DNA of 64,000 nt from Salipiger thiooxidans (GTDB lineage: Bacteria > Pseudomonadota > Alphaproteobacteria > Rhodobacterales > Rhodobacteraceae), in the NCBI RefSeq assembly GCF_900102075.1, contig NZ_FNAV01000022.1, forward strand, positions 1 through 64,000. Direction: 5' to 3'. Made by a program: the position numbers and the translations under genes. This document shows positions 1 to 64,000 of this stretch, in pieces. The stretch's first letter is position 1; every line of letters starts with the position of its first letter. The notes below the pieces were generated by a model. That model was not told where the DNA came from. It saw nothing but the letters and a program-made list of their open reading frames with translations, and searched no databases.

Positions 1-416
1 ACCATGCTCTTCTGGCCGGTGCCCAGGAGGCCCACGTTCGAGATGTGGAACCCGTCCACGTCCTTGGCGGGCGAGATCGCGTTGATCACCGCGTCCGAGT
101 TCATGTGGTCCGGCAGCGGCAGCTGCACGAGGATGCCATGCACCGCCGGATCGGCGTTCAGCCGCTCCACCAGCGCCAGAAGGTCGGCCTCGGAGGTCTC
201 GGCGGGCAGCTTGTGCTCGAAGCTCTGCATCCCGGCCTCGAGGGTCTGCCTGCCCTTGTTGCGGACGTAGACCTGGCTCGCCGGGTCCTCGCCCACGAGC
301 ACCACCGCCAGACCCGGCGTGATGCCGTGGTCCGCCTTCAGCCGCGCCACATGCGCTGCGACCTTCTCCCTCACCTGCTCCGCAAAAGCCTTGCCGTCGA
401 TGATCCGTGCCGTCAC
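1..416 (-). CDS. folD: Bifunctional methylene-THF dehydrogenase/methenyl-THF cyclohydrolase FolD, N-terminal part
   Basis: This is the first ~138 residues of FolD; the Rossmann half lies beyond the window edge. FolD interconverts 5,10-methylene-THF and 10-formyl-THF in the cytosol with NADP. Translating the minus strand from GTG at 416 gives residues that fit the family catalytic set: Tyr50 and Lys54 in [14 protein letters not shown], Gln98 in GILVQLPLP and Asp121 in KDVDGFH, the same numbering as E. coli FolD from memory, which supports this start. A GAGGGAG ribosome site lies 6 bases upstream of the GTG. The chorismate mutase gene ends 11 bases upstream, so the two are probably co-transcribed. 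Formate-THF ligase (fhs) further upstream makes 10-formyl-THF, the product end of FolD, so the one-carbon logic of the neighbourhood is clear. Confidence 0.93.
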
Positions 417-427
417 GTCGGTCTCCC

Positions 428-724
428 TCACTCGCGCCCGAGCGCGGTCTGTTCGCGCCGGATCGACCATTCCACCAGTTCGCGCCAGAGGGCCTCGGCC
501 AGAGCCGGGTCGTAGCCATCGGTCTCGGCGTTCGCGCGGGCGTTGCCGATCACCTCGTCGACGCGGTCTTCGATGCGGGCCGGCCAGCCGTTGCCCTCCT
601 TGAGCGCCGCGGCGCGCGAGATCAGCCGCGCGCGGTGCCCGAGGAGCGCGCTCAGCGCGCGGTCGGTCACGTCGACTTCGGCCCTCAGTTCGCTCATGTC
701 GCCAAGGTCTTCGGGGTTCCGCAT
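428..724 (-). CDS. AroQ-type chorismate mutase
   Basis: A 98-residue all-helical chorismate mutase (PF01817), converting chorismate to prephenate for phenylalanine and tyrosine. Visible family features are the opening helix [20 protein letters not shown] with the Arg and Asp of the active site, a Lys in AALKEGN, the Arg-x-x-Asp-Arg-Val-Asp stretch around residues 50-55, and a final helix with Arg-Arg-Glu-Gln near residue 90. The length matches free-standing AroQ domains. It sits between fhs and folD with a 129-base gap to fhs and 11 bases to folD, so it may head a two-gene unit. The related isochorismate-pyruvate lyase (PchB) fold cannot be fully excluded from sequence alone, but no salicylate or siderophore genes are nearby. 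Confidence 0.85.
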
Positions 725-835
725 CGGGCCTGCTCCTTGTCTGCCGTCGCGTCCCTAATGCCGTTGCGGAACGGAATGATCAACGCCCGGACGCGGCGCT
801 TTGAGGTCCGACTGCGGCGTTTCGCGTTCCGATGA

Positions 836-850
836 GCGCCCGCCGGGCGC
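836..850 (-). terminator. GC hairpin downstream of fhs
   Basis: GCGCCC-GCC-GGGCGC forms a six-base-pair hairpin four bases past the fhs stop. There is no T-run after it on the minus strand, so it may only be a weak or Rho-assisted terminator, or an mRNA 3' stabiliser. Confidence 0.35.
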
Positions 851-853
851 CGA

Positions 854-2530
854 TCAGAACAGTCCCTCGACCTCGCCCGCGTCGTTGAGACGGATCTTCT
901 CAGCCGCGGGGCGGCGCGGCAGTCCGGGCATGGTCATGATCTCGCCGCAGATCGCCACGACGAAGCCCGCCCCGGCCGAGAGCCGCACCTCGCGCACAGG
1001 CACGACGTGACCCTCGGGGGCTCCGCGCAGGCCGGGATCGGTCGAGAAGGAATACTGGGTCTTGGCCATGCACACCGGCAGGTGGCCGTAGCCCTGCGCC
1101 TCCCATTGGGCGAGCTGCTCGTGGATGCGCTGGTCGGCGGTCACCTCGTGGGCGTGGTAGATGCGCTCGGCCACGCATTCGATCTTCTGCCAGAGCGGCA
1201 TCTGATCGGGATAGAGCGGCGCGAACTGGGCGCGGTCGGCGTCGGCGATCTCGGCCACCCGGGTCGCCAGTCCCTCGATGCCGGCACCGCCCTCGGCCCA
1301 GTGCTTGCAGAGATGCGCCTCGGCCCCCTGCCCGGCCACGTAGGCGCGCACCGCGTCGATCTCGGCCTCGGTGTCTCCGGTGAAGTGATTGATCGCCACC
1401 ACCACGGGCACCCCGAAGCTCTTGAGGTTCTGGATGTGCCGCCCGAGGTTCGAGCAGCCCTCGCGCACCGCGCTGACGTTCTCGTCGCCGAGCTCGTCGC
1501 GCTCGAGCCCGCCGTTCATCTTGAGCGCCCGCACCGTCGCCACCAGCACCACGCAATCGGGGTGCAGCCCGGCCTTGCGGCACTTGATGTCGAAGAACTT
1601 CTCGGCGCCCAGATCGGCACCGAAGCCCGCCTCGGTCACCACGTAATCGGCGAGCCGCAGCGCGGTCTTGGTGGCGATCACCGAGTTGCAGCCATGGGCG
1701 ATGTTGGCGAACGGGCCGCCGTGCACGAAGGCGGGCGTGTGTTCGAGCGTCTGCACGAGGTTCGGCTGCATCGCGTCGCGCAGCAACACGGTCATGGCGC
1801 CGTCGGCGTCGATGTCGCGGGCGAAGACCGGGGTGCGGTCGTGGCGATAGGCCACGATCATGTCGCCGAGACGGCGCTGCAGGTCCTGCAGATCCTCGGC
1901 GAGACAGAGGATCGCCATGACCTCGGATGCCACGGTGATGTCGAAACCGCTCTCTCGCGGGAAGCCGTTGGCCACGCCCCCGAGCGAGGTCACCACCTGG
2001 CGCAGCGCCCGGTCGTTCATGTCGACGACGCGGCGCCAGACGACGCGGCGCACGTCGATCTGATGCTCGTTGCCCCAGTAGATGTGGTTGTCCAGCATCG
2101 CCGCCAGCAGGTTATGGGCGCTGGTGATGGCGTGGAAGTCGCCGGTGAAATGGAGGTTCATTTCCTCCATCGGCACGATCTGCGCATAGCCGCCACCGGC
2201 GGCGCCGCCCTTCATGCCGAAATTCGGCCCGAGCGAGGCCTCGCGGATGCAGATCGCCGCCTTGCGCCCGATGCGCTGCAGCCCGTCGCCGAGACCCACG
2301 GTGGTGGTGGTCTTGCCCTCGCCCGCGGGGGTCGGGTTGATCGCGGTGACGAGGATCAGCCGGCCGCTCTTGCGCCCCTCGAGCCCGGCGATGAACGCCT
2401 GCGAGACCTTGGCCTTGTCGTGCCCGTAGGGCAGCAGCTGCTCGGCCGGGATGCCGAGTTTCGCGCCGATCTCGGTGATCGGGCGTTTCTGCGCTTCGCG
2501 TGCGATCTCGATATCCGGCTTGACGGCCAC
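854..2530 (-). CDS. fhs: Formate--tetrahydrofolate ligase
   Basis: 558-residue 10-formyl-THF synthetase that joins formate to THF using ATP in the cytosol. The P-loop [15 protein letters not shown] is at about residues 66-80, followed by family blocks [19 protein letters not shown] and [11 protein letters not shown]. Length is normal for the family (about 555-560). The start is GTG at 2530 with AGGAG nine bases upstream. In marine Rhodobacteraceae this enzyme serves C1 metabolism of formate derived from methylated compounds or serine/glyoxylate metabolism; the adjacent folD completes the link to methylene-THF. The gene is preceded by a 144-base gap that should hold its promoter. Confidence 0.97.
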
Positions 2531-2674
2531 GGCTGCGTTCTCCTGTGTCTGACGATCACGCGGACATTGCCCGAACCGCTCGCGAGAGGACAGACCGCAA
2601 TCCGTATCGGGTCGTCGCGTTGCGGCGTTTCGGCCACCGACCGGGCCAGGCGGCGGGCCGTTGCCCGCCCGGGA

Positions 2675-3271
2675 TCAGCCGCGCACCGCCTCGATATGGG
2701 CCCAGAACGGCTGGTCGGGGATGTGCAGCGTGAGCACGTCGCCGAGGGCCAGCCTACCCGGGCGCTCGACCCAGGCGGTAACGCCGCGCAGCCCTGCGGC
2801 GGCGGGCTTGAAGCGCTTGCCGAAACCCTCGCGCTCGGTCTCGATCTCGCGCCCCGGCAGCACGCAGGGGCGGTTTTCCATGTCCACCGCAAGCGTCAGC
2901 CCGTCCGGCCCCTGCAGCCGCGAGGACGGCGGGATGTGCGAGAAATCCGGCAGCCCCTCGAGCACCACCGACGTCCCGAGCCATTCGTGCTCGAGGGACC
3001 CGAGCCCCATGCGCTCGGCGATGCGGGCGATCTCCTCTACCGACATCATCGCAAGCTGGCGGACGTTGCGGATCTCGGTGCCGCGGGGATGCTGCGACAG
3101 GAGACGGCTGCAGGAGGGGCGGGTCAGGCCGGAATGGCGCTCGCCCACCGCGCCTTCGAACCCGAGCTCGAGATGGTCCACCGCGACCGAGCGCAGCCCC
3201 TCGTCGGTCTCGGGGACGCGCCCGAGCCAGCGTACGGTGGCCGTGAAGTCGGTGGGTTTCAAAGCAGGCAT
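2675..3271 (-). CDS. MOSC domain-containing protein
   Basis: 198-residue protein with a MOSC domain, the beta-strand fold found at the C-terminus of eukaryotic molybdenum-cofactor sulfurase and in bacterial YiiM-like proteins. The conserved MOSC cysteine is probably Cys136 in MENRPCVLPG. The domain covers roughly residues 25-190. I chose ATG at 3271 (MPALKPTDF) over an ATG 19 codons upstream because AAGGAG lies ten bases before it and the extra residues are not family-like. These proteins are thought to handle sulfur or Moco-bound sulfide; no molybdoenzyme gene is adjacent, so the substrate is unknown. It lies downstream of tam with a 97-base gap. Confidence 0.85.
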   Translation of the reverse strand: MPALKPTDFTATVRWLGRVPETDEGLRSVAVDHLELGFEGAVGERHSGLTRPSCSRLLSQHPRGTEIRNVRQLAMMSVEEIARIAERMGLGSLEHEWLGTSVVLEGLPDFSHIPPSSRLQGPDGLTLAVDMENRPCVLPGREIETEREGFGKRFKPAAAGLRGVTAWVERPGRLALGDVLTLHIPDQPFWAHIEAVRG

Positions 3272-3368
3272 GGTTCGGCAACTCCTTGGAATCCGGTCGA
3301 CCTTGCCCAAGCCGGTGGTGGCGTCCAACCCGGCCGGGGCAAATTCACGATTATTTCGCGGTGGGCTG

Positions 3369-4141
3369 TTAGCGCGTGAGGGTGAAGAACAACCTGCGGA
3401 ACGGGAAGAGAACGCGCCCGTCCGGGAACGGCGGGTAGGCGCTGCCGATGACGCTCTCGTAGGCGGCGATCAGCCGGGTGCGGCCGGCCAAGTCGAGCGG
3501 CTCGAGCACCGGGCGCGCAAAGGTCGATTCGGTGAAGCGGCGCACCGGGTGGCCGGTCTCCTCGGCGGGCAGGTCCTGGTAGTACTCCGTTTCCCACAAC
3601 GACAGCTTCCCGAGCGGCGCCAGAAGGCGATGGTACTGCACCGGCAGCAGGATCGAGGGCACCGCGTCCGGGTCGGTGCTGTCGGGGAACAGCTCCTCGG
3701 CCAGCGTCAGCCACAGCCGGTGCGAGGGCGCGTTGTTCTGGTGCGGCACCTGCACGGCGAGCGTGCCGCCCGGTGCCAGCATCGAGACCAGCCTGGGCAG
3801 AAGCGTCTCGTGCCCGTCGAGCCAGTGCAGCGCGGCGTTCGAGAAGATCAGCGCGGGCGGCGTCTCGGGCTCCCACGTGGCGAGATCGGCCTCGACCAGC
3901 TCGTCGTAGCAGCCGACGGCGCGCGCCTCGTTCAGCATCGCGGGGCTCAGGTCGACGCCGGTGAGCGTCCGTCCCAGCTGCTTCAGCGCCGGGCCCACCG
4001 CGCCGCTGCCGCAACCGAGATCGACCACCGGCCCCTCGGGCAGCGGTCCGAGGCTGTGCAGCAGGTCGATGGCGGGGCGCAAACGAAGGCCCCGGAATCT
4101 GTGATAGAGTCCGGGGCCCCAATCTGACTTTGCGTCAGTGT

Positions 4142-4145
<4 letters not shown>
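3369..4145 (-). CDS. tam: Trans-aconitate 2-methyltransferase-like SAM methyltransferase
   Basis: 258-residue class I SAM-dependent methyltransferase resembling Tam, which methylates the toxic TCA by-product trans-aconitate in the cytosol. Family marks are [21 protein letters not shown] at the N-terminus (compare W-D-P-x-x-Y of Tam), the SAM motif [15 protein letters not shown] at about residues 40-54, and [11 protein letters not shown] around residue 100. Its ATG overlaps the ftsH stop codon (ATGA), so translation is probably coupled to ftsH. The substrate assignment rests on family resemblance only; another small carboxylate is possible. Confidence 0.8.
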
Positions 4146-6058
<1,913 letters not shown>

Positions 6059-6132
6059 GGAAAGCCTCCAAACATGCCTTGCGCGCCCGAGCCGAGCGCG
6101 ATGTACCTAACATAAGGATCGGGGCGACACGT

Positions 6133-7470
6133 TCAATGCGAAAGAAGAAAAGCCGGGTAGCTCTGGCCTTCGATCCCGCCCGGACAAAGCCGCGTCGTCC
6201 CGCCCGGACCGATCCCAAGCGCATCGCAGGCGACAAGCCTGTCCCCATCCCAGATCGCCGGCAAAGCCCGTGCAACGGCATGAGGCGGCCCGCCTGCCCG
6301 GCGTTCCGCCGACTGCCGCCAGCCGTCCTCGCCAAGGGCGCGAATCTCGAGCCCTGACGGTGTCGGGTGGCTGACGCGCCACCTGCCGTCCCAGAGCCCG
6401 CCCTCCGTCACGGCCCGTCGCAGCCCGGCGACGGCGGCATATTCGCGGAAGATCCGGATCTCGGCGCGGTCGCAGCGCAGCTCGGCCCCGTGCAGGGTAC
6501 CGCCCGCCCCGGCATCCAGCCGGTCGAGCAGCGCCTCGAGTTGCGCGGCGCGCGGGCGGTACTCCGCCGACGAGACGTATTGCAGCGCCGCCGCGAGAAG
6601 CCGCATGCGGGTGTCCGCCTCCAGCGCCGCGAAGGCGTCGCGCTCGAGGATGAGGTCGCCCGCGACGCCCTCGCGCCCGCAGCCGTGCCACGCGGCAACG
6701 GCGCGGGCCCGAAGCGCCTCGCGGGCGCGGGACATGCGCCCCGCCGTGGCGGCGAGGGTCTCGGTCCCGAGCCCCTGCGGCGCCAGCTCGGCAAGCAGCT
6801 TACGGACGCGGGCGCGGTCGTAGTGCGGATCCTCGTTGCTGGGGTCGTCAACCCAGCGCCCCTTCAGGACGCGCAGGTAGTGCCGCAGCTCCTCGCGCCC
6901 CATGTCGAGGCAGGGGCGGACGACCCGGAAGCCCTCGGTCGCGATGCCAGGCGGGCGGTCGCCGCAGCACTCATCCTCGGTCAGCGGTGCGGGCGGGGCC
7001 ACGTCGCGGATCTCGCGCACGGGGGCCATGGCGGAAAGCCCGTCGACACCGGAGCCCCGCGCAAGGCGCATGAGGAACGTCTCGGCCACGTCGTCGCGGG
7101 TGTGGGCGAAAAGCACCGCCGGCAGGCCGCCGCGCCAGCGCCCGATCAGCGAGAGCCGCCCGCGCCGCGCCGCGTCCATGAGGTTGCCCTGCCCGTCCCA
7201 GTGCCAGCGCAGCGTGGCATGGGGCCAGCCGAGCTCGGCGCAGGTGTCGCGCACCAGTGCGGCCTCGGCCGCCGCCTCGGGACGCAGCCCGTGGTCGACC
7301 GTCACCACCCAGAGCCGCACGCCCCAGCGGTGGGTCCAGTTGTGGGCGAGGGTGAGCATCGCCATGCTGTCGCCGCCGCCCGAGACGGCGAGACCGATGT
7401 CCGAGGGAAAATCCGGACCCAGCGCCGCGCCCATGGCATCGGCGAAGCGCTGGTCCAGGGACGGCGTCAC
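6133..7470 (-). CDS. tilS: tRNA(Ile)-lysidine synthase
   Basis: 445-residue enzyme that converts C34 of the CAU anticodon of tRNA-Ile2 to lysidine with ATP, essential for reading AUA codons. The PP-loop LAVSGGGDSMAM has SGGGDS at residues 30-35, followed by VTVDHGLRPEAAAEA and AHTRDDVAETFLMRLARGSG. The start is GTG at 7470, which overlaps the cpoB stop codon as GTGA; the longer upstream extension in this frame is only antisense-like coding. The C-terminal region is shorter and more variable than in E. coli TilS, as is usual in alphaproteobacteria. Confidence 0.93.
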   Translation of the reverse strand: MTPSLDQRFADAMGAALGPDFPSDIGLAVSGGGDSMAMLTLAHNWTHRWGVRLWVVTVDHGLRPEAAAEAALVRDTCAELGWPHATLRWHWDGQGNLMDAARRGRLSLIGRWRGGLPAVLFAHTRDDVAETFLMRLARGSGVDGLSAMAPVREIRDVAPPAPLTEDECCGDRPPGIATEGFRVVRPCLDMGREELRHYLRVLKGRWVDDPSNEDPHYDRARVRKLLAELAPQGLGTETLAATAGRMSRAREALRARAVAAWHGCGREGVAGDLILERDAFAALEADTRMRLLAAALQYVSSAEYRPRAAQLEALLDRLDAGAGGTLHGAELRCDRAEIRIFREYAAVAGLRRAVTEGGLWDGRWRVSHPTPSGLEIRALGEDGWRQSAERRAGGPPHAVARALPAIWDGDRLVACDALGIGPGGTTRLCPGGIEGQSYPAFLLSH

Positions 7471-8312
7471 TGGCAGCCGAGGCGGCCCATTTCGGCCTGT
7501 GCGTCGGTCACCGACGCCGACCCGGGGTAGCGGGCCGAGACCTCCGATAGGGTGACGCAGGCTTCGCTGACGCTGCCCAGTGCGCCCAGCGACGCCCCGA
7601 GCCGCCACAGCGCCTCGGGCGCGGCGTCGCTCTCGGGGTAGTTCGCGTAGGTGTCGAGAAAGCGCCGCGCGGCCTCGCGGGTGTTGCCCACGTCGGCCAG
7701 CGCCTTGCCTTCACCCAGCAGGGCCGCCGGTTCTAGGGGGCTCCCCGGAAAGGTCTGGCGGAAGGACGCAAACTGGTCCGCGGCGGATTGAAAGTCACCC
7801 GAGGCGAGCGCCTCCTGGGCTCGCCGGAAGTCCGTCTCTTCGCCCACGGCAAGTTGCGCGCCGCCCGCCTGCTGGTTGCCCTGCCCCCCCTGCACCGGAC
7901 CGGGAAGCGGCGCCGGCGCCGTCACCGAAGAGGTGGTGCTCTCGCCGCCGAGAAGCGGGCTGTCGCCAAGGCTGCCGATGTCGCAACCCGGCTCGATCTC
8001 GCAGAGCCGGAACTCGAGATCGCCGACCCGGTTGCTGCCGTCCTGGACCACGGTGTCGATCCGGTGCTGAAGCTCCTCGGTGCGGGCGGTGACGCGCTGC
8101 AGCTCGGCCTCGATGGTATTGACCCGGTCGAGCATGCCGCCACTAACCTGAACCCCGGTCGCCCCGGTGGTGTTCATCTCCTGCTTGAGACGCAGCAGCT
8201 CGCCCTTCAGGACCGTGAGGTCCTGCCGGATGTCGGCGAGCGTTTCCGAATCCTGGGCCTGCACGGCGGTCGCCGCGAGGCCCAGGCAGAGTGCGATTGC
8301 GACAAGGCGCAT
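7467..8312 (-). CDS. cpoB: Tol-Pal system protein CpoB (YbgF)
   Basis: 281-residue periplasmic coordinator that links the Tol-Pal machine to septal peptidoglycan synthesis. A Sec signal peptide MRLVAIALCLGLAATAVQAQ is followed by a coiled-coil of about 60 residues (ETLADIRQDLTVLKGELLRL onward) and, after a Pro/Gly-rich linker, three TPR repeats from about residue 160 to the end. The start at 8312 was chosen because the signal peptide begins there; upstream codons overlap pal. It begins 5 bases after the pal stop and overlaps tilS by four bases, so it lies in the pal-cpoB-tilS-ftsH run. Confidence 0.92.
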   Translation of the reverse strand: MRLVAIALCLGLAATAVQAQDSETLADIRQDLTVLKGELLRLKQEMNTTGATGVQVSGGMLDRVNTIEAELQRVTARTEELQHRIDTVVQDGSNRVGDLEFRLCEIEPGCDIGSLGDSPLLGGESTTSSVTAPAPLPGPVQGGQGNQQAGGAQLAVGEETDFRRAQEALASGDFQSAADQFASFRQTFPGSPLEPAALLGEGKALADVGNTREAARRFLDTYANYPESDAAPEALWRLGASLGALGSVSEACVTLSEVSARYPGSASVTDAQAEMGRLGCQ

Positions 8313-8317
8313 GCAGA

Positions 8318-8842
8318 TCAGCTCCCGAGACCCATCGAGATCACGGTGACCGCGCGACGGTTCTTGGAATAGCAGGCTTCCTCGGCGCAGACCTCGACCG
8401 GGCGCTCCTTGCCGTAGCTGATGAAGCGCAGGCGGTTGGAGGCGATGCCCTTGGACACGAGGTATTCCATCGTGGCGTTGGCGCGGCGGGCGCCGAGCGC
8501 GATGTTGTACTCGCGGGTGCCCTGCTCGTCGGCGTGACCTTCGATCACGGCGAGGTAGTCGCTGTTGGTCATCAGCCACTGTGCCTGCGCATCGAGCGTC
8601 GCCTGCGCCTGCGGCGACAGGGTCGACTGATCGACGGCGAAGAACACGCGGTCACCGATGGTCTGGTTGAAGTAGGCCGGCGAGGCCGGGTCGCTGGCGC
8701 TGCCCGGAACGATGCCGCCATTGGCACCGGCCCCCGCGCCGTAGCCGCCAGCGGCGTCCGCGTCGGAGAAACGGTTGCCGTTGGTGCAGGCCGCCATGCC
8801 CAGCACGGCGGCGATCATCAGGGCCTTGGAGAAATATGTCAT
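8318..8842 (-). CDS. pal: Peptidoglycan-associated lipoprotein Pal
   Basis: 174-residue outer-membrane lipoprotein that anchors the outer membrane to peptidoglycan and partners TolB. The signal ends in the lipobox GMAAC (Cys at about residue 18). A short Gly/Ala linker is followed by an OmpA-like domain with VFFAVDQSTLSPQAQATLD and the peptidoglycan-binding stretch VIEGHADEQGTREYN...ALGARRAN. ATG at 8842 is preceded by an AGGA-type site; the longer reading frame lacks a signal. A hairpin with a U-tract lies upstream, after tolB, so pal may have its own promoter in the 126-base gap. Confidence 0.96.
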   Translation of the reverse strand: MTYFSKALMIAAVLGMAACTNGNRFSDADAAGGYGAGAGANGGIVPGSASDPASPAYFNQTIGDRVFFAVDQSTLSPQAQATLDAQAQWLMTNSDYLAVIEGHADEQGTREYNIALGARRANATMEYLVSKGIASNRLRFISYGKERPVEVCAEEACYSKNRRAVTVISMGLGS

Positions 8843-8933
8843 GAGACTGTCCTGCTCGTATCTTGCCCGCACGCTAGCACAGCCTGCGGGACATGGAAAA
8901 GTCGCGAAGACCCCGGCAAGGGGGTGTGGCGGC

Positions 8934-8952
8934 AAAAATCCCGTGATCGGGA
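8934..8952 (-). terminator. Intrinsic terminator or attenuator between tolB and pal
   Basis: Read on the minus strand, TCCCG-ATCA-CGGGA is followed directly by TTTTT, 17 bases after the tolB stop. A five-base stem is short, but with five U it could give partial termination, setting tolQRAB apart from pal and cpoB. Confidence 0.55.
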
Positions 8953-8968
8953 CTCCTGCCGCCCGGCA

Positions 8969-10291
8969 TCACTGCAGCGGGCCCCAGCTCGGGTCCGAGG
9001 CGCCGTCGGGCGTGCGCACGCGGGTCAGCTTCCGGCCCGCCACGTCGACGGTATAGAGCGACGAGGTGCCCTGCGCGCCGAGCGTCTCGCGCGAGAACAT
9101 GAGGACGCGGCCGTTGGGCGCCCAGGTCGGGCCCTCGTCCAGCGGCGAGGCGGTCAGGAGGCGTTCCTCGCTGCCGTCGGTGCGCATCACGCCGATGTGG
9201 AAGCGGCCCTGATGCTGCTTGGTGAAGGCGATCATGTCGCCCCGCGGCGACCACACCGGGGTGCCGTAGCGGCCCTGCCCGAAGCTGATCCGCGTCGCCT
9301 CGCCGCCGCCGGCGGGCATCACGTAAAGCTGCTGGGTGCCCGAGCGGTCGCTCTCGAAGACGATGCGGCTGCCGTCCGGCGAGAAGCTGGGCGCGGTCTC
9401 GATCGCCGGGGTGGCGGTAAGCTGGGTGCTCGCGCCGCTGGCGACGTCCATCATGTAGATGTCGGTGTTCGAGCCCTGCGTCACCGAGTAGACGACGCGG
9501 CTGCCGTCGGGTGAGAAGCGCGGCGCGAAGCTCATGACGCCGGCGGCCGAGCGCAGGATGCGGCTCTGCACGGCGCCCACGTTGAGCACGTGGATCTGCG
9601 GCTCGCCGGTCTCGTAGCTGGTGTAGAGCACGCGGTCGCCGTTGGGCGAGAAGCGCGGCGCCAGCACGATCGAGCGCGAGTCGGTCAGGTACTGCACGTT
9701 GGCGCCGTCGTAATCCATGATGGCGAGCCGCTTGGCGCGCTGCTCCTTGGGACCGCTCTCCGAGACGAAGACCACGCGGCTGTCGAAGTAGCCGGTCTCG
9801 CCGGTGAGACGCGAATAGACCTGGTCGGCAACCTTGTGGGCCAGCCGGCGCCAGCCGTCGGCGGTGGCGGCGAACTGCATGCCGTCGCCAAGCTCGGTGC
9901 CGGCGAAGACGTCCCAGACGCGGAACTTCACGCTGATCCGCCCCCCCTCCTCGGACACGGCGCCGGTGAGCAGCACCAGCGCGTTGATCGCCTTCCAGTC
10001 GGCGAACTGCACCGGGCTTTCGAACGAGGTGATGCGGCTGATGTGGGCGTCGCGCGGGATCTCGCGGAAAAGGCCCGTGCCGGTGAGGTCATCGGCCACC
10101 ACGCGCGCGATCTGCTGGGCGTATTGCTGCGCCCCCGGCGTCTCGGCGACGAAGTCGGGCACCGCGTAGGCCATCGGCTCGATGGTGCCCTCGGTGATCT
10201 CGATCCGCAGCGGTCCGTCCTGAGCCCGTGCCGCCGCGGGCAGCACCAGCGCGGCGGCCAGTGCCATGCACAAAGCCATCAGAAATCTCAT
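8969..10291 (-). CDS. tolB: Tol-Pal system beta propeller protein TolB
   Basis: 440-residue periplasmic protein of the Tol-Pal system. The signal peptide [24 protein letters not shown] precedes the TolB N-terminal domain (about 25-160) and a six-bladed WD40-like propeller with repeated blades such as [33 protein letters not shown] and [17 protein letters not shown] at 10291 follows AAGGAG nine bases upstream. It lies 125 bases downstream of tolA and upstream of pal, its binding partner. Confidence 0.97.
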
Positions 10292-10416
10292 GCCAAACGT
10301 CTCCTTGCCCGTCCTGCCAGCGTCATTCGCGCGTTTTGCAGGATGATAGCGCCCTGATAGCCCTCCGACAGGGATTCTGCGAATTCCGCGTGCGCGGTTC
10401 CTTGCCGTCGCAACGC

Positions 10417-11640
10417 TCATCGCAGCCTCATGTCGTCGGGATTGAAAGTCATCTCGATGCGCTTCCACTGCTGGTACTTGTCCTGCGGAAGCTCGTAGCC
10501 GGCGCCCTGGCAGCGCAGGATCGCACGCCGCGCCGCCTGGAAGGCGGTGTCGGCGGCCGACGAACTGCCGCCCGAGCTGCCAACCAGCTTGAGGCTCGAG
10601 GACACCACCTGCCCGTTCGGCTCCATGTCCATGGACACCGTCACGGTCACGTTTGCGGCCTCGCTGCCCACGTCGACGATCCAGCACCGCTGCACCGCAA
10701 GGCGCAGCGCGTCCTGTTCGCCGCGGGTGAGCGGCGGCCCCGAGGGCGCGTCCGAGCTCGACGATCCGCCCCCGCCTCCGGCAGCAAGCGCCTCGGCGAT
10801 GGCATCGGCGACCGCGTCATCGGCGGGCTCGGGCTCGGCGGCGGGGGTCGAGGCGGTCGACTCGCTGGCCGGCTGTTCAGGTTCCGGACGCGCCGGGGTC
10901 TCCGGCTCGGGTTCGGAGCGCGAGGCGATGTCGCTCGGGCGGGTGCGTGGACGCACCGACTGCGACGGCGCCGAGGCGGCCGGGGTCTCGGCCTCGGTCA
11001 CGATCTCGGTCGCGGTCTCCTCGGGGGCGGTGGCCTCCTGCTCTTCCTCGACCACGTCCGGGCTCTCGGACTCGGGATCGGCGGCCTGCTGCGCCTCCTC
11101 GGCGACGGTCACGTCCTCTTCGGGCGGTGCCACCGGTTCCGGGGCGACGCGCGGCGCGGGGCGCGGGATCGGGCGCGGCGCGGACTCGGGCGCGAACACC
11201 TCCGGCACGGTCTCGGCAGCCGGGGGCAGCGGTTCCGGCACCGGTTCGGGCTCGGGCTCGGGCTGCGGCGGCTGGGGCACGGGCTCCGGTTCCGGAGCGG
11301 GCTCGGGAGCCGGTTCGGGTTCGGGCTGCGTCTCGGCGACCGGAGGCTCCGGTGCCGGGGTCGGCTCGGGCGTGGGCTGCGGCTCGGGACGCGGCTGCGG
11401 GCGCGCCTCGGGGGTGGGCTCGGGCTCGGGCGGCTCGGCCAGGCTCGGCGGGGCGTCGACCTCCTGCTGGGCCTCGGGCGCCTGCGCCGCACGGGTCATC
11501 GCGGCGAATTCGTCTTCCGAGAACACCGACACCGCCGACACCTCGAATTCCGGGGGATCCGGCCGGAACACGTTTCCGACCAGCAACCACAGGATGACCA
11601 GAGCGTGCACTCCGGCCGATATGAGGAAACTCCTGCGCAA
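10417..11640 (-). CDS. tolA: Cell envelope integrity protein TolA (TonB-like energy transducer)
   Basis: 407-residue inner-membrane protein linking TolQR to TolB/Pal. A single N-terminal helix [19 protein letters not shown] carries the conserved His12 that contacts TolQ/R. A periplasm-spanning region (about residues 55-275) is extremely rich in Pro and Glu with repeated PEPEP and PEPTPEA units, then a C-terminal TolA/TonB-like domain (about 300-407) containing [17 protein letters not shown]. The start is TTG at 11640 with GAGGGGG about six bases upstream, just past the tolR stop. In enteric TolA the middle domain is helical and Ala/Lys-rich, so here the spacer is of a different, polyproline-like type. 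Confidence 0.9.
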
Positions 11641-11650
11641 TCAGGCCCCC

Positions 11651-12130
11651 TCAGCCGCCGTCCGCGCCGTCCAACGCGGGACCGCCGCTGTCGGTGACGA
11701 GTCCGATCGAGGAAAAGCCGCCGCGGTTCAGCGCGCCCATGACCTGCGCCACCACCTGGTAGGGCACGGCCCCGTCGGCGCGGAGGAAGATCCGGTCGTC
11801 GGCACGCTCCACCGCGATGGCGCGCAGCCGGTTGACCAGCTCGTCCATCGGCACCTCGGTGGTCTGGATGGTGATCACGCCGTCGGCGGTGATGGTCACC
11901 GCGAGCGGCTCTTCGGCCTCGGACGGCAGCGCACTGGCGGCGGTCTTGGGAAGCTCGACGGGCACGCCGACCGTGAGCAGCGGCGCGGCCACCATGAAGA
12001 TGATGAGCAGCACCAGCATCACGTCGACCATCGGGGTGACGTTGATCTCGGCCATGGGCTGCCCGCCCCGGCCGCCGCGGCGCCGCCTGCGGCCGCCGCC
12101 GCCCCCGGATTTCATCACGCCCCCGGCCAT
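11651..12130 (-). CDS. tolR: Biopolymer transporter TolR (ExbD family)
   Basis: 159-residue proton-channel partner of TolQ. After a Gly/Arg-rich cytosolic N-terminus comes the single transmembrane helix VTPMVDVMLVLLIIFMVAAP, whose Asp36 is the proton-carrying residue of the ExbD/TolR family. The periplasmic domain (residues 55-150) is normal in length. ATG at 12130 lies three bases after the tolQ stop; ATG at codon 6 is an alternative start. The family cannot separate TolR from ExbD alone, but the tolQ-R-A-B-pal context decides it. Confidence 0.95.
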   Translation of the reverse strand: MAGGVMKSGGGGGRRRRRGGRGGQPMAEINVTPMVDVMLVLLIIFMVAAPLLTVGVPVELPKTAASALPSEAEEPLAVTITADGVITIQTTEVPMDELVNRLRAIAVERADDRIFLRADGAVPYQVVAQVMGALNRGGFSSIGLVTDSGGPALDGADGG

Positions 12131-12133
12131 GGA

Positions 12134-12829
12134 TCAGGAATCCAGCTGGCGCGAGAGGATGGTCGAGAATTCGTCGGCGAAGGCCTCGTAGCCGGCGATC
12201 ACGCGGTTCGCGTCGGCGGAGAGCTTGTTGTAGAAGATCACCGCCGGGATGGCCGCGACGAGGCCGAGCGCGGTGGCGAAGAGCGCCTCGGCGATGCCGG
12301 GCGCCACCACCACCAGCGAGGTGTCCTGCTGGTTCGCGATCTCGATGAAGGCGTGCATGATGCCCCAGACCGTGCCGAAGAGACCGACGAAGGGCGCGGC
12401 CGAGGCCACCGTCGCCAGCACCGGCAGACCGCGCTGGAGCTCTTCGCTTTCCTTCTGGATCGCCACGTCCATGGACCGGTCGATGCGGGCGTGCGCCCCG
12501 GCGATCAACCCGCCGTCATCGCGGTGCGAGCGGCGCCACTCGGTCATGCCGGCGGCGAAGACCCGCTGCGCCCGGCCCTTTGGGTCGGCGCCGATCTGGT
12601 CGTAGAGCTCGTCGAGCGGCTCGCCCGACCAGAACGCCCGGTCGAAGCGGGCGGCCTCGCGGCGGGCATGACGGTAGCTGACGATCTTCTCGAAGATGAT
12701 CGCCCAGCCCCAGACCGAGGACAGCACGAGCATCAGCATCACCAGCTTCACCGTGAGCGTGGCGCGCGCGAAAAGGCCCCACATGGAGAAGTCGATCTCC
12801 TGCGCGACCGCGAGGGTTTGTGGATCCAT
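12134..12829 (-). CDS. tolQ: Tol-Pal system protein TolQ
   Basis: 231-residue three-helix inner-membrane protein of the MotA/TolQ/ExbB family forming the proton channel with TolR. Transmembrane segments are at about 18-38, 135-158 (VASAAPFVGLFGTVWGIMHAFIEI, the family signature split here) and 170-195 (ATALGLVAAIPAVIFYNKL). First gene of the tol block proper, 171 bases downstream of ybgC, so a promoter may lie in that gap. Confidence 0.96.
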   Translation of the reverse strand: MDPQTLAVAQEIDFSMWGLFARATLTVKLVMLMLVLSSVWGWAIIFEKIVSYRHARREAARFDRAFWSGEPLDELYDQIGADPKGRAQRVFAAGMTEWRRSHRDDGGLIAGAHARIDRSMDVAIQKESEELQRGLPVLATVASAAPFVGLFGTVWGIMHAFIEIANQQDTSLVVVAPGIAEALFATALGLVAAIPAVIFYNKLSADANRVIAGYEAFADEFSTILSRQLDS

Positions 12830-13000
12830 AAGCCTGCTTTTCCTCTCGGGCCTCTGTTCTCGAGGCTCTCGTTACCGTTGATTCTAGCGTATTTGCAGGG
12901 GAAACTCCAACACATTGGCGTCATCGGCGAGAACTGCGGTGCTGCAGCGCGGCGCACCGGCGTCTTTCCGCCGGGCCGCCCTCCGGGACAGGGTGGCGGC

Positions 13001-13390
13001 TCAGTGCACCTTGCGGCGCAGCGCCTGAGGCAGGCGCACCGGCTGGCCGTCGAGGGTCATCGAGACCAGCGTCACCTCGGCCGAGAACAGCAGCTCGCCG
13101 TCGCGCAGCACCTCCTGGTGCAGCACCAGCCGCACGCCGCTCACCGCGCCCACGCGGGTCATCACCGTGAGCCGGTCGTCGAAACGGGCCGAGGCGCGGA
13201 AGTCGGCCTCGATGCGGCGGATGACGAAGACGATGCCCTCGCTCTCGCGCAGGGCGCTCTGGTCGATGCCCATGCCGAGAACCCAGTCCGACCGGGCGCG
13301 CTCGATATATTTCAGGTAGTTGGCGTGGTAGACGATCCCCGCCATGTCGGTGTCCTCGTAATAGACCCGGACCGGAAACTCGTGCTGCAT
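13001..13390 (-). CDS. ybgC: Tol-Pal system-associated acyl-CoA thioesterase YbgC
   Basis: 129-residue hotdog-fold thioesterase of the 4-hydroxybenzoyl-CoA thioesterase type. The active-site stretch VYYEDTDMAGIVYHANYLKYIERAR (split here) has the conserved Asp in YEDTD and the H-x-x-Y. It hydrolyses acyl-CoA or acyl-ACP and is co-located with tolQRAB-pal in most Gram-negatives. ATG at 13390 was chosen because the family begins just before this domain and AGGGGG lies eight bases upstream; an upstream in-frame ATG adds 19 low-complexity residues. Confidence 0.93.
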   Translation of the reverse strand: MQHEFPVRVYYEDTDMAGIVYHANYLKYIERARSDWVLGMGIDQSALRESEGIVFVIRRIEADFRASARFDDRLTVMTRVGAVSGVRLVLHQEVLRDGELLFSAEVTLVSMTLDGQPVRLPQALRRKVH

Positions 13391-13463
13391 GTGGTGCCCC
13401 CTTGCCTGTGTCGCGGCGACCCTAGGCGGGGCGCCGGGGTGGTGCAAGCAGGCCGGGCGCGGC

Positions 13464-14492
13464 CTAGCGGCGGTTCTTCAGCCAGGCAAGCCGCACGAAC
13501 CCGCGTTCGACCAGCGCCATGGCGGGCGCCCGCTGCCCGGCCGAGCGCAGCGACAGGTCGGTGTCCATCAGCATCGCCAGCGCCGCCTCGAGGCGGTCGG
13601 GCTGCCAGCCCTGCGCCTGCCGCAGCATCCGGTCGCGGCGCGGCCCGAAGAGCGGCGGACGCAGCCGCTGCACCCCTGCCTGCGGCCCGCCGGGGGCCGA
13701 GGCCAGCGCGTAGAGCACGCGGAAATGGCGCATTGCCATGATCAGCAGCGTGACCGGCGTGACCCCCTGCCCGGCGAGCCGCTGCACCAGCGGCCCGATC
13801 TCGGCGCTGCGGCCCTCGGCCACCACGTGAAGGATGTCGTCGAGCTCGGCCTCGATCGAGGCGGGCGCGCAGGCGGCGACCTCCTCGGGCGCGAGCGGCG
13901 TGGGATCGTCGAGCTTGTAGAGCGCGACCTTCTCGAGCACCTGCCGGAAGTCGCCCGGGTCCAGCGCCCGGCCCAGCCCCTCGAGCGCCTCGAAGGCGGC
14001 GCGGTCGACCCGCTCGAGCCCCGCGGCGCGCAGCGCGGCCTCGATCTCATCGCGGCCGGGCGGGTCCGAGTAGATGCCGATGGCCAGCGCGTTGTGGTGG
14101 CTCTCGAAGAGCTTGCGGAGCTTCGACTTGGCGGCAAGCTGGCCCGCGGTCACGATGACCTGCGCATCGCCGTCGCGCCAGTCGCCCAGCGCCGTGCCGA
14201 TCACCTCCGAGAGCCCGTCGCCCGCATCCTCGACGAAGGCGACGCGGGGACCGGGGAAGAAGCCCTGCGCCTTGATCGCGTCCAGCAGCATCGCCGGGTC
14301 GCGCCGCAGCTCCGGGGCCTGGATCCGCGTCAGGCGCATCTCGGCCTCGCCCTCGGGACCGACCAGCGCGGCGATGACCTCCTGCCGGCGGTGCGCGACG
14401 CGCATCGCGTCCTCGCCGTAGAGCAGGACGCCCGCGCGCGACGCATCCGGTTTGCGGAAGAAGGCCTGTGCGTCGCGACCGGTGAGCTTCAT
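13464..14492 (-). CDS. holA: DNA polymerase III subunit delta
   Basis: 342-residue clamp-loader subunit (HolA) that opens the beta sliding clamp. Recognisable blocks are FFRKPDASRAGVLLYGEDAM near the N-terminus, ALGDWRDGDAQVIVTAGQLAAKSKLRKLFE (split) around residue 115, and the C-terminal collar domain with VTLLIMAMRHFRVLYAL at about 255. ATG at 14492 follows the lptE stop by ten bases; the upstream in-frame ATG at 14585 lies inside lptE. The leuS-lptE-holA order is typical of alphaproteobacteria. Confidence 0.93.
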   Translation of the reverse strand: MKLTGRDAQAFFRKPDASRAGVLLYGEDAMRVAHRRQEVIAALVGPEGEAEMRLTRIQAPELRRDPAMLLDAIKAQGFFPGPRVAFVEDAGDGLSEVIGTALGDWRDGDAQVIVTAGQLAAKSKLRKLFESHHNALAIGIYSDPPGRDEIEAALRAAGLERVDRAAFEALEGLGRALDPGDFRQVLEKVALYKLDDPTPLAPEEVAACAPASIEAELDDILHVVAEGRSAEIGPLVQRLAGQGVTPVTLLIMAMRHFRVLYALASAPGGPQAGVQRLRPPLFGPRRDRMLRQAQGWQPDRLEAALAMLMDTDLSLRSAGQRAPAMALVERGFVRLAWLKNRR

Positions 14493-14502
14493 CGCGCGCG
14501 CT

Positions 14503-14988
14503 TCATTCCGACAGCGTGTCCGCTTCGAGCAGCAGCCGGTCGACGACCTGATCCGCGAGGATAACCATGAGCCGCCGGTACGCATCGCGTTCGGAGGTCT
14601 GGGTGGCCACGGTCGAGCCGGTGGCGGAATAGGCGGTGAAGGAGCTGGTGCGGCCCGAGACCAGAACCTCGTCCACGCCCACCGGGCTCAGCGTGTAAGT
14701 CGCCCAGCCGGTCAGGCGGTAGCGCGTGGTCTGGCCGTCGGCGAGCGAGCCCAGCCCCTTGGAGGTCACCGCGGTGCTGACCTTGAGCTGGTACGGGCCG
14801 ATGCCGCGCCCGAGCCGTTCCTCGAAGCGCTGGTTGAAGTCATAGCTGTCGCGGTCGGTGGGCTCGTCGAGCGCCACCGCGTTCAGCAGCTTTGTGCCGC
14901 CGCCCTGCGGCCCGTAGACGGGCGTGAAGCCGCAGCCCGTGAGGGCTGCGAGCGACAACAGCAGGGTTCTGCGATCAGGCAACCACAT
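14503..14988 (-). CDS. lptE: LPS-assembly lipoprotein LptE
   Basis: 161-residue outer-membrane lipoprotein that plugs the LptD barrel in lipopolysaccharide export. N-terminal signal [19 protein letters not shown] ends in lipobox LTGC (Cys19), followed by the family GFTPVYG motif. A conserved tail region ([22 protein letters not shown]) is typical. It overlaps the 3' end of leuS by 14 bases and precedes holA, the same order as in E. coli. Confidence 0.92.
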
Positions 14989-17545
14989 TGACGATCCGGC
15001 CCGGGACGACGATCAGCTTCTTCGGCGCGGCCCCCTGGAGGGTCCGTTCGACAGCCTCGTGCGTGAGAACGAGTTTTTCAATCTCTTCCTTCGGCATGTC
15101 CTTGGGCACGGTCAGTTCACCGCGGCGCTTGCCGTTGACCTGGATCGGCAGGGTCACGGTGTCCTCGACCAGCATCGCCTCATCGGCCCTGGGCCACGCG
15201 GCGTCGGCGATCAGCCCCTCGCCGCCGAGCAGCTGCCAGATCTCTTCCGAGAGGTGCGGCGTCATCGGCGACATCAGCTGCGCCAGCGCCCTGGCGGCCT
15301 GGGTCTTGGCCTCGGTGCCCGCGCGCGACTTGGTCAGCGCGTTGGTGAAGGCGTAGAGCCGTGCGATGGCCGCGTTGAAGCCGAAGCTCTCGACGCCCAT
15401 GGTCACGTCGTGGATGGCCTTGTGCATCTCGCGCAGCAGCGCCTCGTCCTCGCCGGTGGGCGGCACGTCGGAGCCGGCGATCTCGGCGCAGGCGCGGAAC
15501 ACGCGGGCGAGGTGCTTGTTGGCGGCCTCGGCACCGGCGGCGGTCCACTCGACGTCACGCTCGGGCGGGCTGTCGGAGAGCACGAACCAGCGCGCGGTAT
15601 CGGCGCCGTACTGGCCGATGATCGCCACCGGATCGACGACGTTGTTCTTGGACTTCGACATCTTGGCCGAGGGGATGATCTCGACCTCGCGCCCATCCTC
15701 GAGGAAGCCCTTGCCGTCGCGCAGCTCGACCTCTTCGGGGTAGTGATAGACCGAACGGCCCTCGTCCGAGCGGGTCTGGTAGATCGCGTGGGTCACCATG
15801 CCCTGCGTGAAGAGCGCGTTGAACGGCTCCTTGCTCTTCTCCGGCAGATGGCCGGTGATGTACATCGCCCGTGCGAAGAAGCGCGAGTAGAGCAGGTGCA
15901 GGATCGCGTGCTCGATGCCGCCGATGTACTGGTCGACGTTCATCCAGTACTCGGCCTCGGCCATGTCGACGGGCGTCTCGGCGCGCGGCGAGGTGAAGCG
16001 GGCGAAATACCAGCTCGAGTCCACGAAGGTGTCCATCGTGTCGGTCTCGCGCTTCGCCGGCGCGCCGCAGGTCGGGCAGGCGCAGTCGCGCCACGTCGGG
16101 TGACGGTCGAGCGGGTTGCCGGGGATCGAGAAGTCGATCGGCTTGCCACCCTCGTCATAGGGCAGCGCGATCGGCAGGTTTTCCTTCTTCTCCGGCACCA
16201 CGCCACAGCTCTCGCAGTGGACCACCGGGATCGGGCAGCCCCAGTAGCGCTGGCGCGAGAGGCCCCAGTCGCGCAGGCGGAACTTGGTCACGCCGGTGCC
16301 GACGCCATTGGCCTCGCAGAAGGCCACGGCGGCTTCGACCGCCTCTTCGCCGGTCTGCACCTCTTCGCCCGCGACGAGGCGGGTGTAGCGGACCTTCTCG
16401 GACTTCAGCGGCACGAAGGGCTCGGCCGCGATGTCGATGCCGCCCTCGAGCGGTTCGAAGGTCTCGACGATGGGCAGGCCGTACTTGGTGGCGAACTCGT
16501 GGTCGCGCGCATCATGCCCCGGGCAGCCGAAGATGGCGCCGGTGCCGTAATCCATCAGGATGAAGTTGGCGATGTAGACCGGCAGCTCGACCGAGGTGTC
16601 GAACGGGTGGCGCACGGTAAGCCCGGTGTCGAAGCCCAGCTTCTCGGCGGTCTCGATGGCCTCTTCCGTGGTGCCGCCCTTGCGGCACTCGGCCACGAAC
16701 GCGGCGACCTCGGGGCTGTGGCGCTCGAGGTGCTTGGCCAGCGGGTGGTCCGGCGAGATGCCGACGAAGCTCGCGCCCATGAGCGTGTCCGGGCGGGTGG
16801 TGTAGACCTCGATGCGGTCGAAGCCCTCGGGGGCGTCCACGGTCGAGAAGGCGAACTGCAGACCGCGCGAGCGGCCGATCCAGTTGGCCTGCATCAGCTT
16901 CACCTTGGCCGGCCAGTCATCGAGCCCGTCGAGCGCGTCCAGAAGCTCGCCCGAGAAATCGGAGATCTTGAAGAACCACTGGGTGAGTTCCTTGCGCTCG
17001 ACCAGCGCGCCCGAGCGCCAGCCGCGACCGTTCTCGACCTGCTCGTTGGCGAGCACGGTCATGTCGACCGGGTCCCAGTTCACCACAGCGTTCTTGCGGT
17101 AGACCAGCCCGGCCTGGAGCATGTCGAGGAACAGCGCCTGCTGCTGGCCGTAGTACTCCGGATCGCAGGTCGCGAACATGCGCGACCAGTCGAGCCCGAA
17201 GCCCAGCGGCTTCATCTGCTCGACCATCGTGTCGATGTTGGAATAGGTCCAGTCCTTGGGGTGACCGCCCGAGGCCATGGCGGCGTTCTCGGCGGGCATG
17301 CCGAAGGCGTCGAAGCCCATCGGGTGCAGCACGTTGAAGCCGTTCTGCTTCTTGTAGCGCGCGATCACGTCGCCCATCGTGTAGTTGCGCACGTGGCCGA
17401 TGTGGATGCGGCCCGAGGGATAGGGGAACATCTCGAGCACGTAGTACTTCGGCTTGCCGGCGGCGCGGGCAGCCTTGAAGGTCAGGGCCTTTTCCCAGGC
17501 CTGCTGCCATTTCGGCTCGATCGTGGCGGGGTCGTAACGCGACAT
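14975..17545 (-). CDS. leuS: Leucyl-tRNA synthetase
   Basis: 856-residue class I aminoacyl-tRNA synthetase. The HIGH motif is HIGH at residues 48-51 within [17 protein letters not shown], the KMSKS motif is exact at 628-632, and the CP1 editing domain (about 220-420) includes the T-rich [13 protein letters not shown] zinc-ribbon-like set of cysteines occurs around 445-500 (HCESCG and CPTCG). Length and order are normal. First gene of the leuS-lptE-holA run, divergent from a glycosyltransferase with a 192-base gap. Confidence 0.99.
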
Positions 17546-17737
17546 CTGTCATCCCTCGGAACGGACGGGTTTCCGGGCCGGGTGATACGGCCAAGACCCG
17601 CGGGCGTCCAGTGCAAGGCGACATTTCGGCCACCGGAGCGGCGATTTGCGGCCCGGCGCGCGGCCTCGGCCATTGGCGGATGGCCGGGCGCGTGCCACAA
17701 CTGCGGGATGTCGTTCCCTCACTGACCCGATTTTGCC

Positions 17738-18997
17738 ATGAAGATCCTTGTCATCCACCAGAATTTCCCCGGCCAGTACAAGCACCTCGTCCCGGCGCTT
17801 GCGGCAAGGGGGCACCAGGTCGTGGCGCTGACACCCAAGGTGCAGAAGCCGGTGAAATGGCACACGGTCACCATCCTGCCCTACGAGATCAAGGGCCAGA
17901 GCACCCCGGGCATCCAGCCGTGGATCGCCGACTTCGAGACCAAGCTCCTGCGCGGCGCCAGCTGCTACCGCGCGGCGCTGGACCTCAAGCACAAGGGCTT
18001 CGAACCGGACATGATTCTCGCCCACCACGGCTGGGGCGAGAGCATGTTCCTCAAGGACGTGTGGCCGAAGGCGCGCATGGGGCTCTACTGCGAGCTCTAC
18101 CACGTCACCTCCGAGACCTTCGTGGCCTTCGATCCCGAGTTCCAGAAGCCCTCGCCCGAACTCGACCCGCTGCGCATCCGCATGAAGAACCTCAACAACC
18201 GGCTGCACGAAGAGATCATGGACGCGGGCATCTCGCCCACCCGGTTCCAGGCCAACACCTTTCCGCCCGAGTGGCGCGACCGGATCACCGTCGCCCATGA
18301 CGGCATCGACACCGACGTGGTGCGTCCCAACCCCGACGCGACGCTCGAGGTCACCGACGGCCGCATCCTGACCCGCGACGACGAGGTCATCACCTTCATC
18401 AACCGCAATCTCGAGCCCTACCGCGGCTACCACATCTTCATGCGCGCCCTGCCCGAGATCCTGAAGCGGCGGCCCAACGCCCACGTGACCATCATCGGCG
18501 GCGACGAGGTGAGCTACGGCGCCCGCGCACCCGACGGCAAGACGTGGAAGCAGATCTTTATCGACGAGGTCTCGGACCGGGTCGCGCCCGAGGACTGGAA
18601 GCGGGTCCACTACCTCGGCCGGGTGCCCTACGAGCGCTTCCTCGCGATGATGCAGGTGAGCCGGGCACACGTCTACCTCACCTACCCCTTCGTGCTGAGC
18701 TGGTCCCTGCTCGAGGCGATGAGCGCGGAATGCGCGATCCTCGCCAGCGACACCGAGCCGGTGCGCGAGGCGCTGACCGAGGGCGAGACCGGCTGGATGG
18801 TGGATTTCTTCGACAAGGAGCGGCTGGTCGACCGGCTCTGCGCCCTGCTCGACGACCCCGAGGAACGCGCCCGGCTCGGGCGCAACGCCCGCGCCCATGT
18901 GCGCGAACACTACGACCTGCGGACCCGCTGCCTGCCGCAACACGTCGAATGGGTCGAATCCCTGATGGCGCTCGAGCCGCGTCCGCCACGGGACTGA
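17738..18997 (+). CDS. GT4-family glycosyltransferase
   Basis: 419-residue GT-B fold glycosyltransferase, probably cytosolic and acting on a sugar nucleotide. The N-terminal Rossmann domain begins MKILVIHQNFPGQYKHLVPAL; the C-terminal donor domain has RNLEPYRGYHIFMRALPEIL (about 225-245), THVTIIGGDE-like strand, and the E-x7-E region LSWSLLEAMSAECAILAS with the conserved Glu near residue 327. Such proteins act in exopolysaccharide or surface glycan assembly. It stands alone here between leuS and a lipoprotein gene, so the acceptor is unknown. Confidence 0.85.
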   Translation: MKILVIHQNFPGQYKHLVPALAARGHQVVALTPKVQKPVKWHTVTILPYEIKGQSTPGIQPWIADFETKLLRGASCYRAALDLKHKGFEPDMILAHHGWGESMFLKDVWPKARMGLYCELYHVTSETFVAFDPEFQKPSPELDPLRIRMKNLNNRLHEEIMDAGISPTRFQANTFPPEWRDRITVAHDGIDTDVVRPNPDATLEVTDGRILTRDDEVITFINRNLEPYRGYHIFMRALPEILKRRPNAHVTIIGGDEVSYGARAPDGKTWKQIFIDEVSDRVAPEDWKRVHYLGRVPYERFLAMMQVSRAHVYLTYPFVLSWSLLEAMSAECAILASDTEPVREALTEGETGWMVDFFDKERLVDRLCALLDDPEERARLGRNARAHVREHYDLRTRCLPQHVEWVESLMALEPRPPRD

Positions 18998-19122
18998 CCG
19001 CCGGGCGCCCGATCTCGGCCCGCGCGCCGGGCGGTGCACGGTTGTGTGTTGAGCTGACGCAGGGGAATGCGATATCCTTGCGGCCAACGGGCAGAACAAC
19101 ACGACCCACCGGGCAGCAGAGT

Positions 19123-19644
19123 ATGACGAAACGCAGCACCTTCCTCGCCGCCGCGACACTGGTTCCGGCACTGGCGCTTCTGGCCGCCTGCGGAGGCGGC
19201 GACCGACGACACGGCCACGTCGCCCACGACGAGCTCGATTGCATGACGCGGGCGATGTTCTTCGAGTCGCACCGCTCGAGCCGCGACGGCCTGATCGCCG
19301 TCGGCAGCGTGGTGATGAACCGGGTCGAGTCGAGCGATTTTCCCAACACCGTCTGCGGCGTGGTCGGCCAGCGCAACCAGTTCGCGCCGGGCGTCATGAC
19401 CCGCGAAATGAACTCAAGGGCCATGCCCGAGGTCACCGAGGCCGCCGTCGCGGTGCTGCTCGGCGAGCGTCATCCGCGGATCCAGAACGCCCAGTTCTTC
19501 CACGCCGCGAGCTACCACGCCAATTACAACAACATCCATTACGTGCTGACCGCCGGCGGCAATGCCTTCTACGAAAAGCGCCGCCCCGAGCACGTGACCC
19601 GCTCGCGCCCGCTGCGCGCCGTCGAGGGGCTCACCGGCGGCTGA
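19123..19644 (+). CDS. Cell wall hydrolase (SleB-type) lipoprotein
   Basis: 173-residue lipoprotein with a Hydrolase_2 (PF07486, SleB/CwlJ-like) domain. The signal ends in lipobox LLAAC (Cys23). The domain covers about residues 37-165; DCMTRAMFFESHRSSRDGLI holds the probable catalytic Glu in FFES, and NQFAPGV, FFHAASYHANYN follow. It should be a peptidoglycan lytic transglycosylase or amidase at the envelope. ATG at 19123 starts the signal; the longer frame upstream reads through the glycosyltransferase in another frame. Confidence 0.83.
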   Translation: MTKRSTFLAAATLVPALALLAACGGGDRRHGHVAHDELDCMTRAMFFESHRSSRDGLIAVGSVVMNRVESSDFPNTVCGVVGQRNQFAPGVMTREMNSRAMPEVTEAAVAVLLGERHPRIQNAQFFHAASYHANYNNIHYVLTAGGNAFYEKRRPEHVTRSRPLRAVEGLTGG

Positions 19645-19669
19645 GCAGCGCGCCCGGCAGAGCCCGGGC

Positions 19670-19972
19670 TCAGCGCCCCCGCCGCTTGCGCCGCCCGCCG
19701 CTGCTGCGCGCGTGAAAGCTCGGCGGGCGCTTCGCCACCCATGTCAGGAACCGCGCCATCCGCGGATGCGCCCGCAGCGCCTCGATGGTGTGGAACTCGC
19801 GCGCCAGCTCGGCCTCGGTGAAGGTCGCGTGGATCTCGCTGTGGCAGATCTGGTGCAGCCGCACGACCGGCCCGCCCTTGCCTCCCTTCAGCTTGGGCAC
19901 AAGATGATGCAGGCTCTGCCGCGCCTCGGCGGGGATCGGTCGCAGGCAGAGCGGGCAGACTGGATCGGTCAC
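19670..19972 (-). CDS. Small HNH-type nuclease-fold protein
   Basis: 100-residue protein with an HNH-like metal-finger layout: CPLC (Cys6, Cys9), HH at 22-23 in LHHLVPK, KGGKGGP, and LHQICHSEIHA (Cys43, His44, His48). The C-terminus is strongly basic. The start is GTG at 19972. Similar stand-alone proteins are common in alphaproteobacteria with unknown role; no toxin, restriction or phage genes adjoin it. Whether it cleaves DNA cannot be told from sequence. Confidence 0.75.
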   Translation of the reverse strand: MTDPVCPLCLRPIPAEARQSLHHLVPKLKGGKGGPVVRLHQICHSEIHATFTEAELAREFHTIEALRAHPRMARFLTWVAKRPPSFHARSSGGRRKRRGR

Positions 19973-20048
19973 GGGCGGGCCTTGTGCGAGGGCGGCTTGT
20001 TGGGCAAGAGACTGGGACCGGAGCGCAGGGGATCAAGGGAAAAGCGAC

Positions 20049-21245
20049 GTGGCGACATCATCCGACAGCCCGGCAGTGGTGATCGGCGGCGGCCCCGCCG
20101 GGCTGATGGCGGCGGATGCACTGCTGTCGGCGGGCGTGCCGGTGCTGCTGGCCGAGGCCAAGCCCTCGGTCGGGCGCAAGTTCCTCATGGCCGGGAAATC
20201 CGGTCTGAACCTGACGCGCGCGCAGCCCTTTGGCCCCTTCCTCGCAGCCTATGGCGGCGCCGAGGCGGCGCTGCGCCCGATGCTGGCCGAATTCACCCCG
20301 GAGACCGTGCAGGACTGGGCGGCGGGGCTGGGACAGACCACTTTCGCGGGCTCGACCGGGCGGGTCTTCCCCACCGCCATGAAGGCCTCGCCGCTCTTGC
20401 GCGCGTGGCTGGAACGGCTCGAGGGCATGGGGCTCGATCGCCGCACCCGCTGGCGCTGGACCGGATGGAAGGCCGGCGCGGTCTGCTTCGAGACGCCCGA
20501 GGGCCCGCGGCGGCTGATGCCCCCCGTCACCGTGCTGGCGCTTGGCGGCGCGAGCTGGGCGCGGCTTGGCTCGGACGGTGCGTGGGCCGGTCTGCTGGCG
20601 GACGAGGGCATCAAGGTGGCGCCGTTCCAGCCCGCCAATGCAGGGCTCTGCGTCGACTGGTCCGGGCACATGGCCCCGCATTTCGGCGCGCCGCTCAAGG
20701 GCATCGCGCTTGCGGCAGGCCCCCTGACCAGCCGGGGCGAGGCGGTGATCTCGGCCCGCGGGCTCGAGGGGGGCGGGCTCTACCCGCTGTCGCCGGCGCT
20801 GCGCGAGGGCGCCCCGCTGCATATCGACCTCGCGCCCGATCTCTCGGCCGGGGAGCTCGCCCAGCGCCTCGGCAGGCCGCGCGGCAAGCAGAGCCTATCG
20901 AACCACCTGCGCAAGGTGCTGAAGCTCTCGCCCGCCGCCCGCGCGCTGCTGATGGAATGCGCCCGCCCGCTGCCCGACGATCCGGCCCGCCTTGCCGCGA
21001 CCGTCAAGGCGCTGCCGGTACCGCACAAGGGCCTGCGCCCGATGGACGAGGCAATCTCGACCGCCGGCGGCGTGCCCTTCGCGGCGCTTGACGAGGCGCT
21101 GATGCTGCGCGCCCGCCCCGGAACCTACTGCGCCGGCGAGATGCTCGACTGGGAGGCGCCGACCGGCGGTTACCTTCTCACCGCCTGCCTCGCCACCGGC
21201 CTCTGGGCCGGGCGCCACGCCGCCCTGCGCGCGCTGGGGGCCTGA
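20049..21245 (+). CDS. TIGR03862-type FAD/NAD(P)-dependent flavoprotein (HI0933/BaiN family)
   Basis: 398-residue flavoprotein with an N-terminal dinucleotide motif VVIGGGPAGLMAADALLSAG (residues 9-28) and the HI0933 hallmark GRKFLMAGKSGLNLT at about 42-56. A second family block is GRVFPTAMKASPLLRAWL. The C-terminal FAD contact is AGEMLDWEAPTGGYLLTACLATG (split) near residue 360. It probably starts with GTG. The biochemical reaction of this branch is not established; relatives include BaiN of bile-acid metabolism and proteins near pseudouridine synthases. It stands alone between convergent and divergent genes. Confidence 0.8.
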   Translation: MATSSDSPAVVIGGGPAGLMAADALLSAGVPVLLAEAKPSVGRKFLMAGKSGLNLTRAQPFGPFLAAYGGAEAALRPMLAEFTPETVQDWAAGLGQTTFAGSTGRVFPTAMKASPLLRAWLERLEGMGLDRRTRWRWTGWKAGAVCFETPEGPRRLMPPVTVLALGGASWARLGSDGAWAGLLADEGIKVAPFQPANAGLCVDWSGHMAPHFGAPLKGIALAAGPLTSRGEAVISARGLEGGGLYPLSPALREGAPLHIDLAPDLSAGELAQRLGRPRGKQSLSNHLRKVLKLSPAARALLMECARPLPDDPARLAATVKALPVPHKGLRPMDEAISTAGGVPFAALDEALMLRARPGTYCAGEMLDWEAPTGGYLLTACLATGLWAGRHAALRALGA

Positions 21246-21297
21246 GGGGTTGGGTCGTCGCGGAAAGCCGCACTCAGGCCCCTGTGGCGCGACCCGC

Positions 21298-22689
21298 TCA
21301 CGCGGTGCTGCGCTTGGTCCGGGTGCGCTGCGGCTTCGGCGCCACCTTCGCCTCGATGTGCTGGATCACCAGCCCGGCGATGTCCTTGCCCGAGGTGCGC
21401 TCGATCCCTTCGAGCCCCGGCGAGGAGTTCACCTCCAGCACCTTGGGGCCGTCGTCGCCGCGCAGCAGGTCCACCCCCGCAACGTCGAGTTTCATCGCCC
21501 GCGCCGCCCGCACCGCGATGTCGCGCTCGGTGCGCGAGATCCGCACCGGCTCGGCGGTGCCGCCCTGGTGCAGGTTCGAGCGGAAATCGTCGGGCCGGCC
21601 ACGGCGGCGCATCGAGGCCACCACCTTGCCGCCGACCACGAAGCAGCGGATGTCCTCGCCCGCGGCCTCCTTCACGAAGCTCTGCACGAGGAAGTCGGCG
21701 CGCAGGCCCTGGAAGGCCGAGATCACCGATTCCGCCGCCTTCTTGGTCTCGGCCAGCACCACGCCCTTGCCCTGCGTGCTCTCGAGCAGCTTCAGCACCA
21801 GCGGGGCGCCGCCCACGAGGCTGATGACGTTGCCTGAATCCTTGGGGCTGCGGGCGAAGGCGGTGGTCGGCATGCCGATGCGGTTGCGGGCGAGCACCTG
21901 GTGCGCGTGCAGCTTGTCGCGCGACACGGTGATGCCCTCGGAGCCCGCGAGACAATAGGTGCCGAGGCTCTCGAACTGGCGCACCACGGCAGTGCCGTAG
22001 GAGGTCACCGAGGCGCCGATGCTCGGGATCACCGCGTCGTAATGCGGCAGCCGGCGGCCGTCGTAATGCACCTCGCCGCCCACGGCGCGGATGTTCATGT
22101 AGCAGCGCGAGGTGTCGATCACCTCCATCGTGTGGCCGCGATGCTCGGCGGCCTCGATCAGCCGGCGGGTCGAGTAGTTGCCGGGCTCGCGGGTCAGGAT
22201 CGCCAGCCGCAGCGCACGGTGGTGATGCTTGTGGCGCGGCACGTCCCGGTAGGTGTCGAAGGACAGCTCGGGCTGGCAGAAGCTCTGGGAGGGCGAGACG
22301 ATCATGCCCTCGTCGAGCGCCGAGCGCCCGAGCAGCATCCGGTAGGCCATCGAGCCGCGGTCGGTGAGCGTCACCTCTATCGGCCAGCGCCGCCCGCCCA
22401 TCTCGACCATGGTCTCGATGACGAAGCGCAGCTCGGTCTCGCCGTTCGACGAGGTCACCTCGCGGCGATCCTTGAGTGGCGCCGAGCAGATGATCTCGAG
22501 CCCGGCGTCCTGCGGATCCGGGTGGATGGCGAAACGCACCATCGGCTTCTCGGCGGGGCCGAAGGGCTCGATGGCGAAGGCGTGCAGCGCCGAGGTCCGC
22601 GCCCCGGTGTCGACCTTGGCACGGATGGCACGGAGGCCGAGGTCCGGAAGGGCGAGCCATTCCTCCCAGCCGAGCGTGAACTGTGTCAT
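21298..22689 (-). CDS. RimB-RimK fusion: retropepsin-like/zinc protease-like domain joined to ATP-grasp glutamate ligase
   Basis: 463 residues with two domains. Residues 1-150 match the RimB/'ATP-dependent zinc protease' family (PF05618), with aspartic-protease-like motif [14 protein letters not shown] (Asp27) and [14 protein letters not shown] at 118-131. Residues 160-463 are a RimK ATP-grasp ligase, with [20 protein letters not shown], the nucleotide loop [12 protein letters not shown], and the metal-binding [13 protein letters not shown] near residue 430. RimK adds glutamates to the C-terminus of ribosomal protein S6 in other bacteria; RimB is encoded separately in pseudomonads. ATG at 22689 avoids 20 non-homologous residues. 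Divergent from the symporter with a 272-base gap. Confidence 0.87.
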
Positions 22690-22961
22690 TGTCTGGTCCT
22701 TTCCAATCGGCCGGTTGCGCGCTCTACCCTTGCAATGTGACGCGCACAATACGGTTCCCCACGGCCCCGGCGATGCCCCGCCACTGTGACGCCTTGCACG
22801 CGCCTTTGCCCGCCCCGTGATGGAAAAGGGTTAATTTTTATGCAATGATGCCTACCAAAACGCGAGTCTCGAGCAGAAATTCGCCTCTTGGGCGAAAACA
22901 CCACACCGCTTGGGGGGGAAACGCCCCAGACTGGTACCCTGTATCGGAGACGGAGGCTGCT

Positions 22962-24320
22962 ATGGGCGCAACATTGCGAGATGGCGACGGAAAGCTGTCG
23001 CTGACGACCAGGATCATGATCGCGATGGTGGCCGGGCTCGTGCTCGGCGTGATCCTCAACGCGATCGGATCGGAATTCGTGAACACCCACATCGTTGGCG
23101 GGCTGTTCGGCATGGTGGGGCGGATGTTCGTGAACGCGCTCCAGATGCTGGTGGTGCCGCTCGTGTTCTTCTCGCTGATCTGCGGCGTGGCCGGCATCGG
23201 CGACATCCGCATTCTCGGCCGCGTCGGAGGCAAGAGCTTCGGGCTCTACATCGCCACCACCGCGACGGCCATCGGCGTCGCCATCCTGATCGCGCTGGTG
23301 GTGGGGCCGGGCAACGGCTTCGTGATGGAGGGCATCGACACCTCGGGCGTCACCGGCAAGGATGCCCCGAGCGTCTGGGACACCTTCGCCGCCATCGTGC
23401 CGCGCAACCCGGTCGCCGCCTTCTCGGGCGGGGAAATGCTGCAGATCATCTTCTACACCATCGTGCTCGGCATCGCCGTGCTGATGCTGGGGGAACGGTC
23501 CAAGCCCTTCGTAGAGGCCTGCGAATACATGAACGAGCTGATGATGAAGGTCGTCCAGATCGTCATGGCCTTCGCGCCCTACGGCGTGTTCTGCCTGATC
23601 GCCAAGACCTTTACCGAGCAGGGCATCGGGCTCTTCATCCCGGTGATGGCCTATGTCGGCGTGCTGGTCGCGGCGCTGCTGCTGCACCTCTTCGTGACGC
23701 TGATGCTGTTCCTGAAGCTGCTCTCGGGGCTTGATCCCTTCACCTTCATGAAGAAGATCCGCCCGGCGCAGATCTTCGCCTTCTCCACCGCCTCGTCGAA
23801 CGCGACGATCCCGGTGACGCTGCGCTGCGTGACCGAGCGGATGGGGGTCAACAACTCGGTGGCCTCGTTCACGGTGCCCTTCGGTGCCACGATCAACATG
23901 GACGGCACCGCGATCATGCAGGGCGTGGCGACGGTGTTCCTCGCCAATGTCTACGGCATCGACCTCGGGCTCGGCGGCTATATCACGGTGATTGCGATGG
24001 CGGTTCTGGCCTCGATCGGCACCGCGGGTGTGCCCGGCGTCGGGCTGGTGATGCTGACCATGGTGCTGGGACAGGTGGGGCTGCCGATCGAGGGCATCGC
24101 GCTGATCCTTGGCGTCGACCGCCTGATGGACATGATCCGCACCGCGGTGAACATCACCGGCGACGCGGTGGTCTCGACCATCGTCGCCAAGACCGAGGGA
24201 CAGGTCGACATGGCGGTCTACCTCGACCCCAATGCCGGAGTGCTCACTGGCGACGACCTGCACATCGACGAAGCGGCCGAGCATATCCTCGCCGACGCGG
24301 CGCACAAGCCGGCGGAATGA
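22962..24320 (+). CDS. Dicarboxylate/amino acid:cation symporter (DAACS/GltP family)
   Basis: 452-residue inner-membrane secondary transporter related to GltP, DctA and GltPh. It has eight to ten hydrophobic segments with two re-entrant hairpins; the serine-rich tip STASSNATIPVTL begins at Ser275 and the NMDGTA substrate/sodium motif follows around residue 312. A final-helix block MIRTAVNITGDAVVSTIV matches the family Asp and Asn/Thr substrate contacts. ATG at 22962 has GGAGG five bases upstream; the longer frame from 22845 adds a non-hydrophobic, unlikely extension. Glutamate, aspartate or C4-dicarboxylates are the likely substrates; sequence alone does not decide. Confidence 0.92.
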   Translation: MGATLRDGDGKLSLTTRIMIAMVAGLVLGVILNAIGSEFVNTHIVGGLFGMVGRMFVNALQMLVVPLVFFSLICGVAGIGDIRILGRVGGKSFGLYIATTATAIGVAILIALVVGPGNGFVMEGIDTSGVTGKDAPSVWDTFAAIVPRNPVAAFSGGEMLQIIFYTIVLGIAVLMLGERSKPFVEACEYMNELMMKVVQIVMAFAPYGVFCLIAKTFTEQGIGLFIPVMAYVGVLVAALLLHLFVTLMLFLKLLSGLDPFTFMKKIRPAQIFAFSTASSNATIPVTLRCVTERMGVNNSVASFTVPFGATINMDGTAIMQGVATVFLANVYGIDLGLGGYITVIAMAVLASIGTAGVPGVGLVMLTMVLGQVGLPIEGIALILGVDRLMDMIRTAVNITGDAVVSTIVAKTEGQVDMAVYLDPNAGVLTGDDLHIDEAAEHILADAAHKPAE

Positions 24321-24330
24321 ACCGGCGGGG

Positions 24331-24355
24331 GGCCGGGCGGGGCGCGTCCCCGGCC
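24331..24355. terminator. GC-rich hairpin between convergent genes
   Basis: GGCCGGG (24331-24337) and CCCGGCC (24349-24355) form a perfect seven-base stem ten bases past the symporter stop and 21 bases past the end of the opposing gene. No T-run on either side, so it may act as a bidirectional Rho-assisted stop or RNA 3' end stabiliser. Confidence 0.4.
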
Positions 24356-24375
24356 GCCGCTACCGTCGGTGGATC

Positions 24376-24792
24376 TCAGTAGACGACCTGCTTCGCCCGC
24401 GACAGGAAGAAGCCATGGCCGCTCTCGTTGCGGCACTCGAGCCCCTTGCGGCTCGAGACGCAGAGAATGCCGCCGATGTCCCAGCGCTCACCGTATTGCA
24501 GCACCTGCGGGCCGGGGCCCGAGGGCCGGGCGTAGGACGTGCCCGGCCGGTCGCATTCGACGGTGACCGGGCCGCGGTTGGTCATCGAGACGGTGTGGCC
24601 CGAGCTGCGGCAATTGCCGGGGCGCGGCAGGGTCGGGGTGCGTTCGAAGATCGTGCAGATCACGTCCGACATGTCCCGATCGATGCCGACAGAGCAGTTG
24701 ATGTTGCCGGAAGGGGTATCGAAATAATCGACATCGGCAGAGGCGGGCGCGGCACTGGCCAGCCCTGCCAGAAGGGCAATGGATCTCAACAT
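24376..24792 (-). CDS. Secreted DUF6636-like protein
   Basis: 138-residue small exported protein. Signal peptide MLRSIALLAGLASAAPASAD, then YFDTPSGNINCSV, a motif typical of the DUF6636 group (F-x-S/T-P-S-G-N-I-x-C). Six cysteines after the signal peptide suggest disulfides in the periplasm. A longer frame upstream is rejected because it hides the signal peptide. No function is known; it is divergent from the Gmad2-LysM gene with a 163-base gap. Confidence 0.75.
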   Translation of the reverse strand: MLRSIALLAGLASAAPASADVDYFDTPSGNINCSVGIDRDMSDVICTIFERTPTLPRPGNCRSSGHTVSMTNRGPVTVECDRPGTSYARPSGPGPQVLQYGERWDIGGILCVSSRKGLECRNESGHGFFLSRAKQVVY

Positions 24793-24955
24793 GGTCTGGT
24801 CCTGAAACGGGCTCGTGAAAAAGCGTCCCGAAAAGGGTCGGGCACGCCCCCTGCCCGAGTCAAGTCGGTGTTTCCGGACGCCCCCGGACCCCGGCGCCGT
24901 GCTATCCTGCGCGCGGCGGGTCACCCCGGGCCCGCATCATCCCAAAGGTGGCACC

Positions 24956-25444
24956 ATGGCCGTCACGCTTGATATCCAGCAACCGCAGCCCTTCGATCTC
25001 GTGGGGTCGACCATCCTCATCGCCGGCAATGCCACGGCCTTCGAGGGGACACTCTCGATCACCGTCTCCGAGGGCCATGACGAGGTCACCTCGTTCATCC
25101 AGGTGGGCTCGCTCGGGCTGCGCCAGTTCCAGGGCTCGGTCGAGATCCCCGCCTCGGCGGCCTTCACGCTCAACCGCCTGTTCCTGACGCTGGCCGACGA
25201 CAGCGGCAACGAGAACGGCCCCTCGGTGACGATCCCGGTGCTCTACGGGCCGCTGATCCTGCCCGGCTATGCCGGCTGGCAGCCCTACACGGTGCAGCCT
25301 GGCGACACGCTGACCGCCATCGCGCAGTCGCAATACGGCAACGGGGACTTCCAGCCGATCTTCGAGGCGAACCAGAACATCCTTGCCAACCCGAACCTGA
25401 TCTTCCCCGGGCAGGTGCTGCGCATCCCGCGCAACGACATCTGA
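24956..25444 (+). CDS. Gmad2 immunoglobulin-like plus LysM protein
   Basis: 162 residues without a recognisable signal peptide. Residues about 7-97 resemble the Gmad2 Ig-like domain (PF10648) first noted in spore-germination proteins: FDLVGSTILIAGNATAFEGTL. Residues 110-158 are a LysM peptidoglycan-binding domain, YTVQPGDTLTAIAQSQYGNG...NLIFPGQVLRIP. ATG at 24956 follows AGGTGG by four bases. The role is probably in or near the cell wall, but how it would leave the cytosol is unclear. Convergent with mcl1. Confidence 0.8.
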   Translation: MAVTLDIQQPQPFDLVGSTILIAGNATAFEGTLSITVSEGHDEVTSFIQVGSLGLRQFQGSVEIPASAAFTLNRLFLTLADDSGNENGPSVTIPVLYGPLILPGYAGWQPYTVQPGDTLTAIAQSQYGNGDFQPIFEANQNILANPNLIFPGQVLRIPRNDI

Positions 25445-25468
25445 GAGCGGCAGGGGAAGACGGGCACG

Positions 25469-25501
25469 AAAAGGGCGCGGCACCCGCCGGGTCACCGCGC
25501 C
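25469..25501 (-). terminator. Rho-independent terminator of mcl1
   Basis: On the minus strand, GGCGCGG and CCGCGCC (25501-25495 and 25480-25474) enclose a secondary ACCCG/CGGGT stem, followed by C and TTTT (25472-25469). It lies 21 bases beyond the mcl1 stop and could also serve the opposing LysM gene. Confidence 0.65.
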
Positions 25502-25522
25502 TTGCTCAATCAGACGCGCAGG

Positions 25523-26482
25523 TCAGTGACCGGCGATCATCTCGGATTGCTTCACGATCACCTCGGCCTGCTTGATCGAGGCGATGTCCACCAGACGGCC
25601 CTTGTAGACCGTGGCGCCTTCGCCCTTGGCCTTGGCCTCTTCCATGGCGGCGAGGATCTCGCGCGCCTCGGTCACTGCCTTTTCCGACGGGGTGAAGACC
25701 TCGTTTGCAAGCGCCACCTGCTTGGGGTGTATCGCCCATTTTCCGACCATCCCCAGCGTCGCCGAGCGCAGCGCCTGCGCGCGGTAGCCCTCGTCGTCGG
25801 AGAAGTCGCCGAAGGGGCCGTCCACCGGCAGCACGCCATGGGTGCGGCAGGCGGCGACGATGGCAGCCTGCGCCCAGTGCCACGGGTCGGACCAGTGCTT
25901 GGCCCCCTCGTGCAGCATGTAGTAGTTCTCCTGCGTGCCGCCGATGCCGGTGGTGGCCATGCCCATGGAGGCGGCGAAATCGGCCGCGCCGAGGCTCATG
26001 GCCTCGAGGCGCGGGGAGCCGGCGGCAATCTCCTCTACATGCGCAATGCCGGCTGCTGACTCGATGATGACTTCGAACTTGATGGGCTTGGTGCGGCCCC
26101 TGGCGCGCTCGACGGCAGTGACCAGCGCGTCGACGGCGTAGAGATCGGCGGCGCAGCCGACCTTGGGGATCATGATCTGGTCGAGCCGGTCCGAGGACTT
26201 TTCGAGCAGGTCGACCACGTCGCGGTACCAGTAGGGCGTGTCGAGCCCGTTGATCCGCACCGACAGGGTCTTCTTGCCCCAGTCGATGTCGCCGATGGCC
26301 TGGATGATGTTCTCGCGCGCGCTGTCCTTGTCGGAAGGCGCGACCGAGTCCTCGAGATCGAGGTTGATCACGTCAGCCGCCGAGCCGGCCATCTTTTCGA
26401 AGATTGCGGGGCGCGAGCCCGGACCGAAGAGCTGGCAGCGGTTGGGACGTGCCGGGGCGGCGGGCTGGATGCGGAAGCTCAT
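25523..26482 (-). CDS. mcl1: L-malyl-CoA/beta-methylmalyl-CoA lyase
   Basis: 319-residue HpcH/HpaI-CitE family lyase that cleaves beta-methylmalyl-CoA to glyoxylate and propionyl-CoA and malyl-CoA to acetyl-CoA and glyoxylate, a central step of the ethylmalonyl-CoA pathway for acetate assimilation. The N-terminus MSFRIQPAAPARPNRCQLFG, the block NLDLEDSVAPSDK and MSLGAADFAASMGM match Rhodobacter Mcl1 nearly residue for residue from memory. GAGAGG lies eight bases before the ATG. Divergent from dgcN with a 259-base gap containing an 18-base palindrome, and followed by a terminator, so it is probably monocistronic. Confidence 0.95.
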   Translation of the reverse strand: MSFRIQPAAPARPNRCQLFGPGSRPAIFEKMAGSAADVINLDLEDSVAPSDKDSARENIIQAIGDIDWGKKTLSVRINGLDTPYWYRDVVDLLEKSSDRLDQIMIPKVGCAADLYAVDALVTAVERARGRTKPIKFEVIIESAAGIAHVEEIAAGSPRLEAMSLGAADFAASMGMATTGIGGTQENYYMLHEGAKHWSDPWHWAQAAIVAACRTHGVLPVDGPFGDFSDDEGYRAQALRSATLGMVGKWAIHPKQVALANEVFTPSEKAVTEAREILAAMEEAKAKGEGATVYKGRLVDIASIKQAEVIVKQSEMIAGH

Positions 26483-26537
26483 GTATCACCTCTCCGAGCA
26501 AGGAAGTTTCATAAGTGTCGCCGCATGGGTTATTAAA

Positions 26538-26555
26538 TTGCGCAATGCTGCGCAA
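26538..26555. promoter_or_regulatory. Palindromic operator candidate in the mcl1-dgcN divergent region
   Basis: TTGCGCA-ATGC-TGCGCAA is a perfect seven-base inverted repeat 56 bases upstream of the mcl1 start, in an AT-richer patch that also holds TTATTAAAT. A regulator of mcl1 (RamB is one known for this pathway in Paracoccus, from memory) or of dgcN could bind here. Confidence 0.45.
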
Positions 26556-26741
26556 GCGAAATCCTTGGGCCCCGAATGCTGCAGTGACGAGAGAGTCCCG
26601 GGCTGGCGTGCACGATTCTTCGGCGCTGCGCCCGAAATGCACGAATATTCGGCGCGGACCCCGCAGGCAGGGGTGTTTTCGCGATGGAATTGCATGGGAC
26701 AGAGGGCAAGATCGCGCCGAATCCAAACACAGGGAAAAGAA

Positions 26742-27743
26742 ATGATCGAGACCCCGTATCTGCTCTTCCTCGGAGACGCACCCGACCCGCTGGCCGCGAA
26801 GGTGGCACAGGGGATCAAGGACTGGCGCCCGGAGAACTGCGTGGGCCAGTTCCGCCTCGAAGGCTGCAAGGCCGACCTCAAGATCCCCGACATGACGCTG
26901 GCCGAAGCCAAGGCCGCCGGTGCCAAGACGCTGGTGATCGGCGTGGCGAACCGTGGCGGCGTGATCTCGCAGACCTGGAAGAAGGTGCTGGTCGAGGCGC
27001 TGGAAGAGGGCTTCGACCTCGCGTCGGGCCTGCACAACCTGCTGCGTGACGAGGAAGACCTTGCCGCCGTGGCCCGCGCCACCGGCCGGACGCTGCACGA
27101 CGTGCGCATCCCCTCCGTCAAGTACCCGATCGCCAACGGCGAGCCCCGCAAGGGCAAGCGCCTGCTGGCCGTGGGCACCGACTGCTCGGTCGGCAAGATG
27201 TACACCGCGCTCGCGCTCGACGCCGCGATGCGCGAGAAGGGCATGAAGTCGACCTTCCGGGCCACCGGCCAGACCGGCATCCTGATCACCGGCGACGGCG
27301 TGCCGCTCGACGCGGTCATCGCCGACTTCATGGCAGGCTCCATCGAGTACCTGACCCCGGACAACGACGACGACCACTGGGACATCATCGAGGGCCAGGG
27401 CTCGCTGTTCCACGTGTCCTACTCGGGCGTGACCATGGCGCTGGTGCACGGCGGCCAGCCGGACGCGCTGGTGCTCTGCCACGAACCGACCCGCAGCCAC
27501 ATGCGCGGCCTGCCGGGCTACCAGCTTCCGACCATCGAAGCGGTGCGCGACATGGCGCTGACGCTGGCGCAGGTCGCCAACCCCGCCTGCAAGGTGATCG
27601 GCGTGTCGATCAACACCCAGCACATGGGTGAGGACGAGGCCGTCGCCTATTGCAAGGAGATCGAGGACCGCATGGGCCTGCCCTGCGTCGATCCCTACCG
27701 CCACGGCGCCGAGCGCCTGGCCGAGGCGGTTGCCGCGCTCTGA
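26742..27743 (+). CDS. dgcN: N-acetyltransferase DgcN (D-glutamate catabolism; DUF1611)
   Basis: 333-residue DUF1611-type protein with a P-loop-like GTDCSVGKM at about residues 145-153 and a short Rossmann-like N-terminal half (MIETPYLLFLGDA...). The family has been reported in marine proteobacteria to N-acetylate D-glutamate; the product is then racemised by DgcA, feeding L-glutamate metabolism. Here dgcA follows at 92 bases on the same strand, which supports the assignment. ATG at 26742 starts the conserved domain; the frame continues open upstream but without a ribosome site or homology. Confidence 0.88.
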   Translation: MIETPYLLFLGDAPDPLAAKVAQGIKDWRPENCVGQFRLEGCKADLKIPDMTLAEAKAAGAKTLVIGVANRGGVISQTWKKVLVEALEEGFDLASGLHNLLRDEEDLAAVARATGRTLHDVRIPSVKYPIANGEPRKGKRLLAVGTDCSVGKMYTALALDAAMREKGMKSTFRATGQTGILITGDGVPLDAVIADFMAGSIEYLTPDNDDDHWDIIEGQGSLFHVSYSGVTMALVHGGQPDALVLCHEPTRSHMRGLPGYQLPTIEAVRDMALTLAQVANPACKVIGVSINTQHMGEDEAVAYCKEIEDRMGLPCVDPYRHGAERLAEAVAAL

Positions 27744-27772
27744 CGCGTTTGGCACTGTTGCAACGAACCACG

Positions 27773-27828
27773 GGCGGCGGCGCGATCTGCGCCGCCGCCA
27801 GTCAATCATTTACGGCAAGATGAAGGGG
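27773..27828 (+). repeat. GC hairpin plus conserved tail between dgcN and dgcA
   Basis: GGCGGCGGCGC (27773-27783) pairs perfectly with GCGCCGCCGCC (27789-27799), an 11-base stem with GATCT loop. After a short AT-rich spacer comes CGGCAAGATGAAGGGG (27813-27828), identical to 33065-33080 which also follows GC hairpins. The AAGGGG end serves as ribosome site for the dgcA TTG start at 27836. Confidence 0.65.
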
Positions 27829-27835
27829 CGGACAC

Positions 27836-28801
27836 TTGAGCATCGAGGTCACGCGCGACACGTTCAGACTGGCACAGGTCTTCACCATTTCGCGGGGCAG
27901 CCGCACCGAGGCAAAGGTGCTGACGGTGAAGGTGACCCGGAACGGGGTGACCGGCTGGGGCGAGTGCGTCCCCTACGCCCGCTATGACGAGACGCTCGAG
28001 AGTGTCGAGGCCGAGATCATGGGCCTGCCCGCCGACGTGAGCCGCGAGGCGCTGCAGGGGCTGCTGCCGGCCGGCGCCGCCCGCAACGCCGTCGACTGCG
28101 CGCTCTGGGATCTCGAGGCCAAGGCCTCGGGCAAGCGCGTGTGGGAGATGCTGGGAATGCCCGCGCCCGGCCCCGAGATCACCGCCTACACGCTGTCGCT
28201 CGACACCCCCGAAAACATGCGCGCGCAGGCCGAGAACAACGCCTTCCGGCCGCTCCTGAAGATCAAGCTCGGCACCCCCGACGACATGCCCCGGCTCGAG
28301 GCCGTGCGGGCGGGAGCGCCCAACGCCACCATCATCGTCGATGCCAACGAGGGCTGGAGCGCCGAGGTCTACGCTGATCTCGCGCCGCACCTCGTGCGTC
28401 TGGGCGTGGCGCTGGTCGAACAGCCGCTGCCCGCGGGCGACGACGACGCGCTGATCGGGATGGACCGCCCGGTGCCGGTCTGCGCCGACGAGAGCGCCCA
28501 TGACCGCGCCTCGCTGCCCAGGCTCAAGGGCAAGTATGACATCGTCAACATCAAGCTCGACAAGACCGGCGGCCTGACCGAGGCGCTAGCCCTGCGCGAG
28601 GCCGCGCAGGCCGAGGGCTACGGCATCTTCGTCGGCTGCATGGTCGGCTCGTCGCTGGCGATGGCGCCGGCGGTGCTGCTGGCGCAGGGCGCCGCCTTCA
28701 CCGATCTCGACGGACCGCTGCTGCTGGGCGAGGACCGCGCCACGCCGCTGCGCTTCGACGACGCCGGCGTGCACCCGTCGTCGCCCGAGCTCTGGGGCTG
28801 A
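27836..28801 (+). CDS. dgcA: N-acetyl-D-glutamate racemase DgcA (enolase superfamily)
   Basis: 321-residue muconate-lactonizing/dipeptide-epimerase-like enolase superfamily member. Active-site residues are visible: Lys142 and Lys144 in LLKIKLG, metal ligands Asp169 (VDANEG), Glu195 (VEQPLP) and Asp218 (ADES), and Lys240/Lys243 in NIKLDK. In other bacteria close relatives are L-Ala-D/L-Glu epimerases; pairing with dgcN favours racemisation of N-acetyl-D-glutamate. The start is TTG with AAGGGG seven bases upstream. It converges on the following membrane protein gene with no gap. Confidence 0.85.
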   Translation: MSIEVTRDTFRLAQVFTISRGSRTEAKVLTVKVTRNGVTGWGECVPYARYDETLESVEAEIMGLPADVSREALQGLLPAGAARNAVDCALWDLEAKASGKRVWEMLGMPAPGPEITAYTLSLDTPENMRAQAENNAFRPLLKIKLGTPDDMPRLEAVRAGAPNATIIVDANEGWSAEVYADLAPHLVRLGVALVEQPLPAGDDDALIGMDRPVPVCADESAHDRASLPRLKGKYDIVNIKLDKTGGLTEALALREAAQAEGYGIFVGCMVGSSLAMAPAVLLAQGAAFTDLDGPLLLGEDRATPLRFDDAGVHPSSPELWG

Positions 28802-29815
28802 TCACCGCCGGTCGATGTAGGTTCTCATGCAGGCCGTCCCGCCCTCCAGCGTCACGTCGTACCGCGAAACCGCGGCCGGCACCTCGACGCCAGTGCAGAG
28901 CTCGAAGCTGTTCTCGCCGGACCTGCGGTACTCGACCGCGGCGGCGAAGCCGGTGAGGGTCTGCGGGTTGCGCGCGCAGCTCATCGGGTCAAGCGTCTCC
29001 GGGAGGCCATCTTGAGCCAGCGCCTCGCAATCGCGGACCTCGTTGCTCAGCACCCTGAGATCGGCCAGCCGCGCCCGGTCGCGGCGCTCGGCCTGGCCCT
29101 GCGCCGGGCCGCCGATGGTGGCGAAGGACAGCCCCAGCGCCAGCACGGAAAGCGCGATGATCGCCCAGCCTGCGGCGGTGGCCAGGGGACGCGTCGCGCC
29201 CTCGCGCTCTTGCTGGAAGAACGCCAGCACGATGCCCGAGATACCCGCGACCACGGCGGATTTCGCAAGGAAGCGCGCGGTCATCTGGCCGTCGAGGAAG
29301 GTGTAGATCAGGAACAGCGCGTCGCTCAGCAGGGTGATCACCGCGATCAGCAGCGCCAGCGACGACAGCCAGCGCCGGATGGTCCCGTGGCCCCGCGCCG
29401 GATCGGCGCGCAGGCCGCGGGCATCGGCGCGCTGCAGCGCCCAGAACACCGGGGTGAAGACGATCAGCGCCGCCATCGACCAGCGCAGCCCGCTGGCGGA
29501 GCCCTGCATCAGCCGGTCCGGCTCGGGCAGCCAGATGTTGATCTGCCCGAAGAGCAGCCCCAGCACGTTGCCGGTCACCATGCCGAAGGTCACGAAGAGC
29601 AGCGCGTAGAAGAACGCCTCGCGCGCCGCCGAGGAGCGCACCGGACGCGGCACCGGGCCCGCCGGCGTCATCGCGTCGGACCAGCCCGCGAGCGCCGCCT
29701 CGGCCTCGGTCTCGGTCCACCCCGCCGCCTGCAGGGCAGAGCGGATCTCGTCGCGCGAGAGGCCGCCCTTCAGGGCCTCCCGGACGAAGCCTGCAAGCTC
29801 CTCGGTCTGCGACAT
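28802..29815 (-). CDS. DUF5671-type membrane protein
   Basis: 337 residues. The N-terminus (1-45) is a UBA-like helical segment with FVREALKGGLSRDEIRSALQ; four to five transmembrane helices follow between about 68 and 235 (AFFYALLFVTFGMVTGNVLGL, SLALLIAVITLLSDALFLIY, WAIIALSVLALGLSFATI). The C-terminal ~95 residues are predicted periplasmic with three cysteines (NEVRDCEALAQ, DPMSCARNP, TACMRTYI). The architecture matches DUF5671 proteins of unknown role. It lies antisense between dgcA and the transaminase gene. Confidence 0.7.
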   Translation of the reverse strand: MSQTEELAGFVREALKGGLSRDEIRSALQAAGWTETEAEAALAGWSDAMTPAGPVPRPVRSSAAREAFFYALLFVTFGMVTGNVLGLLFGQINIWLPEPDRLMQGSASGLRWSMAALIVFTPVFWALQRADARGLRADPARGHGTIRRWLSSLALLIAVITLLSDALFLIYTFLDGQMTARFLAKSAVVAGISGIVLAFFQQEREGATRPLATAAGWAIIALSVLALGLSFATIGGPAQGQAERRDRARLADLRVLSNEVRDCEALAQDGLPETLDPMSCARNPQTLTGFAAAVEYRRSGENSFELCTGVEVPAAVSRYDVTLEGGTACMRTYIDRR

Positions 29816-30009
29816 GGGCGTCTCCTTTCACGGGTAGTGGTCGATGCGCGTCTGCGGCGCTATTGGGCCCTTATGTGGGGAGTCGCCCGCGCCTGTCCAA
29901 TGTCCGCGTCGGCCCGCCCGCCGCTCCCGCCCCGCAGCACCTGCGGCTTCACCCGTTTCCCGGCGCCGGTTCCGCCGTCGTCCGCCCCGTCGTTCCAAAG
30001 GAGAATGCC

Positions 30010-30873
30010 ATGACCCGCACCGTCTATCTGAACGGAGAGTACCTGTCCGAAACCGAGGCCAAGGTGTCGATCTTCGACCGCGCCTTCCTCATGGCCGATG
30101 GCGTCTATGAGGTGACCTCGGTCCTCGGCGGCAAGCTGATCGACTTCGGCGGCCACCTGAAGCGGCTCGAGCGCTCGCTGAACGAGCTCGACATGAAGAA
30201 GCCCGCCGCCTTCGACGACCTGCTCGAGATTCACCGCAAGCTGGTCGAGCTGAACGGCATCGACGAGGGGCTGATCTACCTTCAGGTGACCCGTGGCGCG
30301 CCCGGCGACCGCGATTTCGCCTTCCCCGATCCCGAGACCACCGAGCCGACGCTGGTGCTCTTCACCCAGAACAAGCCCGGCCTCGCGGACAACCCGACCG
30401 CCAAGAAGGGCATCAAGGTGATCTCGATCGACGACATCCGCTGGGGCCGTCGCGACATCAAGACCGTGCAGCTGCTGTACCCGTCGATGGGCAAGATGAT
30501 GGCCAAGAAGGCCGGCGCCGACGATGCATGGATGGTCGAGGACGGCTTCGTGACCGAGGGCACCTCGAACAACGCCTACATCGTCAAGGACGGCAAGATC
30601 ATCACCCGCAACCTGTCGACCGACATCCTGCACGGCATCACCCGCGCCGCGGTGCTGAAATTCGCCCGCGAGGCACAGATGATCGTCGAGGAGCGTCCCT
30701 TCACCGTGGACGAGGCCAAGGACGCGGACGAGGCCTTCTTCACCTCGGCCTCGGCCTTCGTGATGCCGGTGGTCGAGATCGACGGCACCGCCATCGGCGG
30801 CGGCTCGGTCGGCCAGGTGGCCACCCGCCTGCGCGAGATCTACCTCGAGGAAAGCATCAAGGCCGGCGTCTGA
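30010..30873 (+). CDS. dat: D-amino acid transaminase
   Basis: 287-residue class IV PLP aminotransferase that interconverts D-alanine and D-glutamate with their keto acids. The PLP lysine is Lys151 in [17 protein letters not shown], which matches the DIK(S/T)xxLL motif of D-amino acid transaminase rather than the branched-chain enzyme. A second mark is [15 protein letters not shown] at 30010 has AAGGAG seven bases upstream. Together with dgcN-dgcA upstream it points to D-amino acid metabolism. Branched-chain activity is a lesser alternative. A terminator follows. Confidence 0.88.
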
Positions 30874-30942
30874 GCCCGGCCTCCGCGCCCGCAGCCGGGG
30901 CAGGACGCCTCGGGCGGGCGCCGTTGCCGCAATGTCGAACAG

Positions 30943-30973
30943 GGGGCCGCGCCGGCAATCGCGCGGCCCCTTT
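30943..30973 (+). terminator. Rho-independent terminator after dat
   Basis: GGGGCCGCG (30943-30951) pairs perfectly with CGCGGCCCC (30962-30970) across a ten-base loop, followed by TTT. It separates dat from ilvD. Confidence 0.7.
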
Positions 30974-31063
30974 CACGTGTCCGGGGTCCGCGATGGCGGT
31001 GCCCTTGCCGCAGGGGCCGCCGGGCGTTACACATCCCCGACACCGCAATGGAGGGGGAGACCC

Positions 31064-32893
31064 ATGCCCGCCTATCGTTCCCGCACCACCACCCACGGCC
31101 GCAACATGGCCGGCGCCCGCGGCCTGTGGCGCGCCACCGGCATGACGGACGGCGACTGGAACAAGCCGATCATCGCCATCGTGAACAGCTTCACCCAGTT
31201 CGTTCCGGGGCACGTGCACCTCAAGGATCTCGGCCAGATGGTCGCCCGCGAGGTCGAGAAGGCCGGCGGCGTGGCGAAGGAATTCAACACCATCGCCGTC
31301 GATGACGGCATCGCGATGGGCCATGACGGCATGCTCTACTCGCTGCCATCGCGCGAGATCATCGCCGACTCGGTCGAGTACATGGTCAACGCCCACTGCG
31401 CCGACGCCATGGTCTGCATCTCGAACTGCGACAAGATCACCCCCGGCATGCTGATGGCCGCGATGCGCCTCAACATCCCCGTGGTCTTCGTCTCGGGCGG
31501 CCCGATGGAAGCGGGCAAGGTGATGTGGGACGACGAGGAGAAGGCGCTCGACCTCGTGGACGCCATGGTCGCCGCCGCCGACGACAAGTACACCGACGCG
31601 CAGGTCCAGGCGATCGAAGAGGCCGCCTGCCCGACCTGCGGCTCGTGCTCGGGCATGTTCACCGCGAACTCGATGAACTGCCTCACCGAGGCGCTGGGTC
31701 TGTCGCTGCCGGGCAACGGCTCGACGCTGGCCACCCACGCCGACCGCCAGCGGCTCTTCGTCGAGGCCGGTCACCTGATCGTCGACCTCGCCAAGCGCTA
31801 CTACGAGCAGGACGACGCCTCGGTGCTGCCGCGCTCGATCGCGACCTTCGAGGCGTTCCAGAACGCCATGACGCTCGACATCGCCATGGGCGGCTCGACC
31901 AACACCGTGCTGCACCTGCTGGCCGCCGCCAACGAGGGCGGGGTCGATTTCGACATGACCGAGATCGACAAGCTGTCGCGGCAGGTGCCGGTGCTCTGCA
32001 AGGTCGCGCCCGCCAAGAACGACGTGCACATGGAAGACGTGCACCGCGCCGGCGGCATCATGGCGATCCTCGGCCAGCTCGACCGTGCCGGCCTGATCGA
32101 CAGCTCGGTGCCCACCGTGCATGCCGAGACCATGGCGCATGCGCTCGACCGCTGGGACGTGTCGCGCACCAACTCCGAGTCGGTGCACGACTTCTACCGC
32201 GCGGCTCCGGGCGGGGTGCGCTCGACGACCGCCTTCTCGCAGGAGCGCCGCTACGACACGCTCGACCTCGACCGCCAGAAGGGCGTGATCCGCGACGCCG
32301 AGCACGCCTTCTCGAAGGACGGCGGCCTTGCGGTGCTCTACGGCAACCTCGCCGAGGACGGCTGCATCGTGAAGACCGCCGGTGTCGACGAGTCGATCCT
32401 CGTGTTCTCGGGCCCGGCGCGGATCTTCGAGAGCCAGGACAGCGCGGTGAGCGCGATCCTGACCAACAAGATCAACCCCGGCGACGTGGTGCTGATCCGC
32501 TACGAGGGACCGCGCGGCGGCCCCGGCATGCAGGAGATGCTCTACCCGACCAGCTACCTGAAATCGAAGGGGCTCGGGAAGGACTGCGCGCTGGTCACCG
32601 ACGGCCGCTTCTCGGGCGGCTCCTCGGGGCTGTCGATCGGCCACGTTTCGCCCGAGGCGGCCGAGGGCGGCACCATCGGCCTCGTGGCCGAGGGCGACCT
32701 GATCGAGATCGACATCCCGGCGCGCAAGATCCATCTCGCGGTGGACGACGCCGTGCTGGCCGAGCGCCGCGCCGCCCGCGACGCCAAGGGCTGGCAGCCC
32801 GACGAGCAGCGCAAGCGCAAGGTGACCAAGGCGCTCAAGGCCTACGCGGCGCTGACCACCAGCGCCTCGAAGGGCGCGGTGCGGCAGATCTGA
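31064..32893 (+). CDS. ilvD: Dihydroxy-acid dehydratase
   Basis: 609-residue Fe-S dehydratase of valine, isoleucine and CoA synthesis, removing water from 2,3-dihydroxy acids. The cluster cysteines are in [11 protein letters not shown] and [18 protein letters not shown]; the long-form insertion and length fit the E. coli-type [4Fe-4S] IlvD. ATG at 31064 has GGAGGGGGAG three bases upstream; an upstream in-frame start at 30932 is inside the terminator. A second IlvD/Edd paralogue at 52136 acts on sugar acids. Confidence 0.96.
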
Positions 32894-32918
32894 CGCGCGC
32901 CACGGCGTGAGGTTTCGC

Positions 32919-32952
32919 GGGGCGCGGGGTCTTCGGATCCCGCGCCCCGTTT
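32919..32952 (+). terminator. Terminator after ilvD
   Basis: GGGGCGCGGG (32919-32928) pairs perfectly with CCCGCGCCCC (32939-32948), ten base pairs, followed by GTTT. It lies 26 bases past the ilvD stop. Confidence 0.65.
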
Positions 32953-33018
32953 CCGTTCCGGCCCCGTTTCCGGTCCGGCGCAGCGGTCTTGCGGCATCGC
33001 GGGCCGGCGGGCGTAGCT

Positions 33019-33080
33019 GGGGGGGCGCTGCCCCCGTCCCTGCGGGACTCCCCCGGAGTTTATCCGGCAAGATGAAGGGG
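33019..33080 (+). repeat. Multi-hairpin intergenic repeat with CGGCAAGATGAAGGGG tail
   Basis: Three hairpins run in series: GGGGGC-GCT-GCCCCC (33021-33035), GTCCC-TGC-GGGAC (33036-33048) and CCGGA-GTTTA-TCCGG (33053-33067). The tail CGGCAAGATGAAGGGG (33065-33080) is identical to that before dgcA. It lies between the convergent ilvD and lrp genes. I recall similar unnamed elements being common in Rhodobacteraceae genomes. Confidence 0.65.
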
Positions 33081-33095
33081 CCGGGTTGCGCCCGG

Positions 33096-33548
33096 TCAGG
33101 CGCGGTCGTCCTTGGGCGATCCCATCACCACGTAGGAGGTGATGGCGTTGACCTGCGGCAGCGTGCCCAGCACCTCGGTGTGGAAATGCTTGAAGGCGGC
33201 GAGGTCCGCGGCCTCGATGCGCAGCAGGTATTCCACGTTGCCGGTGATGTTGTGGCATTCGCGGACCTCGGGGGCGCGTGCAATGGCCCGTTCGAAGGCC
33301 TCCTGCATGGACTTGGTGTGGGCGTTGAGTCCGACGGTCACGTAGGCGGTGAAGCCGATGCCGGTCTTCTCGGGGCTGAGCACGGCGCGGTAGCCGCGGA
33401 TCACGCCGGATTTCTCAAGCGCCGCGACCCGGCGCAGGCAGGCAGAGGGCGACAGGCCCACGCGCTCGGCCAGCGCGAGGTTGCTGATGCGGCCGTCGCG
33501 CGAGAGTTCACGCAATATCCTGCCGTCCGTGGCGTCAAGATCACTCAT
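33096..33548 (-). CDS. Lrp/AsnC family transcriptional regulator
   Basis: 150-residue regulator with an N-terminal winged HTH (LDATDGRILRELSRDGRISN...ALAERVGLSPSACLRRVAAL, about residues 3-50) and a C-terminal RAM ligand-binding domain (about 65-140). ATG at 33548 begins at the conserved LDxxDxxIL core; the open frame upstream is not family-like. It is divergent from a LysE-type exporter, the classic layout in which the regulator senses an amino acid and controls the exporter. An inverted repeat lies in the 72-base gap. Confidence 0.93.
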   Translation of the reverse strand: MSDLDATDGRILRELSRDGRISNLALAERVGLSPSACLRRVAALEKSGVIRGYRAVLSPEKTGIGFTAYVTVGLNAHTKSMQEAFERAIARAPEVRECHNITGNVEYLLRIEAADLAAFKHFHTEVLGTLPQVNAITSYVVMGSPKDDRA

Positions 33549-33585
33549 GGATTGCAGTATTGCCCGATGGACGCCGCAGTTCGCA

Positions 33586-33604
33586 ATCTTTCTCCGCGAA
33601 AGAT
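33586..33604. promoter_or_regulatory. Inverted repeat in the lrp-lysE intergenic region
   Basis: ATCTTTC-TCCGC-GAAAGAT is a perfect seven-base inverted repeat 17 bases before the exporter ATG. ATTGC (33551) and GCAAT (33583) flank it. It is a candidate operator for the adjacent Lrp-type regulator. Confidence 0.45.
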
Positions 33605-33620
33605 CGGCAATTCTTGCGTC

Positions 33621-34220
33621 ATGACACCGGATCTTCTCCTTGCCCTTGCGGCTTTTGCGCTCGTCACCGTGATCACGCCGGGGCCGAACAACCTGATGCT
33701 GCTGGCCTCGGGCGCCAACTACGGCGTGCGCCGTTCGTTGCCGCACATGGCCGGCGTGGCGCTGGGGTTCCCGTCGATGGTGTTCCTCGTCGGGCTCGGG
33801 GTGATGCGGGTCTTCGACCTCTGGCCGATGGCGCACGATGCGCTGCTCTTGGTTTCGGTCCTCTACATGCTGTGGCTGGCGTGGAAGATCGCCAACGCCG
33901 CGCCGCCGGAGCAGGACTCCGGCGCCGAGGGCGGACGTCCGCTGGGGTTCCTGCAGGCGGCGGCCTTCCAGTGGGTGAACCCCAAGGCATGGTCCATGGC
34001 ACTGGGCGCGATCACGCTCTACGCGGCCGGGCGCGACCTGATGTCGGTGCTCTGGGTCGCCGGGGTCTATGTGGCGATGGGGCTGATCTCCACCACCACA
34101 TGGACCGTGCTGGGGCGTGAGATGCGCAGGGTGCTCGACCGCCCTGCCCGGCTGCGGCTGTTCAACTGGACCATGGCGGCGCTGATGCTGGCCTCGCTGC
34201 TGCCGGTGCTGCTGGGCTGA
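33621..34220 (+). CDS. LysE family amino acid exporter
   Basis: 199-residue inner-membrane exporter of the LysE/RhtB superfamily. It has about six transmembrane helices and the family N-terminal motif ITPGPNNLMLLASGANYG (residues 19-36). FQWVNPKAWSMALGAIT (about 115-131) is the second conserved block. The divergent Lrp-type gene suggests induction by a substrate amino acid. Which one is exported cannot be read from sequence. Confidence 0.9.
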   Translation: MTPDLLLALAAFALVTVITPGPNNLMLLASGANYGVRRSLPHMAGVALGFPSMVFLVGLGVMRVFDLWPMAHDALLLVSVLYMLWLAWKIANAAPPEQDSGAEGGRPLGFLQAAAFQWVNPKAWSMALGAITLYAAGRDLMSVLWVAGVYVAMGLISTTTWTVLGREMRRVLDRPARLRLFNWTMAALMLASLLPVLLG

Positions 34221-34370
34221 GGTCTGAGCCGCGCGGATCCCGGCCAGCGGATCCGCCGCGGGCGGGGCGAGGTCGCACGCGGAGGGCGGCGCACCCGCCG
34301 GATCCAGTCCTCATGGCCTCGCGACAGCGCGTCGTCCCCGCCGGATCCGGGCGTGACAAATCTTGCTTTG

Positions 34371-34399
34371 TTGCATCCCGGACCCACAGACGCCATATA
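34371..34399 (+). promoter_or_regulatory. Possible promoter of accA
   Basis: TTGCAT and CATATA are separated by 17 bases and end 28 bases before the accA ATG. Both boxes match the housekeeping consensus only partly. Confidence 0.28.
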
Positions 34400-34427
34400 G
34401 GCCCCGCATAACAAGAGTGCCCGGGCA

Positions 34428-35390
34428 ATGACGCATTATCTCGACTTCGAAAAACCCCTCGCCGAGATCGAGGGCAAGGCAGAAGAACTCCGCAACATGG
34501 CGCGGAAGAATGAGGAGATGCATGTCGAGGAAGAGGCCGCCGCCCTCGACCGCAAGGGGCAGGAGATGCTCAAGGAGCTCTACAAGAAGCTCACCCCCTG
34601 GCGGAAATGCCAGGTGGCGCGGCATCCCGACCGGCCGCATTGCAAGGATTACATCGAGGCGCTGTTCACCGAGTACACGCCGCTTGCCGGCGACCGCGGC
34701 TTCGCGGACGACCACGCGGTGATGGGCGGGCTCGCGCGCTTCAACGACAAGCCGGTGATGGTGATCGGCCACGAGAAGGGCAACGACACTCAGTCCCGCA
34801 TCGAGCGCAACTTCGGCATGGCGCGCCCCGAGGGCTACCGCAAGGCGATCCGCCTGATGGAGATGGCCGACCGCTTCGGCCTGCCGGTGATCACGCTGGT
34901 GGACACCCCCGGCGCCTACCCGGGCAAGGGCGCGGAAGAGCGCGGCCAGTCCGAGGCGATCGCCCGCTCGACCGAGAAATGCCTGCAGATCGGCGTGCCG
35001 CTGGTCTCGGTGATCATCGGCGAGGGCGGCTCTGGTGGCGCCGTGGCCTTTGCGACCGCCAACCGCGTCGCGATGCTCGAGCATTCGGTCTACTCGGTGA
35101 TCTCGCCAGAGGGCTGCGCGTCGATCCTCTGGAAAGACGCCGAGAAGATGCGCGAGGCCGCCGAGGCACTGCGTCTGACCGCGCAGGACCTGCTGAAGCT
35201 CGGCGTCGCCGACCGCATCATCGCCGAGCCGCTGGGCGGCGCGCACCGTGATGCGTCGGGCACCATCGCCGCGGTCGGCAAGACCATCGCGTCGATGCTG
35301 GGAGAGATGGACGGCATGAAGCCCAAGGCGCTGGTCAACGCGCGCCGCGAGAAGTTCCTGAACATGGGCGCCAAGGGCCTCGCGGCCTGA
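34428..35390 (+). CDS. accA: Acetyl-CoA carboxylase carboxyltransferase subunit alpha
   Basis: 320-residue alpha subunit of the carboxyltransferase that makes malonyl-CoA for fatty acid synthesis. Crotonase-like family blocks are [23 protein letters not shown] (split) at about residues 148-170 and [37 protein letters not shown] (split) around 197-225. The N-terminal helix begins [19 protein letters not shown]. Single-gene unit with a 207-base upstream gap; accD is not in the window. Confidence 0.98.
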
Positions 35391-35415
35391 TCGCAACCGC
35401 CTGCAGGCACATCGA

Positions 35416-35441
35416 CCGCCCCGGCGCCCGACGCGGGGCGG
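35416..35441. terminator. GC hairpin between convergent accA and photolyase genes
   Basis: CCGCCCCG (35416-35423) pairs with CGGGGCGG (35434-35441), eight base pairs, 25 bases past the accA stop and 17 past the end of the opposing gene. No T-run is present. Confidence 0.4.
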
Positions 35442-35458
35442 CCCCTCCGGCCCGGGGC

Positions 35459-36988
35459 TCAGGGCCACTCCCCTCCATCCAGGAACGCCTTCGCCGAGCC
35501 GGTGATCCGGTCGCGCTCGGCCTTGTCCTTCTTGCGCAGGTTCGCGAACATCAGGCCCATGCGCCGGTTGTCGCCCAGCGCCTCCTCGTTCTCGATCAGG
35601 AAATTCCAGTACAGATAGTTGAACGGGCAGGCGTCCTCGCCGGTCTTCTGCTTGAGATCGTAGGAGCACGCGCCGCAGTAGTCGGACATGCGGTTGATGT
35701 AGCTGCCCGAGGCCGCGTAGGGCTTGGAGCCCAGCCGCCCGCCATCCGCATGCATCACCATGCCGTGCACGTTGGGCAGCTCGACCCATTCGAAGGCGTC
35801 GGCGTAGACCTCGAGATACCATTTCTCGATCTGGCGCGGCGCGACCCCGGCCAGCAGCGCGAAGTTCCCCGTCACCATCAGCCGCTGGATGTGGTGGGCA
35901 TAGGCGTTGCGCCGCGTGGTGCCGATGCAGTCTTCCATGCAGCGCATCCGGGTCCCGGCGCCCCAGTACATCTCGGGCAGGTCGCGCTTTGCGTTCAGGA
36001 AGTTGCTGTCCTCGTAGCCCGGCATCTCGGTCCAGTAGATGCCGCGCACGAACTCGCGCCAGCCGAGGATCTGGCGGATGAAGCCCTCGGCGGCGTTCAG
36101 CGGCACGTCTCCATCCTGCCACGCCTGTTGGGCCTTCTCGCAGACCTCGGCAGCGGTCAGCAGGCCTAGGTTGAGATAGGGCGAGAGCACGCCGTGGAAG
36201 AGGAAATCCTCGCCCGCCTTCATGGCGTCCTGGTAGTCGCCGAAGGTCGGCAGGCAATCCTTGATGAAATGGCGCAGTGCCCGCAGCGCCTCGTCGCGGG
36301 TCACCGCCCAGCCGAAGCCCTCGAGATCGCCGAAATGGTTGTCGAATCGCGCAGCCACGAGCTCCAGCACCTCCTGCGTGGTCTCGTCGGGGCGAAAGCG
36401 CATGCGGTGCGGCAGCTCGAGCCCCTTGGGCAGCGCCTTGCGGTTCTCGGCGTCGAAGTTCCAGTCGCCGCCCGCCGGCCCGTCGCCCTCCATCAGCAAC
36501 CCGGTGCGGCGGCGCATCTCGCGGTAGAAGTACTCCATACGGGTGGTCTTGCCGGCCGCGACGAGCTCGGCGAACGCCTCGCGGGAGCAGTAGAAGCGGT
36601 CGTCCGTGCGGATCTCGACGGGCAGGTCGAGATCGCTTTCCCAGTCGCCCATCATCTCCCACACGCGCCATTCGCCTGGCTCGGTGACGATGATGCGGGC
36701 GGGATCGTGGCGCTTCACCGCGCGCGCCAGCTCGCCGCCGAAGCTGTGGGTGTTGTCGGGATCGTCCAGCGTCACGTAGTCGACGGTGACGCCCCGCCCG
36801 CGCAGCTCTTCGGCGAAGTGGCGCATGGCCGAGAGGATCAGCGCGATCTTCTGCGGGTGGTGGCGGACGTAGCTGGTTTCGTCGCCGACCTCGACCATCA
36901 GCACCACATCATCCTCGCCGAGGTCCGAAAGCGAGGACAGCGACCGGGTGAGCTGGTCGCCGAGGATAAGGCGCAGGCTCCTGCTCAC
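35459..36988 (-). CDS. Iron-sulfur bacterial cryptochrome/(6-4) photolyase (PhrB/CryB class)
   Basis: 509-residue member of the FeS-BCP class of the photolyase family, binding FAD, a ribolumazine-type antenna and a [4Fe-4S] cluster. The four cluster cysteines fall at 350 (RMRCMEDC), 438 and 441 (DYCGACSY) and 454 (DACPFN), the same numbers I recall for Agrobacterium PhrB, which also supports the GTG start at 36988. The N-terminus SRSLRLILGDQLTRSLSSL is typical. The GTG overlaps the stop of the DUF2256 gene as GTGA. Repair of (6-4) lesions is probable; a CryB-like signalling role in photosynthesis-type regulation is the alternative. Confidence 0.92.
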   Translation of the reverse strand: MSRSLRLILGDQLTRSLSSLSDLGEDDVVLMVEVGDETSYVRHHPQKIALILSAMRHFAEELRGRGVTVDYVTLDDPDNTHSFGGELARAVKRHDPARIIVTEPGEWRVWEMMGDWESDLDLPVEIRTDDRFYCSREAFAELVAAGKTTRMEYFYREMRRRTGLLMEGDGPAGGDWNFDAENRKALPKGLELPHRMRFRPDETTQEVLELVAARFDNHFGDLEGFGWAVTRDEALRALRHFIKDCLPTFGDYQDAMKAGEDFLFHGVLSPYLNLGLLTAAEVCEKAQQAWQDGDVPLNAAEGFIRQILGWREFVRGIYWTEMPGYEDSNFLNAKRDLPEMYWGAGTRMRCMEDCIGTTRRNAYAHHIQRLMVTGNFALLAGVAPRQIEKWYLEVYADAFEWVELPNVHGMVMHADGGRLGSKPYAASGSYINRMSDYCGACSYDLKQKTGEDACPFNYLYWNFLIENEEALGDNRRMGLMFANLRKKDKAERDRITGSAKAFLDGGEWP

Positions 36989-37137
36989 AAGGGTTTCCGC
37001 GCCTCGGTCCGGCAGCGGTCGGAGCAGAACTTCACCGCCTCCCAGTCCCGCGCCCACTTGCGGCGCCACGCGAAGGGCCGCCCGCACCGGGCGCAGAGCT
37101 TCACCGGCAGGTCCGCCTTCCTGCGCATCTTCGCCAT
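36985..37137 (-). CDS. DUF2256 zinc-knuckle protein
   Basis: 50-residue protein with two cysteine pairs, CARC (15, 18) and CSDRC (38, 42), and basic Arg/Lys-rich spacing, matching DUF2256. ATG at 37137 has GGAGG seven bases upstream. Its stop overlaps the start of the photolyase gene, so the two are translationally coupled. DUF2256 genes are frequent companions of cryptochrome/photolyase genes, but their function is unknown. Confidence 0.85.
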   Translation of the reverse strand: MAKMRRKADLPVKLCARCGRPFAWRRKWARDWEAVKFCSDRCRTEARKPL

Positions 37138-37193
37138 GACATGTCCTCCCCCCGGCACCCCGCCCTGCGTTCCACGCCAACCATCGCGCGGGG

Positions 37194-37201
37194 TTGAAAC
37201 T
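37194..37201 (+). promoter_or_regulatory. TTGAAACT promoter-like motif upstream of DUF2177 gene
   Basis: TTGAAACT lies 48 bases before the DUF2177 ATG. The same octamer occurs on the minus strand at 41707-41700, upstream of the FAD oxidoreductase gene. It resembles the -35 box of RpoH-type heat/singlet-oxygen sigma factors, but I see no good -10 partner. Confidence 0.3.
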
Positions 37202-37248
37202 TTCCGCCCCGCGCGCTCGTTTCTTCCGGGAAGCAAGGAGTTCCCCGC

Positions 37249-37650
37249 ATGCAGCTTGTCACCCTCTACGGCGCCACCCTCGCGATCTTCCTCGTGATCG
37301 ACATCGTGGGCATCACGACCCTCATCAAGCCGGTCTTCGAGCGCCACGTGGGCGAGATGCTGGCCGATCCGCTGCGGCTGGGCCCGGCGGCGGCGTTCTA
37401 CCTCTTCTACATCGCGGGGCTGCTCTACTTCGTCTCGGTCCCGGCGCTGGCCGCCGGACGCCCGGTGCAGGCGCTGCTCGGCGGGGCGCTGCTGGGGCTG
37501 ATGTGCTACGGCACCTACGAGTTCACCAACCTCGCGACGTTGCGCGGCTGGTCGTGGAACCAGGTGGTGATCGACAGCCTGTGGGGCGCGGCGCTGACCG
37601 GCGGCTCGGCCTGGGCGGGCGTCACCATCACCCGCTGGATCCACGGCTGA
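37249..37650 (+). CDS. DUF2177 family membrane protein
   Basis: 133-residue inner-membrane protein with four hydrophobic segments (YGATLAIFLVIDIVGITTLI, AAAFYLFYIAGLLYFVSVPAL, QALLGGALLGLMCYGTYEF and the last around 105-130). The motif YGTYEFTNLATLRGWS is typical of DUF2177. AAGGAG lies nine bases before the ATG. In Rhodobacteraceae this family often sits beside cfa/photolyase clusters as here; its role is unknown. Confidence 0.85.
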   Translation: MQLVTLYGATLAIFLVIDIVGITTLIKPVFERHVGEMLADPLRLGPAAAFYLFYIAGLLYFVSVPALAAGRPVQALLGGALLGLMCYGTYEFTNLATLRGWSWNQVVIDSLWGAALTGGSAWAGVTITRWIHG

Positions 37651-37664
37651 GCGCGCGGCGCGGC

Positions 37665-38396
37665 TCACTGCACCAGCCGCGCGGTGAGCCGCAGCGCGAT
37701 GCCGTAGGGCAGCACGCGCAAGAGCTTCAGCGGCAGCGTCAGTCGGCGCGGGAAATGCACCTCGAAGCGCCTGCCGTCGAGCCCGCGCACGATGCGCTGC
37801 GCCGCGTCCTCAGGCTGCAGCACCGCCGGCATCTCGAAGCTGTTCTTCTCGGTGAGCCGGGTGGCAACGAAGCCCGGGCTGATCATCCGCACCCGGATCC
37901 CCGGGGCCAGCTCGGCCCGCAGCGTTTCGGCAAGGCTGATGACGCCCGCCTTCGAGGCGGAGTAGATCTGCCCCTGCGGCAGCCCGACATAGCCCGCGAC
38001 CGAGCCGGTGAGCACCAGATCGCCCCCCTCGCGCAGGAGCGGCGCCGCGGCCCGGGCGAAATGGAAGCTGCCGGTGAGGTTGACGGAGACGATCTTCGCG
38101 GCGAACTCCGGGTCGATCTCGAGCACCTTGCCGGGATCGTAGAGCGCCGCCAGCGTGATCGCCCGGTCGAGAAGCCCGCCCGCGGCGATGCGCTCTGCCG
38201 CCGTCGCGAGGCTCTGGGGGTCGGACACGTCCGCGGGCACCGCCTCGGCGCCGATCTCGTCGGCCAGCGCCTGAAGCTTGTCCTCGGAGCGCGCCGAGAT
38301 CACCAGCGAGGCGCCACGGGCGGCATAGGCGCGGGCGAGCTCGGCGCCGATGCCCTCGGAGGCGCCGACGATCCAGATACGCTCAGGGTCAGACAT
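37665..38396 (-). CDS. Short-chain dehydrogenase/reductase
   Basis: 243-residue classical SDR. The cofactor loop is IVGASEGIGAELARAYAARG (about residues 8-27); the catalytic Ser is in LTGSVAGYVG and Tyr/Lys in YSASKAG. A C-terminal patch FPRRLTLPLKLLRVLPYGIAL suggests membrane association. It overlaps the Cfa-like gene by eight bases and is the last gene of the FAD oxidoreductase-DUF1365-Cfa-SDR run, so it probably acts on the same lipid product. Substrate unknown. Confidence 0.85.
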   Translation of the reverse strand: MSDPERIWIVGASEGIGAELARAYAARGASLVISARSEDKLQALADEIGAEAVPADVSDPQSLATAAERIAAGGLLDRAITLAALYDPGKVLEIDPEFAAKIVSVNLTGSFHFARAAAPLLREGGDLVLTGSVAGYVGLPQGQIYSASKAGVISLAETLRAELAPGIRVRMISPGFVATRLTEKNSFEMPAVLQPEDAAQRIVRGLDGRRFEVHFPRRLTLPLKLLRVLPYGIALRLTARLVQ

Positions 38397-39561
38397 GGGC
38401 CATGCGGTACTGGTAGACGTTGGTGCGCCCGGTCTCGAAGGCCGCGATGCAGGCGGCAAGATAGAAGCGCCAGACCCGGATGAATGGATCGTCGAAGCCC
38501 AGCCCGCGCACTTCGGTCACGCGGGCGTCGAAGCGGGTGAGCCAGTCGCGCAGGGTGCGGGCATAGTCCTGACCGAAGGCATAGGCGTCCTCGACCCGCA
38601 GCCCGGCGCCCTTCGCCACCTCGCGGAACACGTCCGGCGAGGGCAGCATGCCGCCCGGGAAGATGAAGCTGCGGATCATGTCGCCGCCCGCGCGGTAGCG
38701 GTCGAAATAGGCGTCGCCCACGGTGATGGTCTGCACCATCGCCCGGCCCTTTTCCGACAGCACATGGGCGATCTTGCCGAAATAGGTCGGCCAGTAGCGC
38801 TCGCCCACCGCCTCGAACATCTCGATGGACACCACGTGGTCGAAGCGCCCGTATTCGTCGCGGTAATCCTGCAGCGCGATCTCGGCGTCGCGGCCCAGCC
38901 GCTCACGGGCGAAGCTCGCCTGCTCATGCGAGAGCGTCAGCCCCTTGGGGTGGAAATCGCCCCGCGACATGGCGCGCTCGGCGAAGCCACCCCAGCCGCA
39001 GCCGATCTCGAGCAGCCGCCCGGACGAGGTGCCAAGCCCGTCGAGGATGCGGTCGTACTTGCGCTGCTGCCCGGCCAGCAGCGGATCCGAGGCCTGGGCG
39101 TCCTCGGGCAGGAACAGTGCCGAGGAGTAGGTCATCGTGTCGTCGAGCCAGAGCCGGTAGAACGCGTTGCCGAGGTCATAGTGTGCCTGGATGTTCCGGC
39201 GCGAGCCCCGCTTGGTGTTGCGGTTGAAGAGATACAGAGCGCGCACCAGCAGCGCCTGCATCGGGTGGCCGTAGAGAAACGGCTCCAGCGGCTTCTCGTT
39301 GGCCAGCGCGAAGGCGAGGAAGGCGGCGAGATCGGTGCTGTCGCACCAGCCGTCGCGATAGGCCTCGGTCAGCCCGATGTCGCCGCGCGCCGCCGCCGCG
39401 GGCACGGTGCGCCAGTCGGTGATGGTGAAATCCGCTTCCGGCCCGGGAAAGCGCCCCTCGAACCGGCGCACCTTGCCATCCGGCGTCGTGAGGGTCAGGC
39501 TGCCGACCTCGATCAGGTCGAGGCACCCCAGCATCTTGCTTTCCATCTGACGTTCAAACAT
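38389..39561 (-). CDS. Cyclopropane-fatty-acyl-phospholipid synthase-like SAM methyltransferase
   Basis: 390-residue CfaS-like enzyme that transfers a methyl or methylene group from SAM to an unsaturated acyl chain of membrane phospholipid. Marks include FYRLWLDDTMTYSSALF, the SAM loop LLEIGCGWGGFAERAM (about 165-180), VVSIEMFEAVGERYWP and the C-terminal FIFPGGMLPSPD. In Rhodobacter sphaeroides, Cfa-like enzymes in a similar singlet-oxygen-induced setting make branched or furan fatty acids (recalled). ATG at 39561 overlaps DUF1365 by eight bases. True cyclopropanation versus methylation cannot be decided here. Confidence 0.88.
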   Translation of the reverse strand: MFERQMESKMLGCLDLIEVGSLTLTTPDGKVRRFEGRFPGPEADFTITDWRTVPAAAARGDIGLTEAYRDGWCDSTDLAAFLAFALANEKPLEPFLYGHPMQALLVRALYLFNRNTKRGSRRNIQAHYDLGNAFYRLWLDDTMTYSSALFLPEDAQASDPLLAGQQRKYDRILDGLGTSSGRLLEIGCGWGGFAERAMSRGDFHPKGLTLSHEQASFARERLGRDAEIALQDYRDEYGRFDHVVSIEMFEAVGERYWPTYFGKIAHVLSEKGRAMVQTITVGDAYFDRYRAGGDMIRSFIFPGGMLPSPDVFREVAKGAGLRVEDAYAFGQDYARTLRDWLTRFDARVTEVRGLGFDDPFIRVWRFYLAACIAAFETGRTNVYQYRMAHV

Positions 39562-40342
39562 CGCGGCTGACCCTGTCCTTGGCCTCGGAGCGTCTCCGGG
39601 GAAGCTGTTCGGGTTTTGAGATAAAGCGAACCCCACGCAGAACAAGCTTGAGCGCCTGCCAGTGGATCAGGGCGATCACCTTCTGCGACTGGAACAGGTG
39701 CCGGGCCCGCGCCATGGCAAGGCTGCGGGGGGTCAGCGCCCGCGCCGGGCCGGCGAGCGAGGTCTGCAGCTTCACCTCGCCGCCCTCGCCGATCCAGTCG
39801 ACCCAGGCGCCGAACCGGTCGGGGCCGGGATCGAAGCGGAACACGTAGTGTCCCTCGCGCGGGAGGAAGGGCGACACGTGGAAGAGCTTGCGCCCCGAGA
39901 TCCGGTCCGAGCGGGTGATGGGGCGGTTGTCGGCGTGGTGACAGAGGTAGAGGTGCCGCTCGCCGAAGGTGTTCGAGACCTCGGCCAGCACCGCCCGCAG
40001 CCCGCCCTCGTCGCGGGCGAGCCAGAAGCTCACCGGGTTGAAGCCGTAGCCCGGGCTGCGCGCGGTGGTGACCAGCGTCACCTCGCAATGACCGAGCCCC
40101 ACGGGCGCCAGCTGGTCGTGGATGAACGCCGAGAGCGCGCTGCCGTCGCGGTGGCCGTAGTCGCGCCGCCGCAGGCTCCAGGCGCCGCCCGCGTCGGGGC
40201 GGATCGGCAGCAGGCCCTGTTCGAGCGCCCGCACCGGCAGCGCGAGGTAGAGGCCGGAATAGCGGAAGGCGCGCTCGACGTCACCCTTGCGGGCGTGCCA
40301 GATCCGGCCATCGACAAGCGCGCCCTGCCAGAGGTCGGTCAT
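39554..40342 (-). CDS. DUF1365 family protein
   Basis: 262-residue DUF1365 protein. Visible blocks are the N-terminal GRIWHARKGDVERAFRYSGLYL, a SPGYGFNPVSFWL motif around residue 108, and KLFHVSPFLPREGHYVFRF near 160. It is almost always encoded beside an FAD amine-oxidase-like gene and a Cfa-like gene, as here. Its ATG overlaps the FAD oxidoreductase stop (ATGA). Function unproven; proposed roles are in modified fatty acid synthesis. Confidence 0.88.
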   Translation of the reverse strand: MTDLWQGALVDGRIWHARKGDVERAFRYSGLYLALPVRALEQGLLPIRPDAGGAWSLRRRDYGHRDGSALSAFIHDQLAPVGLGHCEVTLVTTARSPGYGFNPVSFWLARDEGGLRAVLAEVSNTFGERHLYLCHHADNRPITRSDRISGRKLFHVSPFLPREGHYVFRFDPGPDRFGAWVDWIGEGGEVKLQTSLAGPARALTPRSLAMARARHLFQSQKVIALIHWQALKLVLRGVRFISKPEQLPRRRSEAKDRVSRDV

Positions 40343-41646
40343 TCCGCCGCCTCCAGGAACGGGCGCGGCTCGGGCGGGCGCTCCGCCGCCCAGGGATCGG
40401 CGCCGAGCGGCCAGTCGATCCCCATGGACTGCGCCACCCGCAACGCCGAGAGCACGCCGTCCTCGTGAAAGCCGTAGCGGGTCCACGCGCCGGCGTAGTG
40501 GACGCCACCCCGGCCCTGGATCCCGGGCAGGCGGGCCTGCGCCGAGACCGTCGCCGCGTCGTATTGCGGGTGGTTCAGCTCCGCTTCGTCATGGATGTGC
40601 CGCGGCTCGTGCTCGGGGTTCAGCGTCACGATCATCGGACGGTCGGTGCCCAGCGGCTGCAGCCGGTTCATCCAGTAGGACAGGCTGATCGGCCGCCCGC
40701 TCAGCGCCGTGTCGCCTTCGGTGACATAGTTCCAAGACGACCAGATCGACCGCCGCCGCGGCAGGAAGCGCGTGTCGGAATGCAGCACCATGCGGTTGGG
40801 CTCGGTGCGGAACGTCCCGAGGATCGCCTGCTCCTGCGGATCGGGCCGCTCGAGCATCCGCAGCGCCTGCGGCGCGTGGGTGGCAAGGATCACCCGGTCG
40901 AACCGCTCGGCGCCGTGGGCGCTGATCACATTCACGCCCATGCCGTCGCGCACCACCGCCGAAACCGGGCAGCCCAGTCGCAGCCGCGCCTGCGTGGCGG
41001 CCAGAAGCGCCTCGACGTAGCGCGCCGAGCCGCCCCGGACCGTCAGCCACTGCGGCTGGTCGTTGACGGTGAGCAGGCCGTGGTTCTCGAAGAAGCGCAC
41101 GAAGCTCTCTGCGGGGAAGTCCATCATGTCGCGGGTGGGCGTCGACCAGATCGCGCCGGAGATCGGCATCAGGAAACGGTCACGGAACTCGGTCCCGAGC
41201 CCCAGCGCCGAGAGCAGCTCGCCGATGCTCTGCCCCGCCTCGACCCGTTGCGGCGCCTGCCGGAAGAAGCGCAGGATATCGTTGATCATGCGCCAGTGCG
41301 ACGGGTCGGCGAGCCTGCGGGCCTGGGCAAACAGGTCCCGCGTGCGGGTGGTGCCGTATTCCAGCGCGCCGTTGCCGAAGCTCGCCGCGAAGCTCATGTC
41401 GCTATCGGCCAGCTCGACGCCCAGATGCTCGAGCAGCGGGATGAAGAGCGGATAGGTCCGGCGGTTGCAGACGATGAAGCCGGTATCCACGGCGATTCCG
41501 TCGACCTCGGCAGTGCGGGCGTGGCCGCCGGGGCGGTCCTCGGCCTCGAAGACGGTCACCTCGTGATGCGGTGCCAGCAACCACGCCGTGGCAAGCCCCG
41601 AGACGCCGCTTCCGATCACGGCGCACTTCAATCCCCTGTCAGTCAC
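40339..41646 (-). CDS. FAD-dependent amine-oxidase-like oxidoreductase
   Basis: 435-residue flavoprotein. The dinucleotide loop CAVIGSGVSGLATAWLLAP (about residues 8-26) is followed by VFEAEDRPGGHARTAEVDG. The C-terminal FAD block is YAGAWTRYGFHEDGVLSAL. It is homologous to protoporphyrinogen oxidase/phytoene desaturase-like enzymes. I prefer GTG at 41646 (GAGAGG five bases upstream) over GTG at 41670. It begins the four-gene overlapping run with DUF1365, Cfa and SDR. Confidence 0.87.
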   Translation of the reverse strand: MTDRGLKCAVIGSGVSGLATAWLLAPHHEVTVFEAEDRPGGHARTAEVDGIAVDTGFIVCNRRTYPLFIPLLEHLGVELADSDMSFAASFGNGALEYGTTRTRDLFAQARRLADPSHWRMINDILRFFRQAPQRVEAGQSIGELLSALGLGTEFRDRFLMPISGAIWSTPTRDMMDFPAESFVRFFENHGLLTVNDQPQWLTVRGGSARYVEALLAATQARLRLGCPVSAVVRDGMGVNVISAHGAERFDRVILATHAPQALRMLERPDPQEQAILGTFRTEPNRMVLHSDTRFLPRRRSIWSSWNYVTEGDTALSGRPISLSYWMNRLQPLGTDRPMIVTLNPEHEPRHIHDEAELNHPQYDAATVSAQARLPGIQGRGGVHYAGAWTRYGFHEDGVLSALRVAQSMGIDWPLGADPWAAERPPEPRPFLEAAE

Positions 41647-41699
41647 CCGAACCTCTCTTCCGTTGGCCACAGCAGAAGAGACGGAGCCCGGAATGAAAG

Positions 41700-41707
41700 A
41701 GTTTCAA
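41700..41707 (-). promoter_or_regulatory. TTGAAACT motif upstream of FAD oxidoreductase gene
   Basis: Minus-strand TTGAAACT preceded by CCC, 54-61 bases before the chosen GTG. It repeats the octamer at 37194-37201, the other flank of the same island. Confidence 0.3.
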
Positions 41708-41761
41708 GGGCGGCAAAAAAAGTTCACGTCCAGCAAGATAGGCCGCTGGCGGACCCCGAGC

Positions 41762-42493
41762 TCAGAGCAGGCCCAAGATCCCGCGCAGTCCGGTCAGCAG
41801 CGCCATCGCCGCGAGCAGCAGCAGGGCAGCGGCGCGGTAGCCGCCCTCGCCCAGCCTGCGGAAGCCGTGTCCGCCCGCCCATGTGCCCAGCAGCATCGCC
41901 GGGAAGGCGATCACCGCCTGCACGAACAGCCCCGCCGACAGCTGCCCCGACCAGTAGAGCCCCGGCATCGCCATCAGCGCGGTGACGAAGAAGAACACCA
42001 TCAGCGAGGCGCGGGTGCAGGCGGCGGGCTGGGCACGGCCGAGGAAATAGGCGATGGCGGGCGGCCCGGGCATCGCCGCGAGCCCCGCGAAGATCCCCGA
42101 GACCATGCCCGCGCCCAGCGCCGGACCAGGTCCGGGCGACAGCCGCACCCTGAGGAGCAATGCCAGCAGTCCCGCGCCCACCAGCAGCGCCAGCACCACC
42201 CGCAGCATGTCGGGCGAGAGCTGCGCCAGCCCCCAGACCCCGAGCGGCGTGCCGAACAGAGCCCCCGCCGACAGAAGCCCCAGCGACTGGCGGTCGATCA
42301 GCCCGTGCATCGCCACCACGTCGCGCAGCCCCACGAGGCATTGCAGCAGGATGGCGATGACCACGGCGTGGGCGGGGGGCACGAAGAGGCTCATCAGCGG
42401 CACCGCGGCCAGCGCGAAGCCAAAGCCGGTGAGCCCGCGCAGCACCCCCGCCGCCAGAACGGCGGCCGCGATGAGCGGCCAGCTGTCAGCCAT
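41762..42493 (-). CDS. TSUP (TauE/SafE) family anion exporter
   Basis: 243-residue inner-membrane protein with about eight transmembrane segments and the TSUP repeat pattern GVLRGLTGFGFALAAVPLMSL at 17-37, repeated as GAGMVSGIFAGLAAMPGPPA near 127. TSUP members export sulfite, sulfoacetate or related organosulfonates. It overlaps the aldehyde dehydrogenase gene by eight bases. With the tpa locus, sulfoacetate export (SafE-like) is the best guess. Confidence 0.82.
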   Translation of the reverse strand: MADSWPLIAAAVLAAGVLRGLTGFGFALAAVPLMSLFVPPAHAVVIAILLQCLVGLRDVVAMHGLIDRQSLGLLSAGALFGTPLGVWGLAQLSPDMLRVVLALLVGAGLLALLLRVRLSPGPGPALGAGMVSGIFAGLAAMPGPPAIAYFLGRAQPAACTRASLMVFFFVTALMAMPGLYWSGQLSAGLFVQAVIAFPAMLLGTWAGGHGFRRLGEGGYRAAALLLLAAMALLTGLRGILGLL

Positions 42494-43982
42494 CGAAGCT
42501 CATCACGATGGTCTTCTTGCGGGTGAAGTGCTCGAGCATCGCCTCGAGCGAGGCCTCCTTGCCCAGCCCCGAACGCCCGAAACCGCCGTAGGAGACGTTG
42601 GGCTGGATGGTCAGGTTCTGGTTCACCTGCACATAGCCCGCGTTGAGCCGCGCCGTGGCGTCGAGCGCGGTGTTGAGGTCGCGGGTCCAGACCGTGGCGG
42701 CAAGGCCGTAGCGGCTGTCGTTGGCGCGGGCGATCACGTCGTCGTAGTCGCTCCAGCCCTGGATCACCGCAACCGGGCCGAAGATCTCGTCGGTGACGCA
42801 GGGGTGATCCTCGGGCAGGCCGAGCAGCAGGGTCGGCAGCTCGAAGAGCTCGGGTGACAGCGCCGCGCCTGCGGGACGGGTGCCGCAGCGGATCACCTCG
42901 GCGCCGGGCGTGGCCTCGGCCCTGGCGATGTAGCTGCGGATGGTGGCGGCCTGTCTCGCGTTGATGATGGTGCCGATCTCGGTCGCCTCGTCGAGCGGGT
43001 CGCCGATCACCATGGCGTCGAGCCGCGCCCTCAGCCGGGCCACGAAGGCGTCCTTGAGGTCGTCGTGCACATAGATCCGCGACGAGGCGGTGCAGCTCTG
43101 GCCCTGCCGGGTGAAGCGCATCCCCGACAGCGCGCCCTCGACCACCTTGTCGAGATTGGCGTCGGCGCAGACGATCATCGGGGACTTGCCGCCCAGCTCG
43201 AGGCTCACCGGCACGATCTTCTTCGCGCCCGCCTCGTAGACCGCCTGGCCCACGCCCTCGGAGCCGGTGAAGGTGATCTTGGCGACATCCGGATGCGCGG
43301 TCAGCGCGGCGCCGCAGTCGGCGCCGGTGCCGCAGACGACGTTGACGGCGCCCGCGGGCAGGTGATGCGACAGGATCTCGGCGCAGAGCAGCGTCGCAAA
43401 GGGCGCCTCTTCCGAGGCCTTGACCACCACGGTGTTGCCCGCGACCAGCGCCGGGGCGATCTTGAGCATCATCAGCACCAGCGGCACGTTCCACGGCAGG
43501 ATCGCCGCAACCACGCCCAGCGGCTCGCGCGTGGTCATGGTGAGCATGCGCGGGTTGTAGGGCACGGTCTCGCCCTTCAGCTCGGACCCGAGCCCGCCGT
43601 AGAATTCCAGCAGGTCGGCGGCGACGGCAACCTCGCCGCGGCACTCGGTGCGCAGCGCCTTGCCGGTCTCCATGGCGAGCAGCCGGGCGATGGCCTCGGA
43701 CTGCGCGGCGATGGCACGGCCGGCGGCGGCGACTGCCTTGCCACGGGCCCGCGCGGGCATCGCGGCCCAGCCGGCGCCCGCGTCCAGAGCGGCGGCCACG
43801 GCGGCATCGGTCTCGGCAACGCTCGCCGCAGCGGCCTCGGCCAGCAGCCTGCCGGTCGCAGGGTTGAGCACGTCGAGCCGCGCGTCAGAGGGCACGCGCG
43901 CGCCATTGATGAGGTTCATGCCCGCGAAATCGGCGAGCGCGGAGGACGGGTCCAGCAGGGGGGAGAGGCTGTGATTTGTCAT
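42486..43982 (-). CDS. NAD(P)-dependent aldehyde dehydrogenase, probable sulfoacetaldehyde dehydrogenase
   Basis: 498-residue ALDH. Catalytic Cys297 is in TRQGQSCTASSR and Glu262 in LELGGKSP; cofactor motif ILPWNVPLVLMMLKIAPAL lies at 161-179. No signal or odd domain. It is encoded between a MocR-type regulator and a TSUP exporter beside tpa, which makes sulfoacetaldehyde; SafD in Neptuniibacter performs this step (recalled). Acetaldehyde from hypotaurine transamination is the main alternative substrate. Confidence 0.78.
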   Translation of the reverse strand: MTNHSLSPLLDPSSALADFAGMNLINGARVPSDARLDVLNPATGRLLAEAAAASVAETDAAVAAALDAGAGWAAMPARARGKAVAAAGRAIAAQSEAIARLLAMETGKALRTECRGEVAVAADLLEFYGGLGSELKGETVPYNPRMLTMTTREPLGVVAAILPWNVPLVLMMLKIAPALVAGNTVVVKASEEAPFATLLCAEILSHHLPAGAVNVVCGTGADCGAALTAHPDVAKITFTGSEGVGQAVYEAGAKKIVPVSLELGGKSPMIVCADANLDKVVEGALSGMRFTRQGQSCTASSRIYVHDDLKDAFVARLRARLDAMVIGDPLDEATEIGTIINARQAATIRSYIARAEATPGAEVIRCGTRPAGAALSPELFELPTLLLGLPEDHPCVTDEIFGPVAVIQGWSDYDDVIARANDSRYGLAATVWTRDLNTALDATARLNAGYVQVNQNLTIQPNVSYGGFGRSGLGKEASLEAMLEHFTRKKTIVMSFDG

Positions 43983-44053
43983 GCCGCCTTCTTCCTCGCT
44001 GCAGCGCAGCGTTGCATGGGCCACAGGGGCGAATCCGATGGGGCCAGCGCGGC

Positions 44054-45493
44054 TTAGCGCAGGCTCGCCGCGGCCTCTCCGAGCAGCCGCAGGCCACTGT
44101 CGATCTTGCGGTCGTCGATGTACGAAAGCCCGATGCGCAGGAAGCGTCCGGCCTGCCCGGGCGGCACGAAGGGATCGCCGGTCTCGGTCAGCACCCCCCT
44201 GCCCCACGCCACGTCCCAGAGCCGGTTGGCGTCGAGCCCCTCGGGGCAGGTCAGCCAGACCGAGGCGCCGCCGCCGCCCTCGCTCATGGTGAAGCCCGGC
44301 AGGTAGCGCCTCCGCCCGTCACGCACCCTCCGCGTGCGGCTCTCGAGCGCGGCGCGGAGCTGGCGGACCAGCGTGAGGTAATGGCCCTCGGCAAGGAAGA
44401 TCGCCGCCGTGCGCTGGTTGTTGAGCGGCGCCGAGCGGTGGATCAGCCGCCGCAGCCAGCGCGCCTCGTCCACCAGCGCGGCATCGGCCACGAGAAAGCC
44501 CAGCCGCACCCCCGGGGCCAGCACCTTGGAGAAGGTGCCGAGATAGACCACCCGGCCATCGCCATCGAGCGACTTCAGCGTGGTGCCGTCCGAGGCGAAG
44601 GCGGTCTCGCCGTCGTAATCGTCCTCGATCAGGATGGTGCCGTCCTGCCGGGCCTGCCGCAGGATCGCCTCGCGCCGCTCGGGCGGCATCTGCACCATGG
44701 TCGGGCAATGGTTGGTGGGCGTGAGAACCGCCACGTCGAGCCGACCGGCGCCGTCGGTGCGCGCGCCGTCTCCATCCACCGGCAGGTCGACGATCTCGGC
44801 CCCGTCGGCGGCAAAGATGTTGCGGGCGTCGGGGTAGCCGGGGCTCTCGACGCCGACACGGACGCCGGGGCGCGCCAGCAGACGGGACAGCAGGTAGAGC
44901 CCCTCCTGCGTCCCCAGCGTGACGAGGATCTGCTCGGGCCGCGCGAAGATGCCACGCTGCGGCAGCACCTGCGAGCGGATCTGCTCGACCAGCAGCGGGT
45001 CGTCCTCGACGGCGCGGTCGGCGGTCCACCAGTCGATGGCCGAGCGGCCCAGCGCATCGCGCGAGCAGGCCCGCCACGTGTCGATGGGAAAGAGCCGCGG
45101 GTCGACCTGCCCGCAAACGAAGGGATACTCGTAATCCTGCCAGTTCGACGGCTTGTCGACGTGGCGCAGCGCCGAGGGCCGCTGCCGGATCCGAACCGCC
45201 CAGTCGAGCCCCCCGGGCCCGGTGGCGGGCAGTTCCGCATCGCGCGCCGCGTCAAGTTCGCGCCCGACGAAGTAACCGCGCCGCGGCACCGCCTCGAGAT
45301 AGCCGCGCGCCACCAGCTCCTCGTAGACCGCCGCCACGGTGTTGCGCGCGATGCCCAGCTGTTCGGCCAGCCGCCGCGACGGCGGCAGCTTCTGGCCCGG
45401 CGCCATCTTCCCGGCATGGATCGCCCCGACGATCGAGCGTCGGAGCTGCGCCTGGATCGATTCCGGCGCGTCACGGTCGATGGATGCGAACAT
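44054..45493 (-). CDS. MocR/PdxR-type GntR regulator, TauR-like
   Basis: 479-residue fusion of an N-terminal GntR winged HTH (QAQLRRSIVGAIHAGKMAPG...RRLAEQLGIARNTVAAVYEEL, about 13-70) to an aminotransferase-fold domain (about 115-475). The PLP lysine is in YLGTFSKVLAPGVRLGF. Such proteins sense PLP or an amine adduct; TauR activates taurine genes in Rhodobacter. It is divergent from tpa (215-base gap) and upstream of the ALDH gene, fitting a TauR role. Confidence 0.85.
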   Translation of the reverse strand: MFASIDRDAPESIQAQLRRSIVGAIHAGKMAPGQKLPPSRRLAEQLGIARNTVAAVYEELVARGYLEAVPRRGYFVGRELDAARDAELPATGPGGLDWAVRIRQRPSALRHVDKPSNWQDYEYPFVCGQVDPRLFPIDTWRACSRDALGRSAIDWWTADRAVEDDPLLVEQIRSQVLPQRGIFARPEQILVTLGTQEGLYLLSRLLARPGVRVGVESPGYPDARNIFAADGAEIVDLPVDGDGARTDGAGRLDVAVLTPTNHCPTMVQMPPERREAILRQARQDGTILIEDDYDGETAFASDGTTLKSLDGDGRVVYLGTFSKVLAPGVRLGFLVADAALVDEARWLRRLIHRSAPLNNQRTAAIFLAEGHYLTLVRQLRAALESRTRRVRDGRRRYLPGFTMSEGGGGASVWLTCPEGLDANRLWDVAWGRGVLTETGDPFVPPGQAGRFLRIGLSYIDDRKIDSGLRLLGEAAASLR

Positions 45494-45570
45494 GGCGTCC
45501 TTGCCTCGGGAGGAAAGCGCCGGAGTCCTAGGCCCACGGCGCCGAAAGCTCAATATCCGGGCGCTGCGGA

Positions 45571-45625
45571 ACCGGCCAAACCGGTCGAATTGCCCGAGAT
45601 ATCGGCATCTGGCCCGCTCTGGCCC
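45571..45625 (+). promoter_or_regulatory. Direct repeats in the tauR-like/tpa intergenic region
   Basis: TCTGGCCC occurs at 45608-45615 and again at 45618-45625, one helical turn apart; ACCGG occurs at 45571-45575 and 45580-45584. MocR-type regulators typically bind direct repeats, so this is a candidate operator upstream of tpa. Confidence 0.4.
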
Positions 45626-45708
45626 CATGCGTTCCGCTCTGCTGGCCCTGTCGAAGCGCGGCGATGCGCTGTTGATGTCGCGGGCAAAAGCACAAGGAGT
45701 CCGCCCGC

Positions 45709-47082
45709 ATGTTAGACAATGATTTCTCCCCCGTGGTCGAAGCCGACAAGGCGCATGTCTGGCACCACCTGTTCCAGCACAAGGCGCTCGAGTCGCGCGA
45801 CCCGCGCATCATCGTCGAGGGCAAGGGCCTGTCGGTCTGGGACCAGAACGGGCGCGAGTTCCTCGACGCGGTCTCGGGCGGCGTCTGGACGGTGAACGTG
45901 GGCTACGGCCGCGAGAGCATCGCCGATGCGGTGCGCGAGCAGCTGGTGAAGATGAACTACTTCGCCGGCGCCGCGGGCTCGGTGCCCGGTGCGCTGTTCG
46001 CCGAGAAGCTGATCTCGAAGATGCCGGGCATGAGCCGGGTCTACTACACCAACTCGGGATCGGAGGCGAACGAGAAGGCCTTCAAGATGGTCCGCCAGAT
46101 CGCCCACAAGCGGTTCGGCGGCAAGAAGCGCAAGATCCTGTTCCGCGAGCGTGACTACCACGGCACCACCATCGCCGCGCTCTCCGCAGGCGGCCAGCCC
46201 GAGCGCAACGCCCAGTACGGCCCGTTCGCGCCCGGTTTCGTCGAGGTGCCGCATTGCCTCGAGTACCGCGCCCAGTGGGACCTGACGGGCGAGGCCTATG
46301 GCCAGCGCGCCGCCGATGCCATCGAGGAGGTCATCCTGCGCGAGGGCCCGGATACCGTGGGCGCGCTCTGCCTCGAGCCGGTAACCGCCGGTGGTGGCGT
46401 CATCACGCCTCCGCCGGGCTACTGGGAGCGGGTGCAGGAGATCTGCCGCAAGCACGACGTGCTGCTGCACATCGACGAGGTGGTCTGCGGCTTGGGCCGG
46501 ACGGGCACGTGGTTCGGCTACCAGAACTACGGCATCGAGCCCGACTTCGTGACCATGGCCAAGGGGGTCGCCTCGGGCTACGCGGCGATTGCCTGCTGCG
46601 TCACCTCCGAGCGGGTCTTCGACCTGTTCAAGACCGACGCCAGCGACCCGCTCGACCACTTCCGTGACATCTCGACCTTCGGCGGCTGCACCGCCGGTCC
46701 GGCCGCGGCCATCGAGAACATGCGGATCATCGAGGACGAGGGCCTGCTCGACAACACGCTCGCCATGGGCGCGCGGCTGCTCGACAACCTCAACGCGCTG
46801 AGCGAGAAGCACGCCGCCGTCGGCGACGTGCGCGGCAAGGGCTTGTTCTGCGGCGTCGAGCTGGTGGCCGACCGTGGCGACCGCACGCCCCTCGACGAGA
46901 AAACCGTCGCGGCGGTGGTGGCGGAATGCGACCGCAACGGCGTCATCATCGGCATGACCAACCGCTCGCTGCCCGGCCTGAACAACACGCTCTGCCTGAG
47001 CCCCGCGCTGACCGTGAGCGCCGAGCAGATCGACCGCATCAGCGACACCATCGACGCGGCGCTGACCACCGTTCTCGGCTGA
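45709..47082 (+). CDS. tpa: Taurine--pyruvate aminotransferase
   Basis: 457-residue class III PLP aminotransferase that transfers the amino group of taurine to pyruvate, giving sulfoacetaldehyde and alanine. N-terminal block ADKAHVWHHLFQHKALES and DAVSGGVWTVNVGYGRESIA are strongly Tpa-like. The PLP Lys is in FVTMAKGVASGY; the Asp is in LLHIDEVVCGLGRTG. AAGGAG lies nine bases before the ATG. Hypotaurine or another omega-amino donor is possible. xsc and tauABC are not in the window. A strong terminator follows. Confidence 0.87.
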   Translation: MLDNDFSPVVEADKAHVWHHLFQHKALESRDPRIIVEGKGLSVWDQNGREFLDAVSGGVWTVNVGYGRESIADAVREQLVKMNYFAGAAGSVPGALFAEKLISKMPGMSRVYYTNSGSEANEKAFKMVRQIAHKRFGGKKRKILFRERDYHGTTIAALSAGGQPERNAQYGPFAPGFVEVPHCLEYRAQWDLTGEAYGQRAADAIEEVILREGPDTVGALCLEPVTAGGGVITPPPGYWERVQEICRKHDVLLHIDEVVCGLGRTGTWFGYQNYGIEPDFVTMAKGVASGYAAIACCVTSERVFDLFKTDASDPLDHFRDISTFGGCTAGPAAAIENMRIIEDEGLLDNTLAMGARLLDNLNALSEKHAAVGDVRGKGLFCGVELVADRGDRTPLDEKTVAAVVAECDRNGVIIGMTNRSLPGLNNTLCLSPALTVSAEQIDRISDTIDAALTTVLG

Positions 47083-47102
47083 TCCCCGCGAGGGGAGAAC
47101 GC

Positions 47103-47133
47103 GACGCCGCTCCGGGAGACCGGGGCGGCGTTT
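47103..47133 (+). terminator. Rho-independent terminator after tpa
   Basis: ACGCCGCTCCGG pairs with CCGGGGCGGCGT (one U-G wobble) around a GAGA tetraloop, then TTTT. A 12-base stem 21 bases beyond the tpa stop; textbook form. Confidence 0.88.
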
Positions 47134-47158
47134 TCGCATTCCGGGGCCTCTCGCGCCC

Positions 47159-48076
47159 TCAGAGGTGGTCGAACACCGCCCTCAGCAGCCGCTCGGCGGC
47201 GCTGTGCAGCGGGCGGAAGCGGTTCTGGATGATAAAGCACGGCGAGACCATGATGGGCTCGGCCAGGTGCAGCTCGACCAGCTTCGCGCCGAGCGCCCCG
47301 TGCGCCAGCATCTGCGCCACCTCGCGGGTCTGCGGGGCGATGGTGTCGGTGCTCTCGAGCAGCGCCAGCACCACCAGCAGCGACGAGGAATTGGTGACCC
47401 GCGGCGGCGTGTCCAGGGTCTGCGAATGGAACGCCGCCTCCACCGCCTGACGGATCGGAGAGGGCAGCTCCTGCACCACCCACTCGTGCTCGAGCAGCTC
47501 TGCCAGCGTGACCTCGCGCCGCCCGGCCAGCGGGTGCTGCGGCCGCACCAGCAGCGACACGGTCTCGTTGCGCGCCGGGTGCAGGCGGAAATCGCGGCTG
47601 TCATGGTTGGGCGGCAGGCGCGCGATGATGAAATCGTAATGGCCGTCGACCAGCCCGCGCACCAGCTCGTTCGAAGTGCCGACACCGATGGTCATCTCGA
47701 TGTCCGGCGCCTCGGCCCGGACCTGCCGCACCGCCGGCATCACCAGCCCCACCGCGGGGCCAGTCACCGCCCCCACGCGCACCCGCCCGGTCTCGCCCGA
47801 GGTCACACGCCGCGCCTCTTCCTCGAGCGCGCCGTATTCCTCGAGGATCACCTTGGCGTGGCGGATGCAAAGCGCGCCCAGCGCGGTCGGGCGCATGCCC
47901 TTGGGGTGACGCTCGAACAGCGCCCCGCCGGCGCGCGCCTCGATCTCGGCCAGCACGCGCGACGCGGCAGGCTGCGACATCGCCGCCATCTGCGCCGCCC
48001 GCTGCAGCTGGCCGGTCTCGGCAATCCGCATCAGCAGCGCGAGGTGGGAAGGCCGGAGACGGTTGGCGAAGTCCAT
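47159..48076 (-). CDS. LysR family regulator, GbpR-like
   Basis: 305-residue LTTR with N-terminal HTH (LRPSHLALLMRIAETGQLQ...AAQMAAMSQPAASRVLAEIE, about 7-50) and a co-inducer domain. It is divergent from a chvE homologue, the same layout as gbpR-chvE in Agrobacterium, where GbpR mediates sugar-dependent induction. Upstream ribosome site is weak; ATG at 48076 gives the family N-terminus. The frame stays open far upstream only because it is antisense to chvE. Confidence 0.85.
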   Translation of the reverse strand: MDFANRLRPSHLALLMRIAETGQLQRAAQMAAMSQPAASRVLAEIEARAGGALFERHPKGMRPTALGALCIRHAKVILEEYGALEEEARRVTSGETGRVRVGAVTGPAVGLVMPAVRQVRAEAPDIEMTIGVGTSNELVRGLVDGHYDFIIARLPPNHDSRDFRLHPARNETVSLLVRPQHPLAGRREVTLAELLEHEWVVQELPSPIRQAVEAAFHSQTLDTPPRVTNSSSLLVVLALLESTDTIAPQTREVAQMLAHGALGAKLVELHLAEPIMVSPCFIIQNRFRPLHSAAERLLRAVFDHL

Positions 48077-48086
48077 GGCGGCACCA

Positions 48087-48126
48087 CATATCATCTGAGG
48101 TATGCAGATTTTCGGTAATTCGAATT
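48087..48126. promoter_or_regulatory. Operator-like inverted repeats between gbpR-like gene and chvE
   Basis: CATA (48087-48090) and TATG (48101-48104) are inverted around ten bases, fitting the loose LysR T-N11-A layout, and AATTCGAATT (48117-48126) is a perfect ten-base palindrome. Both lie just upstream of the LysR start. Confidence 0.4.
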
Positions 48127-48235
48127 GAGCGTTATGTAAACGCCCTGTTACTCCTTCCAGCGGGTTCGGGAGGACCCGCAAGGGAGACCCAGCGCCGACG
48201 GGGGAGACGTCTGGCGCATCCAGAGGAGGAATACC

Positions 48236-49291
48236 GTGTATCTCAAGAGAATCCTGGCCTCGGCCAGCGCTGTTGCGCTGCTCGCGACCGCCGCGCTTGC
48301 CGATGGCACCGTGGGCATCGCCATGCCGACCAAGTCGTCGGCCCGCTGGATTTCCGACGGCAACTCGATGGTCGAGCAGTTCAAGGAAGCCGGCTACGAG
48401 ACCGACCTGCAATACGCCGAGGACGACATCCCGAACCAGCTTGCCCAGATCGAGAACATGATCACCAAGGGCGTGGACGTGCTGGTGATCGCCGCCATCG
48501 ACGGCACCACCCTGTCGAACGCGCTCGAGAACGCGGCGGCGAGCGGCATCAAGGTGATCGCCTATGACCGGCTGATCCGCGACAGCGAGAACGTCGACTA
48601 TTACGCCACCTTCGACAACTTCAAGGTGGGCGTCCAACAGGCCACCACGCTGGTCGACGGACTCAAGGAACGGTTCCCGGACGTGAAGCCGTGGAACGTC
48701 GAGCTGTTCGGCGGTTCGCCGGACGACAACAACGCCTACTTCTTCTACGATGGCGCCATGAGCGTGCTGCAGCCGCTGATCGACGACGGCTCGGTCAACG
48801 TCGTCTCGGGGCAGATGGGCATGGACACCGTCGGCACCCTGCGCTGGGACGGCGCGGTGGCACAGTCGCGCATGGATAACCTGCTGTCGGCCCACTACAC
48901 CGATAAGGAGGTGCACGGCGTCCTGTCGCCCTATGACGGGCTCTCCATCGGCATCCTGTCCTCGCTCAAGGGCGTGGGCTACGGTTCGGGCGACCTGAAG
49001 ATGCCCATCGTGACCGGCCAGGACGCCGAGGTGCCCTCGGTGAAGTCGATCCTCGCGGGCGAGCAGTATTCCACCATCTTCAAGGACACCCGGTCGCTTG
49101 CGGGCGTGACGGTCGGCATGGTCGACGCCCTGCTCAAGGATGGCGAGCCCGAGATCAACGACACCTCGACCTATGACAACGGGGTCAAGGTGGTGCCGTC
49201 CTACCTGCTCGAGCCGCTGCCCGTCACCGGCGAGAACTGGGAAGAGCGCCTGATCGACAGCGGCTACTACAGCATGGACCAGATCAAGTAA
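48236..49291 (+). CDS. chvE: ChvE-like multiple sugar-binding periplasmic protein
   Basis: 351-residue type I periplasmic binding protein for aldoses such as L-arabinose, D-galactose, glucose and xylose. The signal peptide [22 protein letters not shown] is cleaved before [16 protein letters not shown]. Sugar-contact regions include IAAIDGTTL and [20 protein letters not shown] (split). The start is GTG at 48236 with GGAGG about six bases upstream. First gene of the sugar operon; a stem-loop follows, as usual after binding-protein genes. Confidence 0.92.
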
Positions 49292-49308
49292 TCCAACCGG
49301 CTCCTCCT

Positions 49309-49338
49309 GGCCTGTCCGGGCCATGACCCGGGCGGGCC
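49309..49338 (+). terminator. Intercistronic stem-loop between chvE and gguA
   Basis: GGCCTGTCCGGG (49309-49320) pairs with CCCGGGCGGGCC (49327-49338) using two G-U wobbles, loop CCATGA, followed by GCTTTC. It is 17 bases beyond chvE and 22 before gguA. Partial termination or 3' protection would give excess binding protein over ATPase. Confidence 0.6.
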
Positions 49339-49360
49339 GCTTTCAAGCGAAGGGTGTGTC

Positions 49361-50881
49361 ATGTCCGCACTTCTCGAAATGCGCGCGATCACCAAGACCT
49401 TTCCCGGCGTCAAGGCGCTCGACGAGGTCAACCTCACGGTCAGGCAGGGCGAGATCCACGCGCTGGTCGGCGAGAACGGCGCCGGCAAGTCCACCCTGAT
49501 GAAGGTGCTGTCGGGCGTCTACCCGGCGGGCTCCTACGACGGCGAGATCCACTATGACGGCGCTCTCGCCGAGTTCCGCGACATCTCGGACAGCGAGAAG
49601 CGCGGCATCATCATCATTCACCAGGAACTGGCGCTGGTGCCGCTGCTGTCGATCGCCGAGAACGTCTTTCTCGGCAACGAGAACGCCCGCAACGGCGTGA
49701 TCGACTGGCAGGGCACCTTCCAGCGGACGGAAGCGCTGCTGCGCAAGGTCGGCCTGCGCGAGGCCCCGACGACACTGGTCGACAAGCTGGGCGTCGGCAA
49801 GCAGCAGCTGGTCGAGATCGCCAAGGCCCTGTCCAAGGAGGTCCGGCTGCTGATCCTCGACGAGCCGACCGCGGCGCTGTCCGAGGCGGACAGCCAGGCG
49901 CTGCTCGACCTGATGCTCGAGCTGAAGGTGCAGGGCGTCACCAGCATCATCATCAGCCACAAGCTCAACGAGGTGCGGCGTGTCGCCGACACCGTGACCG
50001 TGATCCGCGACGGCTCGACGGTGTCCACGATGGACGCCCGCAGCCACCCGATCACCGAGGCCGCCATCGTGCGCGACATGGTGGGCCGCGACATGGCCCA
50101 CCGCTACCCCGAGCGCCAGCGCCGCGCCGGCGAGGTGCTGATGGAGGTCAGCGACTGGAACGTCTGGCACCCCGAGCACGTCGACCGGCAGGTGATCCGC
50201 TCGGCCAGCCTGCACGTGCGCGCGGGCGAGGTCGTGGGCATCGCGGGGCTGATGGGCGCCGGGCGCACCGAGCTCGCCATGAGCCTCTTTGGCCGCTCGT
50301 GGGGGCGCAATGTCTCTGGCACGGTGAAGATCCGCGGGCAGGAGGTCGACGTCTCGAAGGTCGACCGCGCCATCGCCGCGGGCCTCGCCTACGTCACCGA
50401 GGACCGCAAGAGCCTTGGCCTGATCCTCGAGGAGACGATCCAGCGCAACGTGACGCTGGCGAACCTGCAGGGCGTGTCCTCGGGCGGGGTCCTGAACGAG
50501 AACGCCGAGACCGAGGTCTCCGAGAAATACCGACGGGCGATGAACATCCGCACGCCGAGCGTCTTCCAGAAGGTGATGAACCTCTCGGGCGGCAACCAGC
50601 AGAAGGTGGTGCTGTCGAAGTGGCTCTTCGCCGGGCCCGAGGTGCTGATCCTCGACGAGCCCACCCGCGGCATCGACGTCGGCGCCAAGTTCGAGATCTA
50701 CGGCATCATCAACGAGCTGTCGGCACAGGGGAAAGGGGTGCTGATGATCTCGTCCGAGATGCCCGAGCTCCTGGGCATGTGCGACCGAATCTACGTGATG
50801 AACGAAGGGGCCCTCGTCGGTGAGCTCACCGCGGCAGAGGCCAGCCAGGAGCGCATCATGTCGCTCATCGTGACGGAATAG
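49361..50881 (+). CDS. gguA: Sugar ABC transporter ATP-binding protein GguA
   Basis: 506-residue ATPase with two fused nucleotide-binding domains, as in RbsA/MglA/AraG. The first has Walker [10 protein letters not shown] at about 38-46 and [14 protein letters not shown]; the second has the degenerate loop GLMGAGRTE and signature LSGGNQQKV with [21 protein letters not shown] lies six bases before the ATG. Works at the inner membrane with GguB and ChvE. Confidence 0.95.
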
Positions 50882-50896
50882 GGAGGAGCGGGGCAC

Positions 50897-52132
50897 ATGG
50901 CACTTGCGGAACAGACCGGCGGGGAGACCGCGACCAAGAGCGTCGGGGACTACCTGCTCAGCCACCTGCGGGAATACGGGCTGCTCTTCGCCCTGATCGC
51001 CATCATGGTGTTCTTCCAGATCGTGACCGGCGGCACGCTGCTGCGCCCGGTCAACATCACCAACCTGCTGCTGCAGAACAGCTACATCATCATCATGGCG
51101 CTGGGGATGCTGATCGTCATCGTCTCGGGCAACATCGACCTCAGCGTCGGCTCGGTGATGGGCTTCATCGGCGCGCTGGCGGCGGTGCTGATCGTCAACA
51201 TGGGGCTACCGTGGCTGCTGACGATCCTGATCTGCCTCGTGGTGGGCGGGCTCATCGGCGCGGCTCAGGGCTACTGGGTCGCCTACTGGAAGATCCCCTC
51301 GTTCATCGTGACGCTGGCCGGGATGCTGGTGTTCCGCGGCCTGTCGCTGTGGCTGCTCGAAGGCCAGTCCGTGGGCCCCTTCCCGCGCGAGTTCCAGACC
51401 ATCGCCAACGGCTTCGTGCCAGACATCTTCCCCGCCGCCATCGGGCAGGCACTGGCCCCGGTCTTCGACGCACGACAGGTGAACGTGCTGGCGCTGATCA
51501 CCGGCATCGTCGCCGCCGCCATCATCGTCTGGGGCGGCATGCGCAAGCGCGCCCGCAACAAGGCCTACGGCGTCGTCGACGAGCCGCGCAGCTTCTTCAT
51601 CGCCCGCAACGTCATCATCGGCGCGGCGCTGATCTTCATCATGTACAAGCTCAGCACCTTCCGCGGCCTGCCCAACGTGCTCATCACCATGGGCGTGCTG
51701 ACCATCATCTACGCCTTCCTCACCGAGCGCACGGTCACCGGCCGCCGGATCTATGCCCTCGGCGGCAACCAGAAGGCCGCCAAGCTCTCGGGCATCAAGA
51801 CCGAGCGGCTGACCTTCCTCGCCTTCGTCAACATGGGCATCCTCGCCGCCGCCGCCGGGCTGGTCTTCGCCGCACGGCTCAACACCGCGACGCCCAAGGC
51901 GGGCTTCTCGCTCGAGCTCGACGTGATCGCGGCGGTGTTCATCGGCGGCGCCTCGATGTCCGGCGGCGTCGGCAAGATCGTCGGCGCCGTGGTCGGCGCC
52001 TTCCTGATGGGCGTGCTCAACAACGGCATGTCGATCATGGGCATCGGCATCGACTACCAGCAGATGATCAAGGGCCTCGTGCTTCTGGCCGCCGTGATCT
52101 TCGACGTCTACAACAAGAGCAAGCAGGGCTGA
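50897..52132 (+). CDS. gguB: Sugar ABC transporter permease GguB
   Basis: 411-residue permease of the BPD_transp_2 family, about nine to ten transmembrane helices. The N-terminal region carries YGLLFALIAIMVFFQIVTGG and GNIDLSVGSVMGFIGALAAVL, the family signature. A longer periplasmic insertion (about 160-230) distinguishes GguB/XylH-like from RbsC. 15 bases after gguA with GGAGGAG; three bases before the dehydratase gene. Confidence 0.94.
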   Translation: MALAEQTGGETATKSVGDYLLSHLREYGLLFALIAIMVFFQIVTGGTLLRPVNITNLLLQNSYIIIMALGMLIVIVSGNIDLSVGSVMGFIGALAAVLIVNMGLPWLLTILICLVVGGLIGAAQGYWVAYWKIPSFIVTLAGMLVFRGLSLWLLEGQSVGPFPREFQTIANGFVPDIFPAAIGQALAPVFDARQVNVLALITGIVAAAIIVWGGMRKRARNKAYGVVDEPRSFFIARNVIIGAALIFIMYKLSTFRGLPNVLITMGVLTIIYAFLTERTVTGRRIYALGGNQKAAKLSGIKTERLTFLAFVNMGILAAAAGLVFAARLNTATPKAGFSLELDVIAAVFIGGASMSGGVGKIVGAVVGAFLMGVLNNGMSIMGIGIDYQQMIKGLVLLAAVIFDVYNKSKQG

Positions 52133-52135
52133 GCC

Positions 52136-53878
52136 ATGACGTTTTCCCCGGCACCCTGGCCGCGCAAGCTGCGGTCGCAGGAATGGTATGGCGGCAATGG
52201 TCGCGACACGATCTACCACCGCGGCTGGATGAAGAACCAGGGGCACCCGCACGACCTCTTCGACGGGCGCCCGGTGATCGGCATCCTCAACACCTGGTCC
52301 GACCTCACCCCCTGCAATGGCCACCTTCGTGAGCTGGCCGAGAAGGTGAAGGCCGGCATCTGGGAGGCCGGCGGCTTCCCGGTCGAGGTGCCGGTGTTCT
52401 CGGCCTCCGAGAACACCTTCCGCCCCACCGCGATGATGTTCCGCAATCTCGCGGCGCTGTCGATCGAGGAACAGATGCGCGGCCAGCCCATCGACGGCGC
52501 CGTGCTGCTGGTGGGCTGCGACAAGACCACGCCGTCGCTGCTGATGGCCGCGGCCTCGACCGACCTGCCCTCCATCGTGGTGACCGGCGGGCCGATGCTG
52601 AACGGTTATTTCCGGGGCGAACGCGTGGGCTCGGGCACCCATCTCTGGAAGTTCTCCGAGGCGGTGAAGGCCGGGGAGATGACACAGGAGGAATTCCTCG
52701 AGGCGGAGGAATCCATGAGCCGTTCGTCGGGCACCTGCAACACCATGGGCACGGCGAGCACCATGGCCTCGATGGCCGAGGCGCTGGGGATGGCGCTTTC
52801 CGGCAACGCGGCCATCCCGGCGGTGGACAGCCGCCGCCGGGTCATGGCCCAGCTTTCGGGGCGACGCATCGTGCAGATGGTCAAGGACGACCTGAAGCCC
52901 TCGGACATCATGTCCAAGGCGGCCTTCGAGAACGCCATCCGCTGCAACGGCGCCATCGGCGGCTCGACCAACGCGGTGATCCACCTGCTCGCCATCGCGG
53001 GCCGGGTGGGCGTGGACCTGACGCTCGACGACTGGGACCGCTGCGGGCGCGACGTGGCGACCATCGTGAACCTGATGCCCTCGGGCAAGTACCTGATGGA
53101 AGAGTTCTTCTACGCCGGCGGCCTGCCGGTGGTGCTGAAGCGGCTCGGCGAGGGCGGGCAGCTCAACCGCGATGCGCTCACCGTTTCGGGCGAGACCATC
53201 TGGGACGAGGTGAAGGGCGTCCGCAACTGGAACGAGGACGTGATCCTGCCGCTCGACCAGGCGCTCACGCAGCAGGGTGGCATCGCCGTGCTGCGCGGCA
53301 ACCTCGCCCCCGACGGGGCGGTTCTGAAGCCCTCAGCCGCCTCGCCGCACCTGCTGAAGCACCGGGGCCGCGCCGTCGTCTTCGAGGACATCGACGACTA
53401 CAAGGCGCAGATCAACGACGAGGCGCTCGACATCGACGAGACCTGCGTCATGGTGCTTAGGAACTGCGGGCCCAAGGGCTATCCGGGCATGGCCGAGGTC
53501 GGCAACATGGGCCTGCCGCCGAAGGTCCTGAAGAAGGGCATCACCGACATGGTGCGGATCTCGGACGCGCGCATGTCGGGCACCGCCTACGGTACGGTGA
53601 TCCTGCACACCTCGCCCGAGGCCGCCGCGGGCGGGCCTCTGGCGGTGGTGCGCTCGGGCGACATGATCGAGGTCGACGTGGCGGAGCGGCGCATCCATCT
53701 CGACATCCCCGACGAAGAGCTGAGCGCGCGGCTCGCGGCGTGGCGGCCCAATCACGAGCAGCCCGAAAGCGGCTATGCCTGGCTGCACCAGGCCCATGTG
53801 CAGGGCGCCGACACCGGCGCGGATCTCGACTTCCTCAAGGGCTGCCGGGGCGCCCCGGTCGGAAAGGACTCGCATTGA
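52136..53878 (+). CDS. araD: L-arabinonate (aldonate) dehydratase, IlvD/Edd family
   Basis: 580-residue sugar-acid dehydratase turning L-arabinonate (or D-fuconate/galactonate-like acids) into the 2-keto-3-deoxy acid. Three cysteines at 60 (TPCNGH), 128 (VGCDKTTP) and 201 (SGTCNTMG) match the [2Fe-2S] ligands of the Rhizobium L-arabinonate dehydratase offset by one, from memory. Ser in SDARMSGTAYG is the catalytic base region. Length fits that subgroup. It follows gguB by three bases. The symbol araD is also used elsewhere for an unrelated epimerase. Confidence 0.85.
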   Translation: MTFSPAPWPRKLRSQEWYGGNGRDTIYHRGWMKNQGHPHDLFDGRPVIGILNTWSDLTPCNGHLRELAEKVKAGIWEAGGFPVEVPVFSASENTFRPTAMMFRNLAALSIEEQMRGQPIDGAVLLVGCDKTTPSLLMAAASTDLPSIVVTGGPMLNGYFRGERVGSGTHLWKFSEAVKAGEMTQEEFLEAEESMSRSSGTCNTMGTASTMASMAEALGMALSGNAAIPAVDSRRRVMAQLSGRRIVQMVKDDLKPSDIMSKAAFENAIRCNGAIGGSTNAVIHLLAIAGRVGVDLTLDDWDRCGRDVATIVNLMPSGKYLMEEFFYAGGLPVVLKRLGEGGQLNRDALTVSGETIWDEVKGVRNWNEDVILPLDQALTQQGGIAVLRGNLAPDGAVLKPSAASPHLLKHRGRAVVFEDIDDYKAQINDEALDIDETCVMVLRNCGPKGYPGMAEVGNMGLPPKVLKKGITDMVRISDARMSGTAYGTVILHTSPEAAAGGPLAVVRSGDMIEVDVAERRIHLDIPDEELSARLAAWRPNHEQPESGYAWLHQAHVQGADTGADLDFLKGCRGAPVGKDSH

Positions 53879-54810
53879 TGGAGATCGCGCTCGTCGGCAT
53901 CGGGAAGATCGCGGTGGACCAGCACGTGCCCGCCATCGCGTCGAGCCCCGACTGGGAACTCGCCGCCACGGTTTCGCGCCATGGCCGCGTCGAGGGCGTG
54001 CCCGCCTATGACGATTTCGCCCGGATGCTGGCCGAGCGGCAGGACATCCGCGTGGTCTCGCTCTGCCTGCCGCCGGTGCCGCGCTTCGACTACGCGCGGG
54101 CGGCGATCGAGTCCGGACGCCATGTGATGCTGGAAAAGCCCCCCGGCGCGACCCTCGGCGAATGCCACGCGCTCGAGGAGATGGCCCGCCGACACCGGGT
54201 GTCGCTCTACGCCACGTGGCATTCGCGGCAGGCCGACAAGGTGCCCGCGGCCAAGGCCTGGCTGGCGGAGCGGACGCTGCGCCGCCTGCGGATCACCTGG
54301 CTCGAGGACGTCCGGCACTGGCATCCCGGACAGGACTGGGTGTTCGAGGCCGGCGGGCTCGGCGTCTTCGATCCCGGCATCAACGCGCTGTCGATCCTGA
54401 CCGAGATCCTGCCCGACGACGTGCACCTCACGGAGGCAGAGCTGCGTTTCCCGTCGAACCGCGAGACCCCCGTCGCCGCGAGCTGCCGCTTCCACCACCC
54501 GGGCCGCGCCGAGGTGAGCATGGAGCTCGACTGGCTGCATCAGGGCCCGCCCACCTGGAGCATCGAGGCCGAGACCGACGCCGGCACCCTGCTGCTCGAG
54601 AACGGCGGCGCCACGTTGTCTATCGACGGCACGCGGGACGAGAGCCTGCCGGGGCTCGCGGGCGAATACCCGAGGCTCTACGCGCAGATGGCAGAACTCG
54701 TGCGCTCGGGCGGGGTCGACATGGACCTTGCGCCGTTGCGCCACGTGGCCGACGCCTTCCTGCTGGGCCGGCGCGTTGTCGTGGCAGCCTTCGACTGGGA
54801 CGCCGCGTGA
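53878..54810 (+). CDS. Gfo/Idh/MocA-family sugar 1-dehydrogenase (L-arabinose/D-galactose)
   Basis: 310-residue NAD(P) oxidoreductase. N-terminal Rossmann loop IALVGIGKIAVDQHVPAI and catalytic-motif EKP at 86-88 (MLEKPPGAT) are clear; HPGQDWVFEAGGLGVFDPGINAL (split) lies near 158. Azospirillum L-arabinose 1-dehydrogenase is of the same family and size (recalled). ATG at 53878 overlaps the previous stop by one base (TGATG). Product is the aldono-lactone for the lactonase at 56749. Confidence 0.85.
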   Translation: MEIALVGIGKIAVDQHVPAIASSPDWELAATVSRHGRVEGVPAYDDFARMLAERQDIRVVSLCLPPVPRFDYARAAIESGRHVMLEKPPGATLGECHALEEMARRHRVSLYATWHSRQADKVPAAKAWLAERTLRRLRITWLEDVRHWHPGQDWVFEAGGLGVFDPGINALSILTEILPDDVHLTEAELRFPSNRETPVAASCRFHHPGRAEVSMELDWLHQGPPTWSIEAETDAGTLLLENGGATLSIDGTRDESLPGLAGEYPRLYAQMAELVRSGGVDMDLAPLRHVADAFLLGRRVVVAAFDWDAA

Positions 54811-55796
54811 CCGACGCCCCTGCCCCCTTCGGCACCGCCCCCGACGGCAGCCCGGTGAAGATCGCGAAGATCACCGCCGGGGACGTCACCGCGCGGGTGA
54901 TGAGCTGGGGCGCGAGCCTCGTCGATTTCCGGCTGGGCGGCGTGCCGCTTGTGCTGGGGTGCGACGCGTTCGACGCCTATCTCGGCCCGATGCGCTATTT
55001 CGGCGCCATCGTCGGGCCGGTGGCCAATCGCATCGCCGGGGGCCGCATGGTGCTGGGCGGGCAGCGCCACGATCTCGACCGCAACGACGCCGGGCGCACC
55101 ACGCTGCACGGCGGGTCCGACGGGTTCGGTACCAGCAACTGGCGGATTGTGGATCTCACCGACAGCTCGGTGGCGCTTGCGCTGCACAGGCCCGGCGGGC
55201 TCGGCGGCTTTCCCGGCTCCCTCGAGGTCGAGGCCCGCTACACGCTCGACGAGGGCGGTGCGCTGACGCTCGACATCGCCGCGACCACCGACAGAGAGAC
55301 GGTCTTTGCCCCCGCCTTCCACGGCTACTGGTCGCTCGATGGCCAGCCAGACCTTGGCGGGCACAGGCTCACGGTCGCGGCCGAGACCTACCTGCCCGTC
55401 GATAGCGCCAAGATCCCCGAAGGCGCGCCGCAGCCGGTCGCGCGCACGGTCTTCGACCACCGCACGCCGCGCACGCCCGACCCGGGGATCGACCACAATT
55501 TCTGCCTGAGCACCGAGCGCGGCACCCTGCGCCACGCCTGCACGCTCGAGGCAGGCGGGCTCCGCCTCGAGGTCTCGAGCACCGAGCCCGGCCTGCAGGT
55601 CTACGCGGGCGCCAAGATCGACAGCGCGCCTTTCCCCGGCCACGGCGGCGCGCCCCATGGCCCCAACGCCGGCATCGCCATCGAGCCGCAGGGCTGGCCG
55701 GATGCGGTCAACCGCCCGGACTTCCCGCCCGTCGTGCTGCGCCGCGGCGAGCCCTACCGACAAACCTCACGCTTCGCCGTGACCCGCATCGACTGA
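54807..55796 (+). CDS. Aldose 1-epimerase (galactose mutarotase family)
   Basis: 329-residue mutarotase interconverting alpha and beta anomers for the dehydrogenase. Family His motifs are RTTLHGGSDGFG (about 94-105) and FAPAFHGYWSLDG near 170; the catalytic Glu is probably in NAGIAIEPQGWPDA close to the C-terminus. The start is GTG at 54807 overlapping the previous stop (GTGA). The longer open frame upstream is antisense noise over the dehydrogenase. Confidence 0.88.
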   Translation: MTDAPAPFGTAPDGSPVKIAKITAGDVTARVMSWGASLVDFRLGGVPLVLGCDAFDAYLGPMRYFGAIVGPVANRIAGGRMVLGGQRHDLDRNDAGRTTLHGGSDGFGTSNWRIVDLTDSSVALALHRPGGLGGFPGSLEVEARYTLDEGGALTLDIAATTDRETVFAPAFHGYWSLDGQPDLGGHRLTVAAETYLPVDSAKIPEGAPQPVARTVFDHRTPRTPDPGIDHNFCLSTERGTLRHACTLEAGGLRLEVSSTEPGLQVYAGAKIDSAPFPGHGGAPHGPNAGIAIEPQGWPDAVNRPDFPPVVLRRGEPYRQTSRFAVTRID

Positions 55797-55807
55797 AGAG
55801 GCCCCCG

Positions 55808-56725
55808 ATGAAGACACCGCTGACCGGAATCCTGCCCGTCGCCCCGACCCCGTTCCACGACGACGGGCGCATCGACCCCCAGGGCATGTGCCGCGTGCTC
55901 GACTGCATGATCGATCAGGGCGTGGACGCGATCTGCATCCTCGCCAACTACTCGGAACAGTTCCTGCTCTCGGACGAGGAGCGCGCCACGCTGACCCGGG
56001 TGAGCCTCGAGCATGTCGCCGGGCGCGTGCCGGTGATCGTCACCATCAGCGCCTTCGCCACCGCCATCGTGACCGCCCGCGCCCGCGAGGCCGAGAGCCT
56101 CGGCGCTGCGATGCTGATGATGATGCCGCCCTACCACGGTGTCGGGCTGGTGCCCGCCGAGGCCGGGATCTTCGAGCATTTCCAGGCGGTGTCGGACGCG
56201 GTCGCGATCCCGATCATGGTGCAGGACGCGCCGCTCTCGGGCGTGTCCCTGTCGGTGCCGCTGCTGGCGCGCATGGCCCGCGAGATCGAGAACGTCTCGT
56301 ATTTCAAGATGGAGACTCCCTTCGCCGCCGACAAGCTCGCGGCGCTGATCGAGGCGGGTGGCGAGCACATCGTCGGCCCCTTCGACGGCGAGGAGGCGGT
56401 GACCCTGCTGGCCGATCTCGACGCCGGCTGCACCGGGACCATGACCTCGGCGCTGCAGCCCGAGAAGATCCGCCCCATCGTCACCAGCTATCTTGCCGGG
56501 GACACCGATGCGGCGCTGGCGCAGTGGAAGCTCTGCCTTCCGCTCATCAACCACGAGAACCGGCAATGCGGGCTGCGCGCTGCCAAGGTGGTGATGAAGG
56601 AAGGCGGCGTGATCGGTTCGGACCATGTGCGGCACCCGCTGAAACCGATGTCCGCGCGCACGCGCGAGCGGCTGCTGTCGCTCTCGCAGGAGCTTGACCT
56701 CATTGCGCTCAACTGGGGCAAATAG
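55808..56725 (+). CDS. DHDPS-family 2-keto-3-deoxy-L-arabonate dehydratase or aldolase
   Basis: 305-residue class I (Schiff base) lyase of the dihydrodipicolinate synthase family. Schiff-base Lys167 is in YFKMETPF; PPYH (Tyr109) is the proton-relay region. The GxxxE-type signature at 40-50 is AICILANYSE. In this operon the substrate should be 2-keto-3-deoxy-L-arabonate, either dehydrated to 2-oxoglutarate semialdehyde or cleaved to pyruvate and glycolaldehyde; the sequence does not decide. It begins 11 bases after the mutarotase. Confidence 0.82.
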   Translation: MKTPLTGILPVAPTPFHDDGRIDPQGMCRVLDCMIDQGVDAICILANYSEQFLLSDEERATLTRVSLEHVAGRVPVIVTISAFATAIVTARAREAESLGAAMLMMMPPYHGVGLVPAEAGIFEHFQAVSDAVAIPIMVQDAPLSGVSLSVPLLARMAREIENVSYFKMETPFAADKLAALIEAGGEHIVGPFDGEEAVTLLADLDAGCTGTMTSALQPEKIRPIVTSYLAGDTDAALAQWKLCLPLINHENRQCGLRAAKVVMKEGGVIGSDHVRHPLKPMSARTRERLLSLSQELDLIALNWGK

Positions 56726-56748
56726 GCGAGAGACCACCGGAGCACCCC

Positions 56749-57606
56749 ATGACCTACCGCGCAACCCTCTACGACGACCGCCCCTGCGAACTTGGCGAGG
56801 GGCCGCTCTGGCACCCTGAGCGGCAGCAGCTCTTCTGGTTCGACATCGCGGGCCGCAGGCTGCTGTCGCGCGACGGGGACGCGCCGCTGGAATGGCGCTT
56901 CGACGAGCACCACAGCGCCGCCGGCTGGGTCGACCGCGACACGCTGCTCGTGGCTTCCGAGACCGGGCTCTGGCGCTTCGACATCGAAAGCGGCGAGCGG
57001 GTGCTGCTGCAGCGGCTCGAGGAGGAAAACGAGGCCACCCGCTCGAACGACGGGCGCGCCGATCCGATGGGCGGGTTCTGGATCGGGACCATGGGCAAGG
57101 GCGCGGAGCCCGGCGCCGGGGCGATCTACCGCTGGTATCGCGGCGAGCTGCGCCAGCTGATGGCCGGGATCAGCGTCTCCAACTCGATCTGCTTCGCCCC
57201 GGACGGACGCACCGCCTATTTCGCTGACACACCCGAGGGCCGGATCCGGCGCCAGCCGCTCGACCCCGAGGGCTGGCCCTCGGGCGAGGCCGCGCTCTTC
57301 GCCGACCCGGGCGCGAGCGGCCTGCGGCCCGACGGCTCGGTGACCGATGCCGAGGGCACGCTCTGGAATGCCGCATGGGGCGCCGGGAAGGTCACGCGCT
57401 ACGGGGCCGACGGGCAGCCCGGGCTCGAGGTCACGCTGGCGGGCAGCCAGAGCACCTGCCCGGCCTTCGGCGGCCCGGAGTTCCGCACGATGTTCGTGAC
57501 CACCGCCCGCGAGGGGCTGACCGCGCCGGACGCGGGACAGGGCTGCGTCTACGCCATCGACCTGCCCTGTGCAGGCCGGCCGGAGCCCCGCGTCCTCCTG
57601 CCCTGA
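56749..57606 (+). CDS. SMP-30/gluconolactonase-family L-arabinolactonase
   Basis: 285-residue six-bladed propeller lactonase hydrolysing the aldono-lactone. Metal-site residues are Glu in ELGEGPLWHPER (about 15-25), Asn in VSNSICFAPDGRTAYFAD and Asp in RPDGSVTDAEGTLW. Final gene of the sugar operon, converging with the giant regulator with four bases between stops, so no room for a separate terminator. Confidence 0.87.
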   Translation: MTYRATLYDDRPCELGEGPLWHPERQQLFWFDIAGRRLLSRDGDAPLEWRFDEHHSAAGWVDRDTLLVASETGLWRFDIESGERVLLQRLEEENEATRSNDGRADPMGGFWIGTMGKGAEPGAGAIYRWYRGELRQLMAGISVSNSICFAPDGRTAYFADTPEGRIRRQPLDPEGWPSGEAALFADPGASGLRPDGSVTDAEGTLWNAAWGAGKVTRYGADGQPGLEVTLAGSQSTCPAFGGPEFRTMFVTTAREGLTAPDAGQGCVYAIDLPCAGRPEPRVLLP

Positions 57607-57610
57607 CGGG

Positions 57611-60600
57611 TCACACCACCGCCTCGACCAGCGCCGCCACGTCGCTGAGGCATCTGCGGCGAAGCTCGTCCACGAGGTCCGAACGCGCCTGCGGGTCCGA
57701 CGGCCAGAGCGCCATCTCGACCGCCCGGACGTAGTGGGTGACCAGCCCGATGGGCTCGTCCGAGGCAAAGGCGGTCAGCGCATCCATGTGCACGCGCGCC
57801 AGGTCGCGGTCTTTGTCGAGGATCGCCCGCTCCAGCACGGAGGCATGAAACCAGATCACCGCGTGGGCCAGCGAGCCGCGCGCGAGGCAGGCGAGGCCGT
57901 CGGCGATCTCCTGGTCCCGGGCCTCGCGATCCTCGGCCACCAGCGCGGCGAAACCGAAGATCGTGCCGCCGACATAGGCGTCGGTCCCGGCGTCGGGCAG
58001 CAGCGCCGCGATGCGGCTGCGGGCGGCTTCGGCATCGCCGCCCCGCAACGCGCTGAACGCCTTCAGCGTCTCCACGTCCTTGGAGAACCGGCTCTCGCCC
58101 GGGGTCAGCGCCTCGATGGCGGCAAGATCCTCGTCGAGCCCCTCGATATCGCCGTTCATCAGCCGCATCTCGGCACGGACCTCGCGGGCGATGAGCTCGG
58201 TGCGCACCGCCCCGCACTGCCGGGCGCTGTCGACGGCGATGTCGGCGAGCAGGTGGGCATGCGGGCCCGGGTCCGCGAAGAAGAGTGCGAAGGCCCGCAT
58301 GAAGAGGTACTCCTCGCGCACCAGCCCGAGCCCGGCCTCCTCGGCGATCTCGATGGCGCGTGAGAAATGCCGGTGCGCAGAGGCGAAACGCCCGGCGGCA
58401 TAGGTCGCGTCACCGATGCCGCCATGCCCCCGGGCGATGCCGCGCGGATCGCCGGTCGCCTCGGCCGCTGCCAGCGACGCGCGGTGCTGGGCAAGGCATT
58501 CGGCCAGTTCGCCCCGAAGGAAGGCGCGGTTGCCGCGCTGCTCGTGGATCTCGGCGCGCCCGAGCCCGGTCAGGCCGATGCTGTCGGCGATCTCCTCGGC
58601 GGCATCGAGCACGCGGTCTGCCTCGTCGCCACGCCCCAGCCGGTGCAGCACCAGCGCCTGCCGGCACAGCATGGCGGCGCGGGTCTCGGCGCGGATCGCC
58701 TTGCCGTGGGCGGCGCGGTAATCGTCGAGCGCCCCCTTCATGTCGCCGCGGATCCGCCGCAGCCCGGCGCGACAGGAGTGCAGCTCGGCCATGGCCTCGG
58801 GGTCGCCGTCCCGGGCTAGCCCCGCCTCGATATAGGGATAGGCCGCAGCAAAGCGCCGGGCGGCGATCATCGCGTTGGCGGCCCCGGCAGCGGCGCGGCT
58901 CGCCTCGGCGGCATAGTCGGTGTGCAGCGCGTGGTTGGCCCAGAGGATCGGGTCGTGGCCACGGTAGTACACCGCCGCGCGGGCGTGACCGGCCTGCCGG
59001 GCCTCGGGCGGTATCGCCTCGTAGATCGCCCGGTATACGAGGTCGTGGCCAAACGCGAAGCCGGTCCCGGTGGCATGCAGCAGGTCGCCGCTCTGCCGGG
59101 GGCGGGCGGACTCGGGGAAGATCGCGGCGAAGTCTTCGGGATCGAAGGAGGTCCCGAGGATCGACGCCCGGCGCAGCGCCGCGCGGTCCGCCTCGGGCAG
59201 GCGCTCGATCTGTTCCTGCACGAGCTCGGTCACCGTCATCGGCAGCGCGCCCTCGGTCCAGTTCGCCTCGAGAAGGCGGATCAGGAAGAGCGGGTGCCCG
59301 GCGGCGCGGTCGATGGCCGCATCGGGGGCGCTCACCCCTGGCGCGATGGCGCGGACAAGGTCACGCGCCGCGGTCTCGGGCAGCGGCGGTAGCGTGATGC
59401 GCACCACGCCCGATCGCGCCCGGGCCGCAAGGCGATGGTCGAGGCTGCCGTCATGGGGCCGCTCGGTCAGCAGCAGGATCACCGGGCTGTCCTGCAACCC
59501 GCTCATCAGCCCGAGAAGGAAGTCGCTCGCACCGACCGGGCTCCAGTGGCAGTCCTCGATGAGCACCAGCAGCCCGCCGGTCTCGACCGCGGCCTGCCTC
59601 AGCGAGTCGGCGAGCAACTCGATGATCAGCCGCTGCTGCACGTCCGGATCGAGCGCGCTCATCCGCAGCATCGCGTCGGCGCCGATCTGCGGCTCGACGA
59701 GCCACGACAGCACGGCGCGCTCGACGGCGGTGGCGCGCGGGCCGGGCAAGGGCGGCTGCGGCAGCTGCGCCACCAGCCGCTGCGCCGGGTGACGCTCACC
59801 GGGCGAGAAGGCGTCGAAGCCGATCTCGACGGTGGTGGCGCCTGCCCCTTCGGCCCGGCGCAGGATCTCGCGCGCGAGGCGGCTCTTGCCGATCCCGGCC
59901 TCGCCGGAGAGGTGGATCACGAGGCTGCTGTCGGCGTTGCGGGCGGCGGCAATCGCCGCTTCCGCCTGCGCAAGTTCAAGCTCGCGGCCCACCATCGGCG
60001 CCTCGGGACGCGGCGCCGAGGCGCCCGGCCGCAACGGCACCGCCCGCTGCATGGGCTCGGCGGGAAGCCCGAGGCGCGTTGCGAGATCGCGGGCCAGCAG
60101 CACGTCGCCCGACTCGGCCATGGCGGCGACCCGGCGCGCCTCGACCAGCGACTGCGCGGAAAGCTCGTCGCTGGCGGTCGCGGCGACCATGCCGAAGGCA
60201 AGCCCCTGCGCCGCGAGGTCGGCAAGCTCGAGCGCGGCGGTGGAGACGGCGCGCAACTCCTGCCCGGTGAAGAGGAAGACGATCTCGCCGGGGCCCGAGG
60301 CCCGCTCCTCGGCGCCCGCGGCTAGCGCGGCGCTGCGCAGGGCCGACCAGTCGCGCGCCCCCTCGGTCTCGAAGCCGAGCAGCAGGTAGGCGGGCGGAGC
60401 CTCGGGCGGCACCTCCGCCTCCGGTTCGGTCGCCACGGGTTTGCCACCGCCGCCCCGCCGGATGCGCTCATACAGCGCGCGGGTCTCGGGTTCCGGGGCG
60501 ACGCCCATGTCGCGCCGGAGCGCCTCTTCGAGGGTCTCGTACCTCGCCTGCGCCGCGCGCCGCATGCCCCGGCCCGCATCCGCGATCATCAGCCGGCGGT

Positions 60601-61141
60601 GGGCGTCCTCGTTGAGCGGGTCCAGCAGCAGCAACCGGTGCGCCAGCGCCGGGGTCTCGGCGCCGTCGTCGCTGCGCTCCAGCTCCGTCGCCAGCGCGTC
60701 GCAGGCCAGCCCTGCGAGCCGCGCCCGCTCGGCCGCGAGCGCCTGCCCGAGGTCCGAGGCACCGGTGTCGGCGCCATCGAAGAACGGCCCCCGGTAGAGG
60801 CGCACCGCCTCGGCCAGATCGTTGCGCGAGAGCGCCGCGTGGAAGGCGTCGAGATCGGTGGTCACCTCCGGCCCGAGACTCAGCTCGTCGCCCTCCGAGA
60901 TCACCCACTCGACCCCCGCTGCGCGGCGGATCTGCGACAGGGACTGGCGGAGACTGACCCGCGCCTGCTCGCCGTCACTCGCCTCCCAGAGGAGCGAGGC
61001 GAGCCGCTGGCGGGGCATCGTGCGGCGGCGCGCCGCGGCGAGCAGTCCGAGCAGCATCCTGGCCTTGCGGGCGCTCAGCGAAATCCGGGCGCCATTCCGT
61101 GACATCGCGAATCCCCCGAGGAATTCGAGCCAGAGAGTCAT
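57611..61141 (-). CDS. SARP/BTAD-type transcriptional regulator with AAA-like ATPase and TPR domains
   Basis: 1176 residues. The N-terminus (1-95) is an OmpR-like winged helix with LSARKARMLLGLLAA, followed by a bacterial transcriptional activation (BTAD) domain (96-230, TDLDAFHAALSRNDLAEAVRLYRG split). Residues 250-370 look like a degraded cyclase-homology region. An STAND-type ATPase begins near 383 (MVGRELEL) with Walker A GEAGIGKS at 413-420. About 720-1150 is TPR-like. No C-terminal LuxR HTH is present. It is divergent from the methyltransferase/YRGVAY genes across 270 bases and probably controls them; the inducing signal is unknown. Confidence 0.85.
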   Translation of the reverse strand: MTLWLEFLGGFAMSRNGARISLSARKARMLLGLLAAARRRTMPRQRLASLLWEASDGEQARVSLRQSLSQIRRAAGVEWVISEGDELSLGPEVTTDLDAFHAALSRNDLAEAVRLYRGPFFDGADTGASDLGQALAAERARLAGLACDALATELERSDDGAETPALAHRLLLLDPLNEDAHRRLMIADAGRGMRRAAQARYETLEEALRRDMGVAPEPETRALYERIRRGGGGKPVATEPEAEVPPEAPPAYLLLGFETEGARDWSALRSAALAAGAEERASGPGEIVFLFTGQELRAVSTAALELADLAAQGLAFGMVAATASDELSAQSLVEARRVAAMAESGDVLLARDLATRLGLPAEPMQRAVPLRPGASAPRPEAPMVGRELELAQAEAAIAAARNADSSLVIHLSGEAGIGKSRLAREILRRAEGAGATTVEIGFDAFSPGERHPAQRLVAQLPQPPLPGPRATAVERAVLSWLVEPQIGADAMLRMSALDPDVQQRLIIELLADSLRQAAVETGGLLVLIEDCHWSPVGASDFLLGLMSGLQDSPVILLLTERPHDGSLDHRLAARARSGVVRITLPPLPETAARDLVRAIAPGVSAPDAAIDRAAGHPLFLIRLLEANWTEGALPMTVTELVQEQIERLPEADRAALRRASILGTSFDPEDFAAIFPESARPRQSGDLLHATGTGFAFGHDLVYRAIYEAIPPEARQAGHARAAVYYRGHDPILWANHALHTDYAAEASRAAAGAANAMIAARRFAAAYPYIEAGLARDGDPEAMAELHSCRAGLRRIRGDMKGALDDYRAAHGKAIRAETRAAMLCRQALVLHRLGRGDEADRVLDAAEEIADSIGLTGLGRAEIHEQRGNRAFLRGELAECLAQHRASLAAAEATGDPRGIARGHGGIGDATYAAGRFASAHRHFSRAIEIAEEAGLGLVREEYLFMRAFALFFADPGPHAHLLADIAVDSARQCGAVRTELIAREVRAEMRLMNGDIEGLDEDLAAIEALTPGESRFSKDVETLKAFSALRGGDAEAARSRIAALLPDAGTDAYVGGTIFGFAALVAEDREARDQEIADGLACLARGSLAHAVIWFHASVLERAILDKDRDLARVHMDALTAFASDEPIGLVTHYVRAVEMALWPSDPQARSDLVDELRRRCLSDVAALVEAVV

Positions 61142-61320
61142 GCTTTCACGCGCCTTTCACGCATGGCCACCCGACCGAATTCACGCCGCCGGATCAATAC
61201 GACGTCACCACAACCAATCAGGTGTACCGACAATGCAATTCAAACAGTTTTTTACCATCGGGGGACGGTTGCGGCGAAATAAGAGACCGCGCGCGTTCCC
61301 GCATGTTTCGCGGCATCTGA

Positions 61321-61336
61321 AGGCCGATATCGGCCT
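61321..61336. promoter_or_regulatory. 16-base perfect palindrome upstream of homocysteine methyltransferase gene
   Basis: AGGCCGATATCGGCCT is fully self-complementary. It lies 75 bases before the methyltransferase ATG in the divergent region with the SARP gene, whose base composition is AT-richer than the surroundings (TTTTTT at about 61248). A GGGGC-TTCC-GCCCC hairpin follows at 61365-61378. Candidate operator and leader structure. Confidence 0.45.
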
Positions 61337-61411
61337 CCCCCAGAACGATCCGCTTGATGAAATGACGGGGCTTCCGCCCCGGACCCAACGCCCTTTTCTA
61401 TGGTGATTCAA

Positions 61412-62434
61412 ATGACAACCTATCGCAATAACCTTCCGCAATTCGACGGCACGATTCTGCTGACCGATTCCGGGCTCGAAACGACGCTTATCTTTCACGA
61501 CGGTATCGACCTACCGGCATTCGCCGCATATCCGCTGATGGAGACGGACTCCGGGCGCGAGACGCTGGCCCGCTACTACCGCCGCCACCTGTCCATTGCC
61601 GCCGACCATGGCACCGGTTTCGTGCTCGAGGCGCCGACCTGGCGCGCCAGCCGCGACTGGGGTGCCGAGCTCGGCCACGGCCCCGAGGACCTCGCGCGGC
61701 TCAACCATGCGGCGATCGGTTTCCTGTCGGACCTGCGCGCGTCGGCCCGCGGCGTCCGCCCCGTGGTGATCTCGGGCAACATCGGCCCGAGAGGGGACGG
61801 CTACGTCGCCGACACCGCAATGACCGCCGCCGAGGCCGAGGCCTACCACGCCGAGCAGATCGGCTGGTTCGCCGAAACCGACGTGGACATGGTGACAGCC
61901 GTGACCCTCTCGACCGTGGCCGAAGGGGTCGGCGCGATCCGCGCCGCCTGCAAGCGCGGCCTGCCGGTCGTGGTCTCCTACACCGTCGAGACCGACGGTC
62001 GCCTGCCGGACGGCACGCCGCTCGGCACCGCCTTCGAGCAGACCGACGCCGAGACCGACGGGGCCGCCGCCTACTTCATGGTGAACTGCGCGCACCCGGA
62101 CCATTTCCGCGACGCCCTCGCGGCGGGCTCGGGCTGGCTCGAGCGGATCGGCGGGGTGCGTGCCAACGCCTCGCGCCTCAGCCACGCCGAGCTCGACGCG
62201 GCGGAGGAGCTCGACGCCGGGAACCCGGCGGAGCTCGGCCATGACTATGCCCGCCTGCGCCGGCTTCTGCCGAACCTCGTGGTGCTGGGCGGCTGCTGCG
62301 GCACCGACCATCGCCACGTCGAGGCCATCGCCGACTGCTGTGTTGCCCGCACAGCGCCTGATCGACCTGCCGCCGTCCGGAATTTGCCGGGCGGCGTCCT
62401 CCTCCCCCCATTTTTCAAGGAGCATTTGCAATGA
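61412..62434 (+). CDS. Homocysteine S-methyltransferase family protein
   Basis: 340-residue zinc-dependent methyltransferase domain like MmuM/BHMT. The three zinc-binding cysteines are Cys226 (MVNCAHP) and Cys295/Cys296 (GGCCGTD). The N-terminal DSGLETTL and EAPTWRAS match the family. ATG at 61412 has GGTGA five bases upstream; an ATG four codons earlier lacks a site. The donor is unknown: S-methylmethionine, betaine or another sulfonium. Its stop overlaps the start of the 79-residue repeat protein. Confidence 0.85.
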   Translation: MTTYRNNLPQFDGTILLTDSGLETTLIFHDGIDLPAFAAYPLMETDSGRETLARYYRRHLSIAADHGTGFVLEAPTWRASRDWGAELGHGPEDLARLNHAAIGFLSDLRASARGVRPVVISGNIGPRGDGYVADTAMTAAEAEAYHAEQIGWFAETDVDMVTAVTLSTVAEGVGAIRAACKRGLPVVVSYTVETDGRLPDGTPLGTAFEQTDAETDGAAAYFMVNCAHPDHFRDALAAGSGWLERIGGVRANASRLSHAELDAAEELDAGNPAELGHDYARLRRLLPNLVVLGGCCGTDHRHVEAIADCCVARTAPDRPAAVRNLPGGVLLPPFFKEHLQ

Positions 62435-62670
62435 CCGCTCTGACCCCGACCTTCGCGCTCTTCGACGGGCCCGCCCTCCCCGACCGCCAGGGCGGTGAAC
62501 CGGTGCTGCGCTATCGCGGCGTCGCCTACCGCCGCTCAGAGCTGACCCGGCCCCGGCGCGCCGAGGCCACGCGGCTCATGTACCGCGGTGTCGCCTACCG
62601 TCCCACGGCTGCCGCCCCCGCGCCCGAACCGGCGCCTGGGCAACGGCGCTATCGCGGCGTCGCTTACTGA
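62431..62670 (+). CDS. Small protein with three YRGVAY repeats (DUF4278-like)
   Basis: 79 residues. The hexapeptide YRGVAY occurs at 28-33, 51-56 and 74-79, exactly 23 residues apart, the last ending at the stop codon. Copies differ by synonymous codons (TAT/TAC, GGC/GGT, GCC/GCT), so the peptide is conserved, not a recent DNA duplication. YRG-Y motifs recall DUF4278, known mainly from cyanobacteria. AAGGAG lies eight bases before the ATG, which overlaps the methyltransferase stop. No signal peptide; linkers are rich in Pro, Ala and Arg. Function unknown. Confidence 0.85.
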   Translation: MTALTPTFALFDGPALPDRQGGEPVLRYRGVAYRRSELTRPRRAEATRLMYRGVAYRPTAAAPAPEPAPGQRRYRGVAY

Positions 62671-62739
62671 CCATTTCCAACCTCTCCCCTGTCGCCACCC
62701 CATTTCGACGACAGACCATTTCCCCGAAAGGACGTCCCC

Positions 62740-64000
62740 ATGTCGTTCCGACTGACCTGTGCCGCCATTCTCGCGGCCACCACCGCCCTCACCCTGCCTG
62801 CCGTCGCGCACGAGACCAACCGGCGCACCGAGCTCTACAAACCCGGCGTCGAACACGCCGCCTCCGAGCTGTCCGCGTCGGATGCCGCCTCGGTCGCGGC
62901 GTTCTCGGGCTACGGCGATTTCGGCTTCGATCCCCGCACCGAGGTGCCCGAGGCCCGCGCCGCCTTCGAACAGGGCATCGCGCTGCTCTGGGGGTTCAAC
63001 CACGCCGCCGCCGTCCAGGCGTTCCGCGCCGCGCAGCAGGCCGACCCGCAATGTTCCGCCTGCTACTGGGCCGAGGCCTATGCGCTCGGGCCGAACCTGA
63101 ACGACGGCATGCATGACGAGAACGTCACCCCGGCCTTCGACGCCGCCTGGACCGCCGTCGACACCGCCGTCACCGACAAGGAAATGGCGCTCGCCCGTGC
63201 GCTGGTGCTGCGCTACGCCTTCGAGGGCGGCAACCGCGAGCTGATGAACCGCGCCTTCGCCGAGGCGATGGGCGACGTGGCCGCGCGGTTCCCCGGCGAC
63301 GCCAACATCCAGGTGTTCCACGCCGACGCGCTGATGAACATGCAGCCGTGGGATTACTGGGAGGCCGACGGCGTCACGCCCAAGGGCAACGGCGCCGAGA
63401 TCCTCGCCTCGCTCGAGCGCGCCATGGCGTTGTCGCCCGAGCACCCGGCGGCGCTGCATCTCTACATCCACGCGGTCGAGGCCTCGGCCGAACCCGCGCG
63501 GGCCGAGGCGGCGGCGGATGCGCTCCGTGGCAGTGTGCCCATGGCGGGGCACCTCGTGCACATGCCCGCGCATATCTACAACCGCATCGGCCGCTACGGC
63601 GATTCCATCGCGGTGAACGAGGCGGCGATTGCCGCGGACGAGGCCTATCTCGAGGCCGCGGGCGACGCGGCCAGCGCGCTCTATCGCTTCGGCTACTACC
63701 CGCACAACATCCACTTCCTGCTGGTCGGCGCCCAGATGGCCGGCATCAAGGAAGACGCGCTGGCGGCGGCCCAGAAGCTGGCGGATGTCACCTCGGACGA
63801 GGTCGGCGCCTCGCTTGCCTGGGTTCAGGCGATCGAGACGGCCCCCTACACGGCGCACGCGCAGTTCAGCACACCGGAGGAGATCCTGGCGCTGCCGGAC
63901 CCGGGCGATGCCTTTCCCTTCGTGAAGGGCCACTGGCACTATGCCCGGGGCATCGCGCTGGCGCTGGTGGGAGATCTGGACGGCGCGCTGGCCGAGCAGA
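62740..64000 (+). CDS. Secreted TPR-repeat protein, partial at window end
   Basis: At least 420 residues; no stop before the window ends. Signal peptide MSFRLTCAAILAATTALTLPAVAHE. Then FEQGIALLWGFNHAAAVQAF (TPR-like, about 76-95), CSAC at 105-108, WAEAYALGPNLND, and a conserved HMPAHIYNRIGRYGDSIAVN (about 275-294). The CxxC and helical repeats are typical of a widespread but uncharacterised periplasmic TPR group. AAAGGA lies seven bases before the ATG. It follows the YRGVAY gene by 69 bases and probably shares its transcript. Confidence 0.85.
   Translation, partial: MSFRLTCAAILAATTALTLPAVAHETNRRTELYKPGVEHAASELSASDAASVAAFSGYGDFGFDPRTEVPEARAAFEQGIALLWGFNHAAAVQAFRAAQQADPQCSACYWAEAYALGPNLNDGMHDENVTPAFDAAWTAVDTAVTDKEMALARALVLRYAFEGGNRELMNRAFAEAMGDVAARFPGDANIQVFHADALMNMQPWDYWEADGVTPKGNGAEILASLERAMALSPEHPAALHLYIHAVEASAEPARAEAAADALRGSVPMAGHLVHMPAHIYNRIGRYGDSIAVNEAAIAADEAYLEAAGDAASALYRFGYYPHNIHFLLVGAQMAGIKEDALAAAQKLADVTSDEVGASLAWVQAIETAPYTAHAQFSTPEEILALPDPGDAFPFVKGHWHYARGIALALVGDLDGALAEQ

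Follow-up and report, generated by a model that had tools for sequence, protein, structure and literature searches.

DUF4278 (PF14105) is a domain known chiefly from cyanobacteria, where its relatives are tied to the control of nitrogen assimilation. According to excerpts of PMC6316151, it forms the N-terminal moiety of IF17 (GifB), the cyanobacterial glutamine synthetase inactivating factor; the DUF4278 part stabilises IF17 and seems to strengthen the inactivation, and the same excerpts also call the N-terminus disposable for IF17 function. Homologues of gifB were identified via DUF4278, as stated in an excerpt of PMC11288750. A small, stand-alone and arginine-rich DUF4278 protein, PMM1846, is described from marine picocyanobacteria and is reported, again in excerpt, to be under a glutamine riboswitch and to have an NtcA motif (PMC6316151). 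Excerpts of the full-text literature on DUF4278 gave no molecular function for the stand-alone protein, and a literature search for the accession PF14105 retrieved nothing. The small cyanobacterial PII-binding protein PirA (Ssr0692) was set aside: no homology is claimed, the excerpts of PMC8092223 contain neither YRG nor 'unknown function', and this paper was not among the full-text matches for DUF4278.

In the window, by which we mean the whole 64,000-nucleotide stretch of Salipiger thiooxidans DNA analysed here, the protein of a 79-codon ORF matched PF14105 with 45.9 bits (gathering cut-off 25.3; E 7.5e-12) over profile positions 3-57 of 57, and DUF4278 was the sole Pfam family reported for it at E <= 10. 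This profile search bears out the DUF4278 resemblance that the first-pass annotation had read from the YRG motif. NCBIfam gave no match at E <= 1, and in PHROGs there were just two matches, both weak (E 0.0034 and 0.0044) and both to families whose function is unknown. Judged from its sequence, ORF 62431-62670 is a genuine, intact small alphaproteobacterial DUF4278 gene with the following features:

62417..62422, + strand: AAGGAG, Shine-Dalgarno-like, 8 nt 5' of the DUF4278 ATG (read from the sequence)
62431..62670, + strand: DUF4278 gene, ORF of 79 aa; PF14105 over residues 26-79, E 7.5e-12
62512..62529, + strand: YRGVAY copy 1, residues 28-33; predicted hairpin strands 25-28 and 31-34 (AlphaFold2)
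62581..62598, + strand: YRGVAY copy 2, residues 51-56; predicted strands 49-51 and 54-56 (AlphaFold2)
62650..62667, + strand: YRGVAY copy 3, residues 74-79, C-terminal; short bridge 73-74/77-78 in the model

The window protein exceeds the curated cut-off along almost the entire DUF4278 profile, but differs from the described family in its alphaproteobacterial host, in ending with the third motif and in an N-terminus longer than that of many members. It resembles the N-terminal moiety of IF17, as excerpted, whereas nothing follows its third motif: the C-terminal glutamine synthetase inactivating region is absent from the window protein, which ends at the third YRG. Like the short DUF4278 proteins of the PMM1846 type in the excerpted account it is small, stand-alone and arginine-rich, but it differs from them in having no Rfam match, neither in the window at gathering level nor in 61000-62800 at E <= 1. 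Glutamine riboswitches are represented in Rfam, and the lack of a match thus means that the window holds no known glutamine riboswitch; control of the gene by such an element was discarded as a candidate, since Rfam found none. No recognised nitrogen-control genes adjoin the window gene.

A single-sequence search with P0001 found five proteins, P0001 included, and a profile of seven members yielded 113 reported homologues from 7986 scored candidates. Their sources include Rhodobacteraceae bacterium DSL-40, Alloyangia pacifica, Salipiger bermudensis, Roseivivax sp. THAF40, Jannaschia seohaensis and several cyanobacteria. With F, H or W accepted in place of Y and K in place of R, 98 of the 113 homologues had three YRG-like motifs, 12 had two and 3 had four; with strict YRG, 95 had exactly three, and the remaining 18 were omitted from the group tables. 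Both spacings fell between 21 and 27 residues in 86 of the 113 proteins, all 86 among the 98 with three motifs, and the window protein with its three YRG at 23 and 23 lies inside this range. Spacing went with subfamily: the majority of window-type proteins that stop at the third motif had about 23/23, and others had 23/25-26, 21/23 or 26-27/21-22. Thus repeat number is non-random, three motifs being the norm and spacing characteristic of each subfamily. The random repeat number that the first-pass annotation would have counted against its reading was not observed; neighbours were conserved only within subfamilies. One close homologue, P0003 (56 residues), is missing exactly one 23-residue unit, which could reflect faulty assembly or a recombination event among the copies.

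The conceptual translation confirmed that YRGVAY occurs three times with a period of 23 residues twice over, the last copy forming the C-terminus. The copies differ from each other by synonymous changes only (pairwise nucleotide identity 16/18, 17/18 and 15/18), and the two 17-residue linkers between them have just one residue in common. Motifs kept through synonymous changes beside linkers that have diverged to 1/17 agree with the selection on the peptide suggested earlier and argue against a fresh DNA duplication; a recent tandem duplication was rejected on the linkers. Shuffling the window protein produced a repeated 6-mer in 345 of 200,000 shuffles and, in 200,000 further shuffles, a 6-mer present three times in 3, even spacing not being demanded. 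GC by codon position was 0.78, 0.65 and 0.83 in the DUF4278 gene and 0.71, 0.51 and 0.86 in the upstream gene.

AlphaFold2, run with 91 sequences, modelled the window protein with mean pLDDT 74 and pTM 0.30. Strands were predicted at 25-28/31-34 and 49-51/54-56 with a bridge at the third motif, so that a strand or bridge flanks R-G in all three copies, where block-mean pLDDT was 72-86. A model of one member of a second subfamily (24 sequences; mean pLDDT 67, pTM 0.26) placed hairpins at the same motifs. Because pTM was 0.30 and 0.26, no overall fold is claimed; each YRG is predicted to be the turn of a short beta-hairpin, and the protein would be three local hairpins on a flexible string. A Foldseek comparison of the window-protein model with the PDB found no similar solved structure, and a profile search of solved structures gave no match.

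We tentatively favour, at somewhat below an even chance, a small regulator that would present its YRG hairpins to a partner protein, by analogy with the DUF4278 part of IF17. The protein would have no catalytic function, and nitrogen metabolism or amino-acid metabolism would be the most likely place to find the partner. The product of the upstream methyltransferase gene would be one candidate in the window, the pairing being optional. The PF14105 match, the three motifs, the predicted hairpins and the three genomes with a divergent PII gene described below are consistent with this reading. Against it, the IF17 domain is fused, belongs to another phylum and, in excerpt, is also called disposable (PMC6316151); pTM is low, the window gave no Rfam riboswitch match, recognised nitrogen-control genes do not adjoin the gene, and the gene is dispensable.

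Evenly spaced identical hexapeptides would also suit the multi-core peptide precursor proposed by the first-pass annotation, to be cleaved or modified into YRGVAY peptides, as would a transglutaminase-core gene situated some 4 kb further downstream and outside the window. This is nevertheless highly improbable: the motifs sit on predicted hairpins, some members extend far beyond the third motif (P0056 from Leptolyngbya by 59 residues), the linkers share no cleavage motif by eye, and among the ten neighbours scanned no recognised peptide-modifying, protease or peptide-exporting family was found, the upstream ABC pair being of importer type. The metal-binding repeat likewise suggested at first was rejected for a Cys/His type of site, the window protein having neither Cys nor His.

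The protein contains 14 Arg and has a net charge of +8, which is also the median among 20 window-type proteins, and a basic peptide binding RNA or DNA was considered on these grounds. In the 24 proteins of the PII-neighbour subfamily, however, the median net charge is +1 and reaches down to -6, so that basic charge is no family trait. Nucleic-acid binding is considered unlikely.

The genes around the ORF were:

57611..61141, - strand: divergent SARP-type regulator (BTAD, AAA_16, TPR_12; the SARP name is a reading of these domains)
61400..62434, + strand: homocysteine S-methyltransferase family gene (PF02574; ORF, Pfam), with an ATGA overlap with the DUF4278 start
62360..62431, + strand: about 24 extra residues at the methyltransferase C-terminus (C-termini compared by eye)
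62740..64000, + strand: TPR-like protein, 567 aa in all, running past the window (ORF; TPR_19 below cut-off)

The ATGA overlap with the methyltransferase, to which the gene had been called translationally coupled, is real in the window and arises because the methyltransferase C-terminus is extended there by about 24 residues. The extension is missing in the six homologues compared (L030-L035), and in genome G130 the DUF4278 start lies 65 nt past the methyltransferase stop. The overlap, which was not seen in the other two loci with a copy, would thus be a peculiarity of the window's lineage. In the window the extension reaches into DNA that is intergenic in the six homologues.

G130 has its DUF4278 gene in the same setting, flanked by the methyltransferase (69% identity) and TPR-like (72%) genes, with a divergent SARP-type gene present. 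Thirty methyltransferase loci, the best matches out of those in 81 of 394 genomes, were all scanned by tblastn and motif, and seven were read closely. An intact DUF4278 gene was found downstream in two (the window's genome, G000, and G130) and a degraded one, with an internal stop and broken frame, in G128 (L030), whose methyltransferase is 82-85% identical. For the other 27, none was detected in the roughly 1.2-1.5 kb scanned downstream; in G346 and G050 the methyltransferase and TPR genes are adjacent with no DUF4278 between them. Across the flanks examined at the 30 loci, the divergent SARP-type gene was present in 10 and the TPR gene in 4. Conversely, three of the five genomes with a DUF4278 gene carry it away from the methyltransferase. 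The pairing is therefore optional and not general. Since neither gene tracks the other across genomes, methylation by the neighbouring enzyme, the substrate role once proposed, was rejected as a general explanation. That the protein is a dedicated partner or regulator of the adjacent methyltransferase is doubtful as well: it would suit the shared position in G000 and G130 and the degraded copy in G128, but not the 27 loci without a detected copy, which include L032 and L033 with the same SARP-methyltransferase-TPR order, nor the three genomes with the gene elsewhere.

In those three genomes (G008, G017 and G194), the divergent neighbour of the DUF4278 gene encodes a PII protein whose N-terminus is longer by about 50 residues, a segment that looks ribbon-helix-helix-like by eye:

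L014:4936-5433, - strand: PII protein with extra N-terminus
L015:7974-8498, - strand: PII protein with extra N-terminus
L016:8296-8793, + strand: PII protein with extra N-terminus

The start codons of the two genes are 198, 244 and 289 bp apart, distances that rest on the assigned PII start. In Pfam, P-II was the only family above cut-off for the three PII proteins, one of which also had a sub-threshold DUF3240 overlap, and a literature search demanding all four terms retrieved nothing on such N-terminal PII fusions. A scan of genome contigs for extended PII found five loci, three of them with DUF4278 adjoining; the other two, L021 and L022, had no ORF with two or more YRG in the DNA examined, and one of their PII proteins still has YRGAEY. 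By eye, L014 and L016 resemble each other in wider gene order, and each of the three DUF4278 loci has an HNH-like gene nearby, so that these may share one ancestral arrangement.

PII (GlnB/GlnK), a nitrogen sensor, is a trimer with three T-loops. EIYRGAEY is present in the PII proteins adjoining the three DUF4278 genes, and in the window's genome two PII-type proteins were identified, with HTELYRGAEYVV and HTEIYRGAEYAV; the T-loop corresponds to this stretch and contains a tyrosine subject to modification. The window's YRGVAY shares with it Y-R-G-x-x-Y only, the preceding residues differing, and YRGAEY itself, without any substitution, is found in 5 of the 113 DUF4278 homologues. The window protein differs from PII in having no P-II (PF00543) match, the likeness being one of the hexapeptide alone. 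The three PII-neighbour proteins belong to the 23/25-26 subfamily, where the fifth residue of the middle repeat is Glu in 19 of 24 proteins, compared with 5 of 74 other homologues with at least three YRG (Fisher p 1.5e-11, uncorrected for relatedness and for groups drawn after inspection). When the 24 were defined by spacing, the count was 18/24; 19/24 belongs to a slightly different list with P0044 in and P0049 out. As the subfamily proteins are related, the contrast does not represent 24 independent events. New here are the divergent extended-PII gene in three of the five genomes and a subfamily middle repeat that nears or equals YRGAEY; searches found no literature on YRGAEY or, with three of four terms demanded, on T-loop mimicry together with PII.

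One explanation would be that the YRGxxY hairpins are mimics of the T-loop tip of PII and either compete for PII targets or receive the modification of the PII-modifying enzyme, three copies in one chain paralleling the three T-loops of the trimer. The T-loop sequences of the genome's own and the adjoining PII proteins, the middle-repeat Glu and the exact YRGAEY copies all point this way. We regard it as unlikely all the same: the window protein has just Y-R-G-x-x-Y with unlike flanking residues, the 24 subfamily proteins are related and were grouped after their sequences had been viewed, the neighbourhood is known for 3 of the 24, the three PII loci may stem from one ancestral arrangement, and L021 and L022 hold extended PII, one still with YRGAEY, in the absence of a multi-YRG ORF. 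Rather unlikely, too, is the broader version, in which DUF4278 proteins of cyanobacteria and alphaproteobacteria would be single-chain decoys of the PII trimer, their three T-loop-tip-like hairpins disturbing PII signalling, with one alphaproteobacterial subfamily paired with the N-terminally extended PII and its middle hairpin converged on the T-loop sequence. The resemblance amounts to a lead rather than proof. An alphaproteobacterial DUF4278 outside the riboswitch and NtcA setting, together with a PII-adjoining subfamily, makes it simple to ask if PII or its partners are what the three hairpins act on; the answer would bear on the role of the N-terminal half of IF17.

The gene is sparsely distributed, and the first-pass annotation was right to call its host unusual. 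Within the window's family, the Pfam model had matches at E <= 0.01 in at least 5 of the 394 genomes, three of them exceeding the PF14105 cut-off, and an alignment of other members matched at least 6 of 394, the sixth match being degenerate. Matches numbered at least 1 of 385 genomes in the class sample, at least 2 of 176 in the order sample (one of them weak) and at least 1 of 190 in the phylum sample. All these counts are lower bounds, part of the first-look candidates having been scored (14 or 15 per genome in the class and alignment searches, about 30 in those of order and phylum). Among 61 genomes around G194 there were three matches, all previously found. Two matches were not counted as members: that in G018 (L028) is degenerate, and that in G830 (L063) is weak, spans a stop and has no ORF with two YRG-like motifs. 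The window's own genome has one copy. Unfound in most relatives searched and degraded in one, the gene is dispensable. Such sporadic occurrence, the degraded copy in G128 and the unit missing from P0003 would fit a relic or accidental ORF without function, which we consider quite improbable, because the motifs are kept while the linkers diverge to 1/17 and YRG is kept in distant homologues.

A scan of genome contigs with P0001 found no relative, and neither plasmid records (queries P0001, P0037 and P0115) nor phage records (query P0096) gave a match. Small proteins with two YRG motifs were seen on viral contigs of IMG/VR, at L064:5013-5180 and L065:4989-5156, and the second of these contigs also encodes, at 6859-7491, a protein that is ThyX-like by eye.
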